This document shows, piece by piece, positions 1 through 64,000 of a stretch of 64,000 nucleotides of DNA. The first letter of the stretch is position 1; the number at the start of each line of letters is the position of its first letter. The notes beneath the pieces are model-generated. The model searched no databases. It saw nothing but the letters and a program-made list of their open reading frames with translations, and was not told the origin of the DNA. The DNA comes from Blautia sp. MSJ-19 (GTDB lineage Bacteria > Bacillota > Clostridia > Lachnospirales > Lachnospiraceae): the NCBI RefSeq assembly GCF_018918125.1, contig NZ_JAHLQA010000007.1, forward strand, positions 186,001 through 250,000, written 5' to 3'. The position numbers and the translations under genes are program-made.

Positions 1-955
1 TGTTAACCGCCCGATCCGTTGTACAGTCAACCCGGCTGTACCGGAAGGTGATATCTATAAAGCACTCAAAGTCAACAAGAACTGCAATGTTGTAGTTGTA
101 GGTGGTGGTACAGCGGGTCTGGAAGCTGCATGTACAGCGGCCGAAGTAGGCTGTAACGTATTCGTTCTGGAAAAGAAGGATCACCTTGGAGGTCTCTCCA
201 CATTTATTTCAGATCTTCCGAGCAAGACCCGTATGAAAGATTTCCCGAAATATCTGGAAGCACGTGCTGCCAGACTGAAAAATCTTTATGTTTTCCTGAA
301 TACAGAAGCAACTGTTGAAAAGGTAAAACAGTTCAAGCCGGATATCGTTGTAAATGCAACAGGTTCCGTACCGCTTGTTCCGCCGATCAAAGGTCTCAAG
401 GAAAATATCGAGGCCGGAAACGTGGCTACAATTTTTGATATGATCAACAACCTGAATGCCGGCAAATATCCGGATGAAGCATGCAAAGGCAAAAAAGTCG
501 TTGTAGTCGGCGGTGGATCCGTTGGACTTGACGTGATCGAATATTTTGCACCTCGCGGAGCAGAGTGTACGATCATTGATATGCTTCCTCAGATCGGTAT
601 GCTTGCAGACCCGATCACCAAATGTTCCATGCGTGAGACTCATGACAAATATGGTGTCAAGGAATATGTAAACACAGCGCTTCAGGAAGTAAAAGAAAAT
701 GCATTTACAGTAAAACTTCCGGATGGACAGATCAAGGATATGGAATTCGACCTCGGATTCAACTGCCTTGGAATGCGTTCCAACAACCCGGTACTTCCGG
801 AACTGGAAGAGGCGTTCAAGGATACAGATACTTATGTATACACCATCGGAGATTCCGTTCGTGCCCGTCGTATCATGGAAGGTACCATGGAAGGCCGTGC
901 AGTACTGAACGTACTGGAATCTCAGGGATTCCTGCACTTAGAGCCGCTTGAATAA
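1..955 (+). CDS. FAD/NAD-dependent oxidoreductase, enoate-reductase (Old Yellow Enzyme) type, C-terminal part
   Basis: The gene is cut by the window start; the frame is open from base 2 to a TAA at 953-955, about 317 codons. Two dinucleotide-binding signatures are visible: VVVVGGGTAGLEAA near the start (FAD) and VVVVGGGSVGLDV about 140 residues later (NAD(P)H). This order is typical of the C-terminal half of the NADH:flavin oxidoreductase/2-enoate reductase family, whose N-terminal TIM barrel would lie upstream. The family reduces activated C=C bonds or demethylates/dehydroxylates small molecules. Two shikimate dehydrogenase-like genes follow, so a role in quinate/shikimate or similar cyclic acid breakdown is possible (inference). 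The stop codon abuts a structured repeat. Confidence 0.85.
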   Translation, partial: VNRPIRCTVNPAVPEGDIYKALKVNKNCNVVVVGGGTAGLEAACTAAEVGCNVFVLEKKDHLGGLSTFISDLPSKTRMKDFPKYLEARAARLKNLYVFLNTEATVEKVKQFKPDIVVNATGSVPLVPPIKGLKENIEAGNVATIFDMINNLNAGKYPDEACKGKKVVVVGGGSVGLDVIEYFAPRGAECTIIDMLPQIGMLADPITKCSMRETHDKYGVKEYVNTALQEVKENAFTVKLPDGQIKDMEFDLGFNCLGMRSNNPVLPELEEAFKDTDTYVYTIGDSVRARRIMEGTMEGRAVLNVLESQGFLHLEPLE

Positions 956-956
956 A

Positions 957-1129
957 TGATACCAAGGCTTTAAAAGTACAAATGCTGAACCATGCTTACA
1001 TGGGGAAGCGTTTGAATTTAAAAGCCACTCAAACATGAGAAAGCAGCGAGTTGCGTAGCAAATCTGCGGATTTCTCATGTTTGCAGACTTGTGGGAATTG
1101 CGAAGCAATGGAACAAGTCGTGGGTATCA
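957..1129 (+). repeat. Three-armed structured repeat, copy A
   Basis: The outer arms TGATACC (957-963) and GGTATCA (1123-1129) are perfectly complementary. Inside are three consecutive hairpins: GGCTTT...AAAGCC with an inner CCATG/CATGG (about 966-1025), CAAACATGAGAAA...TTTCTCATGTTTG (about 1030-1084), and GACTTGT...ACAAGTC with inner TTGC/GCAA (about 1086-1119). Each arm has a purine-rich internal loop of the type GAA(A)/GGA. It starts one base after the upstream stop codon and ends 37 bases before the next start codon. A diverged copy with matching compensatory changes lies at 37402-37577. It may act as RNA (processing, attenuation) or be a mobile palindromic repeat. Confidence 0.75.
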
Positions 1130-1166
1130 GAATACATATCATATAAAAAGAAAAGAGGAAAAAATT

Positions 1167-2054
1167 ATGCCAAACGTAACAGGACATACAGAATTAGTAG
1201 GATTAATGGCTTACCCGATCCGTCATACACAGTCACCGACAACTCACAACCTCGCATATGACAAAAACGGTGATGACGTTATCCAGCTTGCATTTGAAGT
1301 AGACAACGATTCCCTGAAAGACGCTGTTCAGAGTATTCGTGCTCTCAAAATGCTTGGCTCCAACATCTCCATGCCGAATAAAACTGTTGTTCACAAATAT
1401 CTGGACGAAGTTGATGAAGCTGCCAAATTATGCGGTGCTATCAACACAGTTGTAAACATGCGCGACGAAAACGGACAGGTTACAGGAAAGCTCAAAGGCT
1501 ACAACACTGACGGTATGGGATACTGGCAGGGACTCAAAGAAGAAGGCATTGATTTCAAAGGAATGAAGATGGTTCTGATCGGAACCGGCGGAGCTGCTAC
1601 AGCAATTGCAGTACGCGGAGCTCTTGACGGAATCGCAGAGATCGAGATCTTCAACATCAAAGATAAATTCTACAGCCGTGGAGAAGAGATCGTTGACCTG
1701 ATCAACAAGAATACAAACTGCAAAGCTACAATGAATGACCTTGCAGACCATGACCTCCTCAAAGAAAAAATGCATGCAGCAGATCTGTTCTGCGATGCAA
1801 CAGGTGTAGGAATGCATCCACTGGAAGACCTTTCCAACATCCCGGATACTTCTTTCTTCAAGAAAGACCTGATCGTAACAGATACTGTTTATGCACCACG
1901 CGAAACTGTTATGATGAAACAGGCTAAAGAAGCAGGATGCGAAAAAGTTTACAATGGTATGAGCATGATGCTGTTCCAGGCACTGATCGCCATCAAACTG
2001 TATACTGGAAAAGATACACCGGTAGATTACATGAAAGAAAAACTTGGAATCTAA
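1167..2054 (+). CDS. Shikimate/quinate dehydrogenase-like protein 1
   Basis: 295 residues, AroE family, NAD(P)-dependent oxidation/reduction of shikimate- or quinate-type substrates. The start is ATG 1167 behind AAGAGGAA; a longer in-frame start at 1077 lies inside the structured repeat and was rejected. Visible family motifs are SPTTHN, NISMPNK with the catalytic Lys, GAINTVV, YNTDGMG with the catalytic Asp, and GTGGAATAIAV for the nucleotide. The shikimate-carboxylate serine pair SxS reads TxS here (RHTQSP), and NVTxPxK reads NISMPNK, so the substrate may not be shikimate itself. A paralogue follows at 2534. The context with an enoate-reductase suggests catabolism rather than aromatic amino acid synthesis (inference). 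Confidence 0.85.
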   Translation: MPNVTGHTELVGLMAYPIRHTQSPTTHNLAYDKNGDDVIQLAFEVDNDSLKDAVQSIRALKMLGSNISMPNKTVVHKYLDEVDEAAKLCGAINTVVNMRDENGQVTGKLKGYNTDGMGYWQGLKEEGIDFKGMKMVLIGTGGAATAIAVRGALDGIAEIEIFNIKDKFYSRGEEIVDLINKNTNCKATMNDLADHDLLKEKMHAADLFCDATGVGMHPLEDLSNIPDTSFFKKDLIVTDTVYAPRETVMMKQAKEAGCEKVYNGMSMMLFQALIAIKLYTGKDTPVDYMKEKLGI

Positions 2055-2069
2055 GAGAAATTTAGTATA

Positions 2070-2098
2070 TTGATTTAAGAAGAGACATATGCTATAAT
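2070..2098 (+). promoter_or_regulatory. Sigma-A promoter of a short RNA
   Basis: TTGATT (2070-2075), 17-base spacer, TATAAT (2093-2098). No start codon with a ribosome binding site follows; only about 75 bases separate it from a terminator hairpin at 2146-2178, so it should drive a short untranslated RNA. Confidence 0.7.
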
Positions 2099-2104
2099 GC
2101 CAAT

Positions 2105-2182
2105 AGGCGAAAAGAAATGACGAGTCCAAGGGGACAAAAAAGAGTGAAGCCCTCAGTAGTGCGAATACTGGGGGCTTCTTCT
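2105..2182 (+). ncRNA. Predicted short RNA, antisense to the 3' end of the 2226-2315 peptide mRNA
   Basis: The predicted start is about 7 bases after the TATAAT at 2098 and the end follows the hairpin 2146-2178. It contains a small GTCC/GGAC hairpin at 2123-2135. The convergent peptide gene would terminate on the other face of the same hairpin, so the two transcripts overlap over the hairpin. This arrangement resembles type I toxin-antitoxin loci. No transcript data are available; boundaries are inferred. Confidence 0.45.
2146..2178. terminator. Bidirectional intrinsic terminator
   Basis: Thirteen-base arms GAAGCCCTCAGTA and TACTGGGGGCTTC with a 7-base loop. On the minus strand it is followed by a run of six T (plus-strand A run 2135-2140), ending the peptide transcript; on the plus strand TTCTTGTTT follows, ending the short RNA. 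Confidence 0.75.
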
Positions 2183-2225
2183 TGTTTATTTATAGTAGAC
2201 AAGAAACTACCAGGCTAGTGTTGCC

Positions 2226-2315
2226 TCACTTGTCGCCATCTAACCATTTGCAAACATAATAGGCGGCTATGCTTGCCGTACAGGAGACAAGAAAAGAAAT
2301 AATGATGTTTTCCAA
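2226..2315 (-). CDS. Small hydrophobic single-TM peptide (type I toxin-like)
   Basis: 29 residues from a TTG start at 2315 chosen because a very strong GGGAGGAGG (2326-2334) sits 10 bases upstream; an ATG at 2360 would give 44 residues but lies within a few bases of the predicted transcription start. The peptide begins MENIIISFLVS, has one hydrophobic segment of about 18 residues, and ends CKWLDGDK with a charged tail. Such short membrane peptides with convergent short RNAs occur in type I toxin-antitoxin modules of Firmicutes. I do not recognise a named family, and toxicity is inference. Too short for ordinary gene finders. Confidence 0.6.
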   Translation of the reverse strand: MENIIISFLVSCTASIAAYYVCKWLDGDK

Positions 2316-2364
2316 GGGGCTTACACCTCCTCCCGTTGCCGGGTATTGGTTGGACAACATAATC

Positions 2365-2370
2365 AGTATA
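2365..2370 (-). promoter_or_regulatory. Extended -10 promoter of the small peptide
   Basis: On the minus strand TGTTATACT gives an extended -10 (TGnTATACT) with TATACT at 2370-2365. No convincing -35 is seen. Transcription would begin near 2358, leaving a leader of about 40 bases before the TTG start with its strong ribosome binding site. Confidence 0.45.
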
Positions 2371-2533
2371 ACATGGTTTAGAACAAAATGGGACATGCTT
2401 TAGAACAAAATAGGGTGTATACGAGAAAATGAAAATAGTCTTTGCTTTATCACGTTAAATCGTGTATAATAAATCACATGTACAGGCGAGGGTGAAATCG
2501 CCAAATCTTGATACGCGGAAAGGAATATGGATT

Positions 2534-3400
2534 ATGTCAAAACATATCACAGGACACACCGGATTATTATGTTTACTTGGAAGCCCGGTCGCACACAGTG
2601 TTTCTCCGGAAATGCACAACGAAGCATGCGATCAGCTGGGACTGGATTATACATATCTTGCATTTGATGTACCGGAAGATAAAATGCCGGAAGCAGTACA
2701 GGGACTGAGAACAATGGGTGCAAGAGGATGGAATATCACCATGCCGGGCAAGAACATCATGTGCAAACTTGCTGACAAGGTATCTCCTGCATCTGAAATT
2801 TCAGGGGCATGTAATACCATCGTCAACGATAATGGCGTACTGACTGCATATACTACAGACGGTGTTGGATTCATGCGAGCTGTCAAAGAAGATGGCGTGG
2901 ACATCATTGGAAAGAAAATGACACTTCTCGGTGCCGGTGGAGCTGCAACAGCGATTCTGGTACAGGCTGCACTGGATGGTGTTGCTGAGATTAATGTATT
3001 CAATGTAAGAGATAATTTCTTCGGAAGAGCAGAGGAAATCGTTGCGAAGCTGAACGAGCGTACAGAGTGCAAAGTAACTCTGCATGATTTCTCTGATCCG
3101 GAGATCCTGCGTGCATCTATCGCAGACAGTGCAATCCTTGTAAATGGTACTTCTGTAGGAATGGCACCGAATGTAGACAGAACGATCATCACAGATACAA
3201 GCATGTTCCACAAAGATCTGTTTGTATTTGATGTAATCTACAACCCACAGGAAACAAGACTTCTCCGTGAAGCGAAAGAAGCCGGATGCAAGACCGGTAA
3301 CGGCATGTACATGCTGCTGTATCAGGGAGCTGCATCCTTCAAGCTTTGGACCGGTGAGGAGATGCCGGTAGAAATCATTAAAGAGAAATATTTCTCTTAA
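2534..3400 (+). CDS. aroE: Shikimate dehydrogenase-like protein 2
   Basis: 288 residues, AroE family. ATG 2534 is preceded by AAAGGA; an in-frame ATG at 2462 lacks a site and was rejected. Motifs: SPVAHSVSPEMHN with the canonical SxS carboxylate-binding serines, NITMPGK with the catalytic Lys, GACNTIV, TTDGVGF with the catalytic Asp, GAGGAATAI for NAD(P). It resembles the protein at 1167 along its whole length (both begin near TGHT and share the VxNxRDxFxxRAEEIV region), so the two arose by duplication, but it keeps shikimate-type substrate residues. Both could convert quinate/shikimate to the dehydro forms, or this one may be the biosynthetic enzyme. Confidence 0.85.
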   Translation: MSKHITGHTGLLCLLGSPVAHSVSPEMHNEACDQLGLDYTYLAFDVPEDKMPEAVQGLRTMGARGWNITMPGKNIMCKLADKVSPASEISGACNTIVNDNGVLTAYTTDGVGFMRAVKEDGVDIIGKKMTLLGAGGAATAILVQAALDGVAEINVFNVRDNFFGRAEEIVAKLNERTECKVTLHDFSDPEILRASIADSAILVNGTSVGMAPNVDRTIITDTSMFHKDLFVFDVIYNPQETRLLREAKEAGCKTGNGMYMLLYQGAASFKLWTGEEMPVEIIKEKYFS

Positions 3401-3611
3401 GAAGAGAGAATATACGGCTTGAGAAGCTGTGAAGGGAACCTGGAAGTTCTACCTCAACTCCTCATTGGAGTGAGAAAACCGTGAAGGGACTTGTCCAGTC
3501 CCCTCACACTCCCCTCGGAATGCATTCGACGTGACGAATGGAGTGGGGAAGGGTACAAGAGTTCCAGGTGAGGAAAGACAGAAGTGTATTAACTTTACTG
3601 AGGATGAAAAA

Positions 3612-3916
3612 ATCGAGGTCTGAAATGACCAGGAGATGAGTAAGTTATCGGGAAGTCCATGGAAATCGAGGTCTGAAATGACCAGGAGATGAGTAAGTTA
3701 TCGGGAAGTCCATGGAAACCGAGGCCTGAAATGACCAGGAGATGAGTAAGTTACCGGGAAGTCCATGGAAATCGAGAGCTGGAATGACCAGGAGATGAGT
3801 AAGTTACCGGGAAGTCCATGGAAACCGAGGTCTGAAATGACCAGGAGATGAGTAAGTTACCGGGAAGTCCATGGAAATCGAGGACTGGAATGACCAGGAG
3901 ATGAGTAAGTTATCAG
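3612..3916 (+). repeat. 53-bp tandem repeat array (about 5.7 units)
   Basis: Units start at 3612, 3665, 3718, 3771, 3824 and 3877, exactly 53 bases apart. Each holds the conserved core GACCAGGAGATGAGTAAGTT followed by a GGGAAGTCCATGGAA block; variation is limited to a few positions (GGTCTGAAA/GAGCTGGAA, TTATCGG/TTACCGG). Repeats are contiguous with no spacers, so this is not a CRISPR array. Confidence 0.9.
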
Positions 3917-4103
3917 GAGACCAACGAGGATTGAGGAAAACGGATGACCTTGAAGAAAATAAGTAGATTCAGAGTCCATAAATCAAGAAAAATTGGATGG
4001 TCTGGAAGGAAGTTATTTGATTGCAGGTCAAAAAATAGCTCGAAAATGGATGGTTCAGAATGGTGTTATTCGATAGCCGGTCAACCGAACCAATAGAATG
4101 TCA

Positions 4104-4153
4104 AAATAGCGGGAAATCTTTGTATTACGAAAACGAAGAGCCCGCTATTTTTA
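4104..4153 (+). terminator. Terminator-like hairpin within repeat copy 1
   Basis: Arms AAATAGCGGG (4104-4113) and CCCGCTATTT (4141-4150) followed by T residues; a smaller TTTGT/ACGAA hairpin lies inside. The same structure is kept in copy 2 at 10771-10819. Confidence 0.65.
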
Positions 4154-4310
4154 CTTTATACAAAATTACTCCGTAATGTTCCAATAAAGCAAAAACGCTC
4201 CGTGAGGATGCGACTAGATGCATTTGAAATAATAAGAGTTTCTTATGCTTTTCAACCTCTAAAAACGTCAATGCAAGTTGACGGGTTCAAGGGAAGTCCC
4301 CTTGCAAATC

Positions 4311-4340
4311 TTGACAAAATTCTTGCTTTGTATCTATAAT
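4311..4340 (+). promoter_or_regulatory. Sigma-A promoter of the first DtxR-like gene
   Basis: Perfect TTGACA (4311-4316), 18-base spacer, perfect TATAAT (4335-4340). The start site would fall near 4347, just ahead of an inverted repeat at 4350-4363. Confidence 0.85.
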
Positions 4341-4349
4341 GAAAAATAG

Positions 4350-4363
4350 TTAGTCACATCTAA
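4350..4363. promoter_or_regulatory. Candidate operator, TTAG-N6-CTAA
   Basis: Inverted repeat TTAG tcacat CTAA at the predicted transcription start. DtxR-family repressors bind TTAG/CTAA-type palindromes overlapping promoters, so autoregulation by the downstream regulator is plausible (inference). Confidence 0.4.
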
Positions 4364-4406
4364 TAACAGCTGTACACATATCATTTACTGCAAGGAGGAC
4401 ATGCAC

Positions 4407-5228
4407 ATGCAGAAAGTCACTTTGCCAACGCGGATCGGTCTTGACATGCCGTCTTCGCACAGGGAGATAGAAGAAGATCTTCTGGAAGAACTTTGTCGTA
4501 TTTCACAGAGAAAAAATCTTTTAACCATACAGGATATCAGTGCACAACTGAATTTTTCAGAAAAAGAGCTGACATATTATATCCGCCAGATGAAGCGGCA
4601 TGGTTATGTGGAGCTTTCTCCGGAGGGAAAACAGATCTGTATTACTGAACTTGGACGTATCACTGGTGCGGAATGCAGTCACCGCCACGAAACTTTTATG
4701 CAGTTTTTGCAGTTTGTCGGGGTGGAGAGTGAGACTGCACGAGAAGATGCCTGCCGTATCGAGCACATTGTCAGTGAAGAGACCGTTCGTCAGATATGTA
4801 ATTTCATGAATTATGGTGAAACATTCGAAAGGGTACTTCGTTATACGGACCTCAGTTATCGTTATGATCCGGGAGAGTATGCCTTCCTGATGGGGATTTA
4901 TTATATGGAAAAAACCTATCCACGCAGATTTGCCCGTGAATTTCAGAATTTTTCCGAAAATATCCGCCTTCATGTAGAGGAAGACAGAAGCTGGTTTGAG
5001 CTGGAGCCGACAGGGGATCATTCGGGCCATTTGTGGTATCAGGAACAGAAGCAGTGGGTTTGTGCGCAAGAACACGATGGCAGACCTGTTTTGCCATCCG
5101 ATATCTTTGAATTTACATTGCAGAGACAGGATCCGATCATAGAAGGAAATGTACTGATTGCGTTTGCACGCGACGGTGAATATCCACTGGACTGGAATAC
5201 TCGTGAACTGGATGTACATATCTGGTAA
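4407..5228 (+). CDS. DtxR-family metal-dependent regulator with unusual C-terminal domain
   Basis: 273 residues. Start ATG 4407 lies 8 bases after AAGGAGG; an ATG at 4401 is only 2 bases from it. Residues about 20-75 form a winged helix-turn-helix; residues about 85-125 match the DtxR dimerisation/metal domain, including RHETF and the DACRIEH signature (C-x2-E-H ligands). The remaining ~150 residues do not look like the SH3-like domain of DtxR or the short MntR form; the tail ends LDVHIW. It probably senses Fe2+ or Mn2+ and controls itself and the exporter genes downstream (inference). A paralogue lacking the ligand signature follows. Confidence 0.75.
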   Translation: MQKVTLPTRIGLDMPSSHREIEEDLLEELCRISQRKNLLTIQDISAQLNFSEKELTYYIRQMKRHGYVELSPEGKQICITELGRITGAECSHRHETFMQFLQFVGVESETAREDACRIEHIVSEETVRQICNFMNYGETFERVLRYTDLSYRYDPGEYAFLMGIYYMEKTYPRRFAREFQNFSENIRLHVEEDRSWFELEPTGDHSGHLWYQEQKQWVCAQEHDGRPVLPSDIFEFTLQRQDPIIEGNVLIAFARDGEYPLDWNTRELDVHIW

Positions 5229-5328
5229 AAAAGCATGAAAAGGAAACATTTTTGGATAAACACGAATTTTCCAAATGACAAATAGCTGCGTCGTATATTG
5301 ATACCATAATGATAAGGGGATTTTAGAA

Positions 5329-6147
5329 ATGCAGGAATTACTTCATCCATCGCTTCTTCAGATTACATATTTGATCGCTCTTGAAAAGACAGAGAAAAAA
5401 CGCGGATGTGTTGGGAGAGTCGCAGATATCTGCGGGGTAAGCCATGGTCCGGTGAGCCGCTTTTTTAAAGAGTGTGTGATCTGTGGATATCTGACAGAAC
5501 AGTATGAATTCACGGAACCTGGTATTTGTGCACTTAAAATGTATAAAAGACTTCTCCACGATACGCGTGACTATCTCGCACGTCTTGGCATCAGCGAAGA
5601 AGAAATGCCGAAAAGACTTCGACAGCTTGTTGAAAATGTTGACTATGAGCTTTTGATGTCGATTACCAGAAGTGATATTAAAGTAAAAAAGGACACGACT
5701 AATATACAGACCGAAGAGTCAACCGCCTGGTTTCTGGAAAAAGTTCTGGAAAAGGGCAACTATGAAGTGGAAATTGCGCTTCTGCAGGTCAACCGGAATG
5801 CAAAAACGCGTCTGTCCATGGCACATTATGGATTTGAGCATCTTGCAATGATCCGACACAACAACAGAGGAAGTTGGATTGAACTTACGATTTGTCCGGT
5901 GCATGGAATTTCCAGGATTGATGGAAAAGATATGACAGGATGGCTTTCTTCCTTGAAATATGAGAAGCAGGGGCAGCTTTACGAAGTGGATCTCCGTACG
6001 GACAAAGTACGTATTCCTTTAAGTGCGTGCCGTTTTATAAAAAGCAGCCACGGAAATATCAAAGGCATGATCATGATTACTGTTACCTGCAGTGCAGGCA
6101 AAGCACATATGCCGGAAAGCACCGCACTTCTGATGTTTTGGCTGTAA
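5329..6147 (+). CDS. DtxR-like regulator paralogue without metal-ligand signature
   Basis: 272 residues, ATG 5329, 100 bases after the previous gene. It has an N-terminal winged helix (about 10-60) and the same overall layout and tail as its neighbour (IKGMIMITV...LLMFWL versus IEGNVLIAF...LDVHIW). Where the neighbour has CRIEH this protein reads KRLRQ, and the RHE motif is also gone, so metal binding at the canonical site looks lost. It could be a metal-independent regulator, or a partner that modulates the first protein by heterodimerisation (inference). Family assignment rests on the paralogy and the wHTH. Confidence 0.6.
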   Translation: MQELLHPSLLQITYLIALEKTEKKRGCVGRVADICGVSHGPVSRFFKECVICGYLTEQYEFTEPGICALKMYKRLLHDTRDYLARLGISEEEMPKRLRQLVENVDYELLMSITRSDIKVKKDTTNIQTEESTAWFLEKVLEKGNYEVEIALLQVNRNAKTRLSMAHYGFEHLAMIRHNNRGSWIELTICPVHGISRIDGKDMTGWLSSLKYEKQGQLYEVDLRTDKVRIPLSACRFIKSSHGNIKGMIMITVTCSAGKAHMPESTALLMFWL

Positions 6148-6213
6148 GGAAAAGAGCGGATCTGTCAGAGATAATTTATATTGACGGGGAAGGAGAAGTT
6201 CCTCAAAAAGATT

Positions 6214-6247
6214 AAAGGTTGAAATGAAGAAGTTTTGGCCTTTTTTT
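6214..6247 (+). terminator. Probable intrinsic terminator
   Basis: AAAGG...CCTTT hairpin with an inner AAA/TTT helix, followed by seven T. It would end the regulator transcript before the ABC transporter genes. Confidence 0.45.
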
Positions 6248-6296
6248 GTTGGGAAAATCTGAGAAAGCTCCAAATTACGCATTTTTTATGAATTCA

Positions 6297-6321
6297 GTTT
6301 CGTGCCCGACGGGAACGAAAC
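6297..6321. promoter_or_regulatory. Candidate operator palindrome upstream of the ABC exporter
   Basis: A 25-base near-perfect palindrome: GTTTCGTGCCCG, a central A, then CGGGAACGAAAC, with one mismatched position. A further half-site AGTTTCGTA lies at 6359-6367, about 30 bases before the ATG at 6397. The position suits control of the exporter by one of the adjacent regulators. Confidence 0.45.
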
Positions 6322-6396
6322 AAAGAAAAACAGTTGATTTTGGCTGATTACATGTGTTAGTTTCGTAGCAGAGTAAGAATAACGGAGTGGTTTAGC

Positions 6397-8337
6397 ATGA
6401 TTAAAAAAAGACTTGTGGGACTTTTATCCCATGCAAAAAAATACATCGGATTGCAGGTTTTCTGGCAGTGGCTTGCACTGATCGCGCAGATGACGGCTGT
6501 TTTTTCCATTGCAGGACTTCTGGAAAATGTCTTGTATGGAACTGTGGATGCGGCAGATTGGCAGAAAACAGTCGTGGTGCTGGCAGTCTGTATCGCTTTG
6601 CGGTTTGTCTGCGAGAGACAGGCAGCAGCTGCCTCCTACAAAGCGAGCGTGGATGTCAAAAAAATTCTCCGTCAGAAGATTTACGACAAAATGCTGCGCC
6701 TCGGACCGGCATACCGTGAGTGGGTTTCAACTTCTGAGGTCATGCAGGTGAGTACAGAGGGTGTAGAGCAGTTGGAAACGTATTTCGGACGTTATCTGCC
6801 ACAGCTTTTTTACAGTCTGCTGGCACCGGTGACGTTGTTTGTAGTACTCTGCCGGGTAAGCATGAAGGCGAGTGTCGTTCTTCTGATCTGTGTGCCACTG
6901 ATTCCGATTTCCATTGTAGCAGTGCAGAAGATTGCAAAAAAGCTTCTTAATAAATATTGGAGTATTTACACGGGACTGGGCGATTCTTTTCTGGAAAATC
7001 TGCAGGGATTGACAACTCTGAAAATTTATCAGGCGGATGAGAAAAAAGCTGACGAGATGGATGAAGAAGCACAGACATTCCGTCGTATCACGATGAAAGT
7101 ACTCACGATGCAGCTGAATTCCACGAGTGTGATGGACATTGTGGCATATGGCGGGGCGGCGGTCGGAATGATCGTGGCAGTTTCAGAATTTCTGGCGGGA
7201 CGGCTTGGTTTTGCAGGATGCGTAACGATCGTGCTGCTGGCATCGGAGTTCTTTATTCCGTTACGACTGCTGGGTTCATTTTTTCATATTGCAATGAATG
7301 GAATGGCAGCGAGTGACAAGATTTTTGCAATTCTGGATCTTCCGGAGCCGGAAGCTGGTCAGGTGGAACTGGATGAAGTATTGTGCGGAGGGGCGTCGGC
7401 AGACAGCGTGACAGGAGCAGAAGAAGGTGTGGATTCAGGTAGAGATATTGAGAAGTCGGGGTTCGCGGTGAAATTCGAGAATGTTCATTTCTCATATGAG
7501 AAGGAGCGGGAGATATTGAAAGGGATTTCGTTTGAGGTTCCGGTCGGAAATTTTGTGGCATTGGCTGGTGAATCCGGCTGCGGGAAAAGTACGATCGCAG
7601 GTATTTTATCCGGAAAAAATCATGGATTCAGTGGAAAAGTGACAATTGGCGGTGTTACGATCGGAGATATCGCGGAAGAATCCCTGATGAAGAACGTGAC
7701 TCTGGTACGGCACAACAGCTATCTGTTTAAAGGAACTGTGGAAGAAAATCTTCGGATGGCGAAGCCGGATGCGACAGAAGCCGAGATGCGTTCTGTGCTT
7801 GGTCGTATGAATCTGATGGCTTTTCTTGATGCGCAGGATGGATTGCAGACACAGCTTCAGGAGCAGGCGGGAAATCTGTCTGGCGGACAGAAACAGAGGC
7901 TTGGACTTGCAAGAGCACTTTTACATGATTCACCAATCTATATCTTTGATGAGGCAACAAGTAATATAGATGTCGAGAGCGAAGAGATGATCATGGAAGT
8001 CATTCGGGAGCTTGCAAAGACAAAAACGGTAATCCTGATCTCACACAGACTTGCGAATGTTGTTGAGGCAGACTGCATTTATATGATGAAAAACGGTGAA
8101 TTTGTGGAGCAGGGCGTTCACAAGGAACTGCTGAAACGGAATGGTTATTATGCGGAACTGTTTGAGCGTCAGAGAGTGCTGGAAGAGTATGCGGAGTCCA
8201 GTGGGAATACCGGAGAGAAGCGTAAGTCCGAGAATGGTGGAAATTTCGAGATGAATGTGAACGTTGAGAATAGAGATTTTGGAAAGAAAATTTCCGGGGA
8301 CATGCAGTATGGAGTAAATGTCAGTCAGGAAAAATGA
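6397..8337 (+). CDS. ABC exporter, CydD-like half-transporter (TMD-NBD fusion)
   Basis: 646 residues: six-helix transmembrane domain (about 1-310) then a nucleotide-binding domain with GESGCGKST (Walker A), LSGGQKQR (signature), and IYIFDEATS (Walker B). The TMD carries the CydD-type stretch LGPAYREWVSTSEVMQ...TEGVEQLETYFGRYLPQL. A polar C-terminal tail of about 50 residues, rich in Asn/Glu/Lys, is extra. With the next gene it should form a heterodimer in the membrane. CydDC exports thiols or handles haem in aerobes; in an anaerobe next to metal-type regulators the substrate is unknown. Confidence 0.85.
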   Translation: MIKKRLVGLLSHAKKYIGLQVFWQWLALIAQMTAVFSIAGLLENVLYGTVDAADWQKTVVVLAVCIALRFVCERQAAAASYKASVDVKKILRQKIYDKMLRLGPAYREWVSTSEVMQVSTEGVEQLETYFGRYLPQLFYSLLAPVTLFVVLCRVSMKASVVLLICVPLIPISIVAVQKIAKKLLNKYWSIYTGLGDSFLENLQGLTTLKIYQADEKKADEMDEEAQTFRRITMKVLTMQLNSTSVMDIVAYGGAAVGMIVAVSEFLAGRLGFAGCVTIVLLASEFFIPLRLLGSFFHIAMNGMAASDKIFAILDLPEPEAGQVELDEVLCGGASADSVTGAEEGVDSGRDIEKSGFAVKFENVHFSYEKEREILKGISFEVPVGNFVALAGESGCGKSTIAGILSGKNHGFSGKVTIGGVTIGDIAEESLMKNVTLVRHNSYLFKGTVEENLRMAKPDATEAEMRSVLGRMNLMAFLDAQDGLQTQLQEQAGNLSGGQKQRLGLARALLHDSPIYIFDEATSNIDVESEEMIMEVIRELAKTKTVILISHRLANVVEADCIYMMKNGEFVEQGVHKELLKRNGYYAELFERQRVLEEYAESSGNTGEKRKSENGGNFEMNVNVENRDFGKKISGDMQYGVNVSQEK

Positions 8338-8355
8338 CAGGAAGGAGGTAATGGA

Positions 8356-10236
8356 ATGAGTTCAAAAATGAAGAGAGATGGGGCGGCAGGCTCTGAGGCT
8401 GGTACGTCGAGAAGAAGTGCCGGGAAGATCATGTTGGAGCTGATCGGACTGATCAGGCCGCTGCTTCATATTATGCTGCTTGCAATCGTGCTTGGAACTG
8501 CAGGTTATCTTTGTGCGATTTTCCTGACGATCCTTGCAGGACAGACGATTTTGCGGGGGCTTGCAGCAGGTGTATCAGGAATGGATTTGCCGGGAGGGTT
8601 TGCGGAAGCAGCAGGTGGATTTTTCCTGGGTTTTTTGAGTGTAAAGGGAATTTTTATTCTCATGGCAGTAATTGCGGTTTTGAGAGGCGTGCTGCATTAT
8701 GCAGAGCAGTATTGCAACCATTTTATTGCATTTAAATTGCTGGCAATCATCCGTCACAAAGTGTTTGCCGCACTTCGCAAACTGTGTCCGGCGAAACTGG
8801 AAGGTCGCGATAAAGGAAACTTGATTTCTATTATTACAACGGATATTGAACTTCTGGAAGTTTTTTATGCGCACACGATCTCTCCAATTGCCATTGCTGT
8901 GTTGACATCTCTGGTGATGATTCTTTTTATTGGTGGATATCATCCGGCAGCAGGAGTGTTTGCGTTAGTGGCATATTTGATTGTAGGCCTTGTGATTCCT
9001 CTCTGGAATGGAAGAAGAGGTGGCGACAGTGGCATGAAGTTTCGTACAGAGTTCGGAGAGCTGAACAGTTTCGTGCTGGATTCACTGCGTGGTCTGGATG
9101 AAACGCTCCAATATCAGCAGGGGGCGAAAAGGGCCACTGAGATGCAGAGTCGTTCTGACGGGCTTGCCGGAATGCAGAAAAAACTGAGTGAGATGGAAGG
9201 AAGCCAGCGTTCCGTGACGAATCTGACGATTTTGTTTGCATCTTTTGGGATGCTGTTTCTGACACTGAATCTGTATGGGCAGGGCAGTATCGGATATGAT
9301 GGAGTGCTGACGTGTACGATTGCCATGATGGGATCTTTTGGCCCCGTAGTGGCATTGTCAAGTCTTTCCAATAATCTGAACCAGACCCTGGCGAGTGGGG
9401 AGAGAGTTTTGTCGATCCTTGAAGAAAAACCACAGGTGGAAGAAGTAAAAGGTGAGTGGAATGGGCTACAACAAAGTAAAGAGGATATAAAGCAGATGGC
9501 TGTTGGGGGGATTCTGGTGATGGATGACCTGAGACAGTCTGCTGGCGACGCAGTTGGTGGTGATAACGGAACTACGGGATGGAAATTCTCGGGTGCGGAT
9601 GCACAGCATGTGACATTTGCGTATGAGAATGAGACGATTTTGGAGGATTATTCGCTGGATATTCCGGTTGGGAAGATCCTGGGAATTCACGGAGCGAGTG
9701 GTTCTGGTAAATCCACGCTTCTGAAACTTCTGATGCGTTTCTGGGATGTGAATTCCGGTGTGATTCATGTGGATGGGGAAGATGTGCGGAAAACTACGAC
9801 GAAACATCTCCGTGACATGGAAAGCTATGTTACACAGGAAACACACCTGTTTCATGATTCGATTGCGAATAATATTGCAATTGGTAAACCGGGGGCAACA
9901 AGAGAAGAAATCATGGAAGCTGCCCGTAAAGCATCCATTCATGAGTTTATCGTGCGCCTGCCAAAGGGATACGACACAGAAGTAGGAGAACTTGGAGATA
10001 CACTTTCAGGCGGGGAGAAACAGCGAATCGGTATTGCACGGGCATTTCTCCACGACAGCCCGTTTCTGCTTATGGATGAGCCGACCTCTAATCTGGATTC
10101 CCTGAATGAAGGTATCATCCTCAAGTCCCTCAGGGAATCCGCCGAAGAAAAGACGGTAGTACTTGTGTCGCACAGGAAGTCAACCATGAATGTAGCAGAT
10201 GTGGTGTTTGAAATGAAAGAAGGAAGGTGCTCTTGA
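8356..10236 (+). CDS. ABC exporter, CydC-like half-transporter (TMD-NBD fusion)
   Basis: 626 residues, ATG 8356, 18 bases after the partner gene with GGAGGT as ribosome binding site. TMD about 1-330 with the CydC-type LRKLCPAKLEGRDKGNLISI and VFYAHTISPIAIA; NBD with GASGSGKST, LSGGEKQR, and FLLMDEPTSNLD. The linker between TMD and NBD (about 360-410) is long and variable. It pairs with the preceding protein as a heterodimeric exporter. The gene ends 18 bases before the second copy of the long repeat. Confidence 0.85.
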   Translation: MSSKMKRDGAAGSEAGTSRRSAGKIMLELIGLIRPLLHIMLLAIVLGTAGYLCAIFLTILAGQTILRGLAAGVSGMDLPGGFAEAAGGFFLGFLSVKGIFILMAVIAVLRGVLHYAEQYCNHFIAFKLLAIIRHKVFAALRKLCPAKLEGRDKGNLISIITTDIELLEVFYAHTISPIAIAVLTSLVMILFIGGYHPAAGVFALVAYLIVGLVIPLWNGRRGGDSGMKFRTEFGELNSFVLDSLRGLDETLQYQQGAKRATEMQSRSDGLAGMQKKLSEMEGSQRSVTNLTILFASFGMLFLTLNLYGQGSIGYDGVLTCTIAMMGSFGPVVALSSLSNNLNQTLASGERVLSILEEKPQVEEVKGEWNGLQQSKEDIKQMAVGGILVMDDLRQSAGDAVGGDNGTTGWKFSGADAQHVTFAYENETILEDYSLDIPVGKILGIHGASGSGKSTLLKLLMRFWDVNSGVIHVDGEDVRKTTTKHLRDMESYVTQETHLFHDSIANNIAIGKPGATREEIMEAARKASIHEFIVRLPKGYDTEVGELGDTLSGGEKQRIGIARAFLHDSPFLLMDEPTSNLDSLNEGIILKSLRESAEEKTVVLVSHRKSTMNVADVVFEMKEGRCS

Positions 10237-10383
10237 GAAGAGAAGCAGAATCGCGAAGGGACTTGTCCAGTCCCCTCGCCCACCCCTGGGAATGTGTTCG
10301 ACGGGACGAATGAAGTGGGGAAGGGTACAAGAGTTCCAGGTGGAATAAGACGGAAGGGTACTAACTTTACTGAGGATGAAAAA

Positions 10384-10583
10384 ATCGAGGGGCTGGAATG
10401 ACCGGGAGATGAGTAAGTTATCGGGAAGTCCATGGAAATCGAGTGCTGAAATGACGGGGAAATGAGTAAGTTATCGGGAAGTCCATGGAAATCGAGTGCT
10501 GAAATGACCAGGAGATGAGTAAGTTATCGGGAAGTCCATGAAAATCGGGGGCTGAAATGACTGGGAGATGAGTAAGTTATCAG
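10384..10583 (+). repeat. 53-bp tandem repeat array (about 3.8 units)
   Basis: Units start at 10384, 10438, 10491 and 10544; the first is 54 bases through one extra G, the others 53. The core GAGATGAGTAAGTTATCGGG matches the array at 3612-3916; unit two has GGGGAAATGAG. Confidence 0.9.
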
Positions 10584-10770
10584 GAGACCAACGAGGATTG
10601 AGGAAAACGGATGACCTTGAAGAAAATAAGTAGATTCAGAGTCCACAAATCAAGAAAAATTGGGTGGTCCGGAAGGAAGTTATTTGCTTGTAGGTCAAAA
10701 AATAGCTCGAAAATGGATGGTTCAGAATGGTGTTATTCGATAGCTGGTCAACCGAACCAATAGAATGTCA

Positions 10771-10819
10771 AAATAGCGGGAAATCTTCGTATTACGAAAA
10801 CGAAGAGCCCGCTATTTTT
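10771..10819 (+). terminator. Terminator-like hairpin within repeat copy 2
   Basis: AAATAGCGGG (10771-10780) pairs with CCCGCTATTT (10808-10817), followed by T residues, with an inner TTCGT/ACGAA. It could also end transcription from the ABC genes. Confidence 0.65.
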
Positions 10820-10929
10820 ACTTTATAGGAAATTATTCCGTAATGTTCCAATAAAGCAAAAACGCTCCACGAGGATGCGACTAGATGCATTTGGAATAAT
10901 AAGAGTTTCTTATGCTTTTCAGCCCAGGG

Positions 10930-10960
10930 GTTGCAAGGGGATGGCGAAGTCCCCTTGCAG
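10930..10960. terminator. GC-rich hairpin downstream of dapF
   Basis: GCAAGGGGA and TCCCCTTGC pair around a short loop; a related GGGAAGTCCCC hairpin overlaps the dapF stop at about 10990-11007. Neither has a clear U-run, so they are weak terminators or processing sites. Related GGGGACTTCCC motifs occur near 4288 and in the long repeats. Confidence 0.35.
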
Positions 10961-11005
10961 TTTCTTACATGCCAGTGTAAACAGGCGGGTACAAGGGAAG
11001 TCCCC

Positions 11006-11863
11006 TTATCGTTCCAAAAAGCTTACATCAATCTCTCCATCAAATACGGTCGTTGCCGGACCGGTCATATAGACCAGATTCTCCTGGCGGTTCCAGAGAA
11101 TCTGCAGATCTCCGCCGAGCAGTTTTACAGTAACAGGCTGATCCTCATCGACCAGTCCGTTCAGGGTGGAAGCAACAGCGACTGCACATGCCCCGGTACC
11201 ACAGGCAAGGGTTTCACCGGAACCACGTTCCCATACACGCATCTGCAGAGTATGACGATCAATTACCTTGACAAATTCTGTATTGATACGGTCCGGGAAA
11301 GCAATATGATTTTCAAATTTCGGGCCGATTTTTTCGATATCCAGATTTCTCAGATCATCCATATATACGATTACATGTGGATTTCCCATAGAAACAGCGG
11401 TGATGCGGTAAGGTGTGCCATCTACATTTAATGGCTCATCAATTACCTGCTCTTTTGTAGAGACAACCGGAATCTGTCTGGAATTCAGAATGGGCGCTCC
11501 CATATTGACTTTAACAAGCGCAACCTTTCCGTCTTTACCCAGAGTCAGATCCAGATATTTGATGCCACTTTTGGTAGCGACAGAAATACTGGTCTTGTTT
11601 ACGATACCATAATCATAGGCATATTTTGCGACACAGCGGATGCCATTTCCACACATTGCACCCTGGGAGCCGTCCAGGTTGTACATATCCATTTCGCAGT
11701 CTGCCACATCGGATGGTTTGATCAGAATCAGTCCGTCTGAACCAATTCCGAAGTGACGGTCGCTGACAAATTTTGCGACAGCAGACGGATTAGTGACCGT
11801 TTCTTTAAAACAGTTTACGTATACGTAATCGTTTCCAATTCCATGCATTTTTGTAAATTTCAT
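11006..11863 (-). CDS. dapF: Diaminopimelate epimerase
   Basis: 285 residues; converts LL- to meso-diaminopimelate for lysine and peptidoglycan. The two catalytic cysteines are seen at residues 71 (MCGNGIRC) and 221 (GETLACGTGACA), the active-site pair of this cofactor-independent racemase family, and length fits. Ribosome binding site AAGGAGG lies 9 bases before the ATG. Meso-DAP use agrees with the DNPR motif of MurE at 33712. The 282 bases upstream (11864-12145) hold AT-rich sequence with a TATAAC/GTTATA inverted repeat near 12010-12029 but no clear promoter. Confidence 0.95.
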   Translation of the reverse strand: MKFTKMHGIGNDYVYVNCFKETVTNPSAVAKFVSDRHFGIGSDGLILIKPSDVADCEMDMYNLDGSQGAMCGNGIRCVAKYAYDYGIVNKTSISVATKSGIKYLDLTLGKDGKVALVKVNMGAPILNSRQIPVVSTKEQVIDEPLNVDGTPYRITAVSMGNPHVIVYMDDLRNLDIEKIGPKFENHIAFPDRINTEFVKVIDRHTLQMRVWERGSGETLACGTGACAVAVASTLNGLVDEDQPVTVKLLGGDLQILWNRQENLVYMTGPATTVFDGEIDVSFLER

Positions 11864-12145
11864 AAAACAGATCCTCCTTATTATCTTTATTATCTATAGA
11901 AGTAGGACTCTTCTTAGCTGAGATAAATATTCCCCCTGATAAAAGCACGTCCCCTTTGATAAAACCTGGTTTGATAAATTTTAAACTGATTTTTTATTAC
12001 GAGGTTCCAGTATAACGAAAAAATGTTATAGTTTTGTGAAACCAGAATAAAAAATTGCAATTCAATTACAAATATAACATAAATGTGCGGAGGCTGTATA
12101 GCACAGAAACGTTAAAATTTGATTTGAAATCCAATGCTTTAAAAG

Positions 12146-13372
12146 TCAGATCAGCTGCTGCATTTCCGGGAAAGGTCCAAGACTGCGTTTCAGAATTCCA
12201 GTCACCTGCGCGATCAGAATTCCATAATTGGTGATCGGCACGCCCTGATCCTGGCAGCAGGCGATGCGGTACTTCATTTCCCGTTCATTCAGCATACAGC
12301 CACCGCAGTGGACAACCATCTTATAGGAAGAAACATCATCCGGAAACTCTGTGCCGGAAGTGAATTCAAATACTGGTTTTTTACCTGTATAGTTACGGAT
12401 CCATTCAGGCATCTTGCAGGTCCCGATATCTCCACACTGACGGTGATGTGTACATCCTTCTGCGATCAGAATACGGTCTCCGTCTTCAATGGAAGAAAGT
12501 GCAGCAACGCCTTTCAGCTGTGTCTCCAGCTCGCCTTTATATCTTGCAAAAAGAATAGAGAACGAAGTCAGCGTGATATTTTCCGGTACATCTTTTGAGA
12601 CACGTGCGAATGCCTGGCTGTCTGTGACAACCAGCTTGGGACAGACACCCTGCGCCAGAAAATGATCCAGAGTGCTTTTTAACTCCGTATCACGTACCAC
12701 AAGCGAAAGTGCCCCGCGTTCCAGAATATCCCGAATCGTCTGCTGTTGCGGCAGGATCAGACGGCCTTTTGGGGCTGCCTTGTCGATCGGGACGACCAGG
12801 ATCACCAGATCCAGAGGTTCGATCAGATCCTGGATCAGAGGATATTGGTGTGTATCCTCTGGCTTCAGAGTGGCAATCTTTTCTTTCAGCTCCTGGATAT
12901 TCATCCCGTCAGCGGCACTGACCAGAACTTCACCGGCGCGCACGGACATGGCGAGATCCCTGACTTCTTCGCCTGAGAGCAGATCAATCTTATTATATAC
13001 GATCAGATACGGGATTTTTTTCTGGTGGAAACGGTGGATCATGGCAAGTTCTTCTTCGCCCTTGCCTGTTGTGCTGTCCACAACAAGGATGGCAATGTCT
13101 GTTTTGTTTAATACCTGATAACTTTTGCGAACACGGAGTGCACCAAGTTCTCCCTCATCATCAATTCCCGGTGTGTCAATGACAACCACAGGACCGAGTG
13201 GCAGAAGTTCCATCGTCTTGTAGACAGGGTCAGTTGTTGTTCCCATGACCGAGGAAACAATTGCAAGATCCTGTCCGGTCACCGCATTGATGACACTGGA
13301 TTTTCCGGCATTTCTTTTTCCGAAAAAGCTGATATGTACCCGTTCAGAAGCGGGTGTCTGATTCATTCCCAT
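12146..13372 (-). CDS. hydF: [FeFe]-hydrogenase maturation GTPase HydF
   Basis: 408 residues from ATG 13372, chosen because AGGAGGG lies 8 bases upstream; a longer frame starts at 13411 without a site. N-terminal GTPase: GKRNAGKSS (P-loop), DTPGIDDEG (G3), NKID (G4). C-terminal metal-cluster region: EGCTHHRQCGDIG and HCGGCM, the Cys/His ligands of the [4Fe-4S] scaffold. HydF carries the 2Fe precursor to the hydrogenase after HydE and HydG make it. Neither partner is adjacent, so the maturation genes are dispersed. Confidence 0.93.
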   Translation of the reverse strand: MGMNQTPASERVHISFFGKRNAGKSSVINAVTGQDLAIVSSVMGTTTDPVYKTMELLPLGPVVVIDTPGIDDEGELGALRVRKSYQVLNKTDIAILVVDSTTGKGEEELAMIHRFHQKKIPYLIVYNKIDLLSGEEVRDLAMSVRAGEVLVSAADGMNIQELKEKIATLKPEDTHQYPLIQDLIEPLDLVILVVPIDKAAPKGRLILPQQQTIRDILERGALSLVVRDTELKSTLDHFLAQGVCPKLVVTDSQAFARVSKDVPENITLTSFSILFARYKGELETQLKGVAALSSIEDGDRILIAEGCTHHRQCGDIGTCKMPEWIRNYTGKKPVFEFTSGTEFPDDVSSYKMVVHCGGCMLNEREMKYRIACCQDQGVPITNYGILIAQVTGILKRSLGPFPEMQQLI

Positions 13373-13438
13373 AAAGCGTCCCTCCTTAAAAAATACTGCG
13401 GATTTTAACACAATAAAATGTGAAAGTGTATTGCTTAT

Positions 13439-13467
13439 ATTATATGAAATGTACCGGGGATGTTCAA
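13439..13467 (-). promoter_or_regulatory. Sigma-A promoter of hydF
   Basis: On the minus strand TTGAAC (13467-13462), 17-base spacer, TATAAT (13444-13439), about 65 bases before the start codon. Confidence 0.75.
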
Positions 13468-13552
13468 GCAGAAGTTGTGCATTTTATGCGTTTTATCAGA
13501 GTAAAGAGGGAATGCATCAAAAATTTTGTATACTATAATAAGAAAGTATTGC

Positions 13553-13580
13553 TTGTAATTTTGGAATAGTGTGATACAAT
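13553..13580 (+). promoter_or_regulatory. Promoter of the amino acid ABC operon
   Basis: TTGTAA (13553-13558), 16-base spacer, TACAAT (13575-13580) with a TG one base before it (extended -10). A TTATGCAT/ATGCATAA hairpin follows in the leader at about 13600-13620. Confidence 0.65.
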
Positions 13581-13651
13581 AAGACCAATGAAAAGGAATT
13601 ATGCATTTTTCATGCATAAATATTCCAGGGACAAACGAGGAGGAAAAGAAG

Positions 13652-14521
13652 ATGAATTTAAAGAAAATTACAGCACTTATGATTGGTGCAGTTATGGCAG
13701 TATCCATGGCAGTTCCGGCAATGGCTGATGATAAGGTAGAAACTGTTACAGATGGCAAACTTACAGTAGCAACAAGCCCGGACTTCGCACCATATGAATT
13801 CTATTCAATCGACGAAGATGGCAACCCGACACTTTCCGGATTTGATATGGATCTGGCTCAGTACATCGCAGACAAGATGGGACTGGAACTTGAAGTAGTT
13901 CCGATGGACTTCGACGGTGTATTAAGCGAACTTGCTCAGAAGAACGTAGATCTTGGCATGGCTGGTCTTTCTCCGGACCCGGCTCGTGAAGATGCTATGG
14001 ATTTCTCCGATCTGTACTACATGGGCGGACAGTCTTTTGTAACAGTAAAAGACAAAGCAGACCAGTTCAAGACTCTTGAAGATGCAAATAACAAAGACTA
14101 CTCCATCGGAGCACAGACTGGTTCTATCCAGCTTGACCTTGCAAATGAGAACACTCCGGATGCAGATATCGTATCCCTTCCGAAGGTTACAGACCTGATC
14201 ACAGAGCTTCTGACAGGCAAGATGGACGGTGCATTCATCGAGACAGCCGTAGCAGAAAGCTATCAGAAAAACTATCCGGATCTTGAGATCGTATGTGATG
14301 TACCATATGATACAGAAGGATCTGCAATCGGTGTATGCAAAGGAAATGAAGAACTTCTCAAAGCTGTAAACGCTGCGATCGCAGATGCACTGGATGACGG
14401 TTCTATGGATAAATTCATCGCAGATGCAACAGAACTTGCAGCAGGTCAGACATACGAAGGAACACTGGATGAGAACGGTGCAGTTCCGGAAGCTGACGAC
14501 ACTGCAGAAGACGCAGAATAA
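13652..14521 (+). CDS. Amino acid ABC transporter substrate-binding protein
   Basis: 289 residues from ATG 13652, 8 bases after GAGGAGG. Residues 1-25 form a signal peptide ending AMA before DDKVE; there is no lipobox cysteine. The mature part is a type II periplasmic-binding fold (SBP_bac_3): LTVATSPDFAPYEF, GFDMDLAQYIADKMG, MDFDGVLSELAQKNVDLGMAGLS. It should bind a polar amino acid outside the cell for the permease and ATPase that follow. The tail of about 25 residues is acidic. Lack of a lipid anchor is unusual for a Gram-positive binding protein, so it may be released or held by the permease. Confidence 0.88.
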   Translation: MNLKKITALMIGAVMAVSMAVPAMADDKVETVTDGKLTVATSPDFAPYEFYSIDEDGNPTLSGFDMDLAQYIADKMGLELEVVPMDFDGVLSELAQKNVDLGMAGLSPDPAREDAMDFSDLYYMGGQSFVTVKDKADQFKTLEDANNKDYSIGAQTGSIQLDLANENTPDADIVSLPKVTDLITELLTGKMDGAFIETAVAESYQKNYPDLEIVCDVPYDTEGSAIGVCKGNEELLKAVNAAIADALDDGSMDKFIADATELAAGQTYEGTLDENGAVPEADDTAEDAE

Positions 14522-14598
14522 TTTCAGTAACTAATTTCAGATCAGAATGGTAAATGAGTTCTGAACTCATTCATAGAAAGAACTGAAGGTTACCGGCG

Positions 14599-14660
14599 AA
14601 CAGTAACAAATGGATAACGGATTCCTCCCCATACATGCATGGGGAGGATTTGTTGCTGTT
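14599..14660 (+). terminator. Long hairpin between binding protein and permease genes
   Basis: Outer arms AACAGTAACAAAT (14599-14611) and ATTTGTTGCTGTT (14648-14660) enclose a perfect CCTCCCCAT/ATGGGGAGG hairpin. No strong U-run follows. Such intercistronic structures usually cut or stabilise the upstream message so that binding protein is made in excess over the permease. Confidence 0.6.
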
Positions 14661-14732
14661 TAAAAAGATATCTTTGTATTCAGTATTCAGAAGTAATACA
14701 GCAAAATTAACTATACAATGAAAGGAGTTTAT

Positions 14733-15518
14733 ATGGACAGTTTTATTAAATTATCTAATTTTGGCAAAATTGCCCCATATGCACAGCTGTTCAGACAGGG
14801 TCTCCTCGTAACCGTTCTGCTGTCACTGTTTACAGTAGCGATCGGTTTCGTGCTTGCTCTGATCCTCGCTCTGATGCGTATGTCAAATATCCGTCCGTTT
14901 CGTGCCCTGGCGGTAGACCGTAATGGACATCTGAGAGAGGGAGGACCGCTGGTGTGGCTGTCCAAATTTAATCCCCTTTCTTTTCTTGCAACTGCTTATG
15001 TTGAGATCCTTCGTTCCACTCCGGTACTGGTACAGATCTTTATCATCTACTACGGTGTATTCGGAATGATCGATCTTCCGTCTTTCCAGATGTTTGGATT
15101 TATCAAATTTAACCGTTTCTTCCCTGGTGTTGTTGCACTTGGTATGAACTCCGGTGCATATCTCTGTGAGATCATCCGTGCCGGTATCCAGTCCATCGAT
15201 CAGGGACAGACAGAGGCAGCACGTTCACTGGGACTTTCCCAGACAATGAACCTGCGTTATATCATTCTTCCGCAGGCACTCAAAAATATCCTTCCGGCGA
15301 TCGCAAACGAGTTCGTTGTTATTATCAAGGAATCTGCGATCACTTACACCATCGGTGTACAGGATATCATGTCTGCTGTAAACGCAGTAAAAGGTGCGAC
15401 CTTCATCATCATTGAGCCTCTGCTGGTAGCAACAGCAATTTATTTCTGCCTGTGCTTCCCGACCTCCAAACTGATTGCATATTTCGAAAGGAGAATGAGC
15501 CATGGCGACAAGCGATAG
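14733..15518 (+). CDS. Amino acid ABC transporter permease
   Basis: 261 residues, ATG 14733 behind AAAGGAG. HisM/GlnP-type polar amino acid permease with several membrane helices; the [18 protein letters not shown] stretch and the EAA loop [22 protein letters not shown], which docks the ATPase, are clear. A hydrophilic insertion of about 30 residues (about 60-90) follows the first helix. The last 17 bases overlap the ATPase gene, so the two are translationally coupled. Confidence 0.9.
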
Positions 15519-16278
15519 TCTGATTCAGGTAAGGAACCTCAAGAAACATTATCACAGAGGTGCGATCAAAGCACTGGATGGTGTGAATGCAGATATCAAC
15601 AAAGGTGATGTAATGGTAGTTATCGGACCATCCGGTTCCGGTAAATCTACATTTCTCCGTAGTCTGAATCTTCTGGAAGAGCCGACAGACGGTGAGATCA
15701 TTTTTAACGGTGTGGACATCACAAAAAAGAAATACAAAGATGCTTCCGGTAAGACTGTGAAGCTCAACATCGACGAGCTTCGTCAGAAAATGGGAATGGT
15801 TTTCCAGCATTTTAACCTCTTCCCTCATATGACGATCCTGGACAACATGACGCTGGCACCGATGAAAGTCAAAGGTGTTTCCAAAGAAGAAGCAGAGAAA
15901 AAAGCACTGGAGCTTCTTGATCGTGTAGGACTTGCCGACCGTGCAAATGCATATCCGATCCAGCTTTCCGGTGGTCAGAAACAGCGTGTTGCAATCGTGC
16001 GGGCACTTGCGATGGAACCGGAAGTTATGCTCTTTGATGAGCCGACATCTGCACTTGACCCGGAAATGGTAGGAGAAGTTCTGGATGTTATGAAAGAACT
16101 TGCAAAAGAAGGTATGACCATGGTTGTGGTAACACATGAGATGGGATTTGCAAGAGAAGTCGGAAACCGTGTCCTTTTTATGGCGGACGGAAAACTTCTT
16201 GTGGATGGAACTCCGAAAGAAATTTTTGAAAATCCGACCAACCCGCGTCTGCAGGAATTCTTATCAAAGGTACTGTAA
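15502..16278 (+). CDS. glnQ: Amino acid ABC transporter ATP-binding protein
   Basis: 258 residues, GlnQ/HisP type. GPSGSGKST (Walker A), LSGGQKQR (signature), [16 protein letters not shown] (Walker B/D-loop), and [10 protein letters not shown] (switch His). It energises the importer formed with the products of 13652 and 14733. The start lies inside the permease gene with AAAGGAG 9 bases upstream. A strong terminator closes the operon 70 bases downstream. Confidence 0.92.
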
Positions 16279-16346
16279 TAATAAGAATACACATGAAGTT
16301 AAAATGTTTGATGGAAGGCTTTTTCATCAGTATATAAGATTTTGTG

Positions 16347-16378
16347 AAAAGGTGACCGGAAAACCCTGGTCACCTTTT
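16347..16378 (+). terminator. Intrinsic terminator of the amino acid ABC operon
   Basis: AAAAGGTGACC (16347-16357) and GGTCACCTTTT (16368-16378) form an 11-bp stem with a 10-base loop; the 3' arm ends in four T. Confidence 0.85.
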
Positions 16379-16395
16379 GGCGTTATAGGAGACGA

Positions 16396-16450
16396 CTCTG
16401 TAATGTTTCAATAACGTAAAAACGCTCCGCGAGGATGCGACTGGATGCAT
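16396..16450 (+). repeat. Partial copy of the long repeat's 3' module
   Basis: 55 bases match the 3' end of the long repeats (near 4169-4222 and 10835-10890), sharing AACGCTCCGnGAGGATGCGAC and GATGCAT with about seven differences. It lacks the tandem array. It lies between a terminator and the next gene's ribosome binding site. Confidence 0.75.
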
Positions 16451-16477
16451 GATTCATAAAGAAAGAAGGTACGATAC

Positions 16478-17917
16478 ATGACAGGAGAGAAAAAGTCTGC
16501 ATTGCAGACGATTGAAGATAAAAGAGAATTGATCACCGGTATAGCTGATAAAATCTGGGAATTCGCAGAACTTTCCCTTCAGGAATTCAAATCAGCTGAA
16601 ACCTACTGTGAAGCGCTGGAAAAAGAAGGCTTCGAGGTGGAACGTGGAACATGTAACATTGAGACTGCCTTTGCTGCATCTTATGGAAAGGGGCGGCCGT
16701 ATATCGGAATCCTGGCAGAATACGATGCTCTTTCCGGTCTTTCCCAGGAAGCGGGACTGACAGAGCGCAGAGAAATCCATGCAGGCGGCAACGGACATGG
16801 ATGTGGTCATAACATTCTTGGCGCAGGAGCCTTTGCGGCTGCACTTGGAATTAAGGCATATCTTGAGCAAAATGATATTTCCGGAACGGTGATTCTCTAT
16901 GGCTGCCCGGGAGAAGAGGGCGGTGCGGCAAAAGCATTTATGGCCCGTGACGGTCTGTGGAAAAAACTGGATGCAGCACTTACCTGGCATCCGGAGGATG
17001 TCAATGAGGTAGCGACCGGTTCTTCCAATTCCTGTATCCAGACACAGTATAAGTTTACAGGAATTGCTTCCCATGCGGCTGGAGCCCCGGAAATGGGTCG
17101 TAGTGCGCTTGATGCAGTGGAACTTATGAATATTGGCGTGCAGTTCCTGAGAGAGCATATGAGCGACAAGGCACGTATCCATTATGCGATCACGGACGCC
17201 GGTGGATGCAGTCCGAATGTCGTACAGCCGAAAGCAAGTGTTCTGTATATGGTTCGTTCCAATCATGTGGCTGAGGCAGTGGAACTTCAGAAACGTGTAG
17301 ATAAGATTGCAGAGGGTGCTGCTCTTATGACAGAGACGACGTATGAGAAAAAATTTATTGACGGACTTGCCGATACCGTAAGTAACTTTGCACTTGAGAG
17401 AGTTCTGTACAAAAACTTTAAGGAACTGGGGGTTCCGCAGTATACAGACGAGGAAAATGCGTTTGCAGATGCGCTTGCAGAAACCTACGATCACAGTGCA
17501 GTTCCTGGCGTTGCGGCAGAAAATGACGAGGAAGCGAAGGAACAGGTAGAAAAAATGCAGAAAGAGTATGGGCATGCGATGAATGCATTCCTGACGCCAC
17601 TGTATCAGAAGGATGCTTTCAAGGCGGGTTCCACAGATGTTGGAGATGTAAGCTGGCTGACACCGACGGCACAGATCCATGTGGCTGCATGGCCGAATGG
17701 CTGCCCGGGACACAGCTGGCAGAACGTATCCTGTGACCGTACAGAGATCGGCCATAAGGCTGCGATACATGCGGGAAAAGTACTTGCAGCGACCGCGATC
17801 GATCTGTTTGAGGATACATCCCTTCTGGATGAGGCAAGAGCAGAGTTTGAAAAGAGAACAAAAGACGGATTTGTCTGCCCGATCCCGGCAGATGCTGTAC
17901 CGGTAATCCCGGACTGA
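16478..17917 (+). CDS. M20 family amidohydrolase, p-aminobenzoyl-glutamate hydrolase (AbgB) type
   Basis: 479 residues. A zinc-dependent M20D hydrolase: GHGCGHN (metal ligand region), GCPGEEGG (catalytic Glu), TWHPEDVNEV, ASHAAGAPEMGRSALDAVELM (dimer/lid region) and late ligand region GHSWQNV. The best family match is AbgB, the subunit that splits p-aminobenzoyl-glutamate to glutamate and p-aminobenzoate; other N-acyl amino acids are possible. No abgA or abgT partner is adjacent. The start ATG is behind AAGAAGG. It runs alone, ending at a terminator shared with the convergent CBS gene. Confidence 0.8.
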   Translation: MTGEKKSALQTIEDKRELITGIADKIWEFAELSLQEFKSAETYCEALEKEGFEVERGTCNIETAFAASYGKGRPYIGILAEYDALSGLSQEAGLTERREIHAGGNGHGCGHNILGAGAFAAALGIKAYLEQNDISGTVILYGCPGEEGGAAKAFMARDGLWKKLDAALTWHPEDVNEVATGSSNSCIQTQYKFTGIASHAAGAPEMGRSALDAVELMNIGVQFLREHMSDKARIHYAITDAGGCSPNVVQPKASVLYMVRSNHVAEAVELQKRVDKIAEGAALMTETTYEKKFIDGLADTVSNFALERVLYKNFKELGVPQYTDEENAFADALAETYDHSAVPGVAAENDEEAKEQVEKMQKEYGHAMNAFLTPLYQKDAFKAGSTDVGDVSWLTPTAQIHVAAWPNGCPGHSWQNVSCDRTEIGHKAAIHAGKVLAATAIDLFEDTSLLDEARAEFEKRTKDGFVCPIPADAVPVIPD

Positions 17918-17945
17918 TTCTGATAATTAAAGAAGGCGGAAAAAA

Positions 17946-17991
17946 GAACCGGCTCCCGGTGCAATATAAAGCACACGGGAAACCGGTTTTA
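17946..17991. terminator. Bidirectional terminator between convergent genes
   Basis: AACCGG and CCCGGTG pair with CACGGG and CCGGTT across a 12-base loop; TTTTATTT follows on the plus strand. Confidence 0.7.
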
Positions 17992-18014
17992 TTTGCTTGC
18001 TGAATAAAATCCTG

Positions 18015-18461
18015 TCATTCGGAATCTTCCATTTTGGCACGAAGGGCACTTAATTCCTTCATTTCCTTGTAACAGTATTTGATGATCTCCTTACGGGTGA
18101 TGATGCCGATAAAGGAACCCTTGTCATCTACGACAGGAACATAGTTCTGGTTGATGGCACGGTCCAGAAGATCCTCCATATCCGCATCGGCGTGTACCGG
18201 CTTGTAGGTGGCACGTCGGGGAATCGCATTGATGGAGACATTTTCCATTTCTTTCAGGTCCGTGCTGTTGATATTGAGACGTTTGATACCCCAAAGGATA
18301 TCTCCCTCGGAAATTGTTCCGGTATACTGTCCCTCGCTGTTGAGGATCGGGATACAGGAAAATTTGCGATGCTCCATCTTTTCAACGGTCTGACGCAGGG
18401 TCTCATCTTCAAATATATAAGCTACGTCACTCTTTGGAGTCAGAAAAAATAAAATATTCAC
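18015..18461 (-). CDS. CBS-pair domain protein
   Basis: 148 residues made almost only of two CBS domains (about 1-60 and 75-140), with VAYIFEDETLRQTVEKMEHRKFSCIPIL and ITRKEIIKY. CBS pairs bind adenine nucleotides; stand-alone versions in Firmicutes (such as CbpB) can bind cyclic di-AMP, which is an inference here. It has its own promoter and no operon partner. Confidence 0.8.
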   Translation of the reverse strand: MNILFFLTPKSDVAYIFEDETLRQTVEKMEHRKFSCIPILNSEGQYTGTISEGDILWGIKRLNINSTDLKEMENVSINAIPRRATYKPVHADADMEDLLDRAINQNYVPVVDDKGSFIGIITRKEIIKYCYKEMKELSALRAKMEDSE

Positions 18462-18548
18462 GGTAAGTACCTCTGTCTTTCATATATGTTGCAGCTGTAA
18501 ACAGCTGATGTATATTTATTGATACAATTTATGTCAGTTGCTATTGAT

Positions 18549-18577
18549 ATGATAGTATGAAGGTACCTGTCTGTCAA
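18549..18577 (-). promoter_or_regulatory. Sigma-A promoter of the CBS gene
   Basis: On the minus strand TTGACA (18577-18572), 17-base spacer, TATCAT (18554-18549). A CAGCTGT/ACAGCTG palindrome lies downstream in the leader near 18491-18506. Confidence 0.75.
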
Positions 18578-18637
18578 TAATTCAATTATTAAAATTTGGT
18601 GAAATCTTACTATAGAAGAACTGTTTTGCAGTTGATC

Positions 18638-19645
18638 TTACAGCAGATTTACACCTGCTTCCTCAGCCGCACTGGCAATAGTTTCCGGCCACAGGGACAC
18701 ATGGACTTCTCCGATATGCGCTTTGCGCAGGAAGAACATGCAGATACGGGACTGACCGATTCCGCCGCCGATGGTGTATGGAAGTTCTTTGTTCAGGATT
18801 GCTTTCTGGAAAGGAAGTTCTCTGCGGTCATCACAGCCTGCTTCTGTCAGCTGGCGGTCAAGAGCCTCTTCGTCAACACGGATACCCATGGAAGAAAGCT
18901 CCAGAGCAATGTCAAGAACAGGATAGTATACCAGAATATCGCCGTTCAGTTCCCAGTCATCGTAGTCCGGAGCACGTCCGTCGTGGCGCTCGCCGTTGGA
19001 TAAAGTCTTGCCGACCTGCATAAGGAATACGGCACCTTTTTCTTTGACGATCTTATATTCTCTTTCCTTCGGGGTCAGGTCCGGATACATGTCTACCAGT
19101 TCCTGAGTGGAAACAAAAGCGATTTCTTTTGGCAGGATCTCTTCGATGTAATCATACTGTACTGCCATGTATTTCTCGGTTTTGCGAAGTACGCTGTAGA
19201 TAGAGCGGACGGTGTTGATCAGCGTTTCCATAGTACGTTCTTCTTTGGAAATGATCTTTTCCCAGTCCCACTGATCAACATATACGGAATGAATGTTGTC
19301 CAGATCTTCATCACGACGGATAGCGACCATATCGGTATAAAGACCTTCGCCGTGGGAAAAACCATATTTTTTTAGTGCGTAGCGTTTCCATTTTGCAAGG
19401 GAATGTACGATCTCGGCATTTTCGTCCTGGCCTTTGATATCGAAGCTTACCGGACGTTCTACACCGTTAAGATTGTCATTCAGACCTGAGGATGGGGATA
19501 CGAAGATCGGAGCAGAAACGCGGAGAAGATTGAGCTTCTGAGAAAGTGTCTGCTGGAAAAAGTCTTTGACTGTTTTAATTGCAACCTGTGTATCATGCAG
19601 ATTAAGATCTGAATGATAACCGGCAGGAATCTTGATTTGTTCCAT
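18638..19645 (-). CDS. asnA: Aspartate-ammonia ligase (asparagine synthetase A)
   Basis: 335 residues, full length. Makes asparagine from aspartate, ammonia and ATP with a class II aminoacyl-tRNA-synthetase-like fold. Diagnostic stretches: LNLLRVSAPIFV near the N-terminus, SGLNDNLNGVERPV, VYVDQWDWEK, GKTLSNGERHDGRAPDYDDW, and GGGIGQSRICMFFL near the end. The ribosome binding site AGGAGG precedes ATG 19645. Transcribed alone from a strong promoter at 19673-19701. Confidence 0.95.
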   Translation of the reverse strand: MEQIKIPAGYHSDLNLHDTQVAIKTVKDFFQQTLSQKLNLLRVSAPIFVSPSSGLNDNLNGVERPVSFDIKGQDENAEIVHSLAKWKRYALKKYGFSHGEGLYTDMVAIRRDEDLDNIHSVYVDQWDWEKIISKEERTMETLINTVRSIYSVLRKTEKYMAVQYDYIEEILPKEIAFVSTQELVDMYPDLTPKEREYKIVKEKGAVFLMQVGKTLSNGERHDGRAPDYDDWELNGDILVYYPVLDIALELSSMGIRVDEEALDRQLTEAGCDDRRELPFQKAILNKELPYTIGGGIGQSRICMFFLRKAHIGEVHVSLWPETIASAAEEAGVNLL

Positions 19646-19672
19646 AATAATCCTCCTAATGTTAATAGAATT

Positions 19673-19701
19673 ATTATAGCAAGAAAAATTCTGTATTGCA
19701 A
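19673..19701 (-). promoter_or_regulatory. Sigma-A promoter of asnA
   Basis: On the minus strand TTGCAA (19701-19696), 17-base spacer, perfect TATAAT (19678-19673). Confidence 0.85.
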
Positions 19702-19755
19702 TTTTAAGTTGTGCTTTATTTGACCAAGTTGCAGTGAACAGTAATGAATTTTACC

Positions 19756-19784
19756 TTGTAAGATTTCAGCAAAAAGGATACAAT
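19756..19784 (+). promoter_or_regulatory. Sigma-A promoter of the zinc-ribbon gene
   Basis: TTGTAA (19756-19761), 17-base spacer, TACAAT (19779-19784), about 48 bases before ATG 19833. A palindrome-like GCAGTGAACAGTAA lies just upstream (19731-19744), between the two divergent promoters. Confidence 0.8.
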
Positions 19785-19832
19785 ATCTAATACAGCAATG
19801 AAAAAGCAATCTGAATTGAGGAGGTGCTGTCT

Positions 19833-20678
19833 ATGAAATGTCCGTTATGTGACGGAACAGTAGTGAATGGGCGCTGCAAAGAATGTGGGATGCCGTATCG
19901 GAATGATGAGATCCTGTATCATCTGAACGAGAGCCGAAGTGATCATTACCGGCATGCATCAGATAAGGCACGCAAGATCATGCAGGCGCAGCAGAGAGCC
20001 GGAACCCGGACGAATGCAGGGACCAGAAAAGGTGCAGAGAGCCGGACAGCATCTGTAAACAGGTCAAATAGCCGGACGGTATCCAGACAGACGCTTCAGG
20101 AGCAGCAGAAAAAAATCCGCCAGGAAGCAATTCGTAAGATGACAGATTCTGTAAACACAGCTGCCACGATTCGGACAACACAGAAAAAACAGAGTACAGC
20201 AGGGAATATACCGGACAGACCTGAGAAGGCAAAAAAGCGTTCAAAGCTCGGATTCCTCTGGGCTCTTGTACTCATACTTGCAGCACTTGCGCCGATGGCA
20301 GATGACCTTGGAAATCTCATAAAAGAAACGGTGCAGTCCGAATTTGAGGACAGCAGTGCGGAACAGATCTCTGAGGAGATGGATTCGGCTGCATATTTCT
20401 ACAGTTATGAGGATGGAAATCAGAAATATTATTCGATCGCAGCAGGGTTCGGACCTGCAGAGGCAGGGGTGGAATTTGATGCAGGAAATTATGAAGTATA
20501 TACAAACTGCGATGAAGTAACGTTTACGGTCAAAAGAAAAACTGCGGATGGAGAGAGTTACATACTCAGAGACGGTGATGAGGGGATACGTCTGAGCCTC
20601 AAAGAAGGGGACCGTATTCTGGTGGAATCAGAAGAGAGTGACTATGACAGCATTTATCTGTTAGAGAGTGAAGAGTAG
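19833..20678 (+). CDS. Zinc-ribbon single-pass membrane protein of unknown function
   Basis: 281 residues from ATG 19833 (8 bases after GAGGAGG; a GTG at 19824 overlaps that site). The N-terminus holds a zinc ribbon with Cys 3, 6, 15 and 18. A basic Ser/Thr/Arg/Gln-rich linker (about 40-135) leads to one membrane helix (about 139-158) and an acidic extracellular domain of about 120 residues predicted to be beta-rich. The cysteines should face the cytoplasm. I do not recognise a family with known function; its own promoter and terminator make it a single-gene unit. Confidence 0.75.
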   Translation: MKCPLCDGTVVNGRCKECGMPYRNDEILYHLNESRSDHYRHASDKARKIMQAQQRAGTRTNAGTRKGAESRTASVNRSNSRTVSRQTLQEQQKKIRQEAIRKMTDSVNTAATIRTTQKKQSTAGNIPDRPEKAKKRSKLGFLWALVLILAALAPMADDLGNLIKETVQSEFEDSSAEQISEEMDSAAYFYSYEDGNQKYYSIAAGFGPAEAGVEFDAGNYEVYTNCDEVTFTVKRKTADGESYILRDGDEGIRLSLKEGDRILVESEESDYDSIYLLESEE

Positions 20679-20705
20679 AAATATTATATTTAAAAAGACT
20701 TTTCA

Positions 20706-20747
20706 GGGGAAGATTTCAGACAATAAAAATGAAATTTCCCCCTTTTA
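20706..20747 (+). terminator. Intrinsic terminator after the zinc-ribbon gene
   Basis: GGGGAAGATTTC pairs with GAAATTTCCCC (one mismatch) followed by TTTTATTT. Confidence 0.7.
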
Positions 20748-20749
20748 TT

Positions 20750-20797
20750 TCACATGATATTGTGCTATACTCTCATGTGCAACACAATATATGGGGA
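20750..20797. promoter_or_regulatory. Tandem NrdR boxes over the nrdD promoter
   Basis: Two sites resemble the NrdR consensus ACACWATATATWGTGT: TCACATGATATTGTGC (20750-20765, 12 of 16) and ACACAATATATGGGGA (20782-20797, 13 of 16). Their centres are 32 bp apart, about three helical turns, the usual arrangement. An extended -10, TGCTATACT (TATACT 20766-20771), lies between them, so bound NrdR-ATP/dATP would block transcription. Confidence 0.75.
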
Positions 20798-20804
20798 GAA
20801 CGTA

Positions 20805-20864
20805 ATGGGGCATAAGAAGTGCTGGAGTGTATATGATGAACGACAGCAGAGCCTTATAAAATAA
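20805..20864 (+). CDS. Possible 19-residue leader peptide upstream of nrdD
   Basis: ATG 20805 follows GGGGAGA by five bases and reads MGHKKCWSVYDERQQSLIK before TAA, 16 bases ahead of nrdD. The ribosome binding site overlaps the end of the second NrdR box. No run of one amino acid suggests attenuation. It may be chance; conservation is untested. Confidence 0.2.
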   Translation: MGHKKCWSVYDERQQSLIK

Positions 20865-20880
20865 ATAGGAGAGACAAGGT

Positions 20881-23016
20881 ATGATTTACGTAATTAAAAA
20901 AGACGGGACAAAAGAAGAGTTTGATCCGCAGAAAATCGTGAAAGCGGTAAATAAATCTGCGGCACGAATTCTCTATACATTTTCACAGGAAGAAAAAGAC
21001 TTTATCTGTCGCTTTGCACAGGAGCATGCGGATTCTCTTGGAAAGAATGAGATTGAGATCCAGGAGATGCATAATATTGTAGAAGGTGCACTGGAACGTG
21101 TAAATCCGGCGGTTGCAAAGAGCTATCGTGATTATCGTAATTATAAACTTGATTTTATCCATATGATGGATGACGTATATACCAAGAGCCAGGCAATCCG
21201 TTATATCGGTGACAAGAGCAATGCCAATACAGACAGTGCACTGGTTGCCACAAAGCGAAGCCTGATCTTTAATGAGCTGAACAAAGAGCTGTATCGTAAG
21301 TTTTTTATGAACCGCAACGAGTTGCAGGCATGTAAAGACGGATATATTTATATCCATGACCAGTCTGCGCGTCTTGACACGATGAACTGCTGTCTGTTTG
21401 ACGTGGGTGCTGTTTTAAGCGGTGGTTTCGAGATGGGAAATGTCTGGTACAATGAACCAAAGACCCTGGATACTGCATTTGATGTCATGGGGGATATCAT
21501 TCTGAGCACGGCAGCACAGCAGTATGGTGGTTTTACGGTACCGGAAGTAGACAAGATCCTGGGACCATATGCAAAGAAGAGCTATGACAAATATGTCAGT
21601 GAATTTCTGAAGTATGCAGATGAGAGCTGGAGCGGACGAGAAGAAAAGGCAATCGAATATGCGCTGGACAAGGTGCGCAGAGACTTTGACCAGGGATGGC
21701 AGGGAATTGAGTACAAGCTCAATACGGTAGGTTCTTCTCGTGGAGATTATCCATTTGTAACGGTAACACTTGGTCTGGGAACCGGTCAGTTCGAAAAGAT
21801 GTGCAATATTTCTCTTCTGGAAGTCCATAAGGGCGGACAGGGAAAGAAGGGCCATAAGAAGCCGGTACTCTTCCCTAAGATCGTATTTCTTTATGACGAA
21901 AATCTGCATGGACCTGGAAAATCATGTGAGGATATTTTTGAAGCAGGCGTGGACTGTTCTGCAAAGACGATGTATCCGGACTGGCTGTCTCTGACAGGTA
22001 AGGGGTATATTGCCAGCATGTACAAACAGTATGGCAAAGTCATCAGCCCGATGGGATGTCGTGCATTCTTAAGCCCATGGTATGAGCGAGGCGGTATGTA
22101 TCCGGCAGATGACAAAGATACACCTGTATTTGTAGGTCGTTTCAATATTGGTGCGGTCAGCCTTCATCTTCCGATGATCCTTGCAAAGGCAAGAGCAGAG
22201 AGCAGAGATTTTTATGAGGTACTGGATTTCTATCTGCAGATGATCCGTAACCTGCATATCCGTACTTATGAATATCTGGGACAGATGCGTGCATCCACTA
22301 ACCCGCTGGCATATTGTGAGGGTGGTTTTTATGGCGGACATCTGAAACCAAATGAAAAGATCGGCAAACTTCTGAAACCGATGACCGCTTCCTTTGGTAT
22401 TACAGCACTGAATGAGCTGCAGGAGCTTTATAATGGTAAATCTATCCGTGAAGACGGACAGTTTGCTCTGGAAGTCCTGAAATATATCAATGATAAGGTA
22501 AATCAGTTCAAACAGGAAGACGGATATCTGTATGCAATCTACGGTACACCGGCAGAGAGTCTCTGTGGCCTGCAGGTAGAGCAGTTCCGTAAGATGTACG
22601 GAATCGTTGAGGGTGTTTCTGACAGACCGTATGTCAGCAACAGTTTCCACTGCCATGTAACAGAGGATGTAACTCCGATCGAGAAGCAGGATCTGGAGGG
22701 ACGTTTCTGGGAACTTTGCAATGGTGGCAAGATCCAGTATGTGCGTTATCCGATCGGCTATAATAAAGAAGCCATCCGTACGCTGATCCGCAGAGCAATG
22801 GATCTCGGATACTACGAAGGAGTCAATCTTTCTCTGGCATATTGTGATGACTGTGGACATCAGGAGCTTGAAATGGATGTGTGCCCGGTATGCGGTTCAC
22901 GCAATCTGACCAAGATCGATCGAATGAACGGATATCTTTCCTACAGCCGTGTGCATGGAGATACACGACTGAATGAAGCCAAGATGGCAGAGATCGCAGA
23001 AAGAAAATCTATGTAA
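20881..23016 (+). CDS. nrdD: Anaerobic ribonucleoside-triphosphate reductase
   Basis: 711 residues, class III enzyme making dNTPs without oxygen through a glycyl radical. N-terminal ATP-cone (about 1-90: MIYVIKKDGTKEEFDPQKIV), catalytic barrel in the middle, C-terminal zinc site CDDCGHQELEMDVCPVCG and the glycyl radical loop RMNGYLS with Gly 684. The usual RVCGYLG motif reads RMNGYLS, a permitted variant in this family. The activase gene nrdG, often next door, is absent here; a convergent eutJ follows. Control by NrdR is suggested by the tandem boxes upstream. The ATG has AGGAGAG 5' to it. Confidence 0.95.
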   Translation: MIYVIKKDGTKEEFDPQKIVKAVNKSAARILYTFSQEEKDFICRFAQEHADSLGKNEIEIQEMHNIVEGALERVNPAVAKSYRDYRNYKLDFIHMMDDVYTKSQAIRYIGDKSNANTDSALVATKRSLIFNELNKELYRKFFMNRNELQACKDGYIYIHDQSARLDTMNCCLFDVGAVLSGGFEMGNVWYNEPKTLDTAFDVMGDIILSTAAQQYGGFTVPEVDKILGPYAKKSYDKYVSEFLKYADESWSGREEKAIEYALDKVRRDFDQGWQGIEYKLNTVGSSRGDYPFVTVTLGLGTGQFEKMCNISLLEVHKGGQGKKGHKKPVLFPKIVFLYDENLHGPGKSCEDIFEAGVDCSAKTMYPDWLSLTGKGYIASMYKQYGKVISPMGCRAFLSPWYERGGMYPADDKDTPVFVGRFNIGAVSLHLPMILAKARAESRDFYEVLDFYLQMIRNLHIRTYEYLGQMRASTNPLAYCEGGFYGGHLKPNEKIGKLLKPMTASFGITALNELQELYNGKSIREDGQFALEVLKYINDKVNQFKQEDGYLYAIYGTPAESLCGLQVEQFRKMYGIVEGVSDRPYVSNSFHCHVTEDVTPIEKQDLEGRFWELCNGGKIQYVRYPIGYNKEAIRTLIRRAMDLGYYEGVNLSLAYCDDCGHQELEMDVCPVCGSRNLTKIDRMNGYLSYSRVHGDTRLNEAKMAEIAERKSM

Positions 23017-23025
23017 ATAAAAACA

Positions 23026-23049
23026 GCCGGTACATCATGGTGTACCGGC
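23026..23049. terminator. Bidirectional terminator between nrdD and eutJ
   Basis: GCCGGTACA and TGTACCGGC, a perfect 9-bp stem with a six-base loop; A-rich sequence before it and AATTTTTAT after it allow use on both strands. Confidence 0.8.
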
Positions 23050-23067
23050 AATTTTTATATAGTTCGT

Positions 23068-23907
23068 TTATTTTTTCTTCGGTGTCACTGGCGGCAGTTC
23101 GCAGTGATATGCAATTCCGAGTGGAGTTACGAGAAGCGGATGGACCGGACGATAGACCGGAAGTTTCAGTTTCTTCTCGAATACATTTGTAAATTGTTTA
23201 AAGCTTGCAGAACCACCTACGACATAAATAGCAGGAACTTCATATCCTTTGAGGAATTTCTCGGTAATGGTTGCCATTTTTTCAATGGTTGCCTTGATGA
23301 CCGGAAAAATCTCATCCTCTTTTTCCGGTGTGGTCTTGAGGACTTCTGCCTCTTCATAAGGGATTTTGTAATGACCTGCCACAGTCATAGTCATATGACT
23401 TCCTCCTGTGGCTTCATCATCGGTATAGATGACTTTGCCGTCTTTGAGGATGCTGATACCGGTAGTACCGCCGCCGACATCGACAACGGCGCCGTCTGTG
23501 ATTTTGAGTACAGCAGAGGCAGCAGTAGGCTCGTCTACGATATTGGTTACTTCAAAACCGGCACCCTCAAGCACATAACCGATGCTCTTGACACTTCCCT
23601 CAGAAACTCCGGGCGGGATGGCAGCTGCTGCATAGAGCAGTTCTGTTCCAAGCTTTTCTTCCAGTTCTTCTTTCAGTTTGGTGACGAGTTGTACGGATTC
23701 ATAATAATTTACGATCACGCCGTCACGGATCGCATGAGAAGGCGCGGAAGCACCTGCGATCGGACGATTGGTACTGTCTACGACTGCAAGAACCGTGTTG
23801 GCGGTACCAAGATCCACACCGACTTTCAGACGCCCCTTAAATTTCTTACATTCTCCGGTACGTACCAGTTCTGCAAAATTTGATAAAGTTCTGTTTTTTA
23901 TTTCCAT
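23068..23907 (-). CDS. eutJ: EutJ-type Hsp70-like chaperone
   Basis: 279 residues with an actin/Hsp70 ATPase fold: VGVDLGTANTVLAVVD (phosphate 1), DEPTAASAVL, VVDVGGGTTGISIL (phosphate 2), IYVVGGSASFKQF (adenosine). It matches EutJ, proposed to help assemble or reactivate ethanolamine microcompartment enzymes. No eut or pdu genes lie within 40 kb downstream or 23 kb upstream in this window, so it works apart from such a cluster or on one elsewhere. Ribosome binding site GGAG is 9 bases upstream. Confidence 0.85.
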   Translation of the reverse strand: MEIKNRTLSNFAELVRTGECKKFKGRLKVGVDLGTANTVLAVVDSTNRPIAGASAPSHAIRDGVIVNYYESVQLVTKLKEELEEKLGTELLYAAAAIPPGVSEGSVKSIGYVLEGAGFEVTNIVDEPTAASAVLKITDGAVVDVGGGTTGISILKDGKVIYTDDEATGGSHMTMTVAGHYKIPYEEAEVLKTTPEKEDEIFPVIKATIEKMATITEKFLKGYEVPAIYVVGGSASFKQFTNVFEKKLKLPVYRPVHPLLVTPLGIAYHCELPPVTPKKK

Positions 23908-24013
23908 GTCAGATTACTCCAGTTCTAATAGATATGGACGAAGGAGATACAGATACATCTGTAATACTTTACGTCAAAGATCGTGCTACTGAAAACAGTA
24001 ACATAATAGTTCT

Positions 24014-24042
24014 ATTATATATGAAATGACAGAAAAATACAA
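24014..24042 (-). promoter_or_regulatory. Sigma-A promoter of eutJ
   Basis: On the minus strand TTGTAT (24042-24037), 17-base spacer, TATAAT (24019-24014). A TACTG/CAGTA palindrome (23987-24000) sits just downstream near the transcription start, a possible operator. Confidence 0.75.
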
Positions 24043-24081
24043 CGTCGACCGACGCTGTTTACAGTACATTATCTGAAAAAA

Positions 24082-24097
24082 TAACTGTTCACAGTAA
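24082..24097. promoter_or_regulatory. 16-bp palindromic motif, copy 1
   Basis: TAACTGTTCACAGTAA, whose exact reverse complement occurs at 33499-33514 in the thiamine leader. Arms match at 6 of 7 positions around a 2-base centre. Weaker versions are near 19731 and 23987. Function unknown; could be a regulator binding site. Confidence 0.45.
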
Positions 24098-24105
24098 AAC
24101 AATAT

Positions 24106-24429
24106 TTATAAAGTCTTTGACAGCCCTTTCATATATGAAATAGCCAGAGCCTTGTCCTCCGGGCTGAGTGCAGTAAAGAGGTTCAGGCATTCTGCCTGAT
24201 CACTGGTCAGTCCCTGGCTGCTTTTTCCTGGTTCAAAGAAATCTGTAATAGAAATGCCGAATCCTGCACAGAGTTTCTGCAAGGTTGGAAGAGACGGCAT
24301 GTTATGTTTATTGATCATAGTGCTTAATGTGGAATAAGCGATTCCGGATACTTTTGCCAACTGATAATAGGACCAGTTACGCTCATCACACAGTTCCTGG
24401 ATACGATCCAGGGGATTTAATTCGGTCAT
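24106..24429 (-). CDS. XRE-family helix-turn-helix regulator
   Basis: 107 residues from ATG 24429, chosen for GAGGTGA 5 bases upstream; the open frame extends to 24591 through AT-rich leader without a site. Residues about 8-62 are a Cro/C1-type HTH (LCDERNWSYYQLAKVSGIAYSTLSTMIN); the rest is a short helical tail ending MKGLSKTL. Target genes are unknown. A palindrome, TAACTGTTCACAGTAA, lies just 3' of the gene. Confidence 0.85.
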   Translation of the reverse strand: MTELNPLDRIQELCDERNWSYYQLAKVSGIAYSTLSTMINKHNMPSLPTLQKLCAGFGISITDFFEPGKSSQGLTSDQAECLNLFTALSPEDKALAISYMKGLSKTL

Positions 24430-24564
24430 GTTGTTCACCTCGTAGTCATTTGTGTGTAAAAAACTAGTAAATACTTCCAACAATATATTAACGAAATAGC
24501 AGATAGAAAGATAGATTAGATTAAACGATATAAGTAGCATGCAGTTGCGTTGTGAGACGAAAAA

Positions 24565-24592
24565 ATGCTGCCTTCCGGTGGAAGACAGCATG
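24565..24592 (-). terminator. Intrinsic terminator of the carbamate kinase gene
   Basis: On the minus strand ATGCTGTCTTCC and GGAAGGCAGCAT form a 12-bp stem followed by six T (plus-strand A run about 24560-24565). Confidence 0.85.
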
Positions 24593-24637
24593 TCATGACA
24601 GTATTGAGATGTAGATCGTCATAATTGCATAGAGCAA

Positions 24638-25570
24638 TTATTTGATGATGGTGCCTGTTTTTTCTCTGTAACCATCTTTTGCATGAGCAATATCTGTGAT
24701 AATAGTGCGATGTCCATCGCCTTTTTCTGCAAATGTGACTGCAGCTTCGATTTTGGGAAGCATGGAGCCGGCTGCAAACTGATTTTCATCAATATATTTA
24801 CGGGCATCTTCTGTAGAAACGGTGTCCAGATAAGCTTCCTTGTCGGTGTCTTTGTTCAGACTGACTTTTTCTACACTGGTGAGGATCAGCAGTGTGTCGG
24901 CATTTAATTCTTCTGCGAGAAGTTCGCTTGCGAAATCTTTTTCGATGATGGCACTTGCTCCGTGAAGGTCAATGCCCTGTTCCATAACCGGGATTCCACC
25001 GCCGCCGGCTGCGATTACGACCTGTCCGGCATCGGCAAGAGTACGGATCGTCTCAATCTCTATGATTTTCTGCGGTTTTGGGGCTGCAAGGATTCTGCGG
25101 TATTCTCCCTCGGCAACTTCTGTGACAAAATTGCCTTTGTCTTCTTCTGCTTCTGCTTCTTCGGAAGTCAGAACACGTCCGATGATTTTCTCTGGTTCAC
25201 CAAAAGCCTCGTCATAAGGATCAATGACCACCTGTGTAAGAATCGTGGCAACTGGTTTGTAGATGCCTCTGGAAATCAGCTCAGCACGGATTGCATTCTG
25301 CAGGTCATAACCGATATATCCCTGGCTCATGGCGGAGCATACAGACATCGGGGCAAAAGTATAATCAGGGTGTGCCTTACCGAATTCATTCATGGCAGTA
25401 TGGATCATACCAACCTGCGGTCCGTTACTGTGGGAGATGACAACCTGAGTGCCTTCTTCTACAAGATCTGCGATGGCTTTTGCGGCAGCCTTGGTAGCCT
25501 GTTTCTGTTCTGGAAGTGTTGTGCCCAGGGCTTTGTGACCAAGAGCAACAACGACAGTTTTTTCGCTCAT
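24638..25570 (-). CDS. arcC: Carbamate kinase
   Basis: 310 residues from ATG 25570; an upstream in-frame ATG at 25648 overlaps the -35 box. Transfers phosphate from carbamoyl phosphate to ADP, giving ATP, ammonia and CO2. Seen: VVVALGHKAL, SHSNGPQVG, VIAAGGGGIPV, GASAIIEKDFASELLA, and AAGSMLPKIEAA, all family hallmarks. Arginine deiminase or ornithine/oxamate/allantoin carbamoyltransferase genes are not adjacent. The N-terminal GGNAL of most members reads GHKAL here. Confidence 0.93.
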   Translation of the reverse strand: MSEKTVVVALGHKALGTTLPEQKQATKAAAKAIADLVEEGTQVVISHSNGPQVGMIHTAMNEFGKAHPDYTFAPMSVCSAMSQGYIGYDLQNAIRAELISRGIYKPVATILTQVVIDPYDEAFGEPEKIIGRVLTSEEAEAEEDKGNFVTEVAEGEYRRILAAPKPQKIIEIETIRTLADAGQVVIAAGGGGIPVMEQGIDLHGASAIIEKDFASELLAEELNADTLLILTSVEKVSLNKDTDKEAYLDTVSTEDARKYIDENQFAAGSMLPKIEAAVTFAEKGDGHRTIITDIAHAKDGYREKTGTIIK

Positions 25571-25619
25571 ATGGATTCCTCGTTTCTTTTCAGTTTGTCT
25601 ATAAATCAAGTTATTTTCT

Positions 25620-25648
25620 ATTATAAAAGAATGGGAATGGAATTGCAA
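25620..25648 (-). promoter_or_regulatory. Sigma-A promoter of arcC
   Basis: On the minus strand TTGCAA (25648-25643), 17-base spacer, TATAAT (25625-25620). Confidence 0.85.
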
Positions 25649-25767
25649 TAAAAAGATAGAAACCTTGTGTGCAGCATGCTATACTGAAAAAAATAAGTAC
25701 CTGTAAACAATGGGGAAAGCAGCCAGAATAAAATTTCTGCATGCAGGTACACAGGGAGGGTGACAGC

Positions 25768-26643
25768 ATGAACTATACGATCAGAAATGAAAAACTGACA
25801 CTGGAGATTTCATCCAGAGGAGGAGAATTTCAGTCAATCCGCGATGCAGAGGGCAGGGAGTATCTCTGGCAGGGGGATCCGGCTACCTGGAAAGGCAGGG
25901 GGCCAAATCTGTTTCCTTATATAGGAAGGATGACAGATAAGAGCTATTACTATCAGGGACAGCTGTATCATATGGATATCCACGGATTTCTGCCACATGC
26001 AGAGATGGCGCTGACAGAGCAAAAGGACGATGAACTGACTCTCAGACTTACGGATTCCGAAGAAACACAAAAACAGTATCCGTTCAGATTTGAACTGGAT
26101 ATTACCTGGAAACTGGATGGAGAAAAAATCAGTGTGTCCTATCTGGTCAGAAATAAAGACGAAAAAACCATGTATTTTGCTATCGGAGGGCATCCGGGAT
26201 TCAATATCCCATTTGAGGATGGACTGGAGTTTGAGGATTACAGGATTGATTTTGGCGAAAATGCTAGTCCGGACAGAATCCATTTTTCAGAAGATGGTTT
26301 TGCACTTGAAGAAGAGGAAGCTCTGAAACTTGAAGAGGGACGCTATCTGAAAATGAAACGACACATTTTTGGAGATACGATTGTTCTGAAAAATATGCCG
26401 CATGAAGTGAAAATCAACAGTACGAAAGGCAAAAAAGAGATTCGGGTAATCTTTCCGGATATGGAGCATCTGGGCTTCTGGAACTGGGCGGATGCGGATG
26501 TGGACTATGTATGTGTAGAACCGTGGAGTTCACTGCCATCCCGTAAAGGAATCATAGAAGATCTGGAAACACAGCCGGGATTGATCCGTCTGGAAAGTGG
26601 AAAAGAATACAAAAATACCTGGAGTATCATGATCATGGGATAA
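25768..26643 (+). CDS. Aldose 1-epimerase family protein (LacX-like)
   Basis: 291 residues from ATG 25768 behind GGGAGGG; an ATG at 25741 lacks a site. Beta-sandwich galactose mutarotase fold: LFPYIGRM near residue 50, HGFLP, GGHPGFN (catalytic region) and VCVEPWSSLPSRKG near the end. It interconverts alpha and beta anomers of a sugar or acts on a sugar phosphate; the LacX-type subgroup is poorly characterised. The next gene is a D-lyxose isomerase 44 bases on, so both likely process the same pentose or hexose. Confidence 0.85.
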   Translation: MNYTIRNEKLTLEISSRGGEFQSIRDAEGREYLWQGDPATWKGRGPNLFPYIGRMTDKSYYYQGQLYHMDIHGFLPHAEMALTEQKDDELTLRLTDSEETQKQYPFRFELDITWKLDGEKISVSYLVRNKDEKTMYFAIGGHPGFNIPFEDGLEFEDYRIDFGENASPDRIHFSEDGFALEEEEALKLEEGRYLKMKRHIFGDTIVLKNMPHEVKINSTKGKKEIRVIFPDMEHLGFWNWADADVDYVCVEPWSSLPSRKGIIEDLETQPGLIRLESGKEYKNTWSIMIMG

Positions 26644-26687
26644 ACAAAAGATTTTGAAATAGAAAGACTAAGATAAGGAGCGGGATT

Positions 26688-27380
26688 ATGAAGAGATCAG
26701 AAATCAACCGGGCATTAAAAGAACTGGAGCAGATGATCGCAGAATACAAATATTATCTGCCGAAATTTGCAGATTTTACACCGGAAGAATGGCAGACAAA
26801 AGGACACGAGTTTGATGAGATCCGTGACAACATGCTTGGATGGGATATCACAGATTATGGAATGGGAGACTTTAACAAGATTGGATTTTCGCTGTTTACA
26901 GTGAGAAATGGAAATCTTAAAATGCAGGAAAAGTACAAAAAACCATATGCAGAAAAGTTTCTTTATCTGAAAGAGGGGCAGTATGCACTGAACCATTTTC
27001 ACTGGTACAAAATGGAAGATATCATTAACCGGGGCGGCGGAAATCTTCTGATCCGCGTGTATAATTCGCTTCCGGATGAAGCTGTGGATAAAGAGGGAGA
27101 CGTTACAGTACATATTGACGGAGAAGTAAGAACAGTACCGGCTGGCACACAGGTGAAACTGGAACCGGGGATGAGCATTACGATCATGCAGGGAATGTAT
27201 CATGACTTTGAGGTAGAACCGGGAAGTGGTGCCGTGCTGATCGGAGAAGTGAGTCAGTGCAATGATGATAATACAGATAACTGCTTCAATCCTCCGGCAG
27301 GAAGATTCCCGGAGATCGAAGAGGACGAAGCACCGTATCGACTGCTCTGCAATGAATATCCGGAAGCACCGGACAAGTAA
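26688..27380 (+). CDS. D-lyxose isomerase
   Basis: 230 residues, cupin fold of the D-lyxose ketol-isomerase family (former DUF1498). Interconverts D-lyxose and D-xylulose with a divalent metal; the ligands are seen in HFHWYKMEDI (two His and Glu) and the later YHDFEVE. Family traits at the N-terminus include MKRSEINRAL and DNMLGWDITDYG. Ribosome binding site AAGGAG. Likely co-transcribed with the aldose epimerase-like gene and closed by a terminator. No sugar transporter is adjacent. Confidence 0.88.
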   Translation: MKRSEINRALKELEQMIAEYKYYLPKFADFTPEEWQTKGHEFDEIRDNMLGWDITDYGMGDFNKIGFSLFTVRNGNLKMQEKYKKPYAEKFLYLKEGQYALNHFHWYKMEDIINRGGGNLLIRVYNSLPDEAVDKEGDVTVHIDGEVRTVPAGTQVKLEPGMSITIMQGMYHDFEVEPGSGAVLIGEVSQCNDDNTDNCFNPPAGRFPEIEEDEAPYRLLCNEYPEAPDK

Positions 27381-27390
27381 ACAGGACATA

Positions 27391-27424
27391 AGGAAAAGCC
27401 GCCTGTTCGGGCGGCTCATTTCCT
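27391..27424 (+). terminator. Intrinsic terminator after the lyxose isomerase gene
   Basis: AGCCGCC and GGCGGCT form the core stem, extended by AGGAAA/TTTCCT; AACTTTTTT follows. Confidence 0.8.
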
Positions 27425-27789
27425 TAACTTTTTTGAGGGGGGAGATAGAGAGTGGTTATTCATCTATCCAAAACCTATTATAAGTAAGAAATATGTTCAA
27501 AGTGTGTACTAATTCTAAAAGAAATCGAAAATTTCTAAAGAAAAGTTAAAGAAAATCTATAATTTCTGCAGGTTCTTGTAGTTTTAAAGAAAACATGATA
27601 GAGTGTAAGCGTCTGTTATCGTCGGTGGTAACAGAGTCTGGATCCTGGTTCTAAGAGATCCACCATTCAAATGTCATTTCGACAAATATTCCAAAGCAAT
27701 GCAAAACAAAGAGAAGAAAGGGGAGATGCCTATGCCCTTGGGGAGTTTGCTGCCCGTTTGACTTGAAGTTGTTTTGAAAGGAGTATATT
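27425..27789 (+). other. 365-base intergenic region before the surface protein gene
   Basis: AT-rich to about 27600, then a leader of about 185 bases with small inverted repeats (GTTA/TAAC near 27616-27633, GGATC/GATCC near 27641-27662). A very short frame, MPMPLGSLLPV (27727-27762), has AAAGGGGAG upstream and may be a leader peptide or chance. No known riboswitch was recognised. Confidence 0.4.
27576..27604 (+). promoter_or_regulatory. Candidate promoter of the surface protein gene
   Basis: TTGTAG (27576-27581), 17-base spacer, TAGAGT (27599-27604) with TG one base before it. The -10 is imperfect. It implies a leader of nearly 180 bases. Confidence 0.4.
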
Positions 27790-29136
27790 ATGAAAAACAG
27801 AATATGGAAAAAACTGAGTGCATATGGTCTGGCTCTCTTTTTGGCCGGAATGCTGCCGGAGATGGCAGGAGCATGTGGAACAGTTGCGTATGCGGCAGAG
27901 ACGTGTTTTGCAGAAGTGGAACAGAAGACAGAGACAGAAACAGCAGAGAACCTGTGGACAGAAGAGTATCTGACAGAGGATGTGGCAGAAATTTCTGATG
28001 AAAGACTGGAAGAAGACGATGGTGAACTTGAGGAGGAAGCTCCAGAAGAAGCGAGAACAGAGAGCGTACCAGAAGTGGAGGAAACGGTTCAGTTACAGGA
28101 GACTTCTGAAGCGATATCGAGAGTTACAGAGGGAGAAAGTGACGGTGAAATTTCCGATGGCCGACAGGAATCAGAAGATACAAAAAAGAAAGCAGATCTG
28201 AGTTTGCATGTGACGACAGATGACGAAACAGTGAAGGCCGGCAGTGTGCTGGTTTATACAGTGGAACTGGAAAACACAGGTGATCTGATGCTGGAGGAGC
28301 TGCAGCTTTACTATAGTCTGGCAGAGAAAGGAATTTCAGCTGCCTGGTCGGAGACAGATGCTGAACAGACAGATACTGCCGAAAACTGTATGAAAATAGC
28401 CAGTCTGGATGCCGGCATGAAAAAAACATACTATCTGACTTGTACATTGCCGGAAGATCTGAGTGAGTCATTCACCACAGAGTTTACTGTTGAGGCTAAA
28501 AGTGAGGGACAGGATGGAATAGAAGAAAAATTACAGCGAAAGACATCGTTGAGTACGGGAATCATTCCGCTGAAGGCCGCATTTGAAGTGACAAAAACAG
28601 CGGATCGTACAGTTGCAGTGCCAGGCGACAAAATCGTATTTCAGATCTGCATCCGAAATACAGGAGAACGGACACTGCATTCTGTAATAACGACAGAACG
28701 ATTTCAGCTTGGAAATATCCAGGTCCGTTTTCTGGAAAAAGAAGGGGTGGTACTGAACAACACCCGAACGAAAGCAAGAATTGAAAAAATAGATCCGGGA
28801 AGTGCTGTGGGATTGCTGGCAGAAGTAACACTTCCGGAAAATATCAGGGAACAGGAACTTTTGAATGAAGTGACGGTTACAACACTGGAAACAGGAGAAG
28901 AGGTGACTGTGTCACAGGCGAAGATACAGGTAAAAGCTGCAGAAGAGATGGAAAAAACAGAAAAAAACACAGATGAAGGGTCTGTGGATGCAGAAGGCGG
29001 GGCTGTCGTACAGAAGGGGGAAAGCTATCCGGTTTCCACACATCCAAAAACCGGAGACCCGTACCAGCCATTTTTATGGCTGGCAATGATCCCCGGTTCT
29101 TTGCTGGCAGCAGGCTGGATCCGCTGTCGAATGTGA
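27790..29136 (+). CDS. Cell-wall anchored surface protein with two DUF11-type domains
   Basis: 448 residues behind AAAGGAG. Signal peptide 1-35 (ends AYA), then an acidic Glu/Thr-rich low-complexity stretch (about 36-135), two beta-sandwich repeats of the DUF11/isopeptide type (LSLHVTTDDETVKAGSVLVY and FEVTKTADRTVAVPGDKIVF) and a sortase-type sorting signal: HPKTG at 418-422, hydrophobic helix about 427-443, RCRM tail. The PKTG variant of LPXTG is common in Lachnospiraceae. It should be an exposed stalk or adhesin component; ligand unknown. It converges on thiC with no bases between the stop codons. Confidence 0.75.
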   Translation: MKNRIWKKLSAYGLALFLAGMLPEMAGACGTVAYAAETCFAEVEQKTETETAENLWTEEYLTEDVAEISDERLEEDDGELEEEAPEEARTESVPEVEETVQLQETSEAISRVTEGESDGEISDGRQESEDTKKKADLSLHVTTDDETVKAGSVLVYTVELENTGDLMLEELQLYYSLAEKGISAAWSETDAEQTDTAENCMKIASLDAGMKKTYYLTCTLPEDLSESFTTEFTVEAKSEGQDGIEEKLQRKTSLSTGIIPLKAAFEVTKTADRTVAVPGDKIVFQICIRNTGERTLHSVITTERFQLGNIQVRFLEKEGVVLNNTRTKARIEKIDPGSAVGLLAEVTLPENIREQELLNEVTVTTLETGEEVTVSQAKIQVKAAEEMEKTEKNTDEGSVDAEGGAVVQKGESYPVSTHPKTGDPYQPFLWLAMIPGSLLAAGWIRCRM

Positions 29137-30447
29137 TTACAGAATATCGATGTGTTCACCTGCAAGAGCCTTGTTCATGCTGCGGACTGCGCAGAATTTA
29201 CCGCACATGCTGCAGGTATCGCTGTGGTCATCTTCCGGAAGACGGTCATCGCGGATTGCTTTGGCTGTTTCCGGATCAAGAGCACAGTCAAACTGTGCAT
29301 CCCAGTCGAGGACACGGCGGGCATCTGCCATTTTGTCATCGATGTCTCTTGCATGCGGGATTCCTTTGGCGATGTCGGCTGCATGAGCTGCAATCTTGGA
29401 AGCGATGATTCCCTGTTTTACGTCATCAACATTTGGAAGTGCCAGATGTTCAGCCGGTGTTACATAGCAGAGGAAGGCTGCTCCGTTCATGGCTGCAACA
29501 GCACCACCGATCGCTGCTGTGATGTGGTCATATCCAGGTGCGATATCAGTAACGAGAGGTCCAAGTACATAGAACGGAGCTCCCATGCAGATAGTCTGCT
29601 GTACTTTCATATTAGCGGCAACCTGGTCAAGCGGTACGTGTCCCGGTCCTTCGACCATAACCTGCACGTTGTGATCCCATGCACGTTTGGTAAGCTCACC
29701 AAGACGGACGAGTTCTTCAATCTGGCAGACGTCAGTAGCGTCAGCAAGGCATCCCGGACGGCAGGCATCCCCGAGGGAGATCGTAACGTCATGTTCTTCA
29801 CAGATATCGAGGATCTCATCAAAGTATTCATAGAACGGGTTTTCCTCACCGGTCATACTCATCCATGCAAACACAAGGCTTCCTCCACGGCTTACGATGT
29901 TCATTTTACGTTTGTGCTTTTTGATCTGTTCAATGGTCTTGCGGGTGATTCCGCAGTGAAGAGTGACAAAGTCCACACCATCTTCTGCGTGCAGACGGAT
30001 CACGTCAATGAAATCTTTTGCTGTCAGTTCAGAGAGATCTCGCTGATAGTGGATGACACTGTCATATACCGGAACGGTTCCGATCATTGCCGGACATTCA
30101 TGGGTGAGTTTCTGACGGAACGGCTGAGTGTTGCCGTGGCTGGAAAGGTCCATGATCGCTTCGGCACCGAGGTCTACAGCTTTCATGACTTTTTGCATTT
30201 CAATATCATAATCTTTGCAGTCTCTGGATACTCCAAGGTTGACATTGATCTTGGTGCGCAGCATGCTTCCGACACCTTCCGGATTCAGGCTGGTATGATG
30301 TTTGTTGGCACAGATCGCTACTTTGCCTTCTGCAACGAGCTGCATCATTTTTTCTACTGGCATATGCTCTTTTTCTGCAACGGTTTTGATCTGTGGGGTT
30401 ACGATGCCTTTGCGGGCTGCATCCATCTGTGTTGTATAAGTTGTCAT
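29137..30447 (-). CDS. thiC: Phosphomethylpyrimidine synthase
   Basis: 436 residues. Radical SAM enzyme turning aminoimidazole ribotide into HMP-phosphate, the thiamine pyrimidine. Recognisable by [44 protein letters not shown], and the C-terminal [4Fe-4S] motif CSMCGKFC. Last gene of the thi operon, 42 bases after thiD, with AAGGAG at its start. It lacks the long N-terminal extension of proteobacterial/plant ThiC, as usual for Firmicutes. No terminator separates its stop from the convergent surface gene. Confidence 0.96.
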
Positions 30448-30489
30448 AATCTGTATTCTCCTTATCGTGTAATGTATTTAAAGATGTTT

Positions 30490-31275
30490 TTACTGGAACC
30501 GTCCAAGTGTGTGATCAAGAGGACCGGAACCGTGCCCGAGATCCATCTGCGCTTTCAGTGCATCGGTCAGATACTGTTTAGCACGGCGTACAGAATCTTC
30601 CAGTGAAAATCCCTTGGCAAGGTTAGAAGCAATGGCACTGGAGAGTGTGCATCCGGTACCATGGGTGTTTGGATTATCAATGCGTTCGCCATGCATCCAG
30701 ATTCCCTGTCCTTCCGTATAAAGGAGGTCGTTTGCATCGTTGATACGGTGGCCGCCTTTTAAAAGAACAGAAATATGGAAGTTTTCATGGAGCATTCTGG
30801 CTGCCTGTTCCATGGAGACTGCATCGGTGATCTTTATTCCGGTAAGTGCTTCAGCCTCCGGAATATTTGGGGTAATGATCTCGGCAAGTGGAAAAAGTTC
30901 TTTCTGAAGAGTCTCTTCTGCATTTTTGTCCATCAGACGATGTCCGCTGGTAGAGACCATGACAGGATCCAGTACGATATGGCGGGCTTCGTACTGACGC
31001 AGTCTGGCGGCAACATGACGCATGATCTCAGAAGAGGAGAGCATGCCGATCTTTACCGCATCCGGAAAGATATCCGTGAAGATACAGTCCAGCTGATTGT
31101 CGAGAAATTCAGGAGATGCTTCCTGAATGCCGTATACACCGTTCGTATTCTGGGCAGTCAGAGCTGTGATCGCACTCATGGCATAGACACCGTTCATGAT
31201 CATCGTTTTGATGTCGGCCTGTACGCCTGCACCACCGCTGCAGTCACTTCCGGCAATGGTTAATACAGTTTTCAT
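30490..31275 (-). CDS. thiD: Hydroxymethylpyrimidine/phosphomethylpyrimidine kinase
   Basis: 261 residues, ribokinase fold. Phosphorylates HMP to HMP-P and HMP-PP. Motifs: AGSDCSGGAGVQADIKTM near the N-terminus, VLDPVMVSTSGH, ITPNIPEAEALTG, LLKGGH, and the anion hole/catalytic NTHGTGCTLSSAIAS. Third from last in a tight operon with thiE upstream and thiC downstream. Confidence 0.96.
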   Translation of the reverse strand: MKTVLTIAGSDCSGGAGVQADIKTMIMNGVYAMSAITALTAQNTNGVYGIQEASPEFLDNQLDCIFTDIFPDAVKIGMLSSSEIMRHVAARLRQYEARHIVLDPVMVSTSGHRLMDKNAEETLQKELFPLAEIITPNIPEAEALTGIKITDAVSMEQAARMLHENFHISVLLKGGHRINDANDLLYTEGQGIWMHGERIDNPNTHGTGCTLSSAIASNLAKGFSLEDSVRRAKQYLTDALKAQMDLGHGSGPLDHTLGRFQ

Positions 31276-31314
31276 GATGTTTTTATCCTTTTCTTATTTT
31301 GGTTTTATCTGAGG

Positions 31315-31950
31315 TTACAGTTTCTTCAGCTGTTCCAGAAATCGTCTGACAGCAGCAGCTTTGTCCGTTGGCTTAAAAAGTCCGCTGATTACAGCTGCAC
31401 CGGCAACTCCGCTTCCGGAAAGGAGCGGGAGATTGTCAGAAGTGATACCGCCGATCGCAACGACCGGAATCGTCACGGCCTGGCAGATTGCTTTCAGAGT
31501 TTCAAGTGGAAGCTGGGTAACATTGGTTTTGGTCGTACTGCCAAAGACCGCACCGCAGCCGATATAATCTGCTCCGGCTTCCTGCGCAGCAAGTGCTTCT
31601 GCTACATTGTGGGCACTTCCACCGATGATGAAGTCTTTTCCGAGCAGTTGTCTGGCTTTTTGGATTCCCATATCGGAGAGACCGACATGGACCCCGGAAG
31701 CACCGACTTTAAGAGCAAGATCTGGGCGGTCATTGATGATGAGTGGGACGTGATAACGTTCGCATAGTTGTTTTAATAGTTTGGCCTCCTGAAGAATTTC
31801 TTCATCAGAAATGTTTTTTTCTCGAAGCTGAACACAGCTGACACCTGAGCGGAGAAGTTCTTCCGTAACTCCGGCAAGTGTTTCGCCGGGATTAAGCCAG
31901 CTTCGATCAGTGACAGCATACAGTTTCAGTTGTTCAGGTGTTATGTTCAT
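31315..31950 (-). CDS. thiE: Thiamine-phosphate synthase
   Basis: 211 residues, TIM barrel joining HMP-PP and thiazole-phosphate to thiamine phosphate. Motifs: LYAVTDRSWL near the N-terminus, VQLREKN, IINDRPDLALKVGASGVHVG, GGSAHNVAEA, and VVAIGGIT with GAAVISG. Its ATGA start overlaps the thiM stop by 4 bases, giving translational coupling; AGGAGA lies upstream. Confidence 0.96.
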   Translation of the reverse strand: MNITPEQLKLYAVTDRSWLNPGETLAGVTEELLRSGVSCVQLREKNISDEEILQEAKLLKQLCERYHVPLIINDRPDLALKVGASGVHVGLSDMGIQKARQLLGKDFIIGGSAHNVAEALAAQEAGADYIGCGAVFGSTTKTNVTQLPLETLKAICQAVTIPVVAIGGITSDNLPLLSGSGVAGAAVISGLFKPTDKAAAVRRFLEQLKKL

Positions 31951-32774
31951 AAGGGAGTCTCCTGTTGTGATCTGAAAATTTTTTCTTCCAGCACATCAAA
32001 CAGATGTACATGGAAACTTCCGATACCGGAGTGGCACAGATCTGTTCGCCTTCCTGCTTCAAAGGCAACATCCCGCCAGAGATGGCCGGCTGCGCAGACT
32101 GCATCAAAAGCAGAAATATCTGTACAGAGAAACAGTGCGCATAGAGCAGAAAGCATGCATCCGCCTCCGGTGATCCTGCGGATCCTGGAGTCACCTCCGG
32201 TCAGGATCTGCGTTCTTTTTCCATCGGATACCACATCACGTCTGCCCGTGATCAGAACTGTACAGTTATAAAGCCGGGCGGTTTTTAAGGCTGTCTGACA
32301 GACTGCTTCATCTGTCATGAGCAGGGCACTTTCTACACCGCCATGCAGTTGTGGAGATGCAGTATCGGAAAGAAAGGAGCACAGAACAACGGCTTCTTCC
32401 TGGTTGCAGCGGATTGCTGTAGGGTGTACAGCGTTAAGAAGCTTCTGCAGTTCCTTTTTGCGAAAAGCACTGGCACCGACACCAACCGGATCGAGTACGA
32501 TCGGATGACCGAGTTCTTCGGCCTTCTGGCCGGCAGAGATGCAGGCCTGTATTTTGTCAGTGTCCGGGACTCCGGTATTGAGAAGCGTTCCCTGGCAGAA
32601 GGAAGTGATCTCTGCCGCTTCTTCTTTGTTCTGTCCCATGACGGCACTGCCACCGGCGGCAAGAAGAATATTGGCGACATCCTGCATGGTCACCGGGTTG
32701 GTAAGACAGTGGATTCTGGGTGTGTGCTGATGAATATAAAGAGAAATTTCTTCTATATTATTGTTGTGTGGCAT
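31947..32774 (-). CDS. thiM: Hydroxyethylthiazole kinase
   Basis: 275 residues. Phosphorylates salvaged 4-methyl-5-hydroxyethylthiazole. Seen: PRIHCLTNPVTMQDVAN, NTGVPD, GHPIVLDPVGVGAS, and GGGCMLSALCA near residue 200. Three bases separate it from thiW. Presence of thiM without thiG/thiH/thiS in this operon points to thiazole salvage, unless those genes lie elsewhere. Confidence 0.95.
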   Translation of the reverse strand: MPHNNNIEEISLYIHQHTPRIHCLTNPVTMQDVANILLAAGGSAVMGQNKEEAAEITSFCQGTLLNTGVPDTDKIQACISAGQKAEELGHPIVLDPVGVGASAFRKKELQKLLNAVHPTAIRCNQEEAVVLCSFLSDTASPQLHGGVESALLMTDEAVCQTALKTARLYNCTVLITGRRDVVSDGKRTQILTGGDSRIRRITGGGCMLSALCALFLCTDISAFDAVCAAGHLWRDVAFEAGRRTDLCHSGIGSFHVHLFDVLEEKIFRSQQETPL

Positions 32775-32777
32775 AAG

Positions 32778-33287
32778 CTATCTCCTGGCAGTAAAAAGTA
32801 CCTGGCTTTTTTCAAAAACGCGAAGCAGGATAAAGGCCAGGACACTTCCTGTGAAAGTTGAGATAAAAAATGGAAGCATATATACTGTGAATCCGGCAGG
32901 TGCCAGTCCCATAAGGAGTCTGGCCACCGGATAAGCAGCAAGACCGCCGAGAATTCCGGTTCCCAGTGCTTCTGCGACACAGGTAAGGCTTAAGCGGTGG
33001 GTGAAGCGAAAAACAAGACCGCAGCACAATGCACCGACCATACTTCCCGGAAATGCCAGAAGACTGCCGATCCCAAACAGGTTACGGATCAGGCTTGCGC
33101 AGAATGCAATTCCGATGCCCCACCACGGACCGAGCATAACGGCAGCAAAGACATTGACCATATGCTGTACCGGGGCACATTTGCTTCCGGCAACCGGAAC
33201 ACTGATCATACTGCCGGCTACAGCAGCCGCAGTCAGCACTCCTGCGATGGCAAGCTTCTGTGTTGATGTAGTTTCTTTTGTGTTCAT
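32778..33287 (-). CDS. thiW: ThiW, thiazole-specific ECF transporter S component
   Basis: 169 residues from ATG 33287, behind AGGAGG; the open frame extends to 33428 through the riboswitch and was cut there. About six membrane helices with GSMISVPVAGSKCAPVQHMVN, WWGIGIAFCASLIRN and AFPGSMVGALCCG, matching ThiW, the substrate-binding unit of an ECF importer for thiazole or a thiamine precursor. The shared energising module (EcfA/A'/T) is not in the window. First gene of the operon, directly under riboswitch control. Confidence 0.9.
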   Translation of the reverse strand: MNTKETTSTQKLAIAGVLTAAAVAGSMISVPVAGSKCAPVQHMVNVFAAVMLGPWWGIGIAFCASLIRNLFGIGSLLAFPGSMVGALCCGLVFRFTHRLSLTCVAEALGTGILGGLAAYPVARLLMGLAPAGFTVYMLPFFISTFTGSVLAFILLRVFEKSQVLFTARR

Positions 33288-33352
33288 TTTCAGTGGACCT
33301 CCTGTTCTACCTGCAGGATCTGCCATCCGCAGAACTTTGCGGATGTTGAATA

Positions 33353-33385
33353 ACAAAAAAGAAGGCACCGCAAGGGTACCTTCTT
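33353..33385 (-). terminator. Riboswitch-controlled terminator before thiW
   Basis: On the minus strand GAAGGTACC and GTGCCTTC pair around CTTGCG and are followed by TTTTTTG. It directly follows the TPP aptamer, so ligand-bound RNA should terminate here. Confidence 0.85.
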
Positions 33386-33399
33386 CAATCATTGCATTC

Positions 33400-33495
33400 G
33401 GTATGTTCCCTACGTTGGCATTATCCAAATCAGGTTAAGGGTCGAAACCAGTCAGTTTCCTCTCAGCCGGCTTCAGCCAGCTCCCCTGTTTTTTG
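33400..33495 (-). promoter_or_regulatory. TPP riboswitch (THI element)
   Basis: The minus strand carries the conserved aptamer pieces in order: CAGGGGAGC, GCTGAGAGG, GACCCTTAACCTGAT, GGATAATGCCAACG and TAGGGAA. With the terminator just downstream it should switch off thiW-thiM-thiE-thiD-thiC when thiamine pyrophosphate is abundant. Confidence 0.95.
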
Positions 33496-33498
33496 CTG

Positions 33499-33514
33499 TT
33501 ACTGTGAACAGTTA
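33499..33514. promoter_or_regulatory. 16-bp palindromic motif, copy 2
   Basis: TTACTGTGAACAGTTA, the exact reverse complement of 24082-24097. It lies between the thi promoter and the riboswitch, near the transcription start, where a bound repressor could act. Function unknown. Confidence 0.45.
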
Positions 33515-33528
33515 TGTTTTACTTTCCT

Positions 33529-33557
33529 ATTATACAGCCAGTTTCCGGAGATGGCAA
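33529..33557 (-). promoter_or_regulatory. Sigma-A promoter of the thi operon
   Basis: On the minus strand TTGCCA (33557-33552), 17-base spacer, TATAAT (33534-33529), about 30 bases before the TPP aptamer. Confidence 0.85.
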
Positions 33558-33622
33558 GATATGATTCAACAAGATATTTCAAAAATCGACAGTTATCAAT
33601 AGAATTGACCATTTTCCAAACA

Positions 33623-33651
33623 TTGAAAAGACATTCTGTTTGTGATATTCT
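33623..33651 (+). promoter_or_regulatory. Sigma-A promoter of murE
   Basis: TTGAAA (33623-33628), 17-base spacer, TATTCT (33646-33651). Transcription would start near 33658, which argues against the upstream in-frame ATG at 33655 as the murE start. Confidence 0.65.
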
Positions 33652-33711
33652 GTAATGGAGTATATCAATGACTGCATACAGCAGTCTGATCCCGAGGCAG
33701 AGGAGGAAAAA

Positions 33712-35187
33712 ATGAAAGTATCAGCACTATTGGAAGGTTTGGAATATAGCTGCTGTCAGGGCAGTACAGATCAGGAAGTCAGTACCGTTGTATATGACTC
33801 CCGCAAAGTAAAAGAAAACTCTCTGTTTATCTGTATCCGCGGTGCGGTAGCAGATGGACACAAATTTGTACCGGATGTTATCGAAAAAGGCGCGAAGACA
33901 CTGATCGTGGAAGAAGAGGTGGAAGCACCGGAAGATGTAACTGTGATCAAAGTGGCAGACAGTCGTTATGCGATGGCATTCATTTCTGCTGCATATTTTG
34001 GACATCCGGCGGAAAAACTGAAAACAATCGGAATTACCGGAACCAAAGGCAAAACAACTACAACCTATATGGTAAAGTCTATTCTGGAAAATGCCGGATA
34101 CAAAGTCGGACTGATCGGAACCATTGAGGCGATCATCGGAGAAGAATCCATTCCGGCATGCAACACGACACCGGAATCCTATCTGGTACAGGAGTACTTC
34201 CGCAGGATGGTGGACGCAGGCTGTGACTGTGTAGTTATGGAGGTCTCTTCGCAGGGACTGATGCTGCACCGTACACAGGGATTTGTGTTTGATTATGGTA
34301 TCTTTACCAATATCGAACCAGACCATATCGGACCGAATGAGCATAAAGATTTTGATGATTATCTCAGATGTAAATCTATGCTGCTGCGTCAGTGCCGTGT
34401 AGGGATCGTCAACAGAGATGATGAACATTTTGAGAGGATTATTGAAGGTCATACCTGTCAGCTTGAAACTTATGGATTTTCACCGGAAGCTGATCTGCGT
34501 GCAGAAGATGCGCATATGGTTGGCGGCAAAGGCTATCTTGGAATTTCCTATCAGTTAAAAGGTCTGATGGAATTTCCGGTAGAGATTGATATTCCCGGAA
34601 AATTCAGCATTTACAATTCACTGACAGCAATTGCAATCTGCCGCCATTTCAAAGTATCGCAGGAAAATATCATCAAAGCTCTGAAAGTGGCAAGGGTCAA
34701 AGGACGTATTGAGATGATCAAGGTGTCTGATGAATTTACATTGATGATTGATTATGCACACAATGCGATGGCACTGGAAAGCCTGCTTACTACTTTGCAG
34801 GAATATCATCCGCATCGTCTGGTATGCCTGTTCGGATGCGGAGGAAACCGTGCAAAATCCCGTCGTTATGAAATGGGTGAGGTTTCCGGACGACTGGCAG
34901 ATCTGACGATCATTACATCCGATAATCCGAGATTTGAAGAGCCGCAGGATATCATTGATGATATCAAAATCGGAATTTCAAAAACAAATGGAAAATATGT
35001 GGAGATCTGTGACCGTAAGGAAGCAATCGCTTATGCGATCCATCATGGAGAACCGGGAGATATCATTGTTCTGGCTGGTAAAGGACATGAGGATTACCAG
35101 GAGATCAAAGGAAAAAAATATCCTATGGATGAAAGAGTTCTGATTGCAGAGATTCTTCAGGAGGATAAAGAAAGAGCAGATAAATAA
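33712..35187 (+). CDS. murE: UDP-MurNAc-tripeptide synthetase (meso-DAP adding)
   Basis: 491 residues from ATG 33712 (AGGAGG 6 bases upstream). Adds the third residue to UDP-MurNAc-Ala-Glu. ATP loop GITGTKGKTTTTYMV, VMEVSSQGL, DYAHNAMALE, and the DNPR motif (TSDNPRFEEP) that marks meso-diaminopimelate specificity, consistent with dapF here. It sits with priA rather than in the mur cluster at 53-64 kb. Its TAA overlaps the priA ATG. Confidence 0.96.
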   Translation: MKVSALLEGLEYSCCQGSTDQEVSTVVYDSRKVKENSLFICIRGAVADGHKFVPDVIEKGAKTLIVEEEVEAPEDVTVIKVADSRYAMAFISAAYFGHPAEKLKTIGITGTKGKTTTTYMVKSILENAGYKVGLIGTIEAIIGEESIPACNTTPESYLVQEYFRRMVDAGCDCVVMEVSSQGLMLHRTQGFVFDYGIFTNIEPDHIGPNEHKDFDDYLRCKSMLLRQCRVGIVNRDDEHFERIIEGHTCQLETYGFSPEADLRAEDAHMVGGKGYLGISYQLKGLMEFPVEIDIPGKFSIYNSLTAIAICRHFKVSQENIIKALKVARVKGRIEMIKVSDEFTLMIDYAHNAMALESLLTTLQEYHPHRLVCLFGCGGNRAKSRRYEMGEVSGRLADLTIITSDNPRFEEPQDIIDDIKIGISKTNGKYVEICDRKEAIAYAIHHGEPGDIIVLAGKGHEDYQEIKGKKYPMDERVLIAEILQEDKERADK

Positions 35188-37406
35188 TGATGTATGCAGA
35201 TATCATTGTGGATATATCCCACGAAAAACTTGACCGCAGTTTTCAATATAAAGTTCCGGAAGAACTGGAACAGGAGATCCAGGTGGGAATGGTGGTCACC
35301 ATTCCTTTTGGAAACGGTAATCATGAAAGAAAGGGATATGTGATCGGCCTTTCGGATAAGCCCGTATTTGACACAGCCAGGATGAAGGCACTCCGTGGTA
35401 TCTGCAACAGTGAGGAAACGACAGAAGCGAGGCTGATCACACTGGCGGCCTGGATGAAGAACCAGTATGGTTCTACAATGGTGCAGGCGCTGAAAACAGT
35501 GCTTCCTGTACGGGAAAAAGTCAAGGCAAAAGAAAAACGATATGTAGTTCTGAATATCAGCCAGGAGGACGCACACAAGCTGGCAGAAGAGCTGGAGAGC
35601 AGCAGATGCAAGGCAAGAGCACGTCTGCTCCGGGCCCTTGCCGATGAAAAAAAACTGGATTATACCAGGGCATCCAGAGAGCTTGGAATGACAACTTCTG
35701 TGATACGGCCGCTTTTGGACCAGGGAATCATCCGGGTGACCCAGGATGAGGTTTATCGTATGGCGGTAGACGGTGCAGCAATCCCGAGAGAGAGCCTGCC
35801 GGTACTTACAGAAGTACAGCAGGCGGCTTTTGCACAGATTACAGAAGAATGGAAAAAAGAAACACCGCGGCCGGTGCTGATCCATGGTGTGACCGGAAGC
35901 GGTAAGACGCAGGTCTATATGAAACTGATACAGCAGGTGATCGATGAGGGCAGGCAGGCAATCGTTCTGATTCCTGAGATTGCATTGACGTATCAGACTG
36001 TTCGCAGATTTTACGGATGGTTCGGAGACAAAGTGTCAGTTCTGAATTCCCGACTTTCCGCAGGAGAACGATATGATCAGTTCAAAAGAGCCAAACGCGG
36101 CGAGATCCAGATCATGGTGGGACCGCGTTCTGCTCTTTTTACACCTTTTTCCAGACTGGGCCTGATCATTATTGATGAGGAACATGAACAGACTTACAAA
36201 AGTGAGAACAGTCCCAGATACCATGCCAGAGAGACGGCTCTTTACCGGGCAAAGATGGAGCATGCAAAGGTCGTACTGGGATCGGCAACACCATCTCTTG
36301 AAGCTTATACCAGAGCAGTGCAGGGAGAATATCTTCTTGTAAAACTAAATGCGCGTTTTGCAGACCGTCCGCTTCCGGAGGTTTCTGTTGTGGATCTCAG
36401 AGAGGAACTCAAAGCCGGGAACCGCTCTGTGCTCAGCAGAAAACTGAAAGATGCTGTCGAAAAGAGGCTGGAGCGGGGAGAACAGTCGGTACTGTTTCTG
36501 AACAGAAGGGGTTATGCAGGCTTTGTTTCCTGTCGTTCCTGTGGAACGGCGATGAAATGTCCACATTGTGATGTGGCACTGACGGAACATAACAATGGCA
36601 GGCTCGTATGTCACTACTGCGGTTATGAAAGACCGAGAGTAGAGAAATGTCCGTCCTGCGGTTCTCCGTATATCGGTGGATTTAAGGCCGGAACACAGCA
36701 GATCGAGCAGATCCTTCGCAAAACATTTCCGAAGGCAAGAATTCTCCGGATGGATTATGATACCACCAGGACAAAAGGCAGTTACGAAAAAATCCTGTCT
36801 TCTTTTGCGGCGCATGAGGCAGATATTCTGGTCGGTACGCAGATGATCGTCAAAGGACATGACTTTCCGGATGTGACACTGGTCGGAGCTGTGGCAGCAG
36901 ATCTTTCGCTGAATGCAGCCGATTATTGCTGTGCAGAACGGACATTTCAGCTTCTGACGCAGGCAGTCGGGCGTTCTGGCAGAGGACGCAGACCGGGAGA
37001 GGCGATCATTCAGAGCTATCATCCGGAGCATTACAGTATTCAGGCAGCGGCCAGACAGGATTATGAAGCGTTTTATCAGGAAGAAATGTCGTACCGTGTG
37101 CTGATGGATTATCCACCGGCAGCACATATGCTTTCGGTCCTGGCATCCGGGGAAAATGAAGAGCTTCTTGATCAGGGAATGGAATATCTGGCAAAGTTCG
37201 TGGAGAGAATCAGCGCGAAATACAGGATTCATGTGATCGGACCCGCTTATGCTACTGTGGGAAAAGTCAATGATATCTACCGTAAAGTCCTTTACCTGAA
37301 ACACCAGGATGGTCATGTGCTGCAGGATATAAAAAACAAAACAGAGAAATACATTGAAGTAAATTCCGGTTTCCGGAAATTATATATTCAATTTGACTAT
37401 ATATAA
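35187..37406 (+). CDS. priA: Primosomal replication protein N' (PriA helicase)
   Basis: 739 residues. 3'-5' helicase that restarts stalled replication forks. N-terminal DNA-binding domain, Walker A HGVTGSGKTQVY, DEEH box (IIDEEHEQTYKSE), GSATPSLEA, and the zinc-binding insert with paired cysteines (CRSCG, CPHC, CHYCG, CPSCG) between helicase lobes, then VGTQMIVKGHDFP and QAVGRSGRG. The start overlaps the murE stop (TAATG); a second ATG follows directly. The stop codon lies in the outer stem of the structured repeat. Confidence 0.96.
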   Translation: MMYADIIVDISHEKLDRSFQYKVPEELEQEIQVGMVVTIPFGNGNHERKGYVIGLSDKPVFDTARMKALRGICNSEETTEARLITLAAWMKNQYGSTMVQALKTVLPVREKVKAKEKRYVVLNISQEDAHKLAEELESSRCKARARLLRALADEKKLDYTRASRELGMTTSVIRPLLDQGIIRVTQDEVYRMAVDGAAIPRESLPVLTEVQQAAFAQITEEWKKETPRPVLIHGVTGSGKTQVYMKLIQQVIDEGRQAIVLIPEIALTYQTVRRFYGWFGDKVSVLNSRLSAGERYDQFKRAKRGEIQIMVGPRSALFTPFSRLGLIIIDEEHEQTYKSENSPRYHARETALYRAKMEHAKVVLGSATPSLEAYTRAVQGEYLLVKLNARFADRPLPEVSVVDLREELKAGNRSVLSRKLKDAVEKRLERGEQSVLFLNRRGYAGFVSCRSCGTAMKCPHCDVALTEHNNGRLVCHYCGYERPRVEKCPSCGSPYIGGFKAGTQQIEQILRKTFPKARILRMDYDTTRTKGSYEKILSSFAAHEADILVGTQMIVKGHDFPDVTLVGAVAADLSLNAADYCCAERTFQLLTQAVGRSGRGRRPGEAIIQSYHPEHYSIQAAARQDYEAFYQEEMSYRVLMDYPPAAHMLSVLASGENEELLDQGMEYLAKFVERISAKYRIHVIGPAYATVGKVNDIYRKVLYLKHQDGHVLQDIKNKTEKYIEVNSGFRKLYIQFDYI

Positions 37407-37577
37407 ATACCAAGGGGGAAAAGTTCAAAAAGCTGTTCGTGCTTGCACGATAAGGCTTTTGAACTTGGACCCCGCCAAATATGAGAAAGTAGCAATTTAC
37501 GTAGTAAATTTGCGGATTTCGAATATTTGTAGGATTGTGAAAGCAGTTTACTGCGGAACAATCCGTAGGTATTTATA
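37402..37577 (+). repeat. Three-armed structured repeat, copy B
   Basis: Outer arms TATAAATACC (37402-37411) and GGTATTTATA (37568-37577) pair perfectly. Inside: AAGTTCAAAAAGC/GGCTTTTGAACTT with TCGTGC/GCACGA (about 37421-37466), CAAATATGAGAAA/TTTCGAATATTTG with inner GCAATTTAC/GTAAATTTGC (about 37476-37529), and GGATTGT/ACAATCC with GCAGT/ACTGC (about 37532-37564). Compared with copy A, stem bases differ on both sides so that pairing is kept, while the GAGAAAG and TGCGGATTTC loop segments are conserved. It overlaps the priA stop and ends 58 bases before def. Confidence 0.75.
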
Positions 37578-37635
37578 TAGTACTATAATACATATTGTAC
37601 TATATATACATAAGACAAAGAAAAGAGGAAGAAAA

Positions 37636-38109
37636 ATGGCAATCAGAGTAATTCGTACAGAAGAAGATCCGGTACTGAGAAAAATCAGCAAACCGGTAAA
37701 AGAAGTAACCCCAAAGATCGTGACACTGATCGATGATATGCTGGATACAATGTATGAGGCAATGGGAGTTGGTCTGGCAGCACCGCAGGTCGGTATCCTG
37801 AAACGTATTGTAGTCATCGATGTAGGAGAAGGCCCGATCGTGCTGATCAATCCGGAGATTCTGGAGACTTCCGGAGAACAGACAGGTGATGAAGGCTGTC
37901 TGAGTGTACCGGGAATGGCAGGACAGGTGACCAGACCGAATTATGTAAAAGTCAGAGCGATGGATGAGGATATGAATGAAGTGATCTATGAGGGAACGGA
38001 GCTTCTTGCCCGTGCGTTCTGCCATGAGATCGATCATCTTGATGGAAAGATGTATACAGATCTGGTCGAGGGAGAACTTCACAGAACCAGTTACGATGAA
38101 GAAGACTGA
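37636..38109 (+). CDS. def: Peptide deformylase
   Basis: 157 residues. Removes the formyl group from nascent proteins. The three motifs are complete: GVGLAAPQVG, EGCLSVPG (Cys ligand) and HEIDHLDG (HExxH). Start ATG 37636 behind AAGAGGAAG; the frame is open upstream through the structured repeat but without a usable start. Next gene fmt adds the formyl group, the usual def-fmt pairing. Confidence 0.96.
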   Translation: MAIRVIRTEEDPVLRKISKPVKEVTPKIVTLIDDMLDTMYEAMGVGLAAPQVGILKRIVVIDVGEGPIVLINPEILETSGEQTGDEGCLSVPGMAGQVTRPNYVKVRAMDEDMNEVIYEGTELLARAFCHEIDHLDGKMYTDLVEGELHRTSYDEED

Positions 38110-38162
38110 AATAAAATAAAGGTTACCCGGAATAACGGGAGAAAAGAGGAACAGATTACTAT

Positions 38163-39110
38163 ATGAAAATTGTTTATATGGGAACTCCGGATTTTGCAGT
38201 GCCGCCGCTCGCAGCACTTGTAGAGAACGGATATGAAGTGGCTGCGGTGGTAACACAGCCGGACAAACCAAAGGGAAGAGGCAAGACACTTCTGCCGACA
38301 CCGGTCAAAGAAGAAGCTTTGAAACATGAGATTCCGGTTTATCAGCCATTGAAAGTGCGTGATCCGGAATTTGTGGAACTGCTGCAGAAAATGGAACCGG
38401 ATATGATCGTGGTAGCTGCTTTTGGGCAGATCATACCAAAAATGATCCTGGATATGCCAAAATATGGATGCCTGAATATTCATGCATCTCTTTTGCCGAA
38501 ATACAGAGGTGCTGCACCGATCCAGCAGGCGGTGATCGATGGTGAAAAAGAATCCGGTGTGACGATCATGAAAATGGGAGTGGGACTGGATACCGGAGAT
38601 ATGATCTCTCAGGCAGTCGTACCACTTGCCGAGGATGAGACAGGCGGAAGTCTTTTTGACAAACTTGCAGAGGAAGGAGCCGCTCTTCTGATCAAAACGA
38701 TTCCTTCTATTGTAGACGGAACTGCTGTATATACAAAACAGCCGGAAGAAAGTCCGACACCGTATGCCGCGATGATCAGCAAAAAAATGGGGCTGATGGA
38801 TTTTTCCAGAAGTGCAGTGGAGCTGGAACGACTGGTACGTGGACTGAATCCGTGGCCGAGTGCATATACCTTCCTGAATGGAAAAACATTAAAGGTATGG
38901 AAATGTGCAGCAGAAGAGGAAATATGTGGAAAAGAGGCCCCGGGAACGGTTATCCATGTGGATAAAGCCGGCATTCATGTAGCGTGCGGAACCGGCACAC
39001 TGGTACTCAAAGAAGTACAGCTGGAAGGCAAAAAACGGATGGAGACCGATGCGTTCCTCCGTGGATATCAGGTAACTGCAGGAACGATGCTGAAAGATCA
39101 TAAGGAGTGA
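38163..39110 (+). CDS. fmt: Methionyl-tRNA formyltransferase
   Basis: 315 residues. Formylates initiator Met-tRNA with 10-formyl-THF. N-terminal Rossmann domain with MGTPDFAVPPL, HASLLPKYRGAAPIQ (the catalytic Asn-His-Asp region: LNIHASLLP, LDTGDM), and a C-terminal OB-fold with GLNPWPSAYT. It overlaps the start region of the following metallopeptidase gene by the ribosome binding site only. Confidence 0.96.
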   Translation: MKIVYMGTPDFAVPPLAALVENGYEVAAVVTQPDKPKGRGKTLLPTPVKEEALKHEIPVYQPLKVRDPEFVELLQKMEPDMIVVAAFGQIIPKMILDMPKYGCLNIHASLLPKYRGAAPIQQAVIDGEKESGVTIMKMGVGLDTGDMISQAVVPLAEDETGGSLFDKLAEEGAALLIKTIPSIVDGTAVYTKQPEESPTPYAAMISKKMGLMDFSRSAVELERLVRGLNPWPSAYTFLNGKTLKVWKCAAEEEICGKEAPGTVIHVDKAGIHVACGTGTLVLKEVQLEGKKRMETDAFLRGYQVTAGTMLKDHKE

Positions 39111-39115
39111 TGCGG

Positions 39116-39826
39116 ATGTACGGATATGGTTATGGATACTACGGATTTGACTGGACTTATATGCTGCTGATCATAGGAATGCTTCTGTCTCTGGCAGCTT
39201 CAAGCAGACTGAAAAGTACGTTTTCTTATTATCGGAGAATCAGAAGTGCATCCGGACTTACCGGCGAGGAAACAGCCAGAAGAATTCTGCAGGCAGCCGG
39301 AATTACGGACGTGAGTGTAAGAGCAATTTCCGGAAGCCTGACAGATCATTACGATCCGAGAACCAAAACAGTCAGTCTTTCAGAAGATATCTATGGACAG
39401 ACATCTCTTGCGGCTGTTGGAGTAGCAGCGCATGAGTGCGGACATGCTATTCAGCATGCGATTGGTTATGCACCACTGGAATTTCGCAGTGCGATCGTTC
39501 CGATTGCCAATTTTGGCAGTTCCCTGTCCTGGCCGTTGTTTCTGGTAGGTCTTGTGGCAGGCATCCGTCCGCTGGTGACGGCAGGCATCGTACTGTTTTC
39601 GCTTGCAGTACTGTTTCAGCTTGTAACACTTCCGGTTGAGATCAATGCATCTTCCAGAGCTCTGAAAATGCTGCAGAGCACAGGAATACTCGGAGCAGAT
39701 GAGACAAAAGGAGCCAGAAAGGTCCTGACAGCGGCTGCGATGACATACGTAGCTGCCCTGGCAGCTTCTGTTCTGCAGCTTCTGAGACTTTTGATCCTTG
39801 CAGGAGGAAGACGACGAGATGACTAA
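39116..39826 (+). CDS. YugP-family zinc metallopeptidase (membrane)
   Basis: 236 residues from ATG 39116, 8 bases after AAGGAG; GTG 39107 and ATG 39110 are too close to that site. The Tyr/Gly-rich N-terminus leads into a membrane helix, followed by the HECGHAIQH zinc motif (HExxH) near residue 106 and two or three more helices. The family (DUF2268-independent, neutral zinc metallopeptidase YugP) has no defined substrate. Conserved position between fmt and rsmB in Clostridia. Confidence 0.85.
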   Translation: MYGYGYGYYGFDWTYMLLIIGMLLSLAASSRLKSTFSYYRRIRSASGLTGEETARRILQAAGITDVSVRAISGSLTDHYDPRTKTVSLSEDIYGQTSLAAVGVAAHECGHAIQHAIGYAPLEFRSAIVPIANFGSSLSWPLFLVGLVAGIRPLVTAGIVLFSLAVLFQLVTLPVEINASSRALKMLQSTGILGADETKGARKVLTAAAMTYVAALAASVLQLLRLLILAGGRRRDD

Positions 39827-41171
39827 TGGAATCAATACAAGAGAGATGATACTGGAAATCCTTCTTCAGATTGAAGAAGAGGGGGAACACAGTCATATTG
39901 CGATCAGAAATGCTTTATCAAAATATCAGTTTCTTCCCAAACAGGAACGTGCGTTTGTTACAAGAGTCTGTGAGGGAACACTGGAATATCGTATCCTGAT
40001 CGACTATATTATTAATTCATTTTCAAAAACACCGGTGGACAAGATGAAGCCGGCGATCCGTGAGATTATGAGAAGTGCTGTGTATCAGCTGAAATTTATG
40101 GATCGTGTGCCGGACAGTGCCGTCTGCAACGAAGCTGTCAAACTGGCACAGAAAAAAGGATTTTATAATCTGAAACCTTTTGTAAACGGAGTGCTCCGCA
40201 CGGTTGCCAGACAGCTTGACGATCTGGAATATCCTTCCAGAGAAGAGAATCTTGTCCGTTATCTGTCTGTCCGTTATTCTATGCCGGAAGAACTGGTGAC
40301 ACGCTGGCTGGATGCCTATGGCGAAGAAACGACCGAAAAAATGCTTGCAGATTTTCTGGAGGAAAAACCGGTAACAGTACGTTGCCGTACATACCTGAAT
40401 TCTGTGGACAAGATCTGTGACAGCCTGAAAAGCCAGGGAGTCAGGGTAGAACAGGCACCGTACCTTCCTTATGCCAAAAAGATTTCAGGATACAACCACA
40501 TTCTGGCACTGGATGCGTTTATTCAGGGAAAGATCGTGGTACAGGATGTCAGTTCCATGCTTGTGGCAGAAATCGCCAATCCGCAAAAAGGGGATTATGT
40601 GATCGATGTCTGTGCGGCACCGGGCGGCAAAAGCCTTCATATGGGTGACAAGATGGAAGGGTATGGTACAGTAGATGCCAGAGATGTCAGCCAGTACAAA
40701 GTAAACCTTATAGAAGAGAATATCCGAAGGACCGGTTCGATCAATGTGCAGGCGAAAGTGCAGGATGCAACGATTTTTGATGTGGAATCAGAGTGTGGGG
40801 CAGATATCGTTCTGGCAGATGTCCCCTGTTCCGGATATGGTGTCATTGGAAAGAAACCGGAAATCAAATATCGTTCCACAGCTCAGAAAGAAGAGGAACT
40901 GGTGATCCTTCAGAGGATGATCCTGGATAAAGCAGCAGAATATGTGAAGCCACGTGGAGTGCTGGTTTTCAGTACCTGTACTATTGCAAAAGAAGAAAAT
41001 GAAGAAAATATGATGTGGTTTATGAACAACCATCCGTTCAAACTGGAAAGCATTGATGAATTTGTTCCGGAAGAACTTCGTTCAGAAACAACAGGGCTTG
41101 GTTACCTGCAGCTGCTTCCGGGTGTGCATGGTACAGATGGATTCTTTATTGCAAAATTCAGAAGGAAATGA
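39819..41171 (+). CDS. rsmB: 16S rRNA (cytosine-967-C5)-methyltransferase
   Basis: 450 residues from ATG 39819, overlapping the previous gene by 8 bases, with GGAGGAAG upstream. N-terminal NusB-like RNA-binding domain (about 1-140) and C-terminal SAM methyltransferase: VIDVCAAPGGKSLHM (SAM), ADVPCSGYGVI (Pro-Cys catalytic motif), FSTCTIAKEENE (second Cys). Modifies the 30S P-site region. Confidence 0.95.
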   Translation: MTNGINTREMILEILLQIEEEGEHSHIAIRNALSKYQFLPKQERAFVTRVCEGTLEYRILIDYIINSFSKTPVDKMKPAIREIMRSAVYQLKFMDRVPDSAVCNEAVKLAQKKGFYNLKPFVNGVLRTVARQLDDLEYPSREENLVRYLSVRYSMPEELVTRWLDAYGEETTEKMLADFLEEKPVTVRCRTYLNSVDKICDSLKSQGVRVEQAPYLPYAKKISGYNHILALDAFIQGKIVVQDVSSMLVAEIANPQKGDYVIDVCAAPGGKSLHMGDKMEGYGTVDARDVSQYKVNLIEENIRRTGSINVQAKVQDATIFDVESECGADIVLADVPCSGYGVIGKKPEIKYRSTAQKEEELVILQRMILDKAAEYVKPRGVLVFSTCTIAKEENEENMMWFMNNHPFKLESIDEFVPEELRSETTGLGYLQLLPGVHGTDGFFIAKFRRK

Positions 41172-41173
41172 TT

Positions 41174-42214
41174 ATGACAGATATTAAATCAATGACAATA
41201 GATGAGCTGAAAGAGCTTATGGTACAGATCGGGGAAAAGCCGTTTCGCGCAAAGCAGATCTACAGCTGGCTGCACGAGCATCTGGTGACTTCTTATGAGG
41301 AGATGGTGAATCTTCCCAAAAGCCTGAAACAGAAGCTGAGTGATTACCCGATCACAGCTCTGGAAACGCTGGATGTGCAGATTTCCAAAACAGACGGAAC
41401 CAGAAAGTATCTGTTCCGTCTTTCTGATGGGAATGTGATCGAGAGCGTACTCATGAGATATAAATATGGAAATTCCGTCTGTATCTCTTCACAGGCCGGA
41501 TGTCGTATGGGATGTCGTTTTTGTGCTTCTACGATCGGAGGCCTGACCAGAAATCTGCTTCCGTCAGAAATGCTGGATCAGATTTACCGTATACAGACTT
41601 CCATCGGAGAGCGTATCTCCAATGTGGTAGTCATGGGAACCGGTGAGCCGCTGGATAATTATGATAATCTTTTGAGATTTATCCATATTCTTACAGAAGA
41701 AGGCGGAATCCATATCAGTCAGAGAAATCTGACGGTATCTACCTGCGGACTGGTCCCGAAGATCTATGAGCTTGCAGAAGAAAAACTTCAGATGACGCTG
41801 GCAGTTTCCCTGCATGCGCCAAATGATGAAAAAAGACGTGAGCTTATGCCGATCGCCAACAAATATTCTGTGGAGGAGCTGCTGGCCGCATGTCGGAATT
41901 ATTTTGACAAGACCGGCAGAAGGATTACTTTTGAATACAGTCTTGTAGCTGGAGTGAATGACAGTAAAGAAAATGCCGAGGAACTTGCCGGTCGTCTGAA
42001 AGGACTGAACTGTCATGTGAATCTCATTCCGGTGAATCCGGTAAGAGAGCGTTCCTTTGTACGTTCTACCCGTCAGGCAGTGGAGAATTTCAAAATAAAT
42101 CTTGAAAAATGCGGAATTAATGGTACTATTAGAAGGGAAATGGGCAGCGATATTGACGGTGCCTGTGGGCAGTTAAGAAAAAGATATATGGAAAAAACAG
42201 AAAGTGAGAAGTGA
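41174..42214 (+). CDS. rlmN: Dual-specificity RNA methyltransferase RlmN
   Basis: 346 residues from ATG 41174 (AAGGA 7 bases upstream; ATG 41168 is too close). Radical SAM enzyme making m2A2503 in 23S rRNA and m2A37 in some tRNAs. CRMGCRFC gives the CxxxCxxC cluster site; GEPLDNYDN, and the methyl-carrying Cys region DGACGQL at the C-terminus. Follows rsmB with a 4-base overlap of reading frames. Confidence 0.96.
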   Translation: MTDIKSMTIDELKELMVQIGEKPFRAKQIYSWLHEHLVTSYEEMVNLPKSLKQKLSDYPITALETLDVQISKTDGTRKYLFRLSDGNVIESVLMRYKYGNSVCISSQAGCRMGCRFCASTIGGLTRNLLPSEMLDQIYRIQTSIGERISNVVVMGTGEPLDNYDNLLRFIHILTEEGGIHISQRNLTVSTCGLVPKIYELAEEKLQMTLAVSLHAPNDEKRRELMPIANKYSVEELLAACRNYFDKTGRRITFEYSLVAGVNDSKENAEELAGRLKGLNCHVNLIPVNPVRERSFVRSTRQAVENFKINLEKCGINGTIRREMGSDIDGACGQLRKRYMEKTESEK

Positions 42215-42215
42215 C

Positions 42216-42962
42216 ATGAGGGTATATTCAGCTACGGATGTAGGGCAGAAGCGGAAAATGAACCAGGATTATGTGTTCGTTTCCGAAAACCCGGTAGGAA
42301 ATCTCCCGAATCTGTTTGTCGTTGCTGATGGAATGGGCGGACATAATGCGGGGGATTATGCATCCTCACATGCAGTTCAGACCTTGGTGGACGAGATTCG
42401 GAGGGATGCGGATTTCAACCCTATCAAGGTGATTCGTCATGCCATTGAGACTGCAAATACAGAGATTCTGGATCGCTCCAGGCGGGAAGAACATCTGAGA
42501 GGGATGGGTACGACTATGGTCGTATGCACGGTCGTCGGACATTATGCATATGTGGCAAATGTTGGTGACAGCCGTCTGTACATAGTGCAGGGACAGATCC
42601 GTCAGGTGACAAAAGACCATTCTCTGGTTCAGGAGATGGTACGTATGGGAGAGATTCGTCCGGAAGAAGCAAGAAACCATCCGGATAAGAACATCATTAC
42701 AAGAGCACTTGGTGCCGAAAGAACCGTAGATATTGACTTTTTTGACCTGAAACTGGAACCGGACAGTACGATTCTTATGTGTTCCGATGGTCTGAGCAAT
42801 ATGGTAGAGGACAGTAAGATCGAAGAGATCATACTGGACCAGACAGAGGAACTGCCGAAAAAAGGCGAGAGACTCCTCCGCGAGGCAAATGACAACGGTG
42901 GTAAGGACAACATAGCAGTCATACTGGTAGAACCATTCACGAACGAGGTAGAAAAATGTTAA
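42216..42962 (+). CDS. stp: PP2C-type protein phosphatase (Stp/PrpC)
   Basis: 248 residues from ATG 42216; GTG 42204 lies within rlmN. Metal-dependent Ser/Thr phosphatase with the 11 PP2C motifs: DVGQKRKMNQD, VVADGMGGHNAGD, GTTMVV, NVGDSRLY, LCSDGLSNMV (MCSDGL), and GGKDNIAVIL. It reverses phosphorylation by the kinase encoded next, whose start overlaps it by 7 bases, the standard Firmicute arrangement. Confidence 0.95.
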   Translation: MRVYSATDVGQKRKMNQDYVFVSENPVGNLPNLFVVADGMGGHNAGDYASSHAVQTLVDEIRRDADFNPIKVIRHAIETANTEILDRSRREEHLRGMGTTMVVCTVVGHYAYVANVGDSRLYIVQGQIRQVTKDHSLVQEMVRMGEIRPEEARNHPDKNIITRALGAERTVDIDFFDLKLEPDSTILMCSDGLSNMVEDSKIEEIILDQTEELPKKGERLLREANDNGGKDNIAVILVEPFTNEVEKC

Positions 42963-45181
42963 AGACGGGAATGACCATAGCGGAACGCTATGAAATATTA
43001 GGTAAGATAGGCACCGGCGGAATGGCCGATGTGTATAAGGCAAAGGACCACAAGCTGAATCGTTTTGTGGCAGTAAAAGTATTAAAACCGGAATTCAGAG
43101 AGGATACCACGTTTATCCGCAAATTCCGCAGTGAGGCCCAGGCGGCGGCAGGACTGACACATCCGAATATTGTCAATGTATTTGATGTCGGTGATGACGA
43201 AGGCGTATATTACATCGTCATGGAGCTGATCGAGGGAATCACACTCAAAGAATATATTGCAAAGAAGGGCAAATTATCTATTAAAGAAGCAACAAGCATC
43301 GCAATCCAGGTTTCCATGGGACTGGAAGCAGCTCACAATCATGGAATCGTTCATCGTGATGTAAAACCACAGAATATCATCATTTCAACAGATGGTAAGG
43401 TAAAAGTTACAGACTTTGGTATTGCCAGAGCGGCATCCTCCAATACCATCAGTTCCAATGTGATGGGATCTGTGCATTACAGCTCTCCAGAACAGGTACG
43501 TGGCGGATACAGCGATGAAAAAAGCGATATTTATTCTCTTGGTATCACATTATACGAAATGGTCACAGGACGTGTTCCGTTTGACGGGGATACAACAGTT
43601 GCAATTGCGATCAAACATCTGCAGGAAGAAATGGTTCCGCCAAGTGTGTATACAGAGGAACTTCCATACAGTCTGGAACAGATCATACTGAAATGTACAC
43701 AGAAGAGTGTGAACCGCCGCTATGAAAAGATGGAGGATGTGATCGCAGATCTGAAACATTCTCTGATCGATCCACAGGGGAACTTTGTAAAACTGTCTTC
43801 CGTAGACAATGAGGCAAAGACGGTTGTTATTTCAGATGAAGAGCTTGGAGAGATCAAACATACTCCGAAGAACCGTGGCACACAGCAGTACGCACCGGAA
43901 GTTGCGGATCTGGAAGAAGAAGTTTATGATGACGATTATGAAGACAGTGACTATGGTTATGAGGATTACGAGGATGACGATGACCGCCGTCATGAAGAGA
44001 GACGTTCCAGAAGCAAGAATAAGAAACATAAATCCTCCGGTGGCAGTGCGGTAACGATCCTGGCTCTGCTTGCAGGTGCAGTTGTCCTTGTGGTGGCGAT
44101 CTTCTTTATCGGAAAAGCTGCCGGTATCATCGGAAGTGAAGAACAGACAGATACGCAGAAAGAACAGACACAGAGTACAGATACTGCAGCGGATGAAAAT
44201 GGTATGGTAACTGTTCCGAATCTGGTAGGAAAGACAGAAGAAGAAGCTTCTGCACTTCTTGAAGAAGAAAAGCTTGGCAAGCAGATGGTTGGAGAGGAAG
44301 ACTCTACACAGGAAAAAGGCCGTATTTCTTCTCAGGACATTCCGGCAGGAACAAAAGTAGAACAGTATACAACTTTGAAATATTATATCAGCAAGGGACA
44401 GCAGACAGTTACAATGCCGGATGTAACCGGTGAGACTGGCGTAGATGCACAGCAGACACTGGAAGACCTCGGCCTGACAGTAACGGTACAGAAGGAATAC
44501 AGCGAAGATGACGGAACTGGCTATCCGCTGGTAAATCCTGGATATGTAGATTCTGTTACACCAGAAGCAGGAAGCAGTGTATCATCCGGTGATGAAGTAA
44601 CACTGGTAGTCAGCCGTGGACTGGACTATGGAAACAGCGTATATGTTCCAAGCGTAGTGGGCATGACAAAGAATGATGCGATCACAACACTTGGCAAATG
44701 GCTGGATATTCAGGTAACAGAAGAACAGAGTACAGAAGTGGCAGCGGGAGAAGTTATCTCTCAGAGCCCGGAAGCAGATGAAGCAGCTGATCCGGATCAG
44801 CCGATCACAATCGTGGTAAGCAGCGGAGACCAGGCTCCGTCTACAGAAGATACTTCTTCAGAGGATGTATCAGCACAGAGCACGGATACTGCAGATCAGA
44901 GTGCGGCAGCAGCAAATGGAGAAGTATGGAAATGTACACAGACGCTGAACACACCAACTGGATACCAGGGTGGAGAGATCCGTCTGGAACTGATCCAGGA
45001 TGTGAATGGTGAGACAAAATCCAGCAAAGTAGTGGATGGAGAGAAGATCACATTCCCATATACGCTGGATATCACAGGAGCACCGGGTGTCAGTGAGGGT
45101 ACACTGTATGTATCTGAGGTGATCGACGGACAGTACCAGCAGCTGGGACAGTATCCGATCACATTCCAGAAGGTAGAATAA
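42956..45181 (+). CDS. prkC: Ser/Thr protein kinase with PASTA domains (PrkC/Stk)
   Basis: 741 residues. Hanks-type kinase 1-270 (GTGGMADVYKA, VAVKVLK, HRDVKPQNII, DFGIARA), an acidic Asp/Tyr/Glu and then basic juxtamembrane stretch (about 320-360), one membrane helix (about 363-385), three PASTA domains (about 417-482, 485-555, 562-623), a Ser/Thr/Asp linker, and an extra C-terminal beta domain of about 75 residues. PASTA repeats sense muropeptides or lipid II outside the cell. The extra C-terminal domain is also found in some other Firmicute homologues. Partner phosphatase is upstream. Confidence 0.95.
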   Translation: MLKTGMTIAERYEILGKIGTGGMADVYKAKDHKLNRFVAVKVLKPEFREDTTFIRKFRSEAQAAAGLTHPNIVNVFDVGDDEGVYYIVMELIEGITLKEYIAKKGKLSIKEATSIAIQVSMGLEAAHNHGIVHRDVKPQNIIISTDGKVKVTDFGIARAASSNTISSNVMGSVHYSSPEQVRGGYSDEKSDIYSLGITLYEMVTGRVPFDGDTTVAIAIKHLQEEMVPPSVYTEELPYSLEQIILKCTQKSVNRRYEKMEDVIADLKHSLIDPQGNFVKLSSVDNEAKTVVISDEELGEIKHTPKNRGTQQYAPEVADLEEEVYDDDYEDSDYGYEDYEDDDDRRHEERRSRSKNKKHKSSGGSAVTILALLAGAVVLVVAIFFIGKAAGIIGSEEQTDTQKEQTQSTDTAADENGMVTVPNLVGKTEEEASALLEEEKLGKQMVGEEDSTQEKGRISSQDIPAGTKVEQYTTLKYYISKGQQTVTMPDVTGETGVDAQQTLEDLGLTVTVQKEYSEDDGTGYPLVNPGYVDSVTPEAGSSVSSGDEVTLVVSRGLDYGNSVYVPSVVGMTKNDAITTLGKWLDIQVTEEQSTEVAAGEVISQSPEADEAADPDQPITIVVSSGDQAPSTEDTSSEDVSAQSTDTADQSAAAANGEVWKCTQTLNTPTGYQGGEIRLELIQDVNGETKSSKVVDGEKITFPYTLDITGAPGVSEGTLYVSEVIDGQYQQLGQYPITFQKVE

Positions 45182-45184
45182 TAC

Positions 45185-46063
45185 ATGCAGGGAAAAATCA
45201 TAAAAGGAATTGCAGGTTTCTACTATGTGTATGGAGAAGATGACCGTCTGTATGAGTGCAAGGCAAAGGGAATCTTCCGCAAAGACAAGCAGAAGCCTCT
45301 GGTGGGTGACAATGTGGAAATCACGGTACTGGATGAACAGGAACAGACCGGAAATCTGATCAGCATTCTTCCAAGGAAGAACGAACTGATCAGACCGGCA
45401 GTTGCCAATGTCGATCAGGCATTTGTGATCTTTGCACTGGAAAGCCCAAAACCTAATTTTATGTTGTTGGATCGTTTTCTGATCATGATGGAGCAGGCAG
45501 CGGTTCCGGCAGTGATCTGTTTTAACAAAAAAGATCTGGCTGCGGAGGAAGAGACAACAGCACTTTATGAAACTTATCGAAACTGTGGATATCAGGTGAT
45601 TCTTTCCAGTGCACTGGAAAAAGAAGGACTGGATGAGATTCATGAGATTCTCCAGGGTAAGACAACGGTTGTGGCAGGTCCCTCCGGAGTCGGGAAATCG
45701 TCCCTGACCAATCTTCTGCAGGGTGAAGTGCAGATGGAGACCGGAGAGATCAGCAGAAAGCTCAAACGCGGTCGTCATACAACACGTCATTCACAGGTGA
45801 TTCCGGTAGGAAAAGATACATTTCTTATGGATACGCCTGGATTTTCTTCCCTGTATCTGACAGATATGGAAGAGCAGGAGCTCAAAGATTATTTTCCGGA
45901 ATTTCGGAAATATGAGGATGCATGCAGATTTCAGGGATGCAGACACATTCATGAACCGGGCTGCCATGTAAAAGAAGCACTGGAAAATGGCGAGATCAGC
46001 AGGATCCGTTATGAAGATTATCTTAGTTTATACGAAGAATTGAAAGAGAAAAGGAGATATTAA
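45185..46063 (+). CDS. rsgA: Ribosome small subunit-dependent GTPase A
   Basis: 292 residues. Circularly permuted GTPase for late 30S maturation. OB-fold N-terminus, G4 FNKKD before G1 GPSGVGKSSL and G3 DTPGF, and a zinc finger with CRFQGCRHIHEPGC at the C-terminus. Conserved order prkC-rsgA-rpe. Confidence 0.96.
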   Translation: MQGKIIKGIAGFYYVYGEDDRLYECKAKGIFRKDKQKPLVGDNVEITVLDEQEQTGNLISILPRKNELIRPAVANVDQAFVIFALESPKPNFMLLDRFLIMMEQAAVPAVICFNKKDLAAEEETTALYETYRNCGYQVILSSALEKEGLDEIHEILQGKTTVVAGPSGVGKSSLTNLLQGEVQMETGEISRKLKRGRHTTRHSQVIPVGKDTFLMDTPGFSSLYLTDMEEQELKDYFPEFRKYEDACRFQGCRHIHEPGCHVKEALENGEISRIRYEDYLSLYEELKEKRRY

Positions 46064-46738
46064 ATGGAATATCGATTGTGCCCCTCAATTTTGTCGGCGG
46101 ATTTTAACCGCCTGGGCGAACAGATTCAGACTTTGGAAAAAGCTGGAGTCGAATGGCTTCACATTGATGTCATGGATGGAGATTTTGTACCAAGCATTTC
46201 TTTTGGAATGCCGGTGATCCGTTCCATTCGTAAAGAATCCAAAATGTTTTTTGATGTGCATCTGATGGTATCTGCACCGGAACGCTATATTCAGGATTTT
46301 GTCGATTGTGGTGCAGACTCGATTACTGTACATGCAGAGGCATGTGAGGATCTGGAGAGAGCAATTGAGCTGATTAAAGATGCCGGTGTAAAAGTCGGTG
46401 TTTCTATCAAACCGGCGACACCGGTGAATGATATCAGCCATCTTCTCGAAGATGTGGATATGGTTCTTATCATGACTGTTCAGCCGGGATTCGGCGGACA
46501 GAAATATATTCCGGAATGTACGGAGAAGATTGAAGAACTGAAAGAACTGATCGACAAAGAAAATCTGGATGTGGACATACAGGTAGATGGTGGAATTAAT
46601 GGTGACACCATGGAAACTGTTATGAAAGCCGGTGCCAATCTTCTGGTTGCAGGTTCTTATGTATTCAAGGGTGATCTGGAAACAAATGTCCGGGATATTA
46701 TGAAAAAGATGGATGAGATTAAATCAGAGATTGATTGA
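46064..46738 (+). CDS. rpe: Ribulose-phosphate 3-epimerase
   Basis: 224 residues, TIM barrel interconverting ribulose-5-P and xylulose-5-P. SILSADFNRLG, HIDVMDGDFVPSISFG (metal His/Asp), DVHLMV, MTVQPGFGGQKYIP and VDGGIN. Starts one base after rsgA ends, with AAGGAGA inside that gene. Confidence 0.96.
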   Translation: MEYRLCPSILSADFNRLGEQIQTLEKAGVEWLHIDVMDGDFVPSISFGMPVIRSIRKESKMFFDVHLMVSAPERYIQDFVDCGADSITVHAEACEDLERAIELIKDAGVKVGVSIKPATPVNDISHLLEDVDMVLIMTVQPGFGGQKYIPECTEKIEELKELIDKENLDVDIQVDGGINGDTMETVMKAGANLLVAGSYVFKGDLETNVRDIMKKMDEIKSEID

Positions 46739-46746
46739 GGAAAAGC

Positions 46747-47406
46747 ATGAAAGATGTGATCATCGTAAGCGGGGGCAATATCCAGAGAGATTTTGCCCTC
46801 GATTTTTTAAGAAAAAATAAAACAGAACAGGTGTGTCTTATGGCAGCAGACAGAGGGGTAGAGTTCTTTGAGGGAACAGAATGGATGCCGGAAGTGGCAG
46901 TGGGAGATTTTGACAGCCTCTCTGCAGAGGGAGCAAACTATCTGGAAACACTGACAGAGACGGAAGTTGTGCGTCTGAAGCCGGAAAAAGATGATTCAGA
47001 CACACAGTCAGCGGTGAATTTTGCCATTGACCATGGAGCAGAGAAAATCACAATCCTGGGAGCAACCGGGAAACGGATCGACCATCTGATGGCAAATTTT
47101 GGTTTGCTAGTACACGGAAAGAACAGAGGAGCCGATATTACGCTGATCGATCAGTGGAATTATATGAAGCTCATTGAAAAGCATACGGTTCTTAAGAAGG
47201 CAGAGCAGTTTGGAAAATATGTTTCTTTCTTTTCGCTTGAAGGGGATCTGACGGGGCTGACGCTGCGCGGATTCAAATATCCGCTGAACGGGTATCATCT
47301 GAGAGTAGCAGACAGTGGACTGACTGTCAGCAATGAGATCGTGGATGAAACTGCAGTTGTGGAATTTGATTCCGGAACACTGCTGATGCTCATGACACGG
47401 GACTGA
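46747..47406 (+). CDS. thiN: Thiamine pyrophosphokinase
   Basis: 219 residues from ATG 46747, behind GAGGAAAA. Transfers pyrophosphate from ATP to thiamine. MAADRGVEFF, VGDFDSLS, KDDSDTQSAVNFAI, GATGKRIDHLMANF, and the C-terminal beta-barrel with GLTLRGFKYPLNG and VSNEI. It completes TPP formation from thiamine and so links to the thi operon 13 kb away, but belongs to the rsgA-rpe operon as in other Firmicutes. Confidence 0.95.
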   Translation: MKDVIIVSGGNIQRDFALDFLRKNKTEQVCLMAADRGVEFFEGTEWMPEVAVGDFDSLSAEGANYLETLTETEVVRLKPEKDDSDTQSAVNFAIDHGAEKITILGATGKRIDHLMANFGLLVHGKNRGADITLIDQWNYMKLIEKHTVLKKAEQFGKYVSFFSLEGDLTGLTLRGFKYPLNGYHLRVADSGLTVSNEIVDETAVVEFDSGTLLMLMTRD

Positions 47407-47447
47407 ATAGATATACAGTACGTGCACAGCGAAGAGAGGATAAGACA

Positions 47448-47981
47448 TTGATAGAATATGAACTGATACGTTCCGCAAGAAAAACTGTAACGCTTCAGGT
47501 GAAGCCGGATGGGAGAGTGGTCGTCCGGGCACCTTTGCGTCTCGCAAAATATCGAATCGCAAAATTCGTAAAAGATCATGAGACATGGATCGCTGTACAG
47601 CAGCAAAAACTGGAAGAATCTCGGAAACATGTGCATGTCATCACGGAAGAAGAACGATGTGAGGGCATTGCGCGGGCAAAGCGGGTATTTCCGGAACGTA
47701 CGGCATATTTTGCGAAAAAGATGGGAGTCACCTACAACCGAATTACCATCCGGGAGCAGAAAACCCGTTGGGGAAGCTGCAGTTCAGCAGGCAATCTGAA
47801 TTTTAACTGGAAGCTGGTCCTGATGCCACCTGAACTTCTGGATTACGTGGTTGTGCATGAACTTGCGCACCGCAGAGAAATGAATCATTCACCACGTTTC
47901 TGGGCAATCGTGGAGCAGGAACTGCCCGATTACCGTGAACGTCAGGAAAAACTAAAAATATTTGGAAGACAGCTGGGGTAA
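47448..47981 (+). CDS. YgjP-type zinc metallohydrolase (DUF45/WLM-like)
   Basis: 177 residues from a TTG start at 47448, supported by GAGAGGA seven bases upstream and lack of a nearer ATG. The C-terminal half carries WGSCSSAGNLNFNW and HELAHRREMNHSPRFW, the HExxH-x5-H zinc site of the YgjP/SprT-like group; E. coli YgjP has been described as a UTP pyrophosphatase. A terminator overlaps the stop codon. Confidence 0.85.
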   Translation: MIEYELIRSARKTVTLQVKPDGRVVVRAPLRLAKYRIAKFVKDHETWIAVQQQKLEESRKHVHVITEEERCEGIARAKRVFPERTAYFAKKMGVTYNRITIREQKTRWGSCSSAGNLNFNWKLVLMPPELLDYVVVHELAHRREMNHSPRFWAIVEQELPDYRERQEKLKIFGRQLG

Positions 47982-48008
47982 TGATATCAGGATCCCGGCT
48001 GTTTTTTT
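47970..48008 (+). terminator. Intrinsic terminator at the end of the YgjP-type gene
   Basis: CAGCTGGG and CCCGGCTG pair (one mismatch) around a loop that includes the stop codon, followed by seven T. Confidence 0.7.
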
Positions 48009-48035
48009 GCCATTCTTTCAGAATTAGTGTATAAT
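48007..48035 (+). promoter_or_regulatory. Sigma-A promoter of the DUF1294 gene
   Basis: TTGCCA (48007-48012), 17-base spacer, TATAAT (48030-48035); the -35 starts inside the preceding terminator's T run. Confidence 0.8.
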
Positions 48036-48077
48036 CTGCACATAACTAGTTGAGCACACGAGACAAGGAGGCGGAAT

Positions 48078-48356
48078 ATGCTGAGTTATCTGTATTTTTA
48101 TCTGGCGGGAATTAATATCGTTACCTTTCTTCTGTATGGTTCAGATAAGAACCGGGCACGCAGACATGCCTGGAGAATACCGGAGAGAACACTTCTGGAA
48201 CTGGCAGTGATCGGAGGCGGTTTTGGAGCATTGCTTGGGATGATTGTGTTTCATCATAAAACGCGGAAACCCAAGTTTTATATAGGTGTTCCGCTGATTC
48301 TGGTCGTGGAGATCGCTTTGGCTGTACTGTACTGGAAAACAGGCAGACCTTTCTGA
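48078..48356 (+). CDS. DUF1294 membrane protein
   Basis: 92 residues behind AAGGAGG. Three hydrophobic helices with the family core YGSDKNRARRHAWRIPE and GALLGMIVFHHKTRKPKF. Function unknown; in other bacteria DUF1294 is sometimes fused to a cold-shock domain, not so here. Probably heads an operon with the downstream SGNH hydrolase. Confidence 0.85.
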   Translation: MLSYLYFYLAGINIVTFLLYGSDKNRARRHAWRIPERTLLELAVIGGGFGALLGMIVFHHKTRKPKFYIGVPLILVVEIALAVLYWKTGRPF

Positions 48357-48399
48357 AAACAAAAAAGATATCATGAAAATAAAGAAAAGAGGAAAAACT

Positions 48400-49002
48400 A
48401 TGCCGGGAACAATGATCTGTTACGGAGATTCCAATACTTATGGATATGATCCACATGACAGCATGGAAGGAAGATATCCGAAGGAAATCCGCTGGACGGG
48501 AATTCTGGATGAGGAGACGGAATGGAAAATTGAAAACCACGGAGTCAATGGACGGAGCATTCCACACACAGTCAGTACCGTGAAATTTGCCTGTCAGCAG
48601 GTACGCGACTGGCATCGCCGGCCGAATTCGGTCTGGCTTCTGGTGATGCTTGGAACAAATGATCTTCTGGAAAATCCGGATTTTACTGCGGCTGATGTGG
48701 CAAAAAGAATGGAACGCTTTCTGAAAAGGATGATGGAAGAGGCCGGACTTGCCAGCCGAAAGATGCGTCTGAGACTGATCGCACCGCCGGCGATGCATGA
48801 AGGACAATGGATCGACCGGCCGGAACTTCTGACGGAATCCCGTAATCTGGGAAAGGAATACAAAAAAACAGCAGAGCGTCTGGGAATTGCCTTCACCGAT
48901 GCAAGTGGATGGGAAATCCCGACGATTTATGACGGGGTTCATTTTACAGAAGAAGGACACCGCATGTTTGCGGAGAATCTGCGAAAAGAATTAAAGATAT
49001 AA
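48400..49002 (+). CDS. SGNH/GDSL-family hydrolase
   Basis: 200 residues from ATG 48400 behind AGAGGAAA. No signal peptide, so intracellular. The four blocks are present: CYGDSNTYG (Ser nucleophile), GRSIPH (Gly), LGTNDLL (Asn), and YDGVHFTEEGH (Asp-His). It should cleave an ester, possibly an acetyl group from a sugar, as in related cytosolic acyl-esterases; the substrate is not identifiable. Confidence 0.88.
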   Translation: MPGTMICYGDSNTYGYDPHDSMEGRYPKEIRWTGILDEETEWKIENHGVNGRSIPHTVSTVKFACQQVRDWHRRPNSVWLLVMLGTNDLLENPDFTAADVAKRMERFLKRMMEEAGLASRKMRLRLIAPPAMHEGQWIDRPELLTESRNLGKEYKKTAERLGIAFTDASGWEIPTIYDGVHFTEEGHRMFAENLRKELKI

Positions 49003-49032
49003 ACGTATAAGGAAAGACACAGGGAAAAGACA

Positions 49033-49962
49033 ATGGTAAAAGTAGATTTGATCACAGGATTTCTTGGATCCGGAAAGACCACATTTATCAAAAAATATGC
49101 CGGATATCTGATAAAACAGGGACTGAATATCGGCATTCTTGAAAATGATTTCGGCGCGATCAATGTAGATATGATGCTGCTCCGGGAACTGGAAGGCGAG
49201 AACTGTGAACTGGAAATGGTAGCAGGCGGCTGCGACAAAGACTGCTACAGAAGGCGTTTCAAAACGAAACTGATCGCGATGGGAATGTGTGGCTATGACA
49301 GAGTACTGATCGAGCCGTCCGGAATCTTTGACGTGGATGATTTTTTTGATGCGCTTCATGAAGAGCCGCTGGATCGCTGGTACCAGATCGGAAATGTGAT
49401 CACAGTGGTGGACGCAGGACTGGATGAGAAGCTTTCAAAAGAAGCGGATTACGTACTGGCTTCAGAAGCTGCCAGTGCGGGCTGTGTGCTTCTGAGTAAG
49501 GCACAGAATGCTTCGGAAGAAGAAATTCAGAGCACTGTTACACATCTGAACCGTGCATTGCAGGAAATACGTTGTTCACGTATTCTGAAAGATGAGGTGA
49601 TCTGCAAAGACTGGGAAGCGTTTACTGAAAAAGATTACCAAAAAATCATGGAGTCCGGTTATGTGGCAGAAGACTATGAGAAACGGTATGTAGATCAGGA
49701 TAAGATCTTTCAGACATTATTTTTTATGGATGAGAAGATCGATGCGTCCAAAGCAAAGAATGCAGTAAAGAAGATATTCGAAGATTCTTCCTGTGGAGAT
49801 GTTTTTCGTATGAAAGGATTTTTGAAAGACGGGGAAAAATGGTTAGAGTTGAATGCGACGCACCATGAGACAACTTTGAAACCGATCAATGTGGGGCAGG
49901 ATGTGCTGATCGTCATCGGTGAGAGATTAAACGAAGCAAAAATACGAACTTATCTGGAATGA
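49033..49962 (+). CDS. CobW/G3E-family P-loop GTPase with altered metal motif
   Basis: 309 residues. LITGFLGSGKTTF (Walker A), ENDFGAINVD (switch I region), LIEPSG (Walker B-type), and a C-terminal CobW_C-like domain ending INVGQDVLIVIGERL. The family's metal-binding GCxCC motif reads GGCDKDCYRR, so the usual C-x-C-C zinc/cobalt site is changed to C-x3-C. COG0523 proteins deliver metal to target enzymes; the client here is unknown. Sits between an SGNH hydrolase and a HAD phosphatase. Confidence 0.82.
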   Translation: MVKVDLITGFLGSGKTTFIKKYAGYLIKQGLNIGILENDFGAINVDMMLLRELEGENCELEMVAGGCDKDCYRRRFKTKLIAMGMCGYDRVLIEPSGIFDVDDFFDALHEEPLDRWYQIGNVITVVDAGLDEKLSKEADYVLASEAASAGCVLLSKAQNASEEEIQSTVTHLNRALQEIRCSRILKDEVICKDWEAFTEKDYQKIMESGYVAEDYEKRYVDQDKIFQTLFFMDEKIDASKAKNAVKKIFEDSSCGDVFRMKGFLKDGEKWLELNATHHETTLKPINVGQDVLIVIGERLNEAKIRTYLE

Positions 49963-50011
49963 TCTGCTGTGGACAGGACAGCAGCGTGGAATAATGGAGG
50001 AAGAATATAAA

Positions 50012-50842
50012 ATGTCTGTTGATACAAGAATTTTGTTTACAGATCTGGATGGAACATTACTGAATGATAACAAAGAGGTGACACCGGGAAATCAGGCGGC
50101 AATCGATGAGGCACTGGCACGCGGACACAAGATTGTGGTCTGCACGGGGCGTCCACTGGCAAGCGCACGTGTCTGCGCTGCAAAAGCCGGTCTGGACAAG
50201 GAAGGCTGTTATGTGATCTGTTTTAACGGGGGGCAGATTTATGACCCTTATAATGAGAAGAATGTTTATGGAAAAACATTTCCAAAAGAAACAGCAGTAA
50301 AGATCATCAGAGAAGCATTAAAAAGACACCTGCATATCCAGAGTTATTCGGATACGGAGATCCTTGCAGTCAGAGATACAGAAGAACTTCACAAATATGC
50401 AGATACCAACCGTCTGCCATACAAACTTGTAGAAACTGCAGAGGAAGTGGTACCGGAAGATCCGTACAAGCTGATTGCGATCACAACTGCGGAGGATCGC
50501 GAAAAAAATGACAGATTTCAGAGAGAAGTCATTTCACAGTATGCGGGGGAAGTGCACAGCTTTTTCTCTAATGACCGTTATCAGGAAATCGTTCCGGAAG
50601 GAATTTCCAAAGGCTTTGCGGTTCGCTGGTTCTGTGATTACATGGGGATTCCGATCGAGAATTCAGTAGCGGCAGGAGATGCACAGAATGATGTGGAGAT
50701 GCTGAAAGCAGCTCATGTAGGTGCAGTCATGTGCAATGCGTTTCCGGGAATTGCGGAATATGGAAATTATGTGACAGAACATGACAATAATCACGATGGA
50801 GTGGCGGAGATCATACATAAATTTATTCTGAAAGATGCCTGA
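50012..50842 (+). CDS. HAD-superfamily hydrolase, Cof type (IIB)
   Basis: 276 residues from ATG 50012, 8 bases after GGAGGAAG (the ATG at 49994 overlaps that site). LFTDLDGTLLND (nucleophile Asp), VVCTGRPLAS (motif II), KGFAVRWF (Lys), GDAQNDVEML (motif IV) around a IIB cap. Phosphatase on a sugar phosphate or similar small molecule; specificity unknown. Confidence 0.9.
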   Translation: MSVDTRILFTDLDGTLLNDNKEVTPGNQAAIDEALARGHKIVVCTGRPLASARVCAAKAGLDKEGCYVICFNGGQIYDPYNEKNVYGKTFPKETAVKIIREALKRHLHIQSYSDTEILAVRDTEELHKYADTNRLPYKLVETAEEVVPEDPYKLIAITTAEDREKNDRFQREVISQYAGEVHSFFSNDRYQEIVPEGISKGFAVRWFCDYMGIPIENSVAAGDAQNDVEMLKAAHVGAVMCNAFPGIAEYGNYVTEHDNNHDGVAEIIHKFILKDA

Positions 50843-50886
50843 TCATGCAGAAAGCAGGAGTTACTGTAACCGAAGTGAACAGCAAC

Positions 50887-50912
50887 AGGCAAAACAGACA
50901 ATGTTTTGCGGA
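50887..50912 (+). terminator. Terminator-like hairpin after the HAD gene
   Basis: GCAAAACA and TGTTTTGC form a perfect 8-bp stem with a five-base loop; no U-run follows. An imperfect GTTACTGT/ACAGCAAC pairing lies just upstream. Confidence 0.4.
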
Positions 50913-50923
50913 TGACGGGGATA

Positions 50924-50952
50924 TAGACTTTTTAACATATGTGTGATAAGAT
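50924..50952 (+). promoter_or_regulatory. Candidate promoter of ychF
   Basis: TAGACT (50924-50929), 17-base spacer, TAAGAT (50947-50952). Moderate match; about 85 bases before ATG 51039. Confidence 0.5.
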
Positions 50953-51038
50953 GGAAAATAAGTATGAATTGTAACTGTAAGACTATTGAACAGTTGCACA
51001 AAATCTAACAAAATAACGAAATGGAGAACCATAGAGAG

Positions 51039-52136
51039 ATGAAACTTGGAATCGTAGGACTGCCAAACGTAGGAAAAAGTACATTGTTTAATTCACTGAC
51101 AAAAGCCGGAGCGGAATCTGCAAACTATCCGTTCTGTACCATTGACCCAAATGTAGGTGTGGTAACTGTTCCGGATGAGAGACTGAAACTTCTGGGAGAT
51201 TTTTATCACTCCAAAAAAGTGACACCGGCCGTGATCGAATTTGTTGACATTGCAGGTCTTGTCAAGGGCGCATCCAAAGGAGAGGGACTTGGAAACCAGT
51301 TCCTGGCAAATATTCGTGAAGTAGATGCGATCGTACATGTAGTACGTTGTTTTGAAGATCCGAATGTCATCCATGTAGATGGAAGCATTGATCCACTGAG
51401 AGATATTGAGACGATCAATCTGGAACTGATCTTTTCTGATATCGAGATTCTGGAACGTCGTATCGCAAAAGTGACCAAGACAGCACGTATGGACAAAGAA
51501 GCTGCAAAAGAGCTGGATTTCCTTCAGAAAGTAAAGAAGCATCTGGAAGACGGCAACATGGCGATTACCATGGAGCTTGAATCAGAGGATGAAGAAGGCT
51601 GGATGGGAACTTACAACCTGCTTACATGGAAGCCGGTGATCTATGCAGCAAACGTAAGTGAAGATGACCTTGCAGATGATGGGGAATCCAATGCACATGT
51701 ACAGGCCGTACGTAAATATGCAGCAGAGCAGAAGAGTGAAGTTTTCGTGATCTGTGCAGAGATTGAGGAAGAAATCTCTGAACTTGATGACGATGAAAAG
51801 AAAATGTTCCTCGAAGATCTGGGACTCAAGGAATCCGGACTTGAAAAACTGGTAAGAGCAAGCTACAGTCTTCTCGGACTGATGAGTTTCCTGACATCCG
51901 GAGAGGATGAGACCCGTGCATGGACGATCAAGATCGGAACCAAGGCACCACAGGCTGCCGGCAAGATCCATACAGACTTTGAGAGAGGATTTATCAAAGC
52001 GGAAGTTGTGAATTTCCAGGATCTGCTGGACTGCGGCTCATATGCAGGCGCAAGAGAAAAAGGTCTTGTACGTATGGAAGGAAAAGAATACGTTGTACAG
52101 GATGGCGATGTGATCCTGTTCCGTTTCAATGTATAA
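51039..52136 (+). CDS. ychF: Redox-regulated ATPase YchF
   Basis: 365 residues from ATG 51039, where family members begin ([17 protein letters not shown]); ATG 51021 has no ribosome binding site. Obg-related protein that prefers ATP and binds ribosomes/stress factors. P-loop [26 protein letters not shown] (G3), coiled-coil region about 130-200, and a TGS domain at the end ([23 protein letters not shown]). Confidence 0.95.
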
Positions 52137-52181
52137 TGTATGAGGCAGCTGATAACACAGAGCATATAATGAAGGTGTTTT

Positions 52182-53072
52182 ATGGAGATAACAGTAAGAT
52201 TTCCGAATCTGGGGTTTTTGTTTGAATATGAAGACAGGGCATTCTCTGTTTTCGGATTTGAGATCACAATATATGGGATTCTGATCATGGCAGCCCTGCT
52301 TGTCGGGACAGCTGTGATACTTCTGACAGCAAAGAGACAGCGGATGGATCCAAACCGCTGCCTTGGTGCTGCAATCGCTGCATTTCTGGGAGGTGTGATC
52401 GGAGCGAGACTGTATTATCTTGCTTTTGCATGGGGACAGCTTAATGATCATTCCTGGAAAAGTCTGTGTGATATCCGCAGTGGTGGAATGGCAATATACG
52501 GAGCAATCCTGGGCGGAGCACTGGCGATGGCACTTTTTTGCAGAGTCAGCAGAGTTTCCTTCTGGAATACGGCAGATCTTGTGTGCATGGGACTGCTGAG
52601 CGGACAGATCCTGGGTGTCTGGGGGAATTTCTTCAACAGAGATTCTTTTGGAGAGTATACAGACAGCCTGTTTGCAATGGGACTTCCGCTGGATTCGGTA
52701 CAGAGCAGTACTGTTACAGCACTGATGAAAAAACATCTGACAACGTTCAGAGATATGAAATATATACAGGTACATCCGCTGTTCCTGTATGAAAGCATCT
52801 GGTGTCTGCTGCTCCTGTTTGTCTTGGTGGCATACAGCAGAAAAAAGAAATTTCAAGGAGAAATTTTTCTCAGATATCTTGCCGGTTACGGACTGGGAAA
52901 ATGTGTCTTTGAATGGCTTCGTACAGACAAACTGTATATTCCAGGGACAAAGATACCGGTTTCTCTGCTCATATCGGCCGTACTGTTTGTGGTCTGCAGT
53001 ATCGTTGCAACAGTACGAAGAATACTTTCGAAAAAGCGTGAAACAGTCAGCAGACGAAGAAAAGAAGCGTAA
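52182..53072 (+). CDS. lgt: Prolipoprotein diacylglyceryl transferase
   Basis: 296 residues with about seven membrane helices. Transfers diacylglycerol to the lipobox cysteine of prelipoproteins. YGILIMAALL, GVIGARLYYL, RSGGMAIYGAILGG and the signature GVWGNFFNRDSFG (usually GRxGNFxNxExxG, here W for R), then HPLFLYES. The C-terminus is basic. Note that the amino acid binding protein at 13652 is not a lipoprotein, so its substrates lie elsewhere. Confidence 0.93.
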   Translation: MEITVRFPNLGFLFEYEDRAFSVFGFEITIYGILIMAALLVGTAVILLTAKRQRMDPNRCLGAAIAAFLGGVIGARLYYLAFAWGQLNDHSWKSLCDIRSGGMAIYGAILGGALAMALFCRVSRVSFWNTADLVCMGLLSGQILGVWGNFFNRDSFGEYTDSLFAMGLPLDSVQSSTVTALMKKHLTTFRDMKYIQVHPLFLYESIWCLLLLFVLVAYSRKKKFQGEIFLRYLAGYGLGKCVFEWLRTDKLYIPGTKIPVSLLISAVLFVVCSIVATVRRILSKKRETVSRRRKEA

Positions 53073-53077
53073 ATATA

Positions 53078-53109
53078 GGAGGTTCTCCGGTGGGAGAATC
53101 TCCTTTTTG
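53078..53109 (+). terminator. Intrinsic terminator after lgt
   Basis: GGAGGTTCTCC pairs with GGAGAATCTCC (mismatched centre) around GGTG, then TTTTTG. Confidence 0.75.
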
Positions 53110-53224
53110 TTATATAGTTATGTAAATTTGGAAAATAGAAAATCTTCTGTAATACTATCGTAAAATATGGCGTTTTTACGCTGAAAATGTGTAAAATTGT
53201 TCAGAAAAAAACTACGATTTCCAC

Positions 53225-53253
53225 TTGTATTTTCAAAGTAAATAGGTTAGAAT
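53225..53253 (+). promoter_or_regulatory. Promoter of the mra/dcw cluster
   Basis: TTGTAT (53225-53230), 17-base spacer, TAGAAT (53248-53253). The predicted start falls at the MraZ repeats. Confidence 0.6.
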
Positions 53254-53263
53254 GGCAGTATAA

Positions 53264-53298
53264 GTGGTAGAAAGTGGTGAATAGTGGTGGCGAATGGG
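53264..53298. promoter_or_regulatory. MraZ operator: GTGGT direct repeats at 10-bp spacing
   Basis: GTGGT begins at 53264, 53274 and 53284, with a fourth related ATGGG at 53294. MraZ is known to bind direct repeats of TGG-type boxes with 10-bp periodicity upstream of its own gene, so autorepression of the cluster is expected. Confidence 0.8.
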
Positions 53299-53377
53299 GG
53301 GAATGTGGCAGATCCGTCCATCCCCGCCTGAAGGTACGAAGGGGAGAATCGTATCTTACGAGAGTAGGTGAGTTCGG

Positions 53378-53809
53378 ATGTTCATGGGTGAGTATAATCA
53401 TACGATTGACGCGAAGGGGCGTCTGATAATCCCTTCCAAGTTCAGAGAACTCCTGGGAGAAGAGTTTGTTCTGACAAAGGGACTGGATGGTTGTCTTTCC
53501 GTTTACCCGATGGATGAATGGAAAACCTTTGAAGAGAAACTCAGAGCCTTACCACTTACAAATAAAAATGCCAGAACCTTCACACGTTTCTTTGTTGCGG
53601 GTGCGACAAGCTGTGAACTGGACAAGCAGGGGAGAATTCTTGTACCGCAGACTCTGCGGGAGTTCGCTGGTCTGGAAAAGGATGTTGTGCTTACCGGTAA
53701 TCTCAACAGGATTGAGATCTGGAGCAAAGAGAAGTGGAGCGAGAACTGTGATTATGATGATATGGACAGCATTGCACAGGGCATGCAGGACATGGGAATC
53801 ATCATCTGA
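53378..53809 (+). CDS. mraZ: Transcriptional regulator MraZ
   Basis: 143 residues. Two AbrB-like swapped-hairpin domains with the DxxGR motifs: [13 protein letters not shown] (about 11-23) and [14 protein letters not shown] (about 83-96). [15 protein letters not shown] is the classic N-terminus. It represses the cell division/wall cluster through the repeats just upstream. The ribosome binding site AGGTGAG is modest. Confidence 0.96.
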
Positions 53810-53845
53810 GCATTACGCCGGAAAGAAATCCAACAGGAGACGGAT

Positions 53846-54787
53846 ATGGAATTTAAACACAAATCTGTATTACTGGACGAGACCATCGACGGTTTAAGGG
53901 TAAGACCGGATGGTATTTACGTGGATGGAACTCTGGGAGGAGCAGGGCACGCACAGGAAGTGTGCCGCAGACTTTCTGCCAAGGGGAGATTTATTGGCAT
54001 AGATCAGGACCAAGATGCAATAGTTGCTGCGAGTGAACGGCTGGCTGCCTATGAGGACAGAGTAAAGATCATTCGCAGCAATTATTGTTACATGGCGAAT
54101 GAGCTGAAAAATCTCGGGATTCAGAAAGTCGATGGAATTGTTCTGGACCTCGGCGTTTCATCTTATCAGTTAGACAATGAAGAGCGAGGATTCACCTATC
54201 GTGTGGATGCACCGCTTGATATGAGAATGGATCAGAGACAGAGCCGCACAGCTGCGGATATTGTCAATGGTTATGATGAAAAAGAACTGTACCGTATCAT
54301 TCGTGATTACGGTGAAGATAAATTTGCGAAAAATATTGCCAAGCATATTGTAGCTGCCAGAGCCAGTGCACCGATTCAGACGACCGGAGAACTGACTGAG
54401 ATCATTCGTCAGTCGATTCCGATGAAGATACAGGTGACAGGAGGACATCCGGCAAAGAGAACGTTTCAGGCGATACGAATCGAACTGAACCGGGAACTGG
54501 ATGTGCTGAGAGAGTCTCTGGATGGCATGATCGATCTTCTGGATGATGGTGGAAGAATCTGTATCATTACATTTCATTCACTGGAAGACAGAATTGTCAA
54601 GACAATATTCCGCAAGAATGAAAATCCATGTACCTGCCCGTCTGATTTTCCGGTCTGTGTATGTGGCAAGAAATCCAAGGGCAAAGTGATCACCAGAAAG
54701 CCAATTCTGCCAAGTGCGACAGAAATGGAAGAAAATCCGAGATCAAAGAGTGCAAAGCTCAGGATATTTGAAAGAAAATACCTTTAA
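53846..54787 (+). CDS. rsmH: 16S rRNA (cytosine-1402-N4)-methyltransferase
   Basis: 313 residues (MraW). [13 protein letters not shown] at the N-terminus, [12 protein letters not shown] (SAM binding), [30 protein letters not shown], and the typical tail [14 protein letters not shown]. Position after mraZ is standard. Confidence 0.96.
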
Positions 54788-54815
54788 TAAGTCTATAGAA
54801 AGTTGTGAGAGTCAA

Positions 54816-55376
54816 ATGGAGAGGACGAACAGAGCGGTCACATCCAGAAAAAGCAGAACAAATGCAAGAAATGCCCGGGGAATGTATGTGGATGGAAATA
54901 CAGCACGCAGACTTCAGGAAGTTCCGGAGAGACCACGCCGAACAGCAGCAACGCAGAATGCGCGGCGCGTGCGGGAGCCCGATCGTCAGGCAGTGTCCCG
55001 GCCAAGGCAGCTTAGTCGTGAAGCACAGAGAAACCGTGCAAAAGCGATGAGCATGGGACGCGGCTTTGTTGTTTTTCTTGCAGTAGTCAGTGTGGCAGTG
55101 CTTTTTTGCTGTGTGAATTATCTGCAGCTGAAGTCGGAGCTGACAGGCAAAATGAAAACAGTCGCTTCTCTGGAGTCAGAATTGTCACAGATCAAAGAAG
55201 AAAACAACGCATACGAAAGTCAGGTGACTTCTGATGTGGATCTGAACACGATCAAGAAGCTGGCTATCGGTCGTCTGGGAATGAATTATCCGACAGATGA
55301 TCAGAAAAAGACATACAGTATGCCAAGTAACAGTTATGTGCGACAGTATCAGGATGTTCCTGAGACCAAGAGGTGA
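54816..55376 (+). CDS. ftsL: FtsL-like septum protein
   Basis: 186 residues from ATG 54816; the open frame extends upstream inside rsmH. A long basic Arg/Asn-rich cytoplasmic N-terminus (1-82), one membrane helix (about 83-105) and a coiled coil (LKSELTGKMKTVASLESELS) ending in a short tail. Sequence is divergent, as usual for FtsL; the call rests on topology and its place between rsmH and a PBP. It should form the FtsL/DivIC/DivIB complex that activates septal synthesis. The N-terminal extension is longer than typical. Confidence 0.75.
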   Translation: MERTNRAVTSRKSRTNARNARGMYVDGNTARRLQEVPERPRRTAATQNARRVREPDRQAVSRPRQLSREAQRNRAKAMSMGRGFVVFLAVVSVAVLFCCVNYLQLKSELTGKMKTVASLESELSQIKEENNAYESQVTSDVDLNTIKKLAIGRLGMNYPTDDQKKTYSMPSNSYVRQYQDVPETKR

Positions 55377-55383
55377 TAGATCA

Positions 55384-57627
55384 TTGAGCAATACCAGTAA
55401 GAGGAATCGCAGAAAACCTCAGAAAAAAATAAATACCCTTATGAGAGGAAAGCTAGTAGGACTATTTGGTGTAGTGCTGCTAGCTTTAGTTTGTTTGCTT
55501 GGAAGGATTACCTATATCAATGCGACCAGCGGCAAAAAATACAAAAAACAGGTGCTGACACAGGCACAGCAGAAATATCAGAGCAGTACACTTCCGGCAA
55601 AACGCGGAGATATTTATGACCGGAATGGAAATATCCTTGCAACCAGTCAGAAAGTATATTCCGTGATCCTCGATTGCAAGACAGTAAATTCCGATGAGGC
55701 TTATGTAGAACCGACCGTAAAGGCACTGACAGAGGTTCTCGGACTGGATGAGAATAAGATTCGTTCAATTCTTTCGGCTGCAGATACCAAAAACAGTCAG
55801 TATCGGATCCTCAAGAAACAGCTTTCCATGGATGAAAAGAAAAAATTTGAGGACTATGAATCACCGGGAGAAGACAGCAATCTTTCAGATGCGGAAAAAA
55901 AGGAACGTCAGAACATCAAAGGTGTCTGGTTTGAGGAAGATTATCTGCGCGTGTATCCCTTTAATGAACTGGCATGTGAGACGGTAGGTTTTACTTTGTC
56001 ACGTGACACCGCGGATGTCGGACTGGAAAGTTATTACAACAGTACGCTGATGGGGGCAGATGGCAGACAGTATGGATATGTCAATGACGATGCAGATGTG
56101 GAACAGACGATCATCGATCCGAAGAACGGACAGAGCATTGTAACGACGCTGGATGTCGGAGCACAGCAGATCGTAGAAAAATATGTCAACGGTTTCAAGG
56201 AAGCAATGGGTTCCAAAAATATCGGTGTGATCGCTATGAAACCTTCTACGGGTGAGATCATTGCCATGGATGGAGGTGACCGTTTTGATCTGAATGATCC
56301 GCGAGATCTTTCCAGCCTGTATTCAGAGGAAGAGATCGCTGCGATGAATGATGAGGAAACGGTAACTGCACTGAACGGCATGTGGAGCAACTTCTGTGTG
56401 ACAGATGCTTTCGAGCCGGGATCTGTAGTAAAACCGATCGTTATGGCCGGAGCACTTGAAAAAGGCAAGATCTCAGATACCGATACCTTTAACTGTGATG
56501 GCGGACAGACGTTTGGCGCGAATGGAGATACCTACATCAAATGTGCAGTATGGCCGGATGCGCATGGAACAGAAACTCTGCGGGAAGTCATCGCGAATTC
56601 CTGTAACGATGCGATGATGCAGATCGCTGCAAAGATGGGGACAGAGCAGTTCCTCAAATCACAGACACTTTTTAATTTTGGCAGCCGTACCGGAATCGAT
56701 CTTCCGAATGAAGGAGCCGGTGTGATCCATACACAGGAAACGATGGGAGAGACAGAGCTTGCGTGCTCGGCATTCGGACAGGGATTTACCTCTACGATGA
56801 TCCAGGAGATCAATGCCATGTGTTCGGTTATCAACGGAGGCTCCTATTATCAGCCTCATCTGGTATCAGAGATTCGGGACAGCAATGGTTCTACAGTTAA
56901 GAAGTATGATCCGATCCTTCTCAAACAGACGGTATCTTCTGAAATCTCAGCAGATATTCGTTCTTATATGGAAGCCAGTGTACAGGAAGGTACCAGCCGT
57001 ACTTCCAAAGTGGAGGGATACAGTTCCGGTGGTAAAACAGGAACTGCAGAAAAACTTCCACGAGGAAATGGGAAATATCTGGTTTCTTTTATTACATTTG
57101 CACCGGTAGCAGACCCGCAGGTACTGCTGTACGTCGTTGTGGATGAGCCAAATGCAGAAGACCAGGCAGACAGTAAATATCCGCAGTACATTGCACAGGG
57201 AATCCTGTCAGAACTTCTTCCATATCTGAATGTCGCTCCGGATGAGAGCGAGGATGGAAGTGTTCCGGATACAGAACTCTGGGAAGGCTTTAAAGGACAT
57301 CTGGTAGATGTATCCGGAAGCAGTGTGGATGAACAGGGAAATCTGGTAGACGGAAGTGGAAACCGTGTAGATCTGGAGGGAAACCGTATTGACGAAAACG
57401 GATATCTTCTGGATGATAATGGGCAGTTAAAAGTAGATGAAAATGGACAGTATATCAAGTCTGATTCGGTGATCTCTTCTTCAACTGCTTCTTCCGGAGA
57501 CACGCTCAAAGAGGCAATCTCGGATACAAATGTTCCGGCACCGCCAGAAGGTGATGAGAGCGAAACAACAGAAAATAATGACATGGAAAGTGAAGGCATT
57601 ACCAATGAGGAAGCTGGTCTGGATTAA
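55384..57627 (+). CDS. Class B penicillin-binding protein (septal transpeptidase) with C-terminal repeat tail
   Basis: 747 residues from a TTG start at 55384, placed 7 bases after AGGTGA; upstream in-frame ATGs lie inside ftsL. Membrane anchor about 20-42, PBP dimer domain (KRGDIYDRNGNILA), transpeptidase with SVVK (Ser 347), SCN (406-408) and KTG (551-553). After the catalytic domain, about residues 648-694 hold short repeats of the form D-x-x-G-N/Y-x-V/L-D, then a Ser/Thr/Glu-rich end. No PASTA domain. Likely the FtsI/PBP2B-type enzyme of division; the repeat tail is unusual. Confidence 0.9.
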   Translation: MSNTSKRNRRKPQKKINTLMRGKLVGLFGVVLLALVCLLGRITYINATSGKKYKKQVLTQAQQKYQSSTLPAKRGDIYDRNGNILATSQKVYSVILDCKTVNSDEAYVEPTVKALTEVLGLDENKIRSILSAADTKNSQYRILKKQLSMDEKKKFEDYESPGEDSNLSDAEKKERQNIKGVWFEEDYLRVYPFNELACETVGFTLSRDTADVGLESYYNSTLMGADGRQYGYVNDDADVEQTIIDPKNGQSIVTTLDVGAQQIVEKYVNGFKEAMGSKNIGVIAMKPSTGEIIAMDGGDRFDLNDPRDLSSLYSEEEIAAMNDEETVTALNGMWSNFCVTDAFEPGSVVKPIVMAGALEKGKISDTDTFNCDGGQTFGANGDTYIKCAVWPDAHGTETLREVIANSCNDAMMQIAAKMGTEQFLKSQTLFNFGSRTGIDLPNEGAGVIHTQETMGETELACSAFGQGFTSTMIQEINAMCSVINGGSYYQPHLVSEIRDSNGSTVKKYDPILLKQTVSSEISADIRSYMEASVQEGTSRTSKVEGYSSGGKTGTAEKLPRGNGKYLVSFITFAPVADPQVLLYVVVDEPNAEDQADSKYPQYIAQGILSELLPYLNVAPDESEDGSVPDTELWEGFKGHLVDVSGSSVDEQGNLVDGSGNRVDLEGNRIDENGYLLDDNGQLKVDENGQYIKSDSVISSSTASSGDTLKEAISDTNVPAPPEGDESETTENNDMESEGITNEEAGLD

Positions 57628-57665
57628 TCTGGATCAATGCGGAATCTGCAATGTCAGCAGTATCT

Positions 57666-57716
57666 CCCCCGGAGAACAGTCATATATTAGTATGACTGTA
57701 TCCGGGGGATTTTTTT
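57666..57716 (+). terminator. Strong terminator hairpin ending at the next start codon
   Basis: CCCCCGGA (57666-57673) pairs with TCCGGGGG (57701-57708) and ACAGTCATA (57676-57684) with TATGACTGT (57691-57699), loop of six. Seven T (57710-57716) run straight into the ATG of the second PBP at 57717. The GGGGGA in the 3' arm is also that gene's only ribosome binding site candidate. Confidence 0.9.
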
Positions 57717-59462
57717 ATGAAAAAGAACTATACGTTTCACAAACGAAAAGTCTGGATCGTTTTCCTGATCTGTATGGCGCTGATCGCAGGACTGATCGCC
57801 CGACTGGTTTATCTCATGGGGATCCGTTCTGATTATTATTATGAAAAAGCAGAAGATCTGCATGAGAGAGAAAGAGATATCAAAGCTGCCCGCGGGGAGA
57901 TCCTGGATGCAAAAGGAAAAGTTCTGGCGGCTAATAAAACGGTCTGTACGATCTCTGTGATCCACAGCCAGATCAGTGAACCGGAAAAAGTGATACAGGT
58001 ACTTTCTGAAAAACTGGGGATAACGGAGGAAACGCTGAGAAAAAAAGTAGAAAAAGTATCTTCTATAGAAAGAATAAAGACGAATGTGGAAAAGGAAACC
58101 GGTGATGCGATCCGGAATGCAGGGCTTGCAGGTGTAAAAGTAGATGAAGATTACCGCAGGTATTATCCGATGGGCTCACTGGCATCCAAAGTACTGGGAT
58201 TTACAGGCGGGGATAATCAGGGAATCATCGGACTGGAGGTTGAATATGAGGATGTCCTGAGGGGGGAAGCAGGTAAGATCCTGACGACTACAGACGCGAG
58301 AGGAATCGAACTGGATGGAATCGGAGAAAACAGGAAAGAGCCGCAGGCAGGACAGAATCTCAGGATCAGTCTGGATGCGGACATCCAGAAATATGCACAG
58401 CAGGCGGCGTACAAAGTGATGGAAGAAAAGCAGGCAGAACGTGTTTCCATTCTTTTGATGAATCCACAGAATGGAGAAATCTATGCCTGTGTAAATGTGC
58501 CTGAATTTGATCTGAATGATCCATTTACTCTGAATACAAATGTGGATACCTCCGGGCTGAGCCAGGAGAAAAAACAGGAGCTTCTTAATCAGATGTGGAG
58601 AAATCCATGTCTGAATGATACATATGAACCGGGATCAACGTTTAAGATTATCACAATGGCAGCAGGACTGGCGGAAGGGGTAGTATCGAAGCAGGATTCT
58701 TTTTACTGTCCGGGTTATAAACTTGTAGAAGACAGGCGGATCCACTGTGCAAACCGAAGAGGACATGGGGCACAGAATTTTGTACAGGGGGCAGAAAATT
58801 CCTGCAATCCGGTCTTTATAGAAGTCGGTCTTCGACTTGGCGTTGAAAATTATTATCGTTATTTTGAACAGTTTGGCCTGCTGAAAAAAACTGGCATTGA
58901 TCTGCCGGGGGAAGCAGGCACGATCATGCATCGCAAGGAAAACATGGGAGAGGTAGAACTTGCAACGGTATCTTTTGGACAGTCGTTTCAGATCACACCG
59001 ATCCAGCTTGCCACAACCGTGAGTTCCCTGATCAACGGAGGCAGACGGATCACACCGCATTTTGGCGTAGCAGTTGAGAATGCAGACGGCTCTCTGGTAA
59101 AAGAACTGGAGTATCCGGTAGAGACAGGGATCTTGTCAGAAGAGGTATCAACAGAGGTGAGGGGAATTCTGGAAAAAGTGGTTTCTGAAGGATCCGGGAG
59201 GAATGCGGCGATAGAAGGATATCGTATTGGCGGTAAGACGGCAACGTCTCAGACTCTTCCGCGAAGTGCCAATCGTTATATCTCTTCGTTTCTGGGATTT
59301 GCACCGGCAGATGATCCACAGGTACTGGCACTGTGTATCATTCATGACCCGCAGGGAATCTACTATGGAGGTACGATCGCAGCTCCGGTCGTGCGCAGTA
59401 TTTTTGAGAATGTCCTTCCATACCTTGATAAATCTGAGGAAAAGCCTTATAATCAAACGTAA
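57717..59462 (+). CDS. Class B penicillin-binding protein, second copy (SpoVD/FtsI type)
   Basis: 581 residues. Cytoplasmic start, membrane helix about 12-33, dimer domain (ARGEILDAKGKVLA), transpeptidase with STFK (Ser 307) and SCN (362-364). The third motif reads KTAT (507-510) instead of KTGT. It lacks PASTA domains and the repeat tail of its neighbour. Either a second septal or a sporulation/elongation transpeptidase. Its start codon sits at the end of a strong terminator, so expression depends on read-through, anti-termination, or an unseen promoter. Confidence 0.9.
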   Translation: MKKNYTFHKRKVWIVFLICMALIAGLIARLVYLMGIRSDYYYEKAEDLHERERDIKAARGEILDAKGKVLAANKTVCTISVIHSQISEPEKVIQVLSEKLGITEETLRKKVEKVSSIERIKTNVEKETGDAIRNAGLAGVKVDEDYRRYYPMGSLASKVLGFTGGDNQGIIGLEVEYEDVLRGEAGKILTTTDARGIELDGIGENRKEPQAGQNLRISLDADIQKYAQQAAYKVMEEKQAERVSILLMNPQNGEIYACVNVPEFDLNDPFTLNTNVDTSGLSQEKKQELLNQMWRNPCLNDTYEPGSTFKIITMAAGLAEGVVSKQDSFYCPGYKLVEDRRIHCANRRGHGAQNFVQGAENSCNPVFIEVGLRLGVENYYRYFEQFGLLKKTGIDLPGEAGTIMHRKENMGEVELATVSFGQSFQITPIQLATTVSSLINGGRRITPHFGVAVENADGSLVKELEYPVETGILSEEVSTEVRGILEKVVSEGSGRNAAIEGYRIGGKTATSQTLPRSANRYISSFLGFAPADDPQVLALCIIHDPQGIYYGGTIAAPVVRSIFENVLPYLDKSEEKPYNQT

Positions 59463-59494
59463 TAAAAAACGAAAGAATGATAAGAGGTGTGAGG

Positions 59495-60451
59495 ATGAAT
59501 ATTCAAGTTGTATTCCCGGTACTGATCTCTTTTGCGATCAGTGTGATCCTGGGACCAGTCATCATCCCGTTTCTGAGAAAACTCAAGATGGGACAGACAG
59601 AACGAGTGGAAGGTGTGCAGTCACATCTGAAAAAGGCTGGTACACCAACAATGGGCGGTGTGATCTTTTTGATCGCAGCAGTGGTAACATCCCTGTTTTA
59701 TGTGAAAGACTATCCGGCGATCATTCCGGTGATCTTTCTGACACTCGGATTCGGGATCATCGGTTTTCTGGATGATTATCTGAAAGTTGTCCTGAGACGT
59801 TCTGACGGTCTGCTTCCGTGGCAGAAGTTTGCATTACAGATCGTGGTGACAGGAATTTTTGTTTACTATCTTCTGAATTATACAGATGTAGATCTGGCAA
59901 TGAGAATTCCGTTCTGGACAGATCATTATCTGAATCTTGGCTGGCTGGCGATTCCGGTACTGTTTTTTGCGGTTATCGGAACGGTCAATGGCGTAAACTT
60001 TACTGACGGACTGGACGGACTGGCATCCAGCGTAACACTGATCGTTGCGGTGTTCTTTACCGTGGTTTCCATTGGTACCAACAGTGGAATCGAACCGGTA
60101 ACCGGCGCGGTTGTTGGCGGACTGATGGGATTTTTGCTGTTTAATGTCTATCCTGCAAAAGTCTTTATGGGAGATACCGGATCTCTGGCACTGGGCGGAT
60201 TTGTGGCAGGTGCTGCATATATGATGCAGATGCCGCTGTTTATTCTGCTGGTAGGTCTGATCTACCTGGTAGAAGTACTTTCGGTTATGATCCAGGTGAC
60301 ATATTTCAAAGCAACTCATGGCAAACGTATTTTCAAGATGGCACCGATCCATCATCATTTTGAGCTGTGCGGATGGTCAGAAACAAGAGTGGTTGCAGTA
60401 TTTTCTGTGATCACTGCAGTGATGTGCCTGATCGCACTTCTGGCATTGTAA
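59495..60451 (+). CDS. mraY: Phospho-N-acetylmuramoyl-pentapeptide transferase
   Basis: 318 residues from ATG 59495 behind AAGAGGTG; ATG 59477 has no site. Makes lipid I. About ten membrane helices with GTPTMGGVIFL, FLDDYLKV (catalytic Asp pair), NFTDGLDGLA, GDTGSLALGGF, and APIHHHFE near the end. Confidence 0.96.
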   Translation: MNIQVVFPVLISFAISVILGPVIIPFLRKLKMGQTERVEGVQSHLKKAGTPTMGGVIFLIAAVVTSLFYVKDYPAIIPVIFLTLGFGIIGFLDDYLKVVLRRSDGLLPWQKFALQIVVTGIFVYYLLNYTDVDLAMRIPFWTDHYLNLGWLAIPVLFFAVIGTVNGVNFTDGLDGLASSVTLIVAVFFTVVSIGTNSGIEPVTGAVVGGLMGFLLFNVYPAKVFMGDTGSLALGGFVAGAAYMMQMPLFILLVGLIYLVEVLSVMIQVTYFKATHGKRIFKMAPIHHHFELCGWSETRVVAVFSVITAVMCLIALLAL

Positions 60452-60464
60452 GGAGGAAACAAAA

Positions 60465-61820
60465 ATGGATTTACAGGGGAAAAAAGTACTGGTATTTGGT
60501 TCCGGAAAGAGCGGAATCGGTGCAGCAGAGCTTCTGGCACAGGTAGGTGCCCGTCCTGTTATTTACGATGGAAATGCAGACCTCGACAAAGAGGCTGTAT
60601 TACATAAATTACCGGACTGCAAAGATGTGGAGATCTATGCGGGAGAGCTTCCGCAGGAAGTGCAGGAGACACTGGATCTGGTGGTCCTGAGCCCTGGTGT
60701 TCCGACGGACATTCCGGTAGTAAAAGGTTTTTATGAGCAGGGACTTCCGGTGTGGGGTGAAGTGGAACTTGCTTATCGTACAGGAAAAGGCAGAGTCCTT
60801 GCGATCACAGGTACCAACGGAAAGACTACCACAACAGCTCTTCTTGGTAAGATCATGGGAGATGCTGAAGACTCTGTGTTCGTGGTTGGAAACATCGGTA
60901 CACCGTATACTTCCAAAGCACTGGAAATGAAAGAAAACTCCACAACTGTGGCAGAGATCAGCAGTTTCCAGCTGGAGACGATTGATGCATTTGCACCAAA
61001 AGTCAGTGCAATCCTCAATATTACAGAAGATCATCTGAACAGACATCATACAATGGAAGAATACATTCGTGTCAAAGAGCTTATTGTCAAAAATCAGACT
61101 GCAGAGGATTTCTGTATTCTCAATTACGAAGATGAAGTGCTCAGAGAATTCGGCAAAAATATTGTTCCAAAGACTGTATATTTTTCCAGTGTAAGAAAAC
61201 TGGATGAGGGCATTTATCTGGACGGAGACCTGATCGTACTCAAAACGGCAGACGAAGAGATCCCGCTGGTACATACCGGAGAGCTCAAACTGCTCGGACA
61301 GCATAATTTTGAGAATGTGATGGCAGCATCTGCCATGGCATATTATGCAGGGGTTTCGGTAGAGAGTATCCGTAAGAGCATCTGTGAGTTTACTGCTGTG
61401 GAACATCGTATCGAATACGTGACAGAGAAAAACGGTGTTGCTTACTACAACGATTCCAAGGGAACCAACCCGGATGCTGCGATCAAGGGCATTCAGGCGA
61501 TGAACCGTCCGACACTGCTGATCGGCGGAGGATATGACAAAGGCTCCAGTTATGATGAATGGCTGAATGCTTTTGACGGCAAAGTGAGATATCTTGTGCT
61601 GATCGGTCAGACTCGTGACAAGATCAGAGAAGCGGCAGAACGCCTTGGGGTATGCCCGTGCATTCTGTGTGAAAATCTTGAAGAAGCCGTAAAGGTATGT
61701 GCAGAAAAAGCCAACCCGGGTGATGCGGTATTACTTTCACCGGCATGTGCAAGCTGGGGACAGTTTGACAATTATGAACAGCGTGGCGATATGTTCAAAG
61801 AATACGTAAGGAATCTGTAA
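60465..61820 (+). CDS. murD: UDP-N-acetylmuramoyl-L-alanine:D-glutamate ligase
   Basis: 451 residues. Adds D-Glu to UDP-MurNAc-L-Ala. GSGKSGIGAAELL (Rossmann, nucleotide-sugar), GTNGKTTTTALLG (ATP), EISSFQLETI, NITEDHLNRH, YNDSKGTNPDA and LLSPACASWGQFDNYEQRGD. AAGGAGG lies upstream. Where many Firmicutes have ftsW/spoVE and murG next, here a terminator and murA follow. Confidence 0.96.
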   Translation: MDLQGKKVLVFGSGKSGIGAAELLAQVGARPVIYDGNADLDKEAVLHKLPDCKDVEIYAGELPQEVQETLDLVVLSPGVPTDIPVVKGFYEQGLPVWGEVELAYRTGKGRVLAITGTNGKTTTTALLGKIMGDAEDSVFVVGNIGTPYTSKALEMKENSTTVAEISSFQLETIDAFAPKVSAILNITEDHLNRHHTMEEYIRVKELIVKNQTAEDFCILNYEDEVLREFGKNIVPKTVYFSSVRKLDEGIYLDGDLIVLKTADEEIPLVHTGELKLLGQHNFENVMAASAMAYYAGVSVESIRKSICEFTAVEHRIEYVTEKNGVAYYNDSKGTNPDAAIKGIQAMNRPTLLIGGGYDKGSSYDEWLNAFDGKVRYLVLIGQTRDKIREAAERLGVCPCILCENLEEAVKVCAEKANPGDAVLLSPACASWGQFDNYEQRGDMFKEYVRNL

Positions 61821-61877
61821 CAGCAGGATACAAGGACCGGAAGGCAGTTGTACCTGTATCATGAATTATAACTTATC

Positions 61878-61912
61878 AAAAGCCAGACTTCTGTGACGGA
61901 GGTCTGGCTTTT
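61878..61912 (+). terminator. Intrinsic terminator between murD and murA
   Basis: AAAAGCCAGAC pairs with GTCTGGCTTTT across a 13-base loop that can pair further (CTT/AGG region); the 3' arm ends in four T. Confidence 0.8.
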
Positions 61913-61953
61913 GGCATATACTAACAGTAAGAGTCCCTGAAGGAGTGGACCAG

Positions 61954-63219
61954 GTGGATGAGATTCACATTGTCGGGGGGAAAAAGATCTGTGGAAGTAT
62001 AGTGGTGCAGGGATCCAAGAATACGGTGCTGCCTCTGATGGCAGCTTCTTTACTTCATGCCGGGGTCAGCGTGCTGAGAGGATGCCCGCGGATCACAGAT
62101 GTATTTTGTATGGAAGAGATCCTGCAGAGACTGGGAGCAGTTACCTGGTGGAAAGAACATGATCTGTATCTGGATTGCACGCGGGCGAATGGAACAGAAG
62201 TACCGGAACAGTATGCCGGAAAAATGCGCTGTTCTGTAATCCTGCTGGGGGCTTTGCTGGGAAGATGGCAGAAAGGCGCTATCGGTTATCCGGGTGGCTG
62301 TGTGATCGGAAAAAGACCGGTAGATCTGCATCTTTATGCCTTACGTTCTCTTGGCGCGGAGATCACAGAACAGGAGGGAATGCTTCATGCATCTGCCAGA
62401 AAACTGAAAGGCGGAGAGATCTTTTTTGCAAAGAAGAGTGTGGGAGCGACAGAGCAGGCTGTACTGGCAGCGGTGCTTGCAGAGGGGAAGACTGTGATCA
62501 GAAACTGTGCGGAAGAACCGGAAATTCTGTGGCTGTGCAGATATCTGCGCAGTATGGGCGCCAGGATCTGTGGAGAGGGAGGACCATGTATTGAGATAGA
62601 AGGAGTGTCGGCACTTCAGGGTGGAGAGATGAAGATCCCGGCAGACCGGATCGTGACAGGAACCTATCTCTGTGCGGCTGCAGCAACGCGTGGGAAGGTC
62701 ACGATTCCCAATGCCCCGGAAGGCGAACTGGACGCTTTCCTGGAAGTATATCGGAAAATGGGTGGACAATATGAATGGAAGAGTGGTAAACTAATAGCTA
62801 ACGGAATGGGAATCCGTTTTCCGGTGGAATATCTGGAGACGGCAGTTTATCCTGGATTTCCGACAGATCTTCAGTCTCCGCTCCTTGCAGTTCTTGCAAC
62901 AGTGGATGGAGAAAGCTGTATAAAAGAAAATATATTTGAAAACCGTTTCAGAATCTGTCAGGAACTCGCGGAAATGGGCGCGGAGGTACAGACTGACGGA
63001 CGCAAAGTAAAGATACGAGGTGGCAGACTTGCCGGATGCAGAGTGAGGGCAGGAGAGCTGAGAGGTGGAGCAGCGCTTGTGATCGCGGCACTGGCAGCAG
63101 AGGGATACTCGGTTGTTGAGGGCAATTCTTTCATCAGGCGTGGATATGAGAATCTCTGTGGAGATCTCAGAGCAGCAGGCGGTTTGATAACAGAGGATAC
63201 AGGTAGTATTTATATATGA
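61954..63219 (+). CDS. murA: UDP-N-acetylglucosamine 1-carboxyvinyltransferase
   Basis: 421 residues from GTG 61954, 8 bases after AAGGAG (a GTG at 61945 overlaps that site). First committed step of peptidoglycan synthesis. GSKNTVLPLMAA (Lys of the active site), PGGCVIGKRPVDLHL with the fosfomycin-target cysteine at residue 116, and TDLQSPLLA. It lies beside divIB, where murB is more usual. Stop overlaps the divIB start. Confidence 0.95.
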   Translation: MDEIHIVGGKKICGSIVVQGSKNTVLPLMAASLLHAGVSVLRGCPRITDVFCMEEILQRLGAVTWWKEHDLYLDCTRANGTEVPEQYAGKMRCSVILLGALLGRWQKGAIGYPGGCVIGKRPVDLHLYALRSLGAEITEQEGMLHASARKLKGGEIFFAKKSVGATEQAVLAAVLAEGKTVIRNCAEEPEILWLCRYLRSMGARICGEGGPCIEIEGVSALQGGEMKIPADRIVTGTYLCAAAATRGKVTIPNAPEGELDAFLEVYRKMGGQYEWKSGKLIANGMGIRFPVEYLETAVYPGFPTDLQSPLLAVLATVDGESCIKENIFENRFRICQELAEMGAEVQTDGRKVKIRGGRLAGCRVRAGELRGGAALVIAALAAEGYSVVEGNSFIRRGYENLCGDLRAAGGLITEDTGSIYI

Positions 63220-64000
63220 GAACATCCAATTACAGGAAATTTAAAATAACAAAACAAACGATCAGGACGATTCTGGGAGCAGCAGCGGTGGCAGTGCTTG
63301 CAGGAATCATTTTTTTCTTTGCTTATTTCCATGTTACAAAGGTTGAAGTGATGGAGAGTACGCATTACAGCAGTGATGAACTTAAAGAAATGATTCTGAC
63401 AGGAACGTTTTCTTCCAATTCCATTCTGGCACCGCTTACATGTTCCAGAGATCATGTAGAGGATATTCCGTATATTGAGGGATATTCAGTCAGTCGTTCT
63501 GGCAGAAACTCGATCGTGATCAGTGTTCGTGAAAAAAATATAGTCGGCTGCATTCCATATCTGGATAATTATATTTATTTTGATCGCAGTGGCATTTTTG
63601 TGGAAGGCGACAAAAACAGAGATGAGACAGTGCCGTTTTTTGACGGGATCGAAGTCAGGAAGGTAATCATGAATGAAAAACTTCCGATCAAGGATTCTGT
63701 TTTGAATACAGCGGTGGCACTTTCTACGATCTTTGCCAAAAATGATATGACGCCGGATCACATTGAGCTGGAAGAGGATTCTACGATCGATCTGGTTTAT
63801 GGGGATATCACGGTCAAACTTGGGAAGGATAAATATCTGGAGGACAAAATGAACAGAGCCATTGCGATCCTTCCGCAGATAGCCGGAGAAAAAGGTGTGC
63901 TTCATATGGAGAACATCACGGAAATTTCCAAGACAGTTACTTTTGAAAAAGAAGAGGAAGAGGTAACTGCGGAGAACTGGACCGGAGGCTATGATGAAAA
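63216..64000 (+). CDS. divIB: Cell division protein DivIB/FtsQ (5' part)
   Basis: Starts at ATG 63216, overlapping the murA stop (ATGA), and is open to the window end (261 codons seen). Short basic cytoplasmic part, membrane helix about 18-39, then a POTRA domain (VTKVEVMESTHYSSDELKEM) and the beta domain with EKNIVGCIPYLDNYIYFDRSG. Bridges FtsL/DivIC in the divisome. The C-terminus becomes acidic (EKEEEEVTAEN) where the window ends. Confidence 0.88.
   Translation, partial: MRTSNYRKFKITKQTIRTILGAAAVAVLAGIIFFFAYFHVTKVEVMESTHYSSDELKEMILTGTFSSNSILAPLTCSRDHVEDIPYIEGYSVSRSGRNSIVISVREKNIVGCIPYLDNYIYFDRSGIFVEGDKNRDETVPFFDGIEVRKVIMNEKLPIKDSVLNTAVALSTIFAKNDMTPDHIELEEDSTIDLVYGDITVKLGKDKYLEDKMNRAIAILPQIAGEKGVLHMENITEISKTVTFEKEEEEVTAENWTGGYDE

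Follow-up and report, generated by a model that had tools for sequence, protein, structure and literature searches.

Two structured repeats in a 64-kb Lachnospiraceae window are very probably copies of a MITE whose body is the Rfam Clostridiales-1 RNA

The window analysed here, a stretch of 64,000 nucleotides, carries two copies, A and B, of a structured repeat. Copy A is placed between co-directional oxidoreductase and shikimate dehydrogenase genes, with a TAA stop codon (953-955) just 5′ and the ATG of a gene carrying a shikimate dehydrogenase domain, at 1167, 37 nt 3′. Copy B lies between co-directional priA and def (peptide deformylase); it overlaps the TAA stop of priA and is followed, after 61 nt, by the def ATG at 37636. 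The first-pass annotation had both repeats abutting a stop codon and ending 37 to 58 bases before a gene: contact with a stop codon holds for both and the 37 nt for copy A, the gap for copy B being 61 nt and not 58. Since both copies are located between co-directional genes, they are probably transcribed. Downstream of copy A, the adjacent + strand genes at 1167-2054 and from 2534 resemble paralogous shikimate dehydrogenases, the first by its Pfam Shikimate_dh_N domain and the second as judged by eye only. The features are as follows.

957..1129, + strand: copy A, RF01699 body of the probable MITE, outer stem 957-963 with 1123-1129 (cmscan, model R1, fold)
966..1026, + strand: copy A arm 1 (MFE structure)
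1030..1083, + strand: copy A arm 2, CAAACATG ... CATGTTTG (MFE structure)
1086..1119, + strand: copy A arm 3, GACTTGT ... ACAAGTC (MFE structure, sequence)
37396..37405, no strand: direct repeat ACTATATATA, left copy, probable remnant of the copy B target duplication (sequence)
37405..37574, + strand: copy B, RF01699 body of the probable MITE, outer stem 37405-37411 with 37568-37574 (cmscan, model R1, fold)
37414..37473, + strand: copy B arm 1 (MFE structure)
37476..37529, + strand: copy B arm 2 (MFE structure)
37532..37564, + strand: copy B arm 3 (MFE structure)
37574..37606, + strand: copy B downstream hairpin, TATATAGTAC ... GTACTATATA, where complete elements have a fourth arm (read from sequence)
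37599..37608, no strand: direct repeat ACTATATATA, right copy (sequence)

A search of Rfam models (cmscan) places family RF01699 (Clostridiales-1) at 957-1129 and 37405-37574, where the two repeats had first been noticed, and their tentative description as a known Clostridia RNA motif was correct. Copy A scores 107.5 bits and copy B 126.1 bits, each over positions 1-166 of the 166-position model and far above its curated gathering score of 48. At Rfam gathering thresholds the only other match in the window is a TPP riboswitch (RF00059; 33390-33497, - strand), whose 58 bits barely exceed the gathering score of 54.3. A covariance model built from 32 copies, A and B included (R1), scores copy A at 117 bits and copy B at 135.2 bits, and these were its sole matches in the 64-kb window at E ≤ 1. 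Rfam classes the family as an sRNA gene and ends its model with the outer stem. Table 1 of Weinberg et al. 2010 (PMC2864571) gives the motif as a probable RNA, probably not cis-regulatory and probably not a riboswitch. Among the matches listed in a full-text literature search, none linked the Clostridiales-1 family to a mobile element.

Each copy folds into the outer stem and three arms seen at first reading, with an MFE of -70.4 kcal/mol (z -7.3) for copy A and -65.3 kcal/mol (z -7.9) for copy B; 0 of 200 shuffles were as good in either case. The complementary strands of A and B fold likewise (z about -7.4), so that folding by itself cannot assign a strand. An internal loop of the GAA(A)/GGA kind, attributed earlier to every arm, proved an approximate description: arm 2 has two purine-rich internal loops and arm 3 has one of GGGA/GGA type.

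The repeat is not confined to these two copies, and the first refutation offered in the first-pass annotation, a lack of further copies in the genome, fails. The genome that holds the window has 15 RF01699 matches, 5 of them above the cut-off; those below it are mostly partial, for instance arm 3 only, or arms 1-2 lacking arm 3. By the deformylase gene, the closest named relatives are for the most part Blautia, which is therefore the probable genus. Of 60 genomes of that genus, 46 have matches and 14 have none, with 0 to 37 per genome when at most 38 candidates were scored in each. Over the family, represented by roughly one genome for each genus and with 9 candidates scored per genome, matches were found in 161 of 299, and over the class in 6 of 196, five of which belong to the same family (the window's genome included) and one to another family of the same order. 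Matches are thus patchy in occurrence and tied to lineage. Letter-identical copies amid unrelated flanks, three of 168 bp in genome G056 and three of 177 bp in G035, point to recent spread. A plasmid search with copy B gave no match. The corresponding phage search returned six faecal, unannotated ‘Bacteriophage sp.’ records (MT837057.1, MT839604.1 and four more), all partial, covering 28-77% of the query.

Beyond the bounds of the Rfam model, amplified copies continue. Their similarity extends past the Rfam 3′ end, mostly via a further (fourth) hairpin, to a right terminal repeat ...CTTTTGACCCCAACATC or a variant of it, and then to a 7-bp target duplication. Read inward, this right end is GATGTTGGGGTCAAAAG, an imperfect inverted repeat (~17 bp) of the left end GATACCAGGGTCAAAAG. 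In copies with exact duplications, the left end of the Rfam model is the left end of the mobile unit. The end pattern, with at most one mismatch, occurs 92 times in G035, compared to 0 for a reversed-pattern control. The whole element measures about 200 bp, is without coding capacity for a transposase and is present in many dispersed copies.

Ends were examined in 59 copies from six genomes (L166, where the contig ends, was left out). A right end was recognised by a regular expression in 39 of them, and 19 of these 39 are flanked by an exact 7-bp direct repeat, while 6 more differ at one position; when the same flanks were paired wrongly, 1.6% of 1482 pairings were identical. Three copies with the repeat out of register by one base (L063, L165, L179) were counted as failures. 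The duplicated 7-mer is AT-rich, with the consensus ATWWWAT. Among six copies from other genera inspected by eye, right ends were similar and three (L277, L279, L280) had exact 7-bp repeats. The regular expression recognised no right end in 20 of the 59 copies, including 8 of the 9 G002 copies, the ninth having a string that resembles a chance match, and all 6 copies of the AAAGTCC type; the G002 type and the AAAGTCC type (G031, G046, G053, G056) thus stand as RF01699 subtypes without a recognised right end.

Several observations were made alongside. A second RF01699 subtype, starting with TGAAAGTCC / TAAAAGTCC (L148-L150, L181, L182, L184; also L035 and L037), usually follows a TA dinucleotide, and several of its copies are followed by a GATGTCTGCG..GCAGACAT hairpin; this subtype is probably mobile with different ends. 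At L053, L055, L060, L061 and L153 another element starts immediately beyond a copy's right end or duplicated site, which suggests tandem or nested insertions. Mini-elements of about 36-70 bp made almost solely of the two terminal repeats were seen in G035 and G038 (L192, L219-L222). Duplicated target sites (ATWWWAT) often contain TATAAT-like hexamers, and insertions may favour -10 promoter boxes. The idea that the TTGACC in the ends forms an outward hybrid promoter was rejected: -10-like hexamers are not in excess at the right spacing, and the target itself is TATAAT-like.

An autonomous element with matching ends was found in the same genus. In G013, an element of about 1.86 kb, the left flank of which is lost at a contig end, has inverted ends GATGTAGGTGTCAAAAG / GATGTGGGTGTCAAAAG and encodes a 534-aa transposase with the Pfam domains DUF772 and DDE_Tnp_1_6. 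The best-scoring NCBIfam model listed is IS1182, with 125.2 bits for this transposase and 122.5 and 132.3 bits for two relatives; as these scores are under the equivalog cut-off of 270, we call the element IS1182-like. Relatives of the transposase are present in 8 of 32 genomes chosen from the 60: full or nearly full IS copies in G010, G013, G014 (three) and G038, a partial one in G042 and small fragments in G029, G036 and G058. The G010 IS has lost one end at a contig edge; its preserved end GATGTTGGGGTCAAAAG is letter-identical to MITE right ends in that genome. The G014 copies comprise two of 1865-1866 bp, with related ends and with ATATTAT and GTAAAAT as exact 7-bp repeats, and a third whose ends are less good (5 mismatches) and whose 7-bp repeat has one mismatch. 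An end pair was looked for at the G038 IS and none was found. At the sequence level, then, the IS and the MITE agree in their ends, in the length of the duplication and in their AT-rich targets. They differ in that the MITE lacks a gene for a transposase and that a search of 11 IS loci gave 0 matches to the MITE body, so that the MITE is not a simple internal deletion of an IS1182-like element.

We conclude that the repeat is very probably a MITE, that is, a non-autonomous DNA transposon of about 200 bp whose body is the Rfam Clostridiales-1 RNA. The first reading, which took the repeats for an RNA or cruciform motif, had missed this main point: with their terminal inverted repeats, target duplications and matching autonomous IS, they are copies of a mobile element and not locus-specific RNAs. 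The IS1182-like DDE transposase would act on the MITE ends and move the element in trans. No match to the transposase was found in the window's genome, nor in the copy-richest genome, G035 (assembly 83% complete). Among the 32 chosen genomes, RF01699 match counts are higher where a relative of the IS is present (mean 16.5 versus 9.6, one-sided p = 0.03), a weak link because draft assemblies lose IS copies.

Two other modes of movement were dropped. RNA retrotransposition had come up because some G035 copies are apparently 5′-truncated with an intact 3′ end, a few of them with a repeat on either side; it seemed less likely after inverted ends, 7-bp repeats and an IS with a DDE transposase had come to light. 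One-ended copies are more simply explained as products of deletion or of alternative ends. Single-strand hairpin movement of the IS200/IS605 type was set aside because the ends match those of an IS with a DDE transposase and because the IS200/IS605 family is not known to make a target duplication.

The window sites have a history that can be partly read from relatives. The copy B site is empty in the closest relative, G029, where the priA- and def-matching parts are 25 bp apart. No full copy was found within the 130 nt 5′ of def in 12 chosen genomes, and an R1 search of 80 named def loci gave no match beside def, with a single weak hit 2.3 kb off in L100. By eye, L065 and G009 (apparently the same genome) have a short remnant in opposite orientation 5′ of def, and G038 has a mini-element of about 40 bp flanked on each side by ATAATCAA, the corresponding place in G058 having one ATAATCAG. 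Copy B itself is flanked by the 10-bp direct repeat ACTATATATA, at 37396 and 37599, a probable and not a proven duplication given that the flank is AT-rich and partly palindromic. The left end is readable in both window copies. Copy A showed no right terminal repeat and copy B a single candidate, much altered; nor was a clear right end seen in the copies of this genome. The hairpin downstream of copy B is a putative homologue of the fourth arm. For copy A, G029 alone among 64 genomes searched matched both flanks. In G029 the insertion is the same, left junction included, with arm 3 and half of arm 2 lost, and its arm 1 differs from that of copy A by apparently compensatory changes. Copy A therefore predates the split from G029, where the loss of these arms indicates that it is partly dispensable. 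Both window copies look like old passengers between co-directional genes.

Their position, with start codons 37 nt (A) and 61 nt (B) downstream, also brings to mind a cis-regulatory leader, riboswitch-like or protein-responsive, that controls the following gene. Orientation was examined in two sets, with crude ORF calling in both. Over 47 placements, 27 of the 34 ORFs that lie downstream at up to 400 nt shared the element's orientation, which would suit a leader, and so did 25 of 38 upstream; in the 59 amplified copies the corresponding counts were 31 of 54 downstream (31:23, p = 0.34), which does not suit one, and 26 of 52 upstream. Against a leader are also the unrelated downstream genes at the two window sites, the relatives that keep priA-def without copy B, and the 2010 table, which marks the motif as probably not cis-regulatory and probably not a switch (PMC2864571). 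We consider a leader controlling its downstream gene very unlikely, and a riboswitch or gene-specific leader was disfavoured as the main reading in view of the 0 to 37 matches per genome of the genus, the unrelated window neighbours and the ‘n’ in that table. The orientation data would agree with elements inserting at random and then being kept more often in one orientation, without being proof of it.

That pairing is kept by compensatory changes, as the first-pass annotation had claimed from two copies, was borne out when 32 full copies (5 of the window's genome and 27 best-per-genome copies from the same genus) were aligned with MAFFT: at 30 of 34 RNAalifold pairs, at least one sequence has both sides changed and the pair kept. 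In a model-fitted alignment of 65 rows, which is biased towards structure, 95.0% of cells pair, compared to 75.3% after shuffling and 31-49% with partners slid by 1-3 columns; kinship among copies can beat shuffles without any structure, and it is therefore the slid control and the independent alignment that carry weight. Seven of the unpaired columns, all G or A, do not vary across 49 non-redundant full copies. Conservation, taken as the mean majority frequency of a column, is higher in the 21 hand-selected internal-loop columns of arms 2 and 3 than in their 48 paired columns (0.85 versus 0.76, one-sided p = 0.02), whereas for the element as a whole it is the paired columns that are better conserved (0.77, versus 0.70 for the unpaired). 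These data support selection on a folded single strand. As to the cruciform in the earlier proposal of selection on RNA or cruciform structure, both strands fold, and the unpaired purines, invariant on one strand, would favour a single-strand fold over a cruciform.

Covariation might also arise without selection if palindromes were maintained by mutation bias, such as template switching between the arms. Pairs do alternate between G-C and A-U, wobble states being few, as this would predict; the internal loops, on the other hand, remain unpaired and conserved, and where copies within a genome are nearly identical, most changes affect a single side of a pair and often disrupt it. At 95% identity or more (92 pairs of copies, not independent of one another), we counted 130 broken pairings, 66 one-sided changes with the pair kept, 37 two-sided changes with the pair kept and 2 two-sided broken. 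Mutation bias as the origin of the covariation seems highly improbable to us.

More serious is the possibility that the fold matters as DNA, as a hairpin or cruciform during replication or movement, and not as RNA. Both strands fold about equally, and wobble pairs are rare, with 2.7% of paired cells in 53 copies (0.9% in arm 3) compared to 15.1% in a 30-sequence TPP control, a difference that narrows to 3.4% versus 7.5% when only comparably variable pairs are taken. Over all pairs of the 49 non-redundant copies among these 53, G-U shows no clear excess over A-C (44 versus 32, p = 0.21). In 28 well-aligned pairs picked for few mismatches the figures are 29 versus 8, which speaks against a DNA fold, the picking itself favouring G-U. 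The seven invariant unpaired purine columns likewise point to one strand, and a DDE transposase with inverted ends is not known to require internal hairpins. We regard a role of the fold as DNA as rather doubtful.

The same covariation and invariant unpaired letters would be expected of a true trans-acting small RNA gene family, duplicated around genomes, for which the mobile ends would be secondary hitchhiking. Some copies and subtypes are without a recognised right end, and the motif was given in the 2010 table as a probable RNA and probably not cis-regulatory (PMC2864571), both in keeping with such a family. Yet the left end of the Rfam model is also the left end of the mobile unit in copies with exact duplications, matches vary from 0 to 37 within one genus with 14 of 60 genomes lacking any, and partial copies are frequent, and we hold this explanation to be quite unlikely.

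Returning to a MITE with a selected fold, the reading we favour, with less certainty than the identity of the element itself, is that the fold would allow a transcript carrying the element to tolerate it, or to benefit from it. The element would land in transcribed gaps and leaders, and its three-armed body would be kept for its effect as RNA, a step to which we give confidence just short of even. A compact RNA with purine-rich internal loops might limit the damage to the host transcript or bind a host protein, and copies would persist.

Structured bacterial MITEs such as Correia/NEMIS, BOX, ERIC and RUP are short, dispersed and intergenic, with inverted ends, and can fold when transcribed. 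The Clostridiales-1 MITE is like them in all these respects and unlike them in its three distinct covarying arms, in its invariant purine internal loops and in having entered Rfam as an RNA family. A passage of Rfam 12.0 (PMC4383904) discusses MITEs in connection with microRNA families.

The identification gives an orphan Rfam family of gut bacteria a probable concrete identity, which would explain why its distribution is patchy and its copy number variable; it also extends the boundaries of RF01699 by a missing right end and a fourth hairpin. It is a warning that mobile elements can turn up when RNAs are sought by covariation. Where pipelines score RF01699 hits as sRNA genes, what they count is probably MITE copies. 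In its widest and more tentative form, possible rather than probable in our view, the whole family would be a transposon that spreads as DNA and survives folded as RNA, its non-coding body being selected as an RNA and its old copies kept as leader RNAs; the predicted RNA may then bind a host protein, tame transcripts or aid its own movement. Why a DNA transposon retains such an elaborate RNA-like fold now becomes a testable question.
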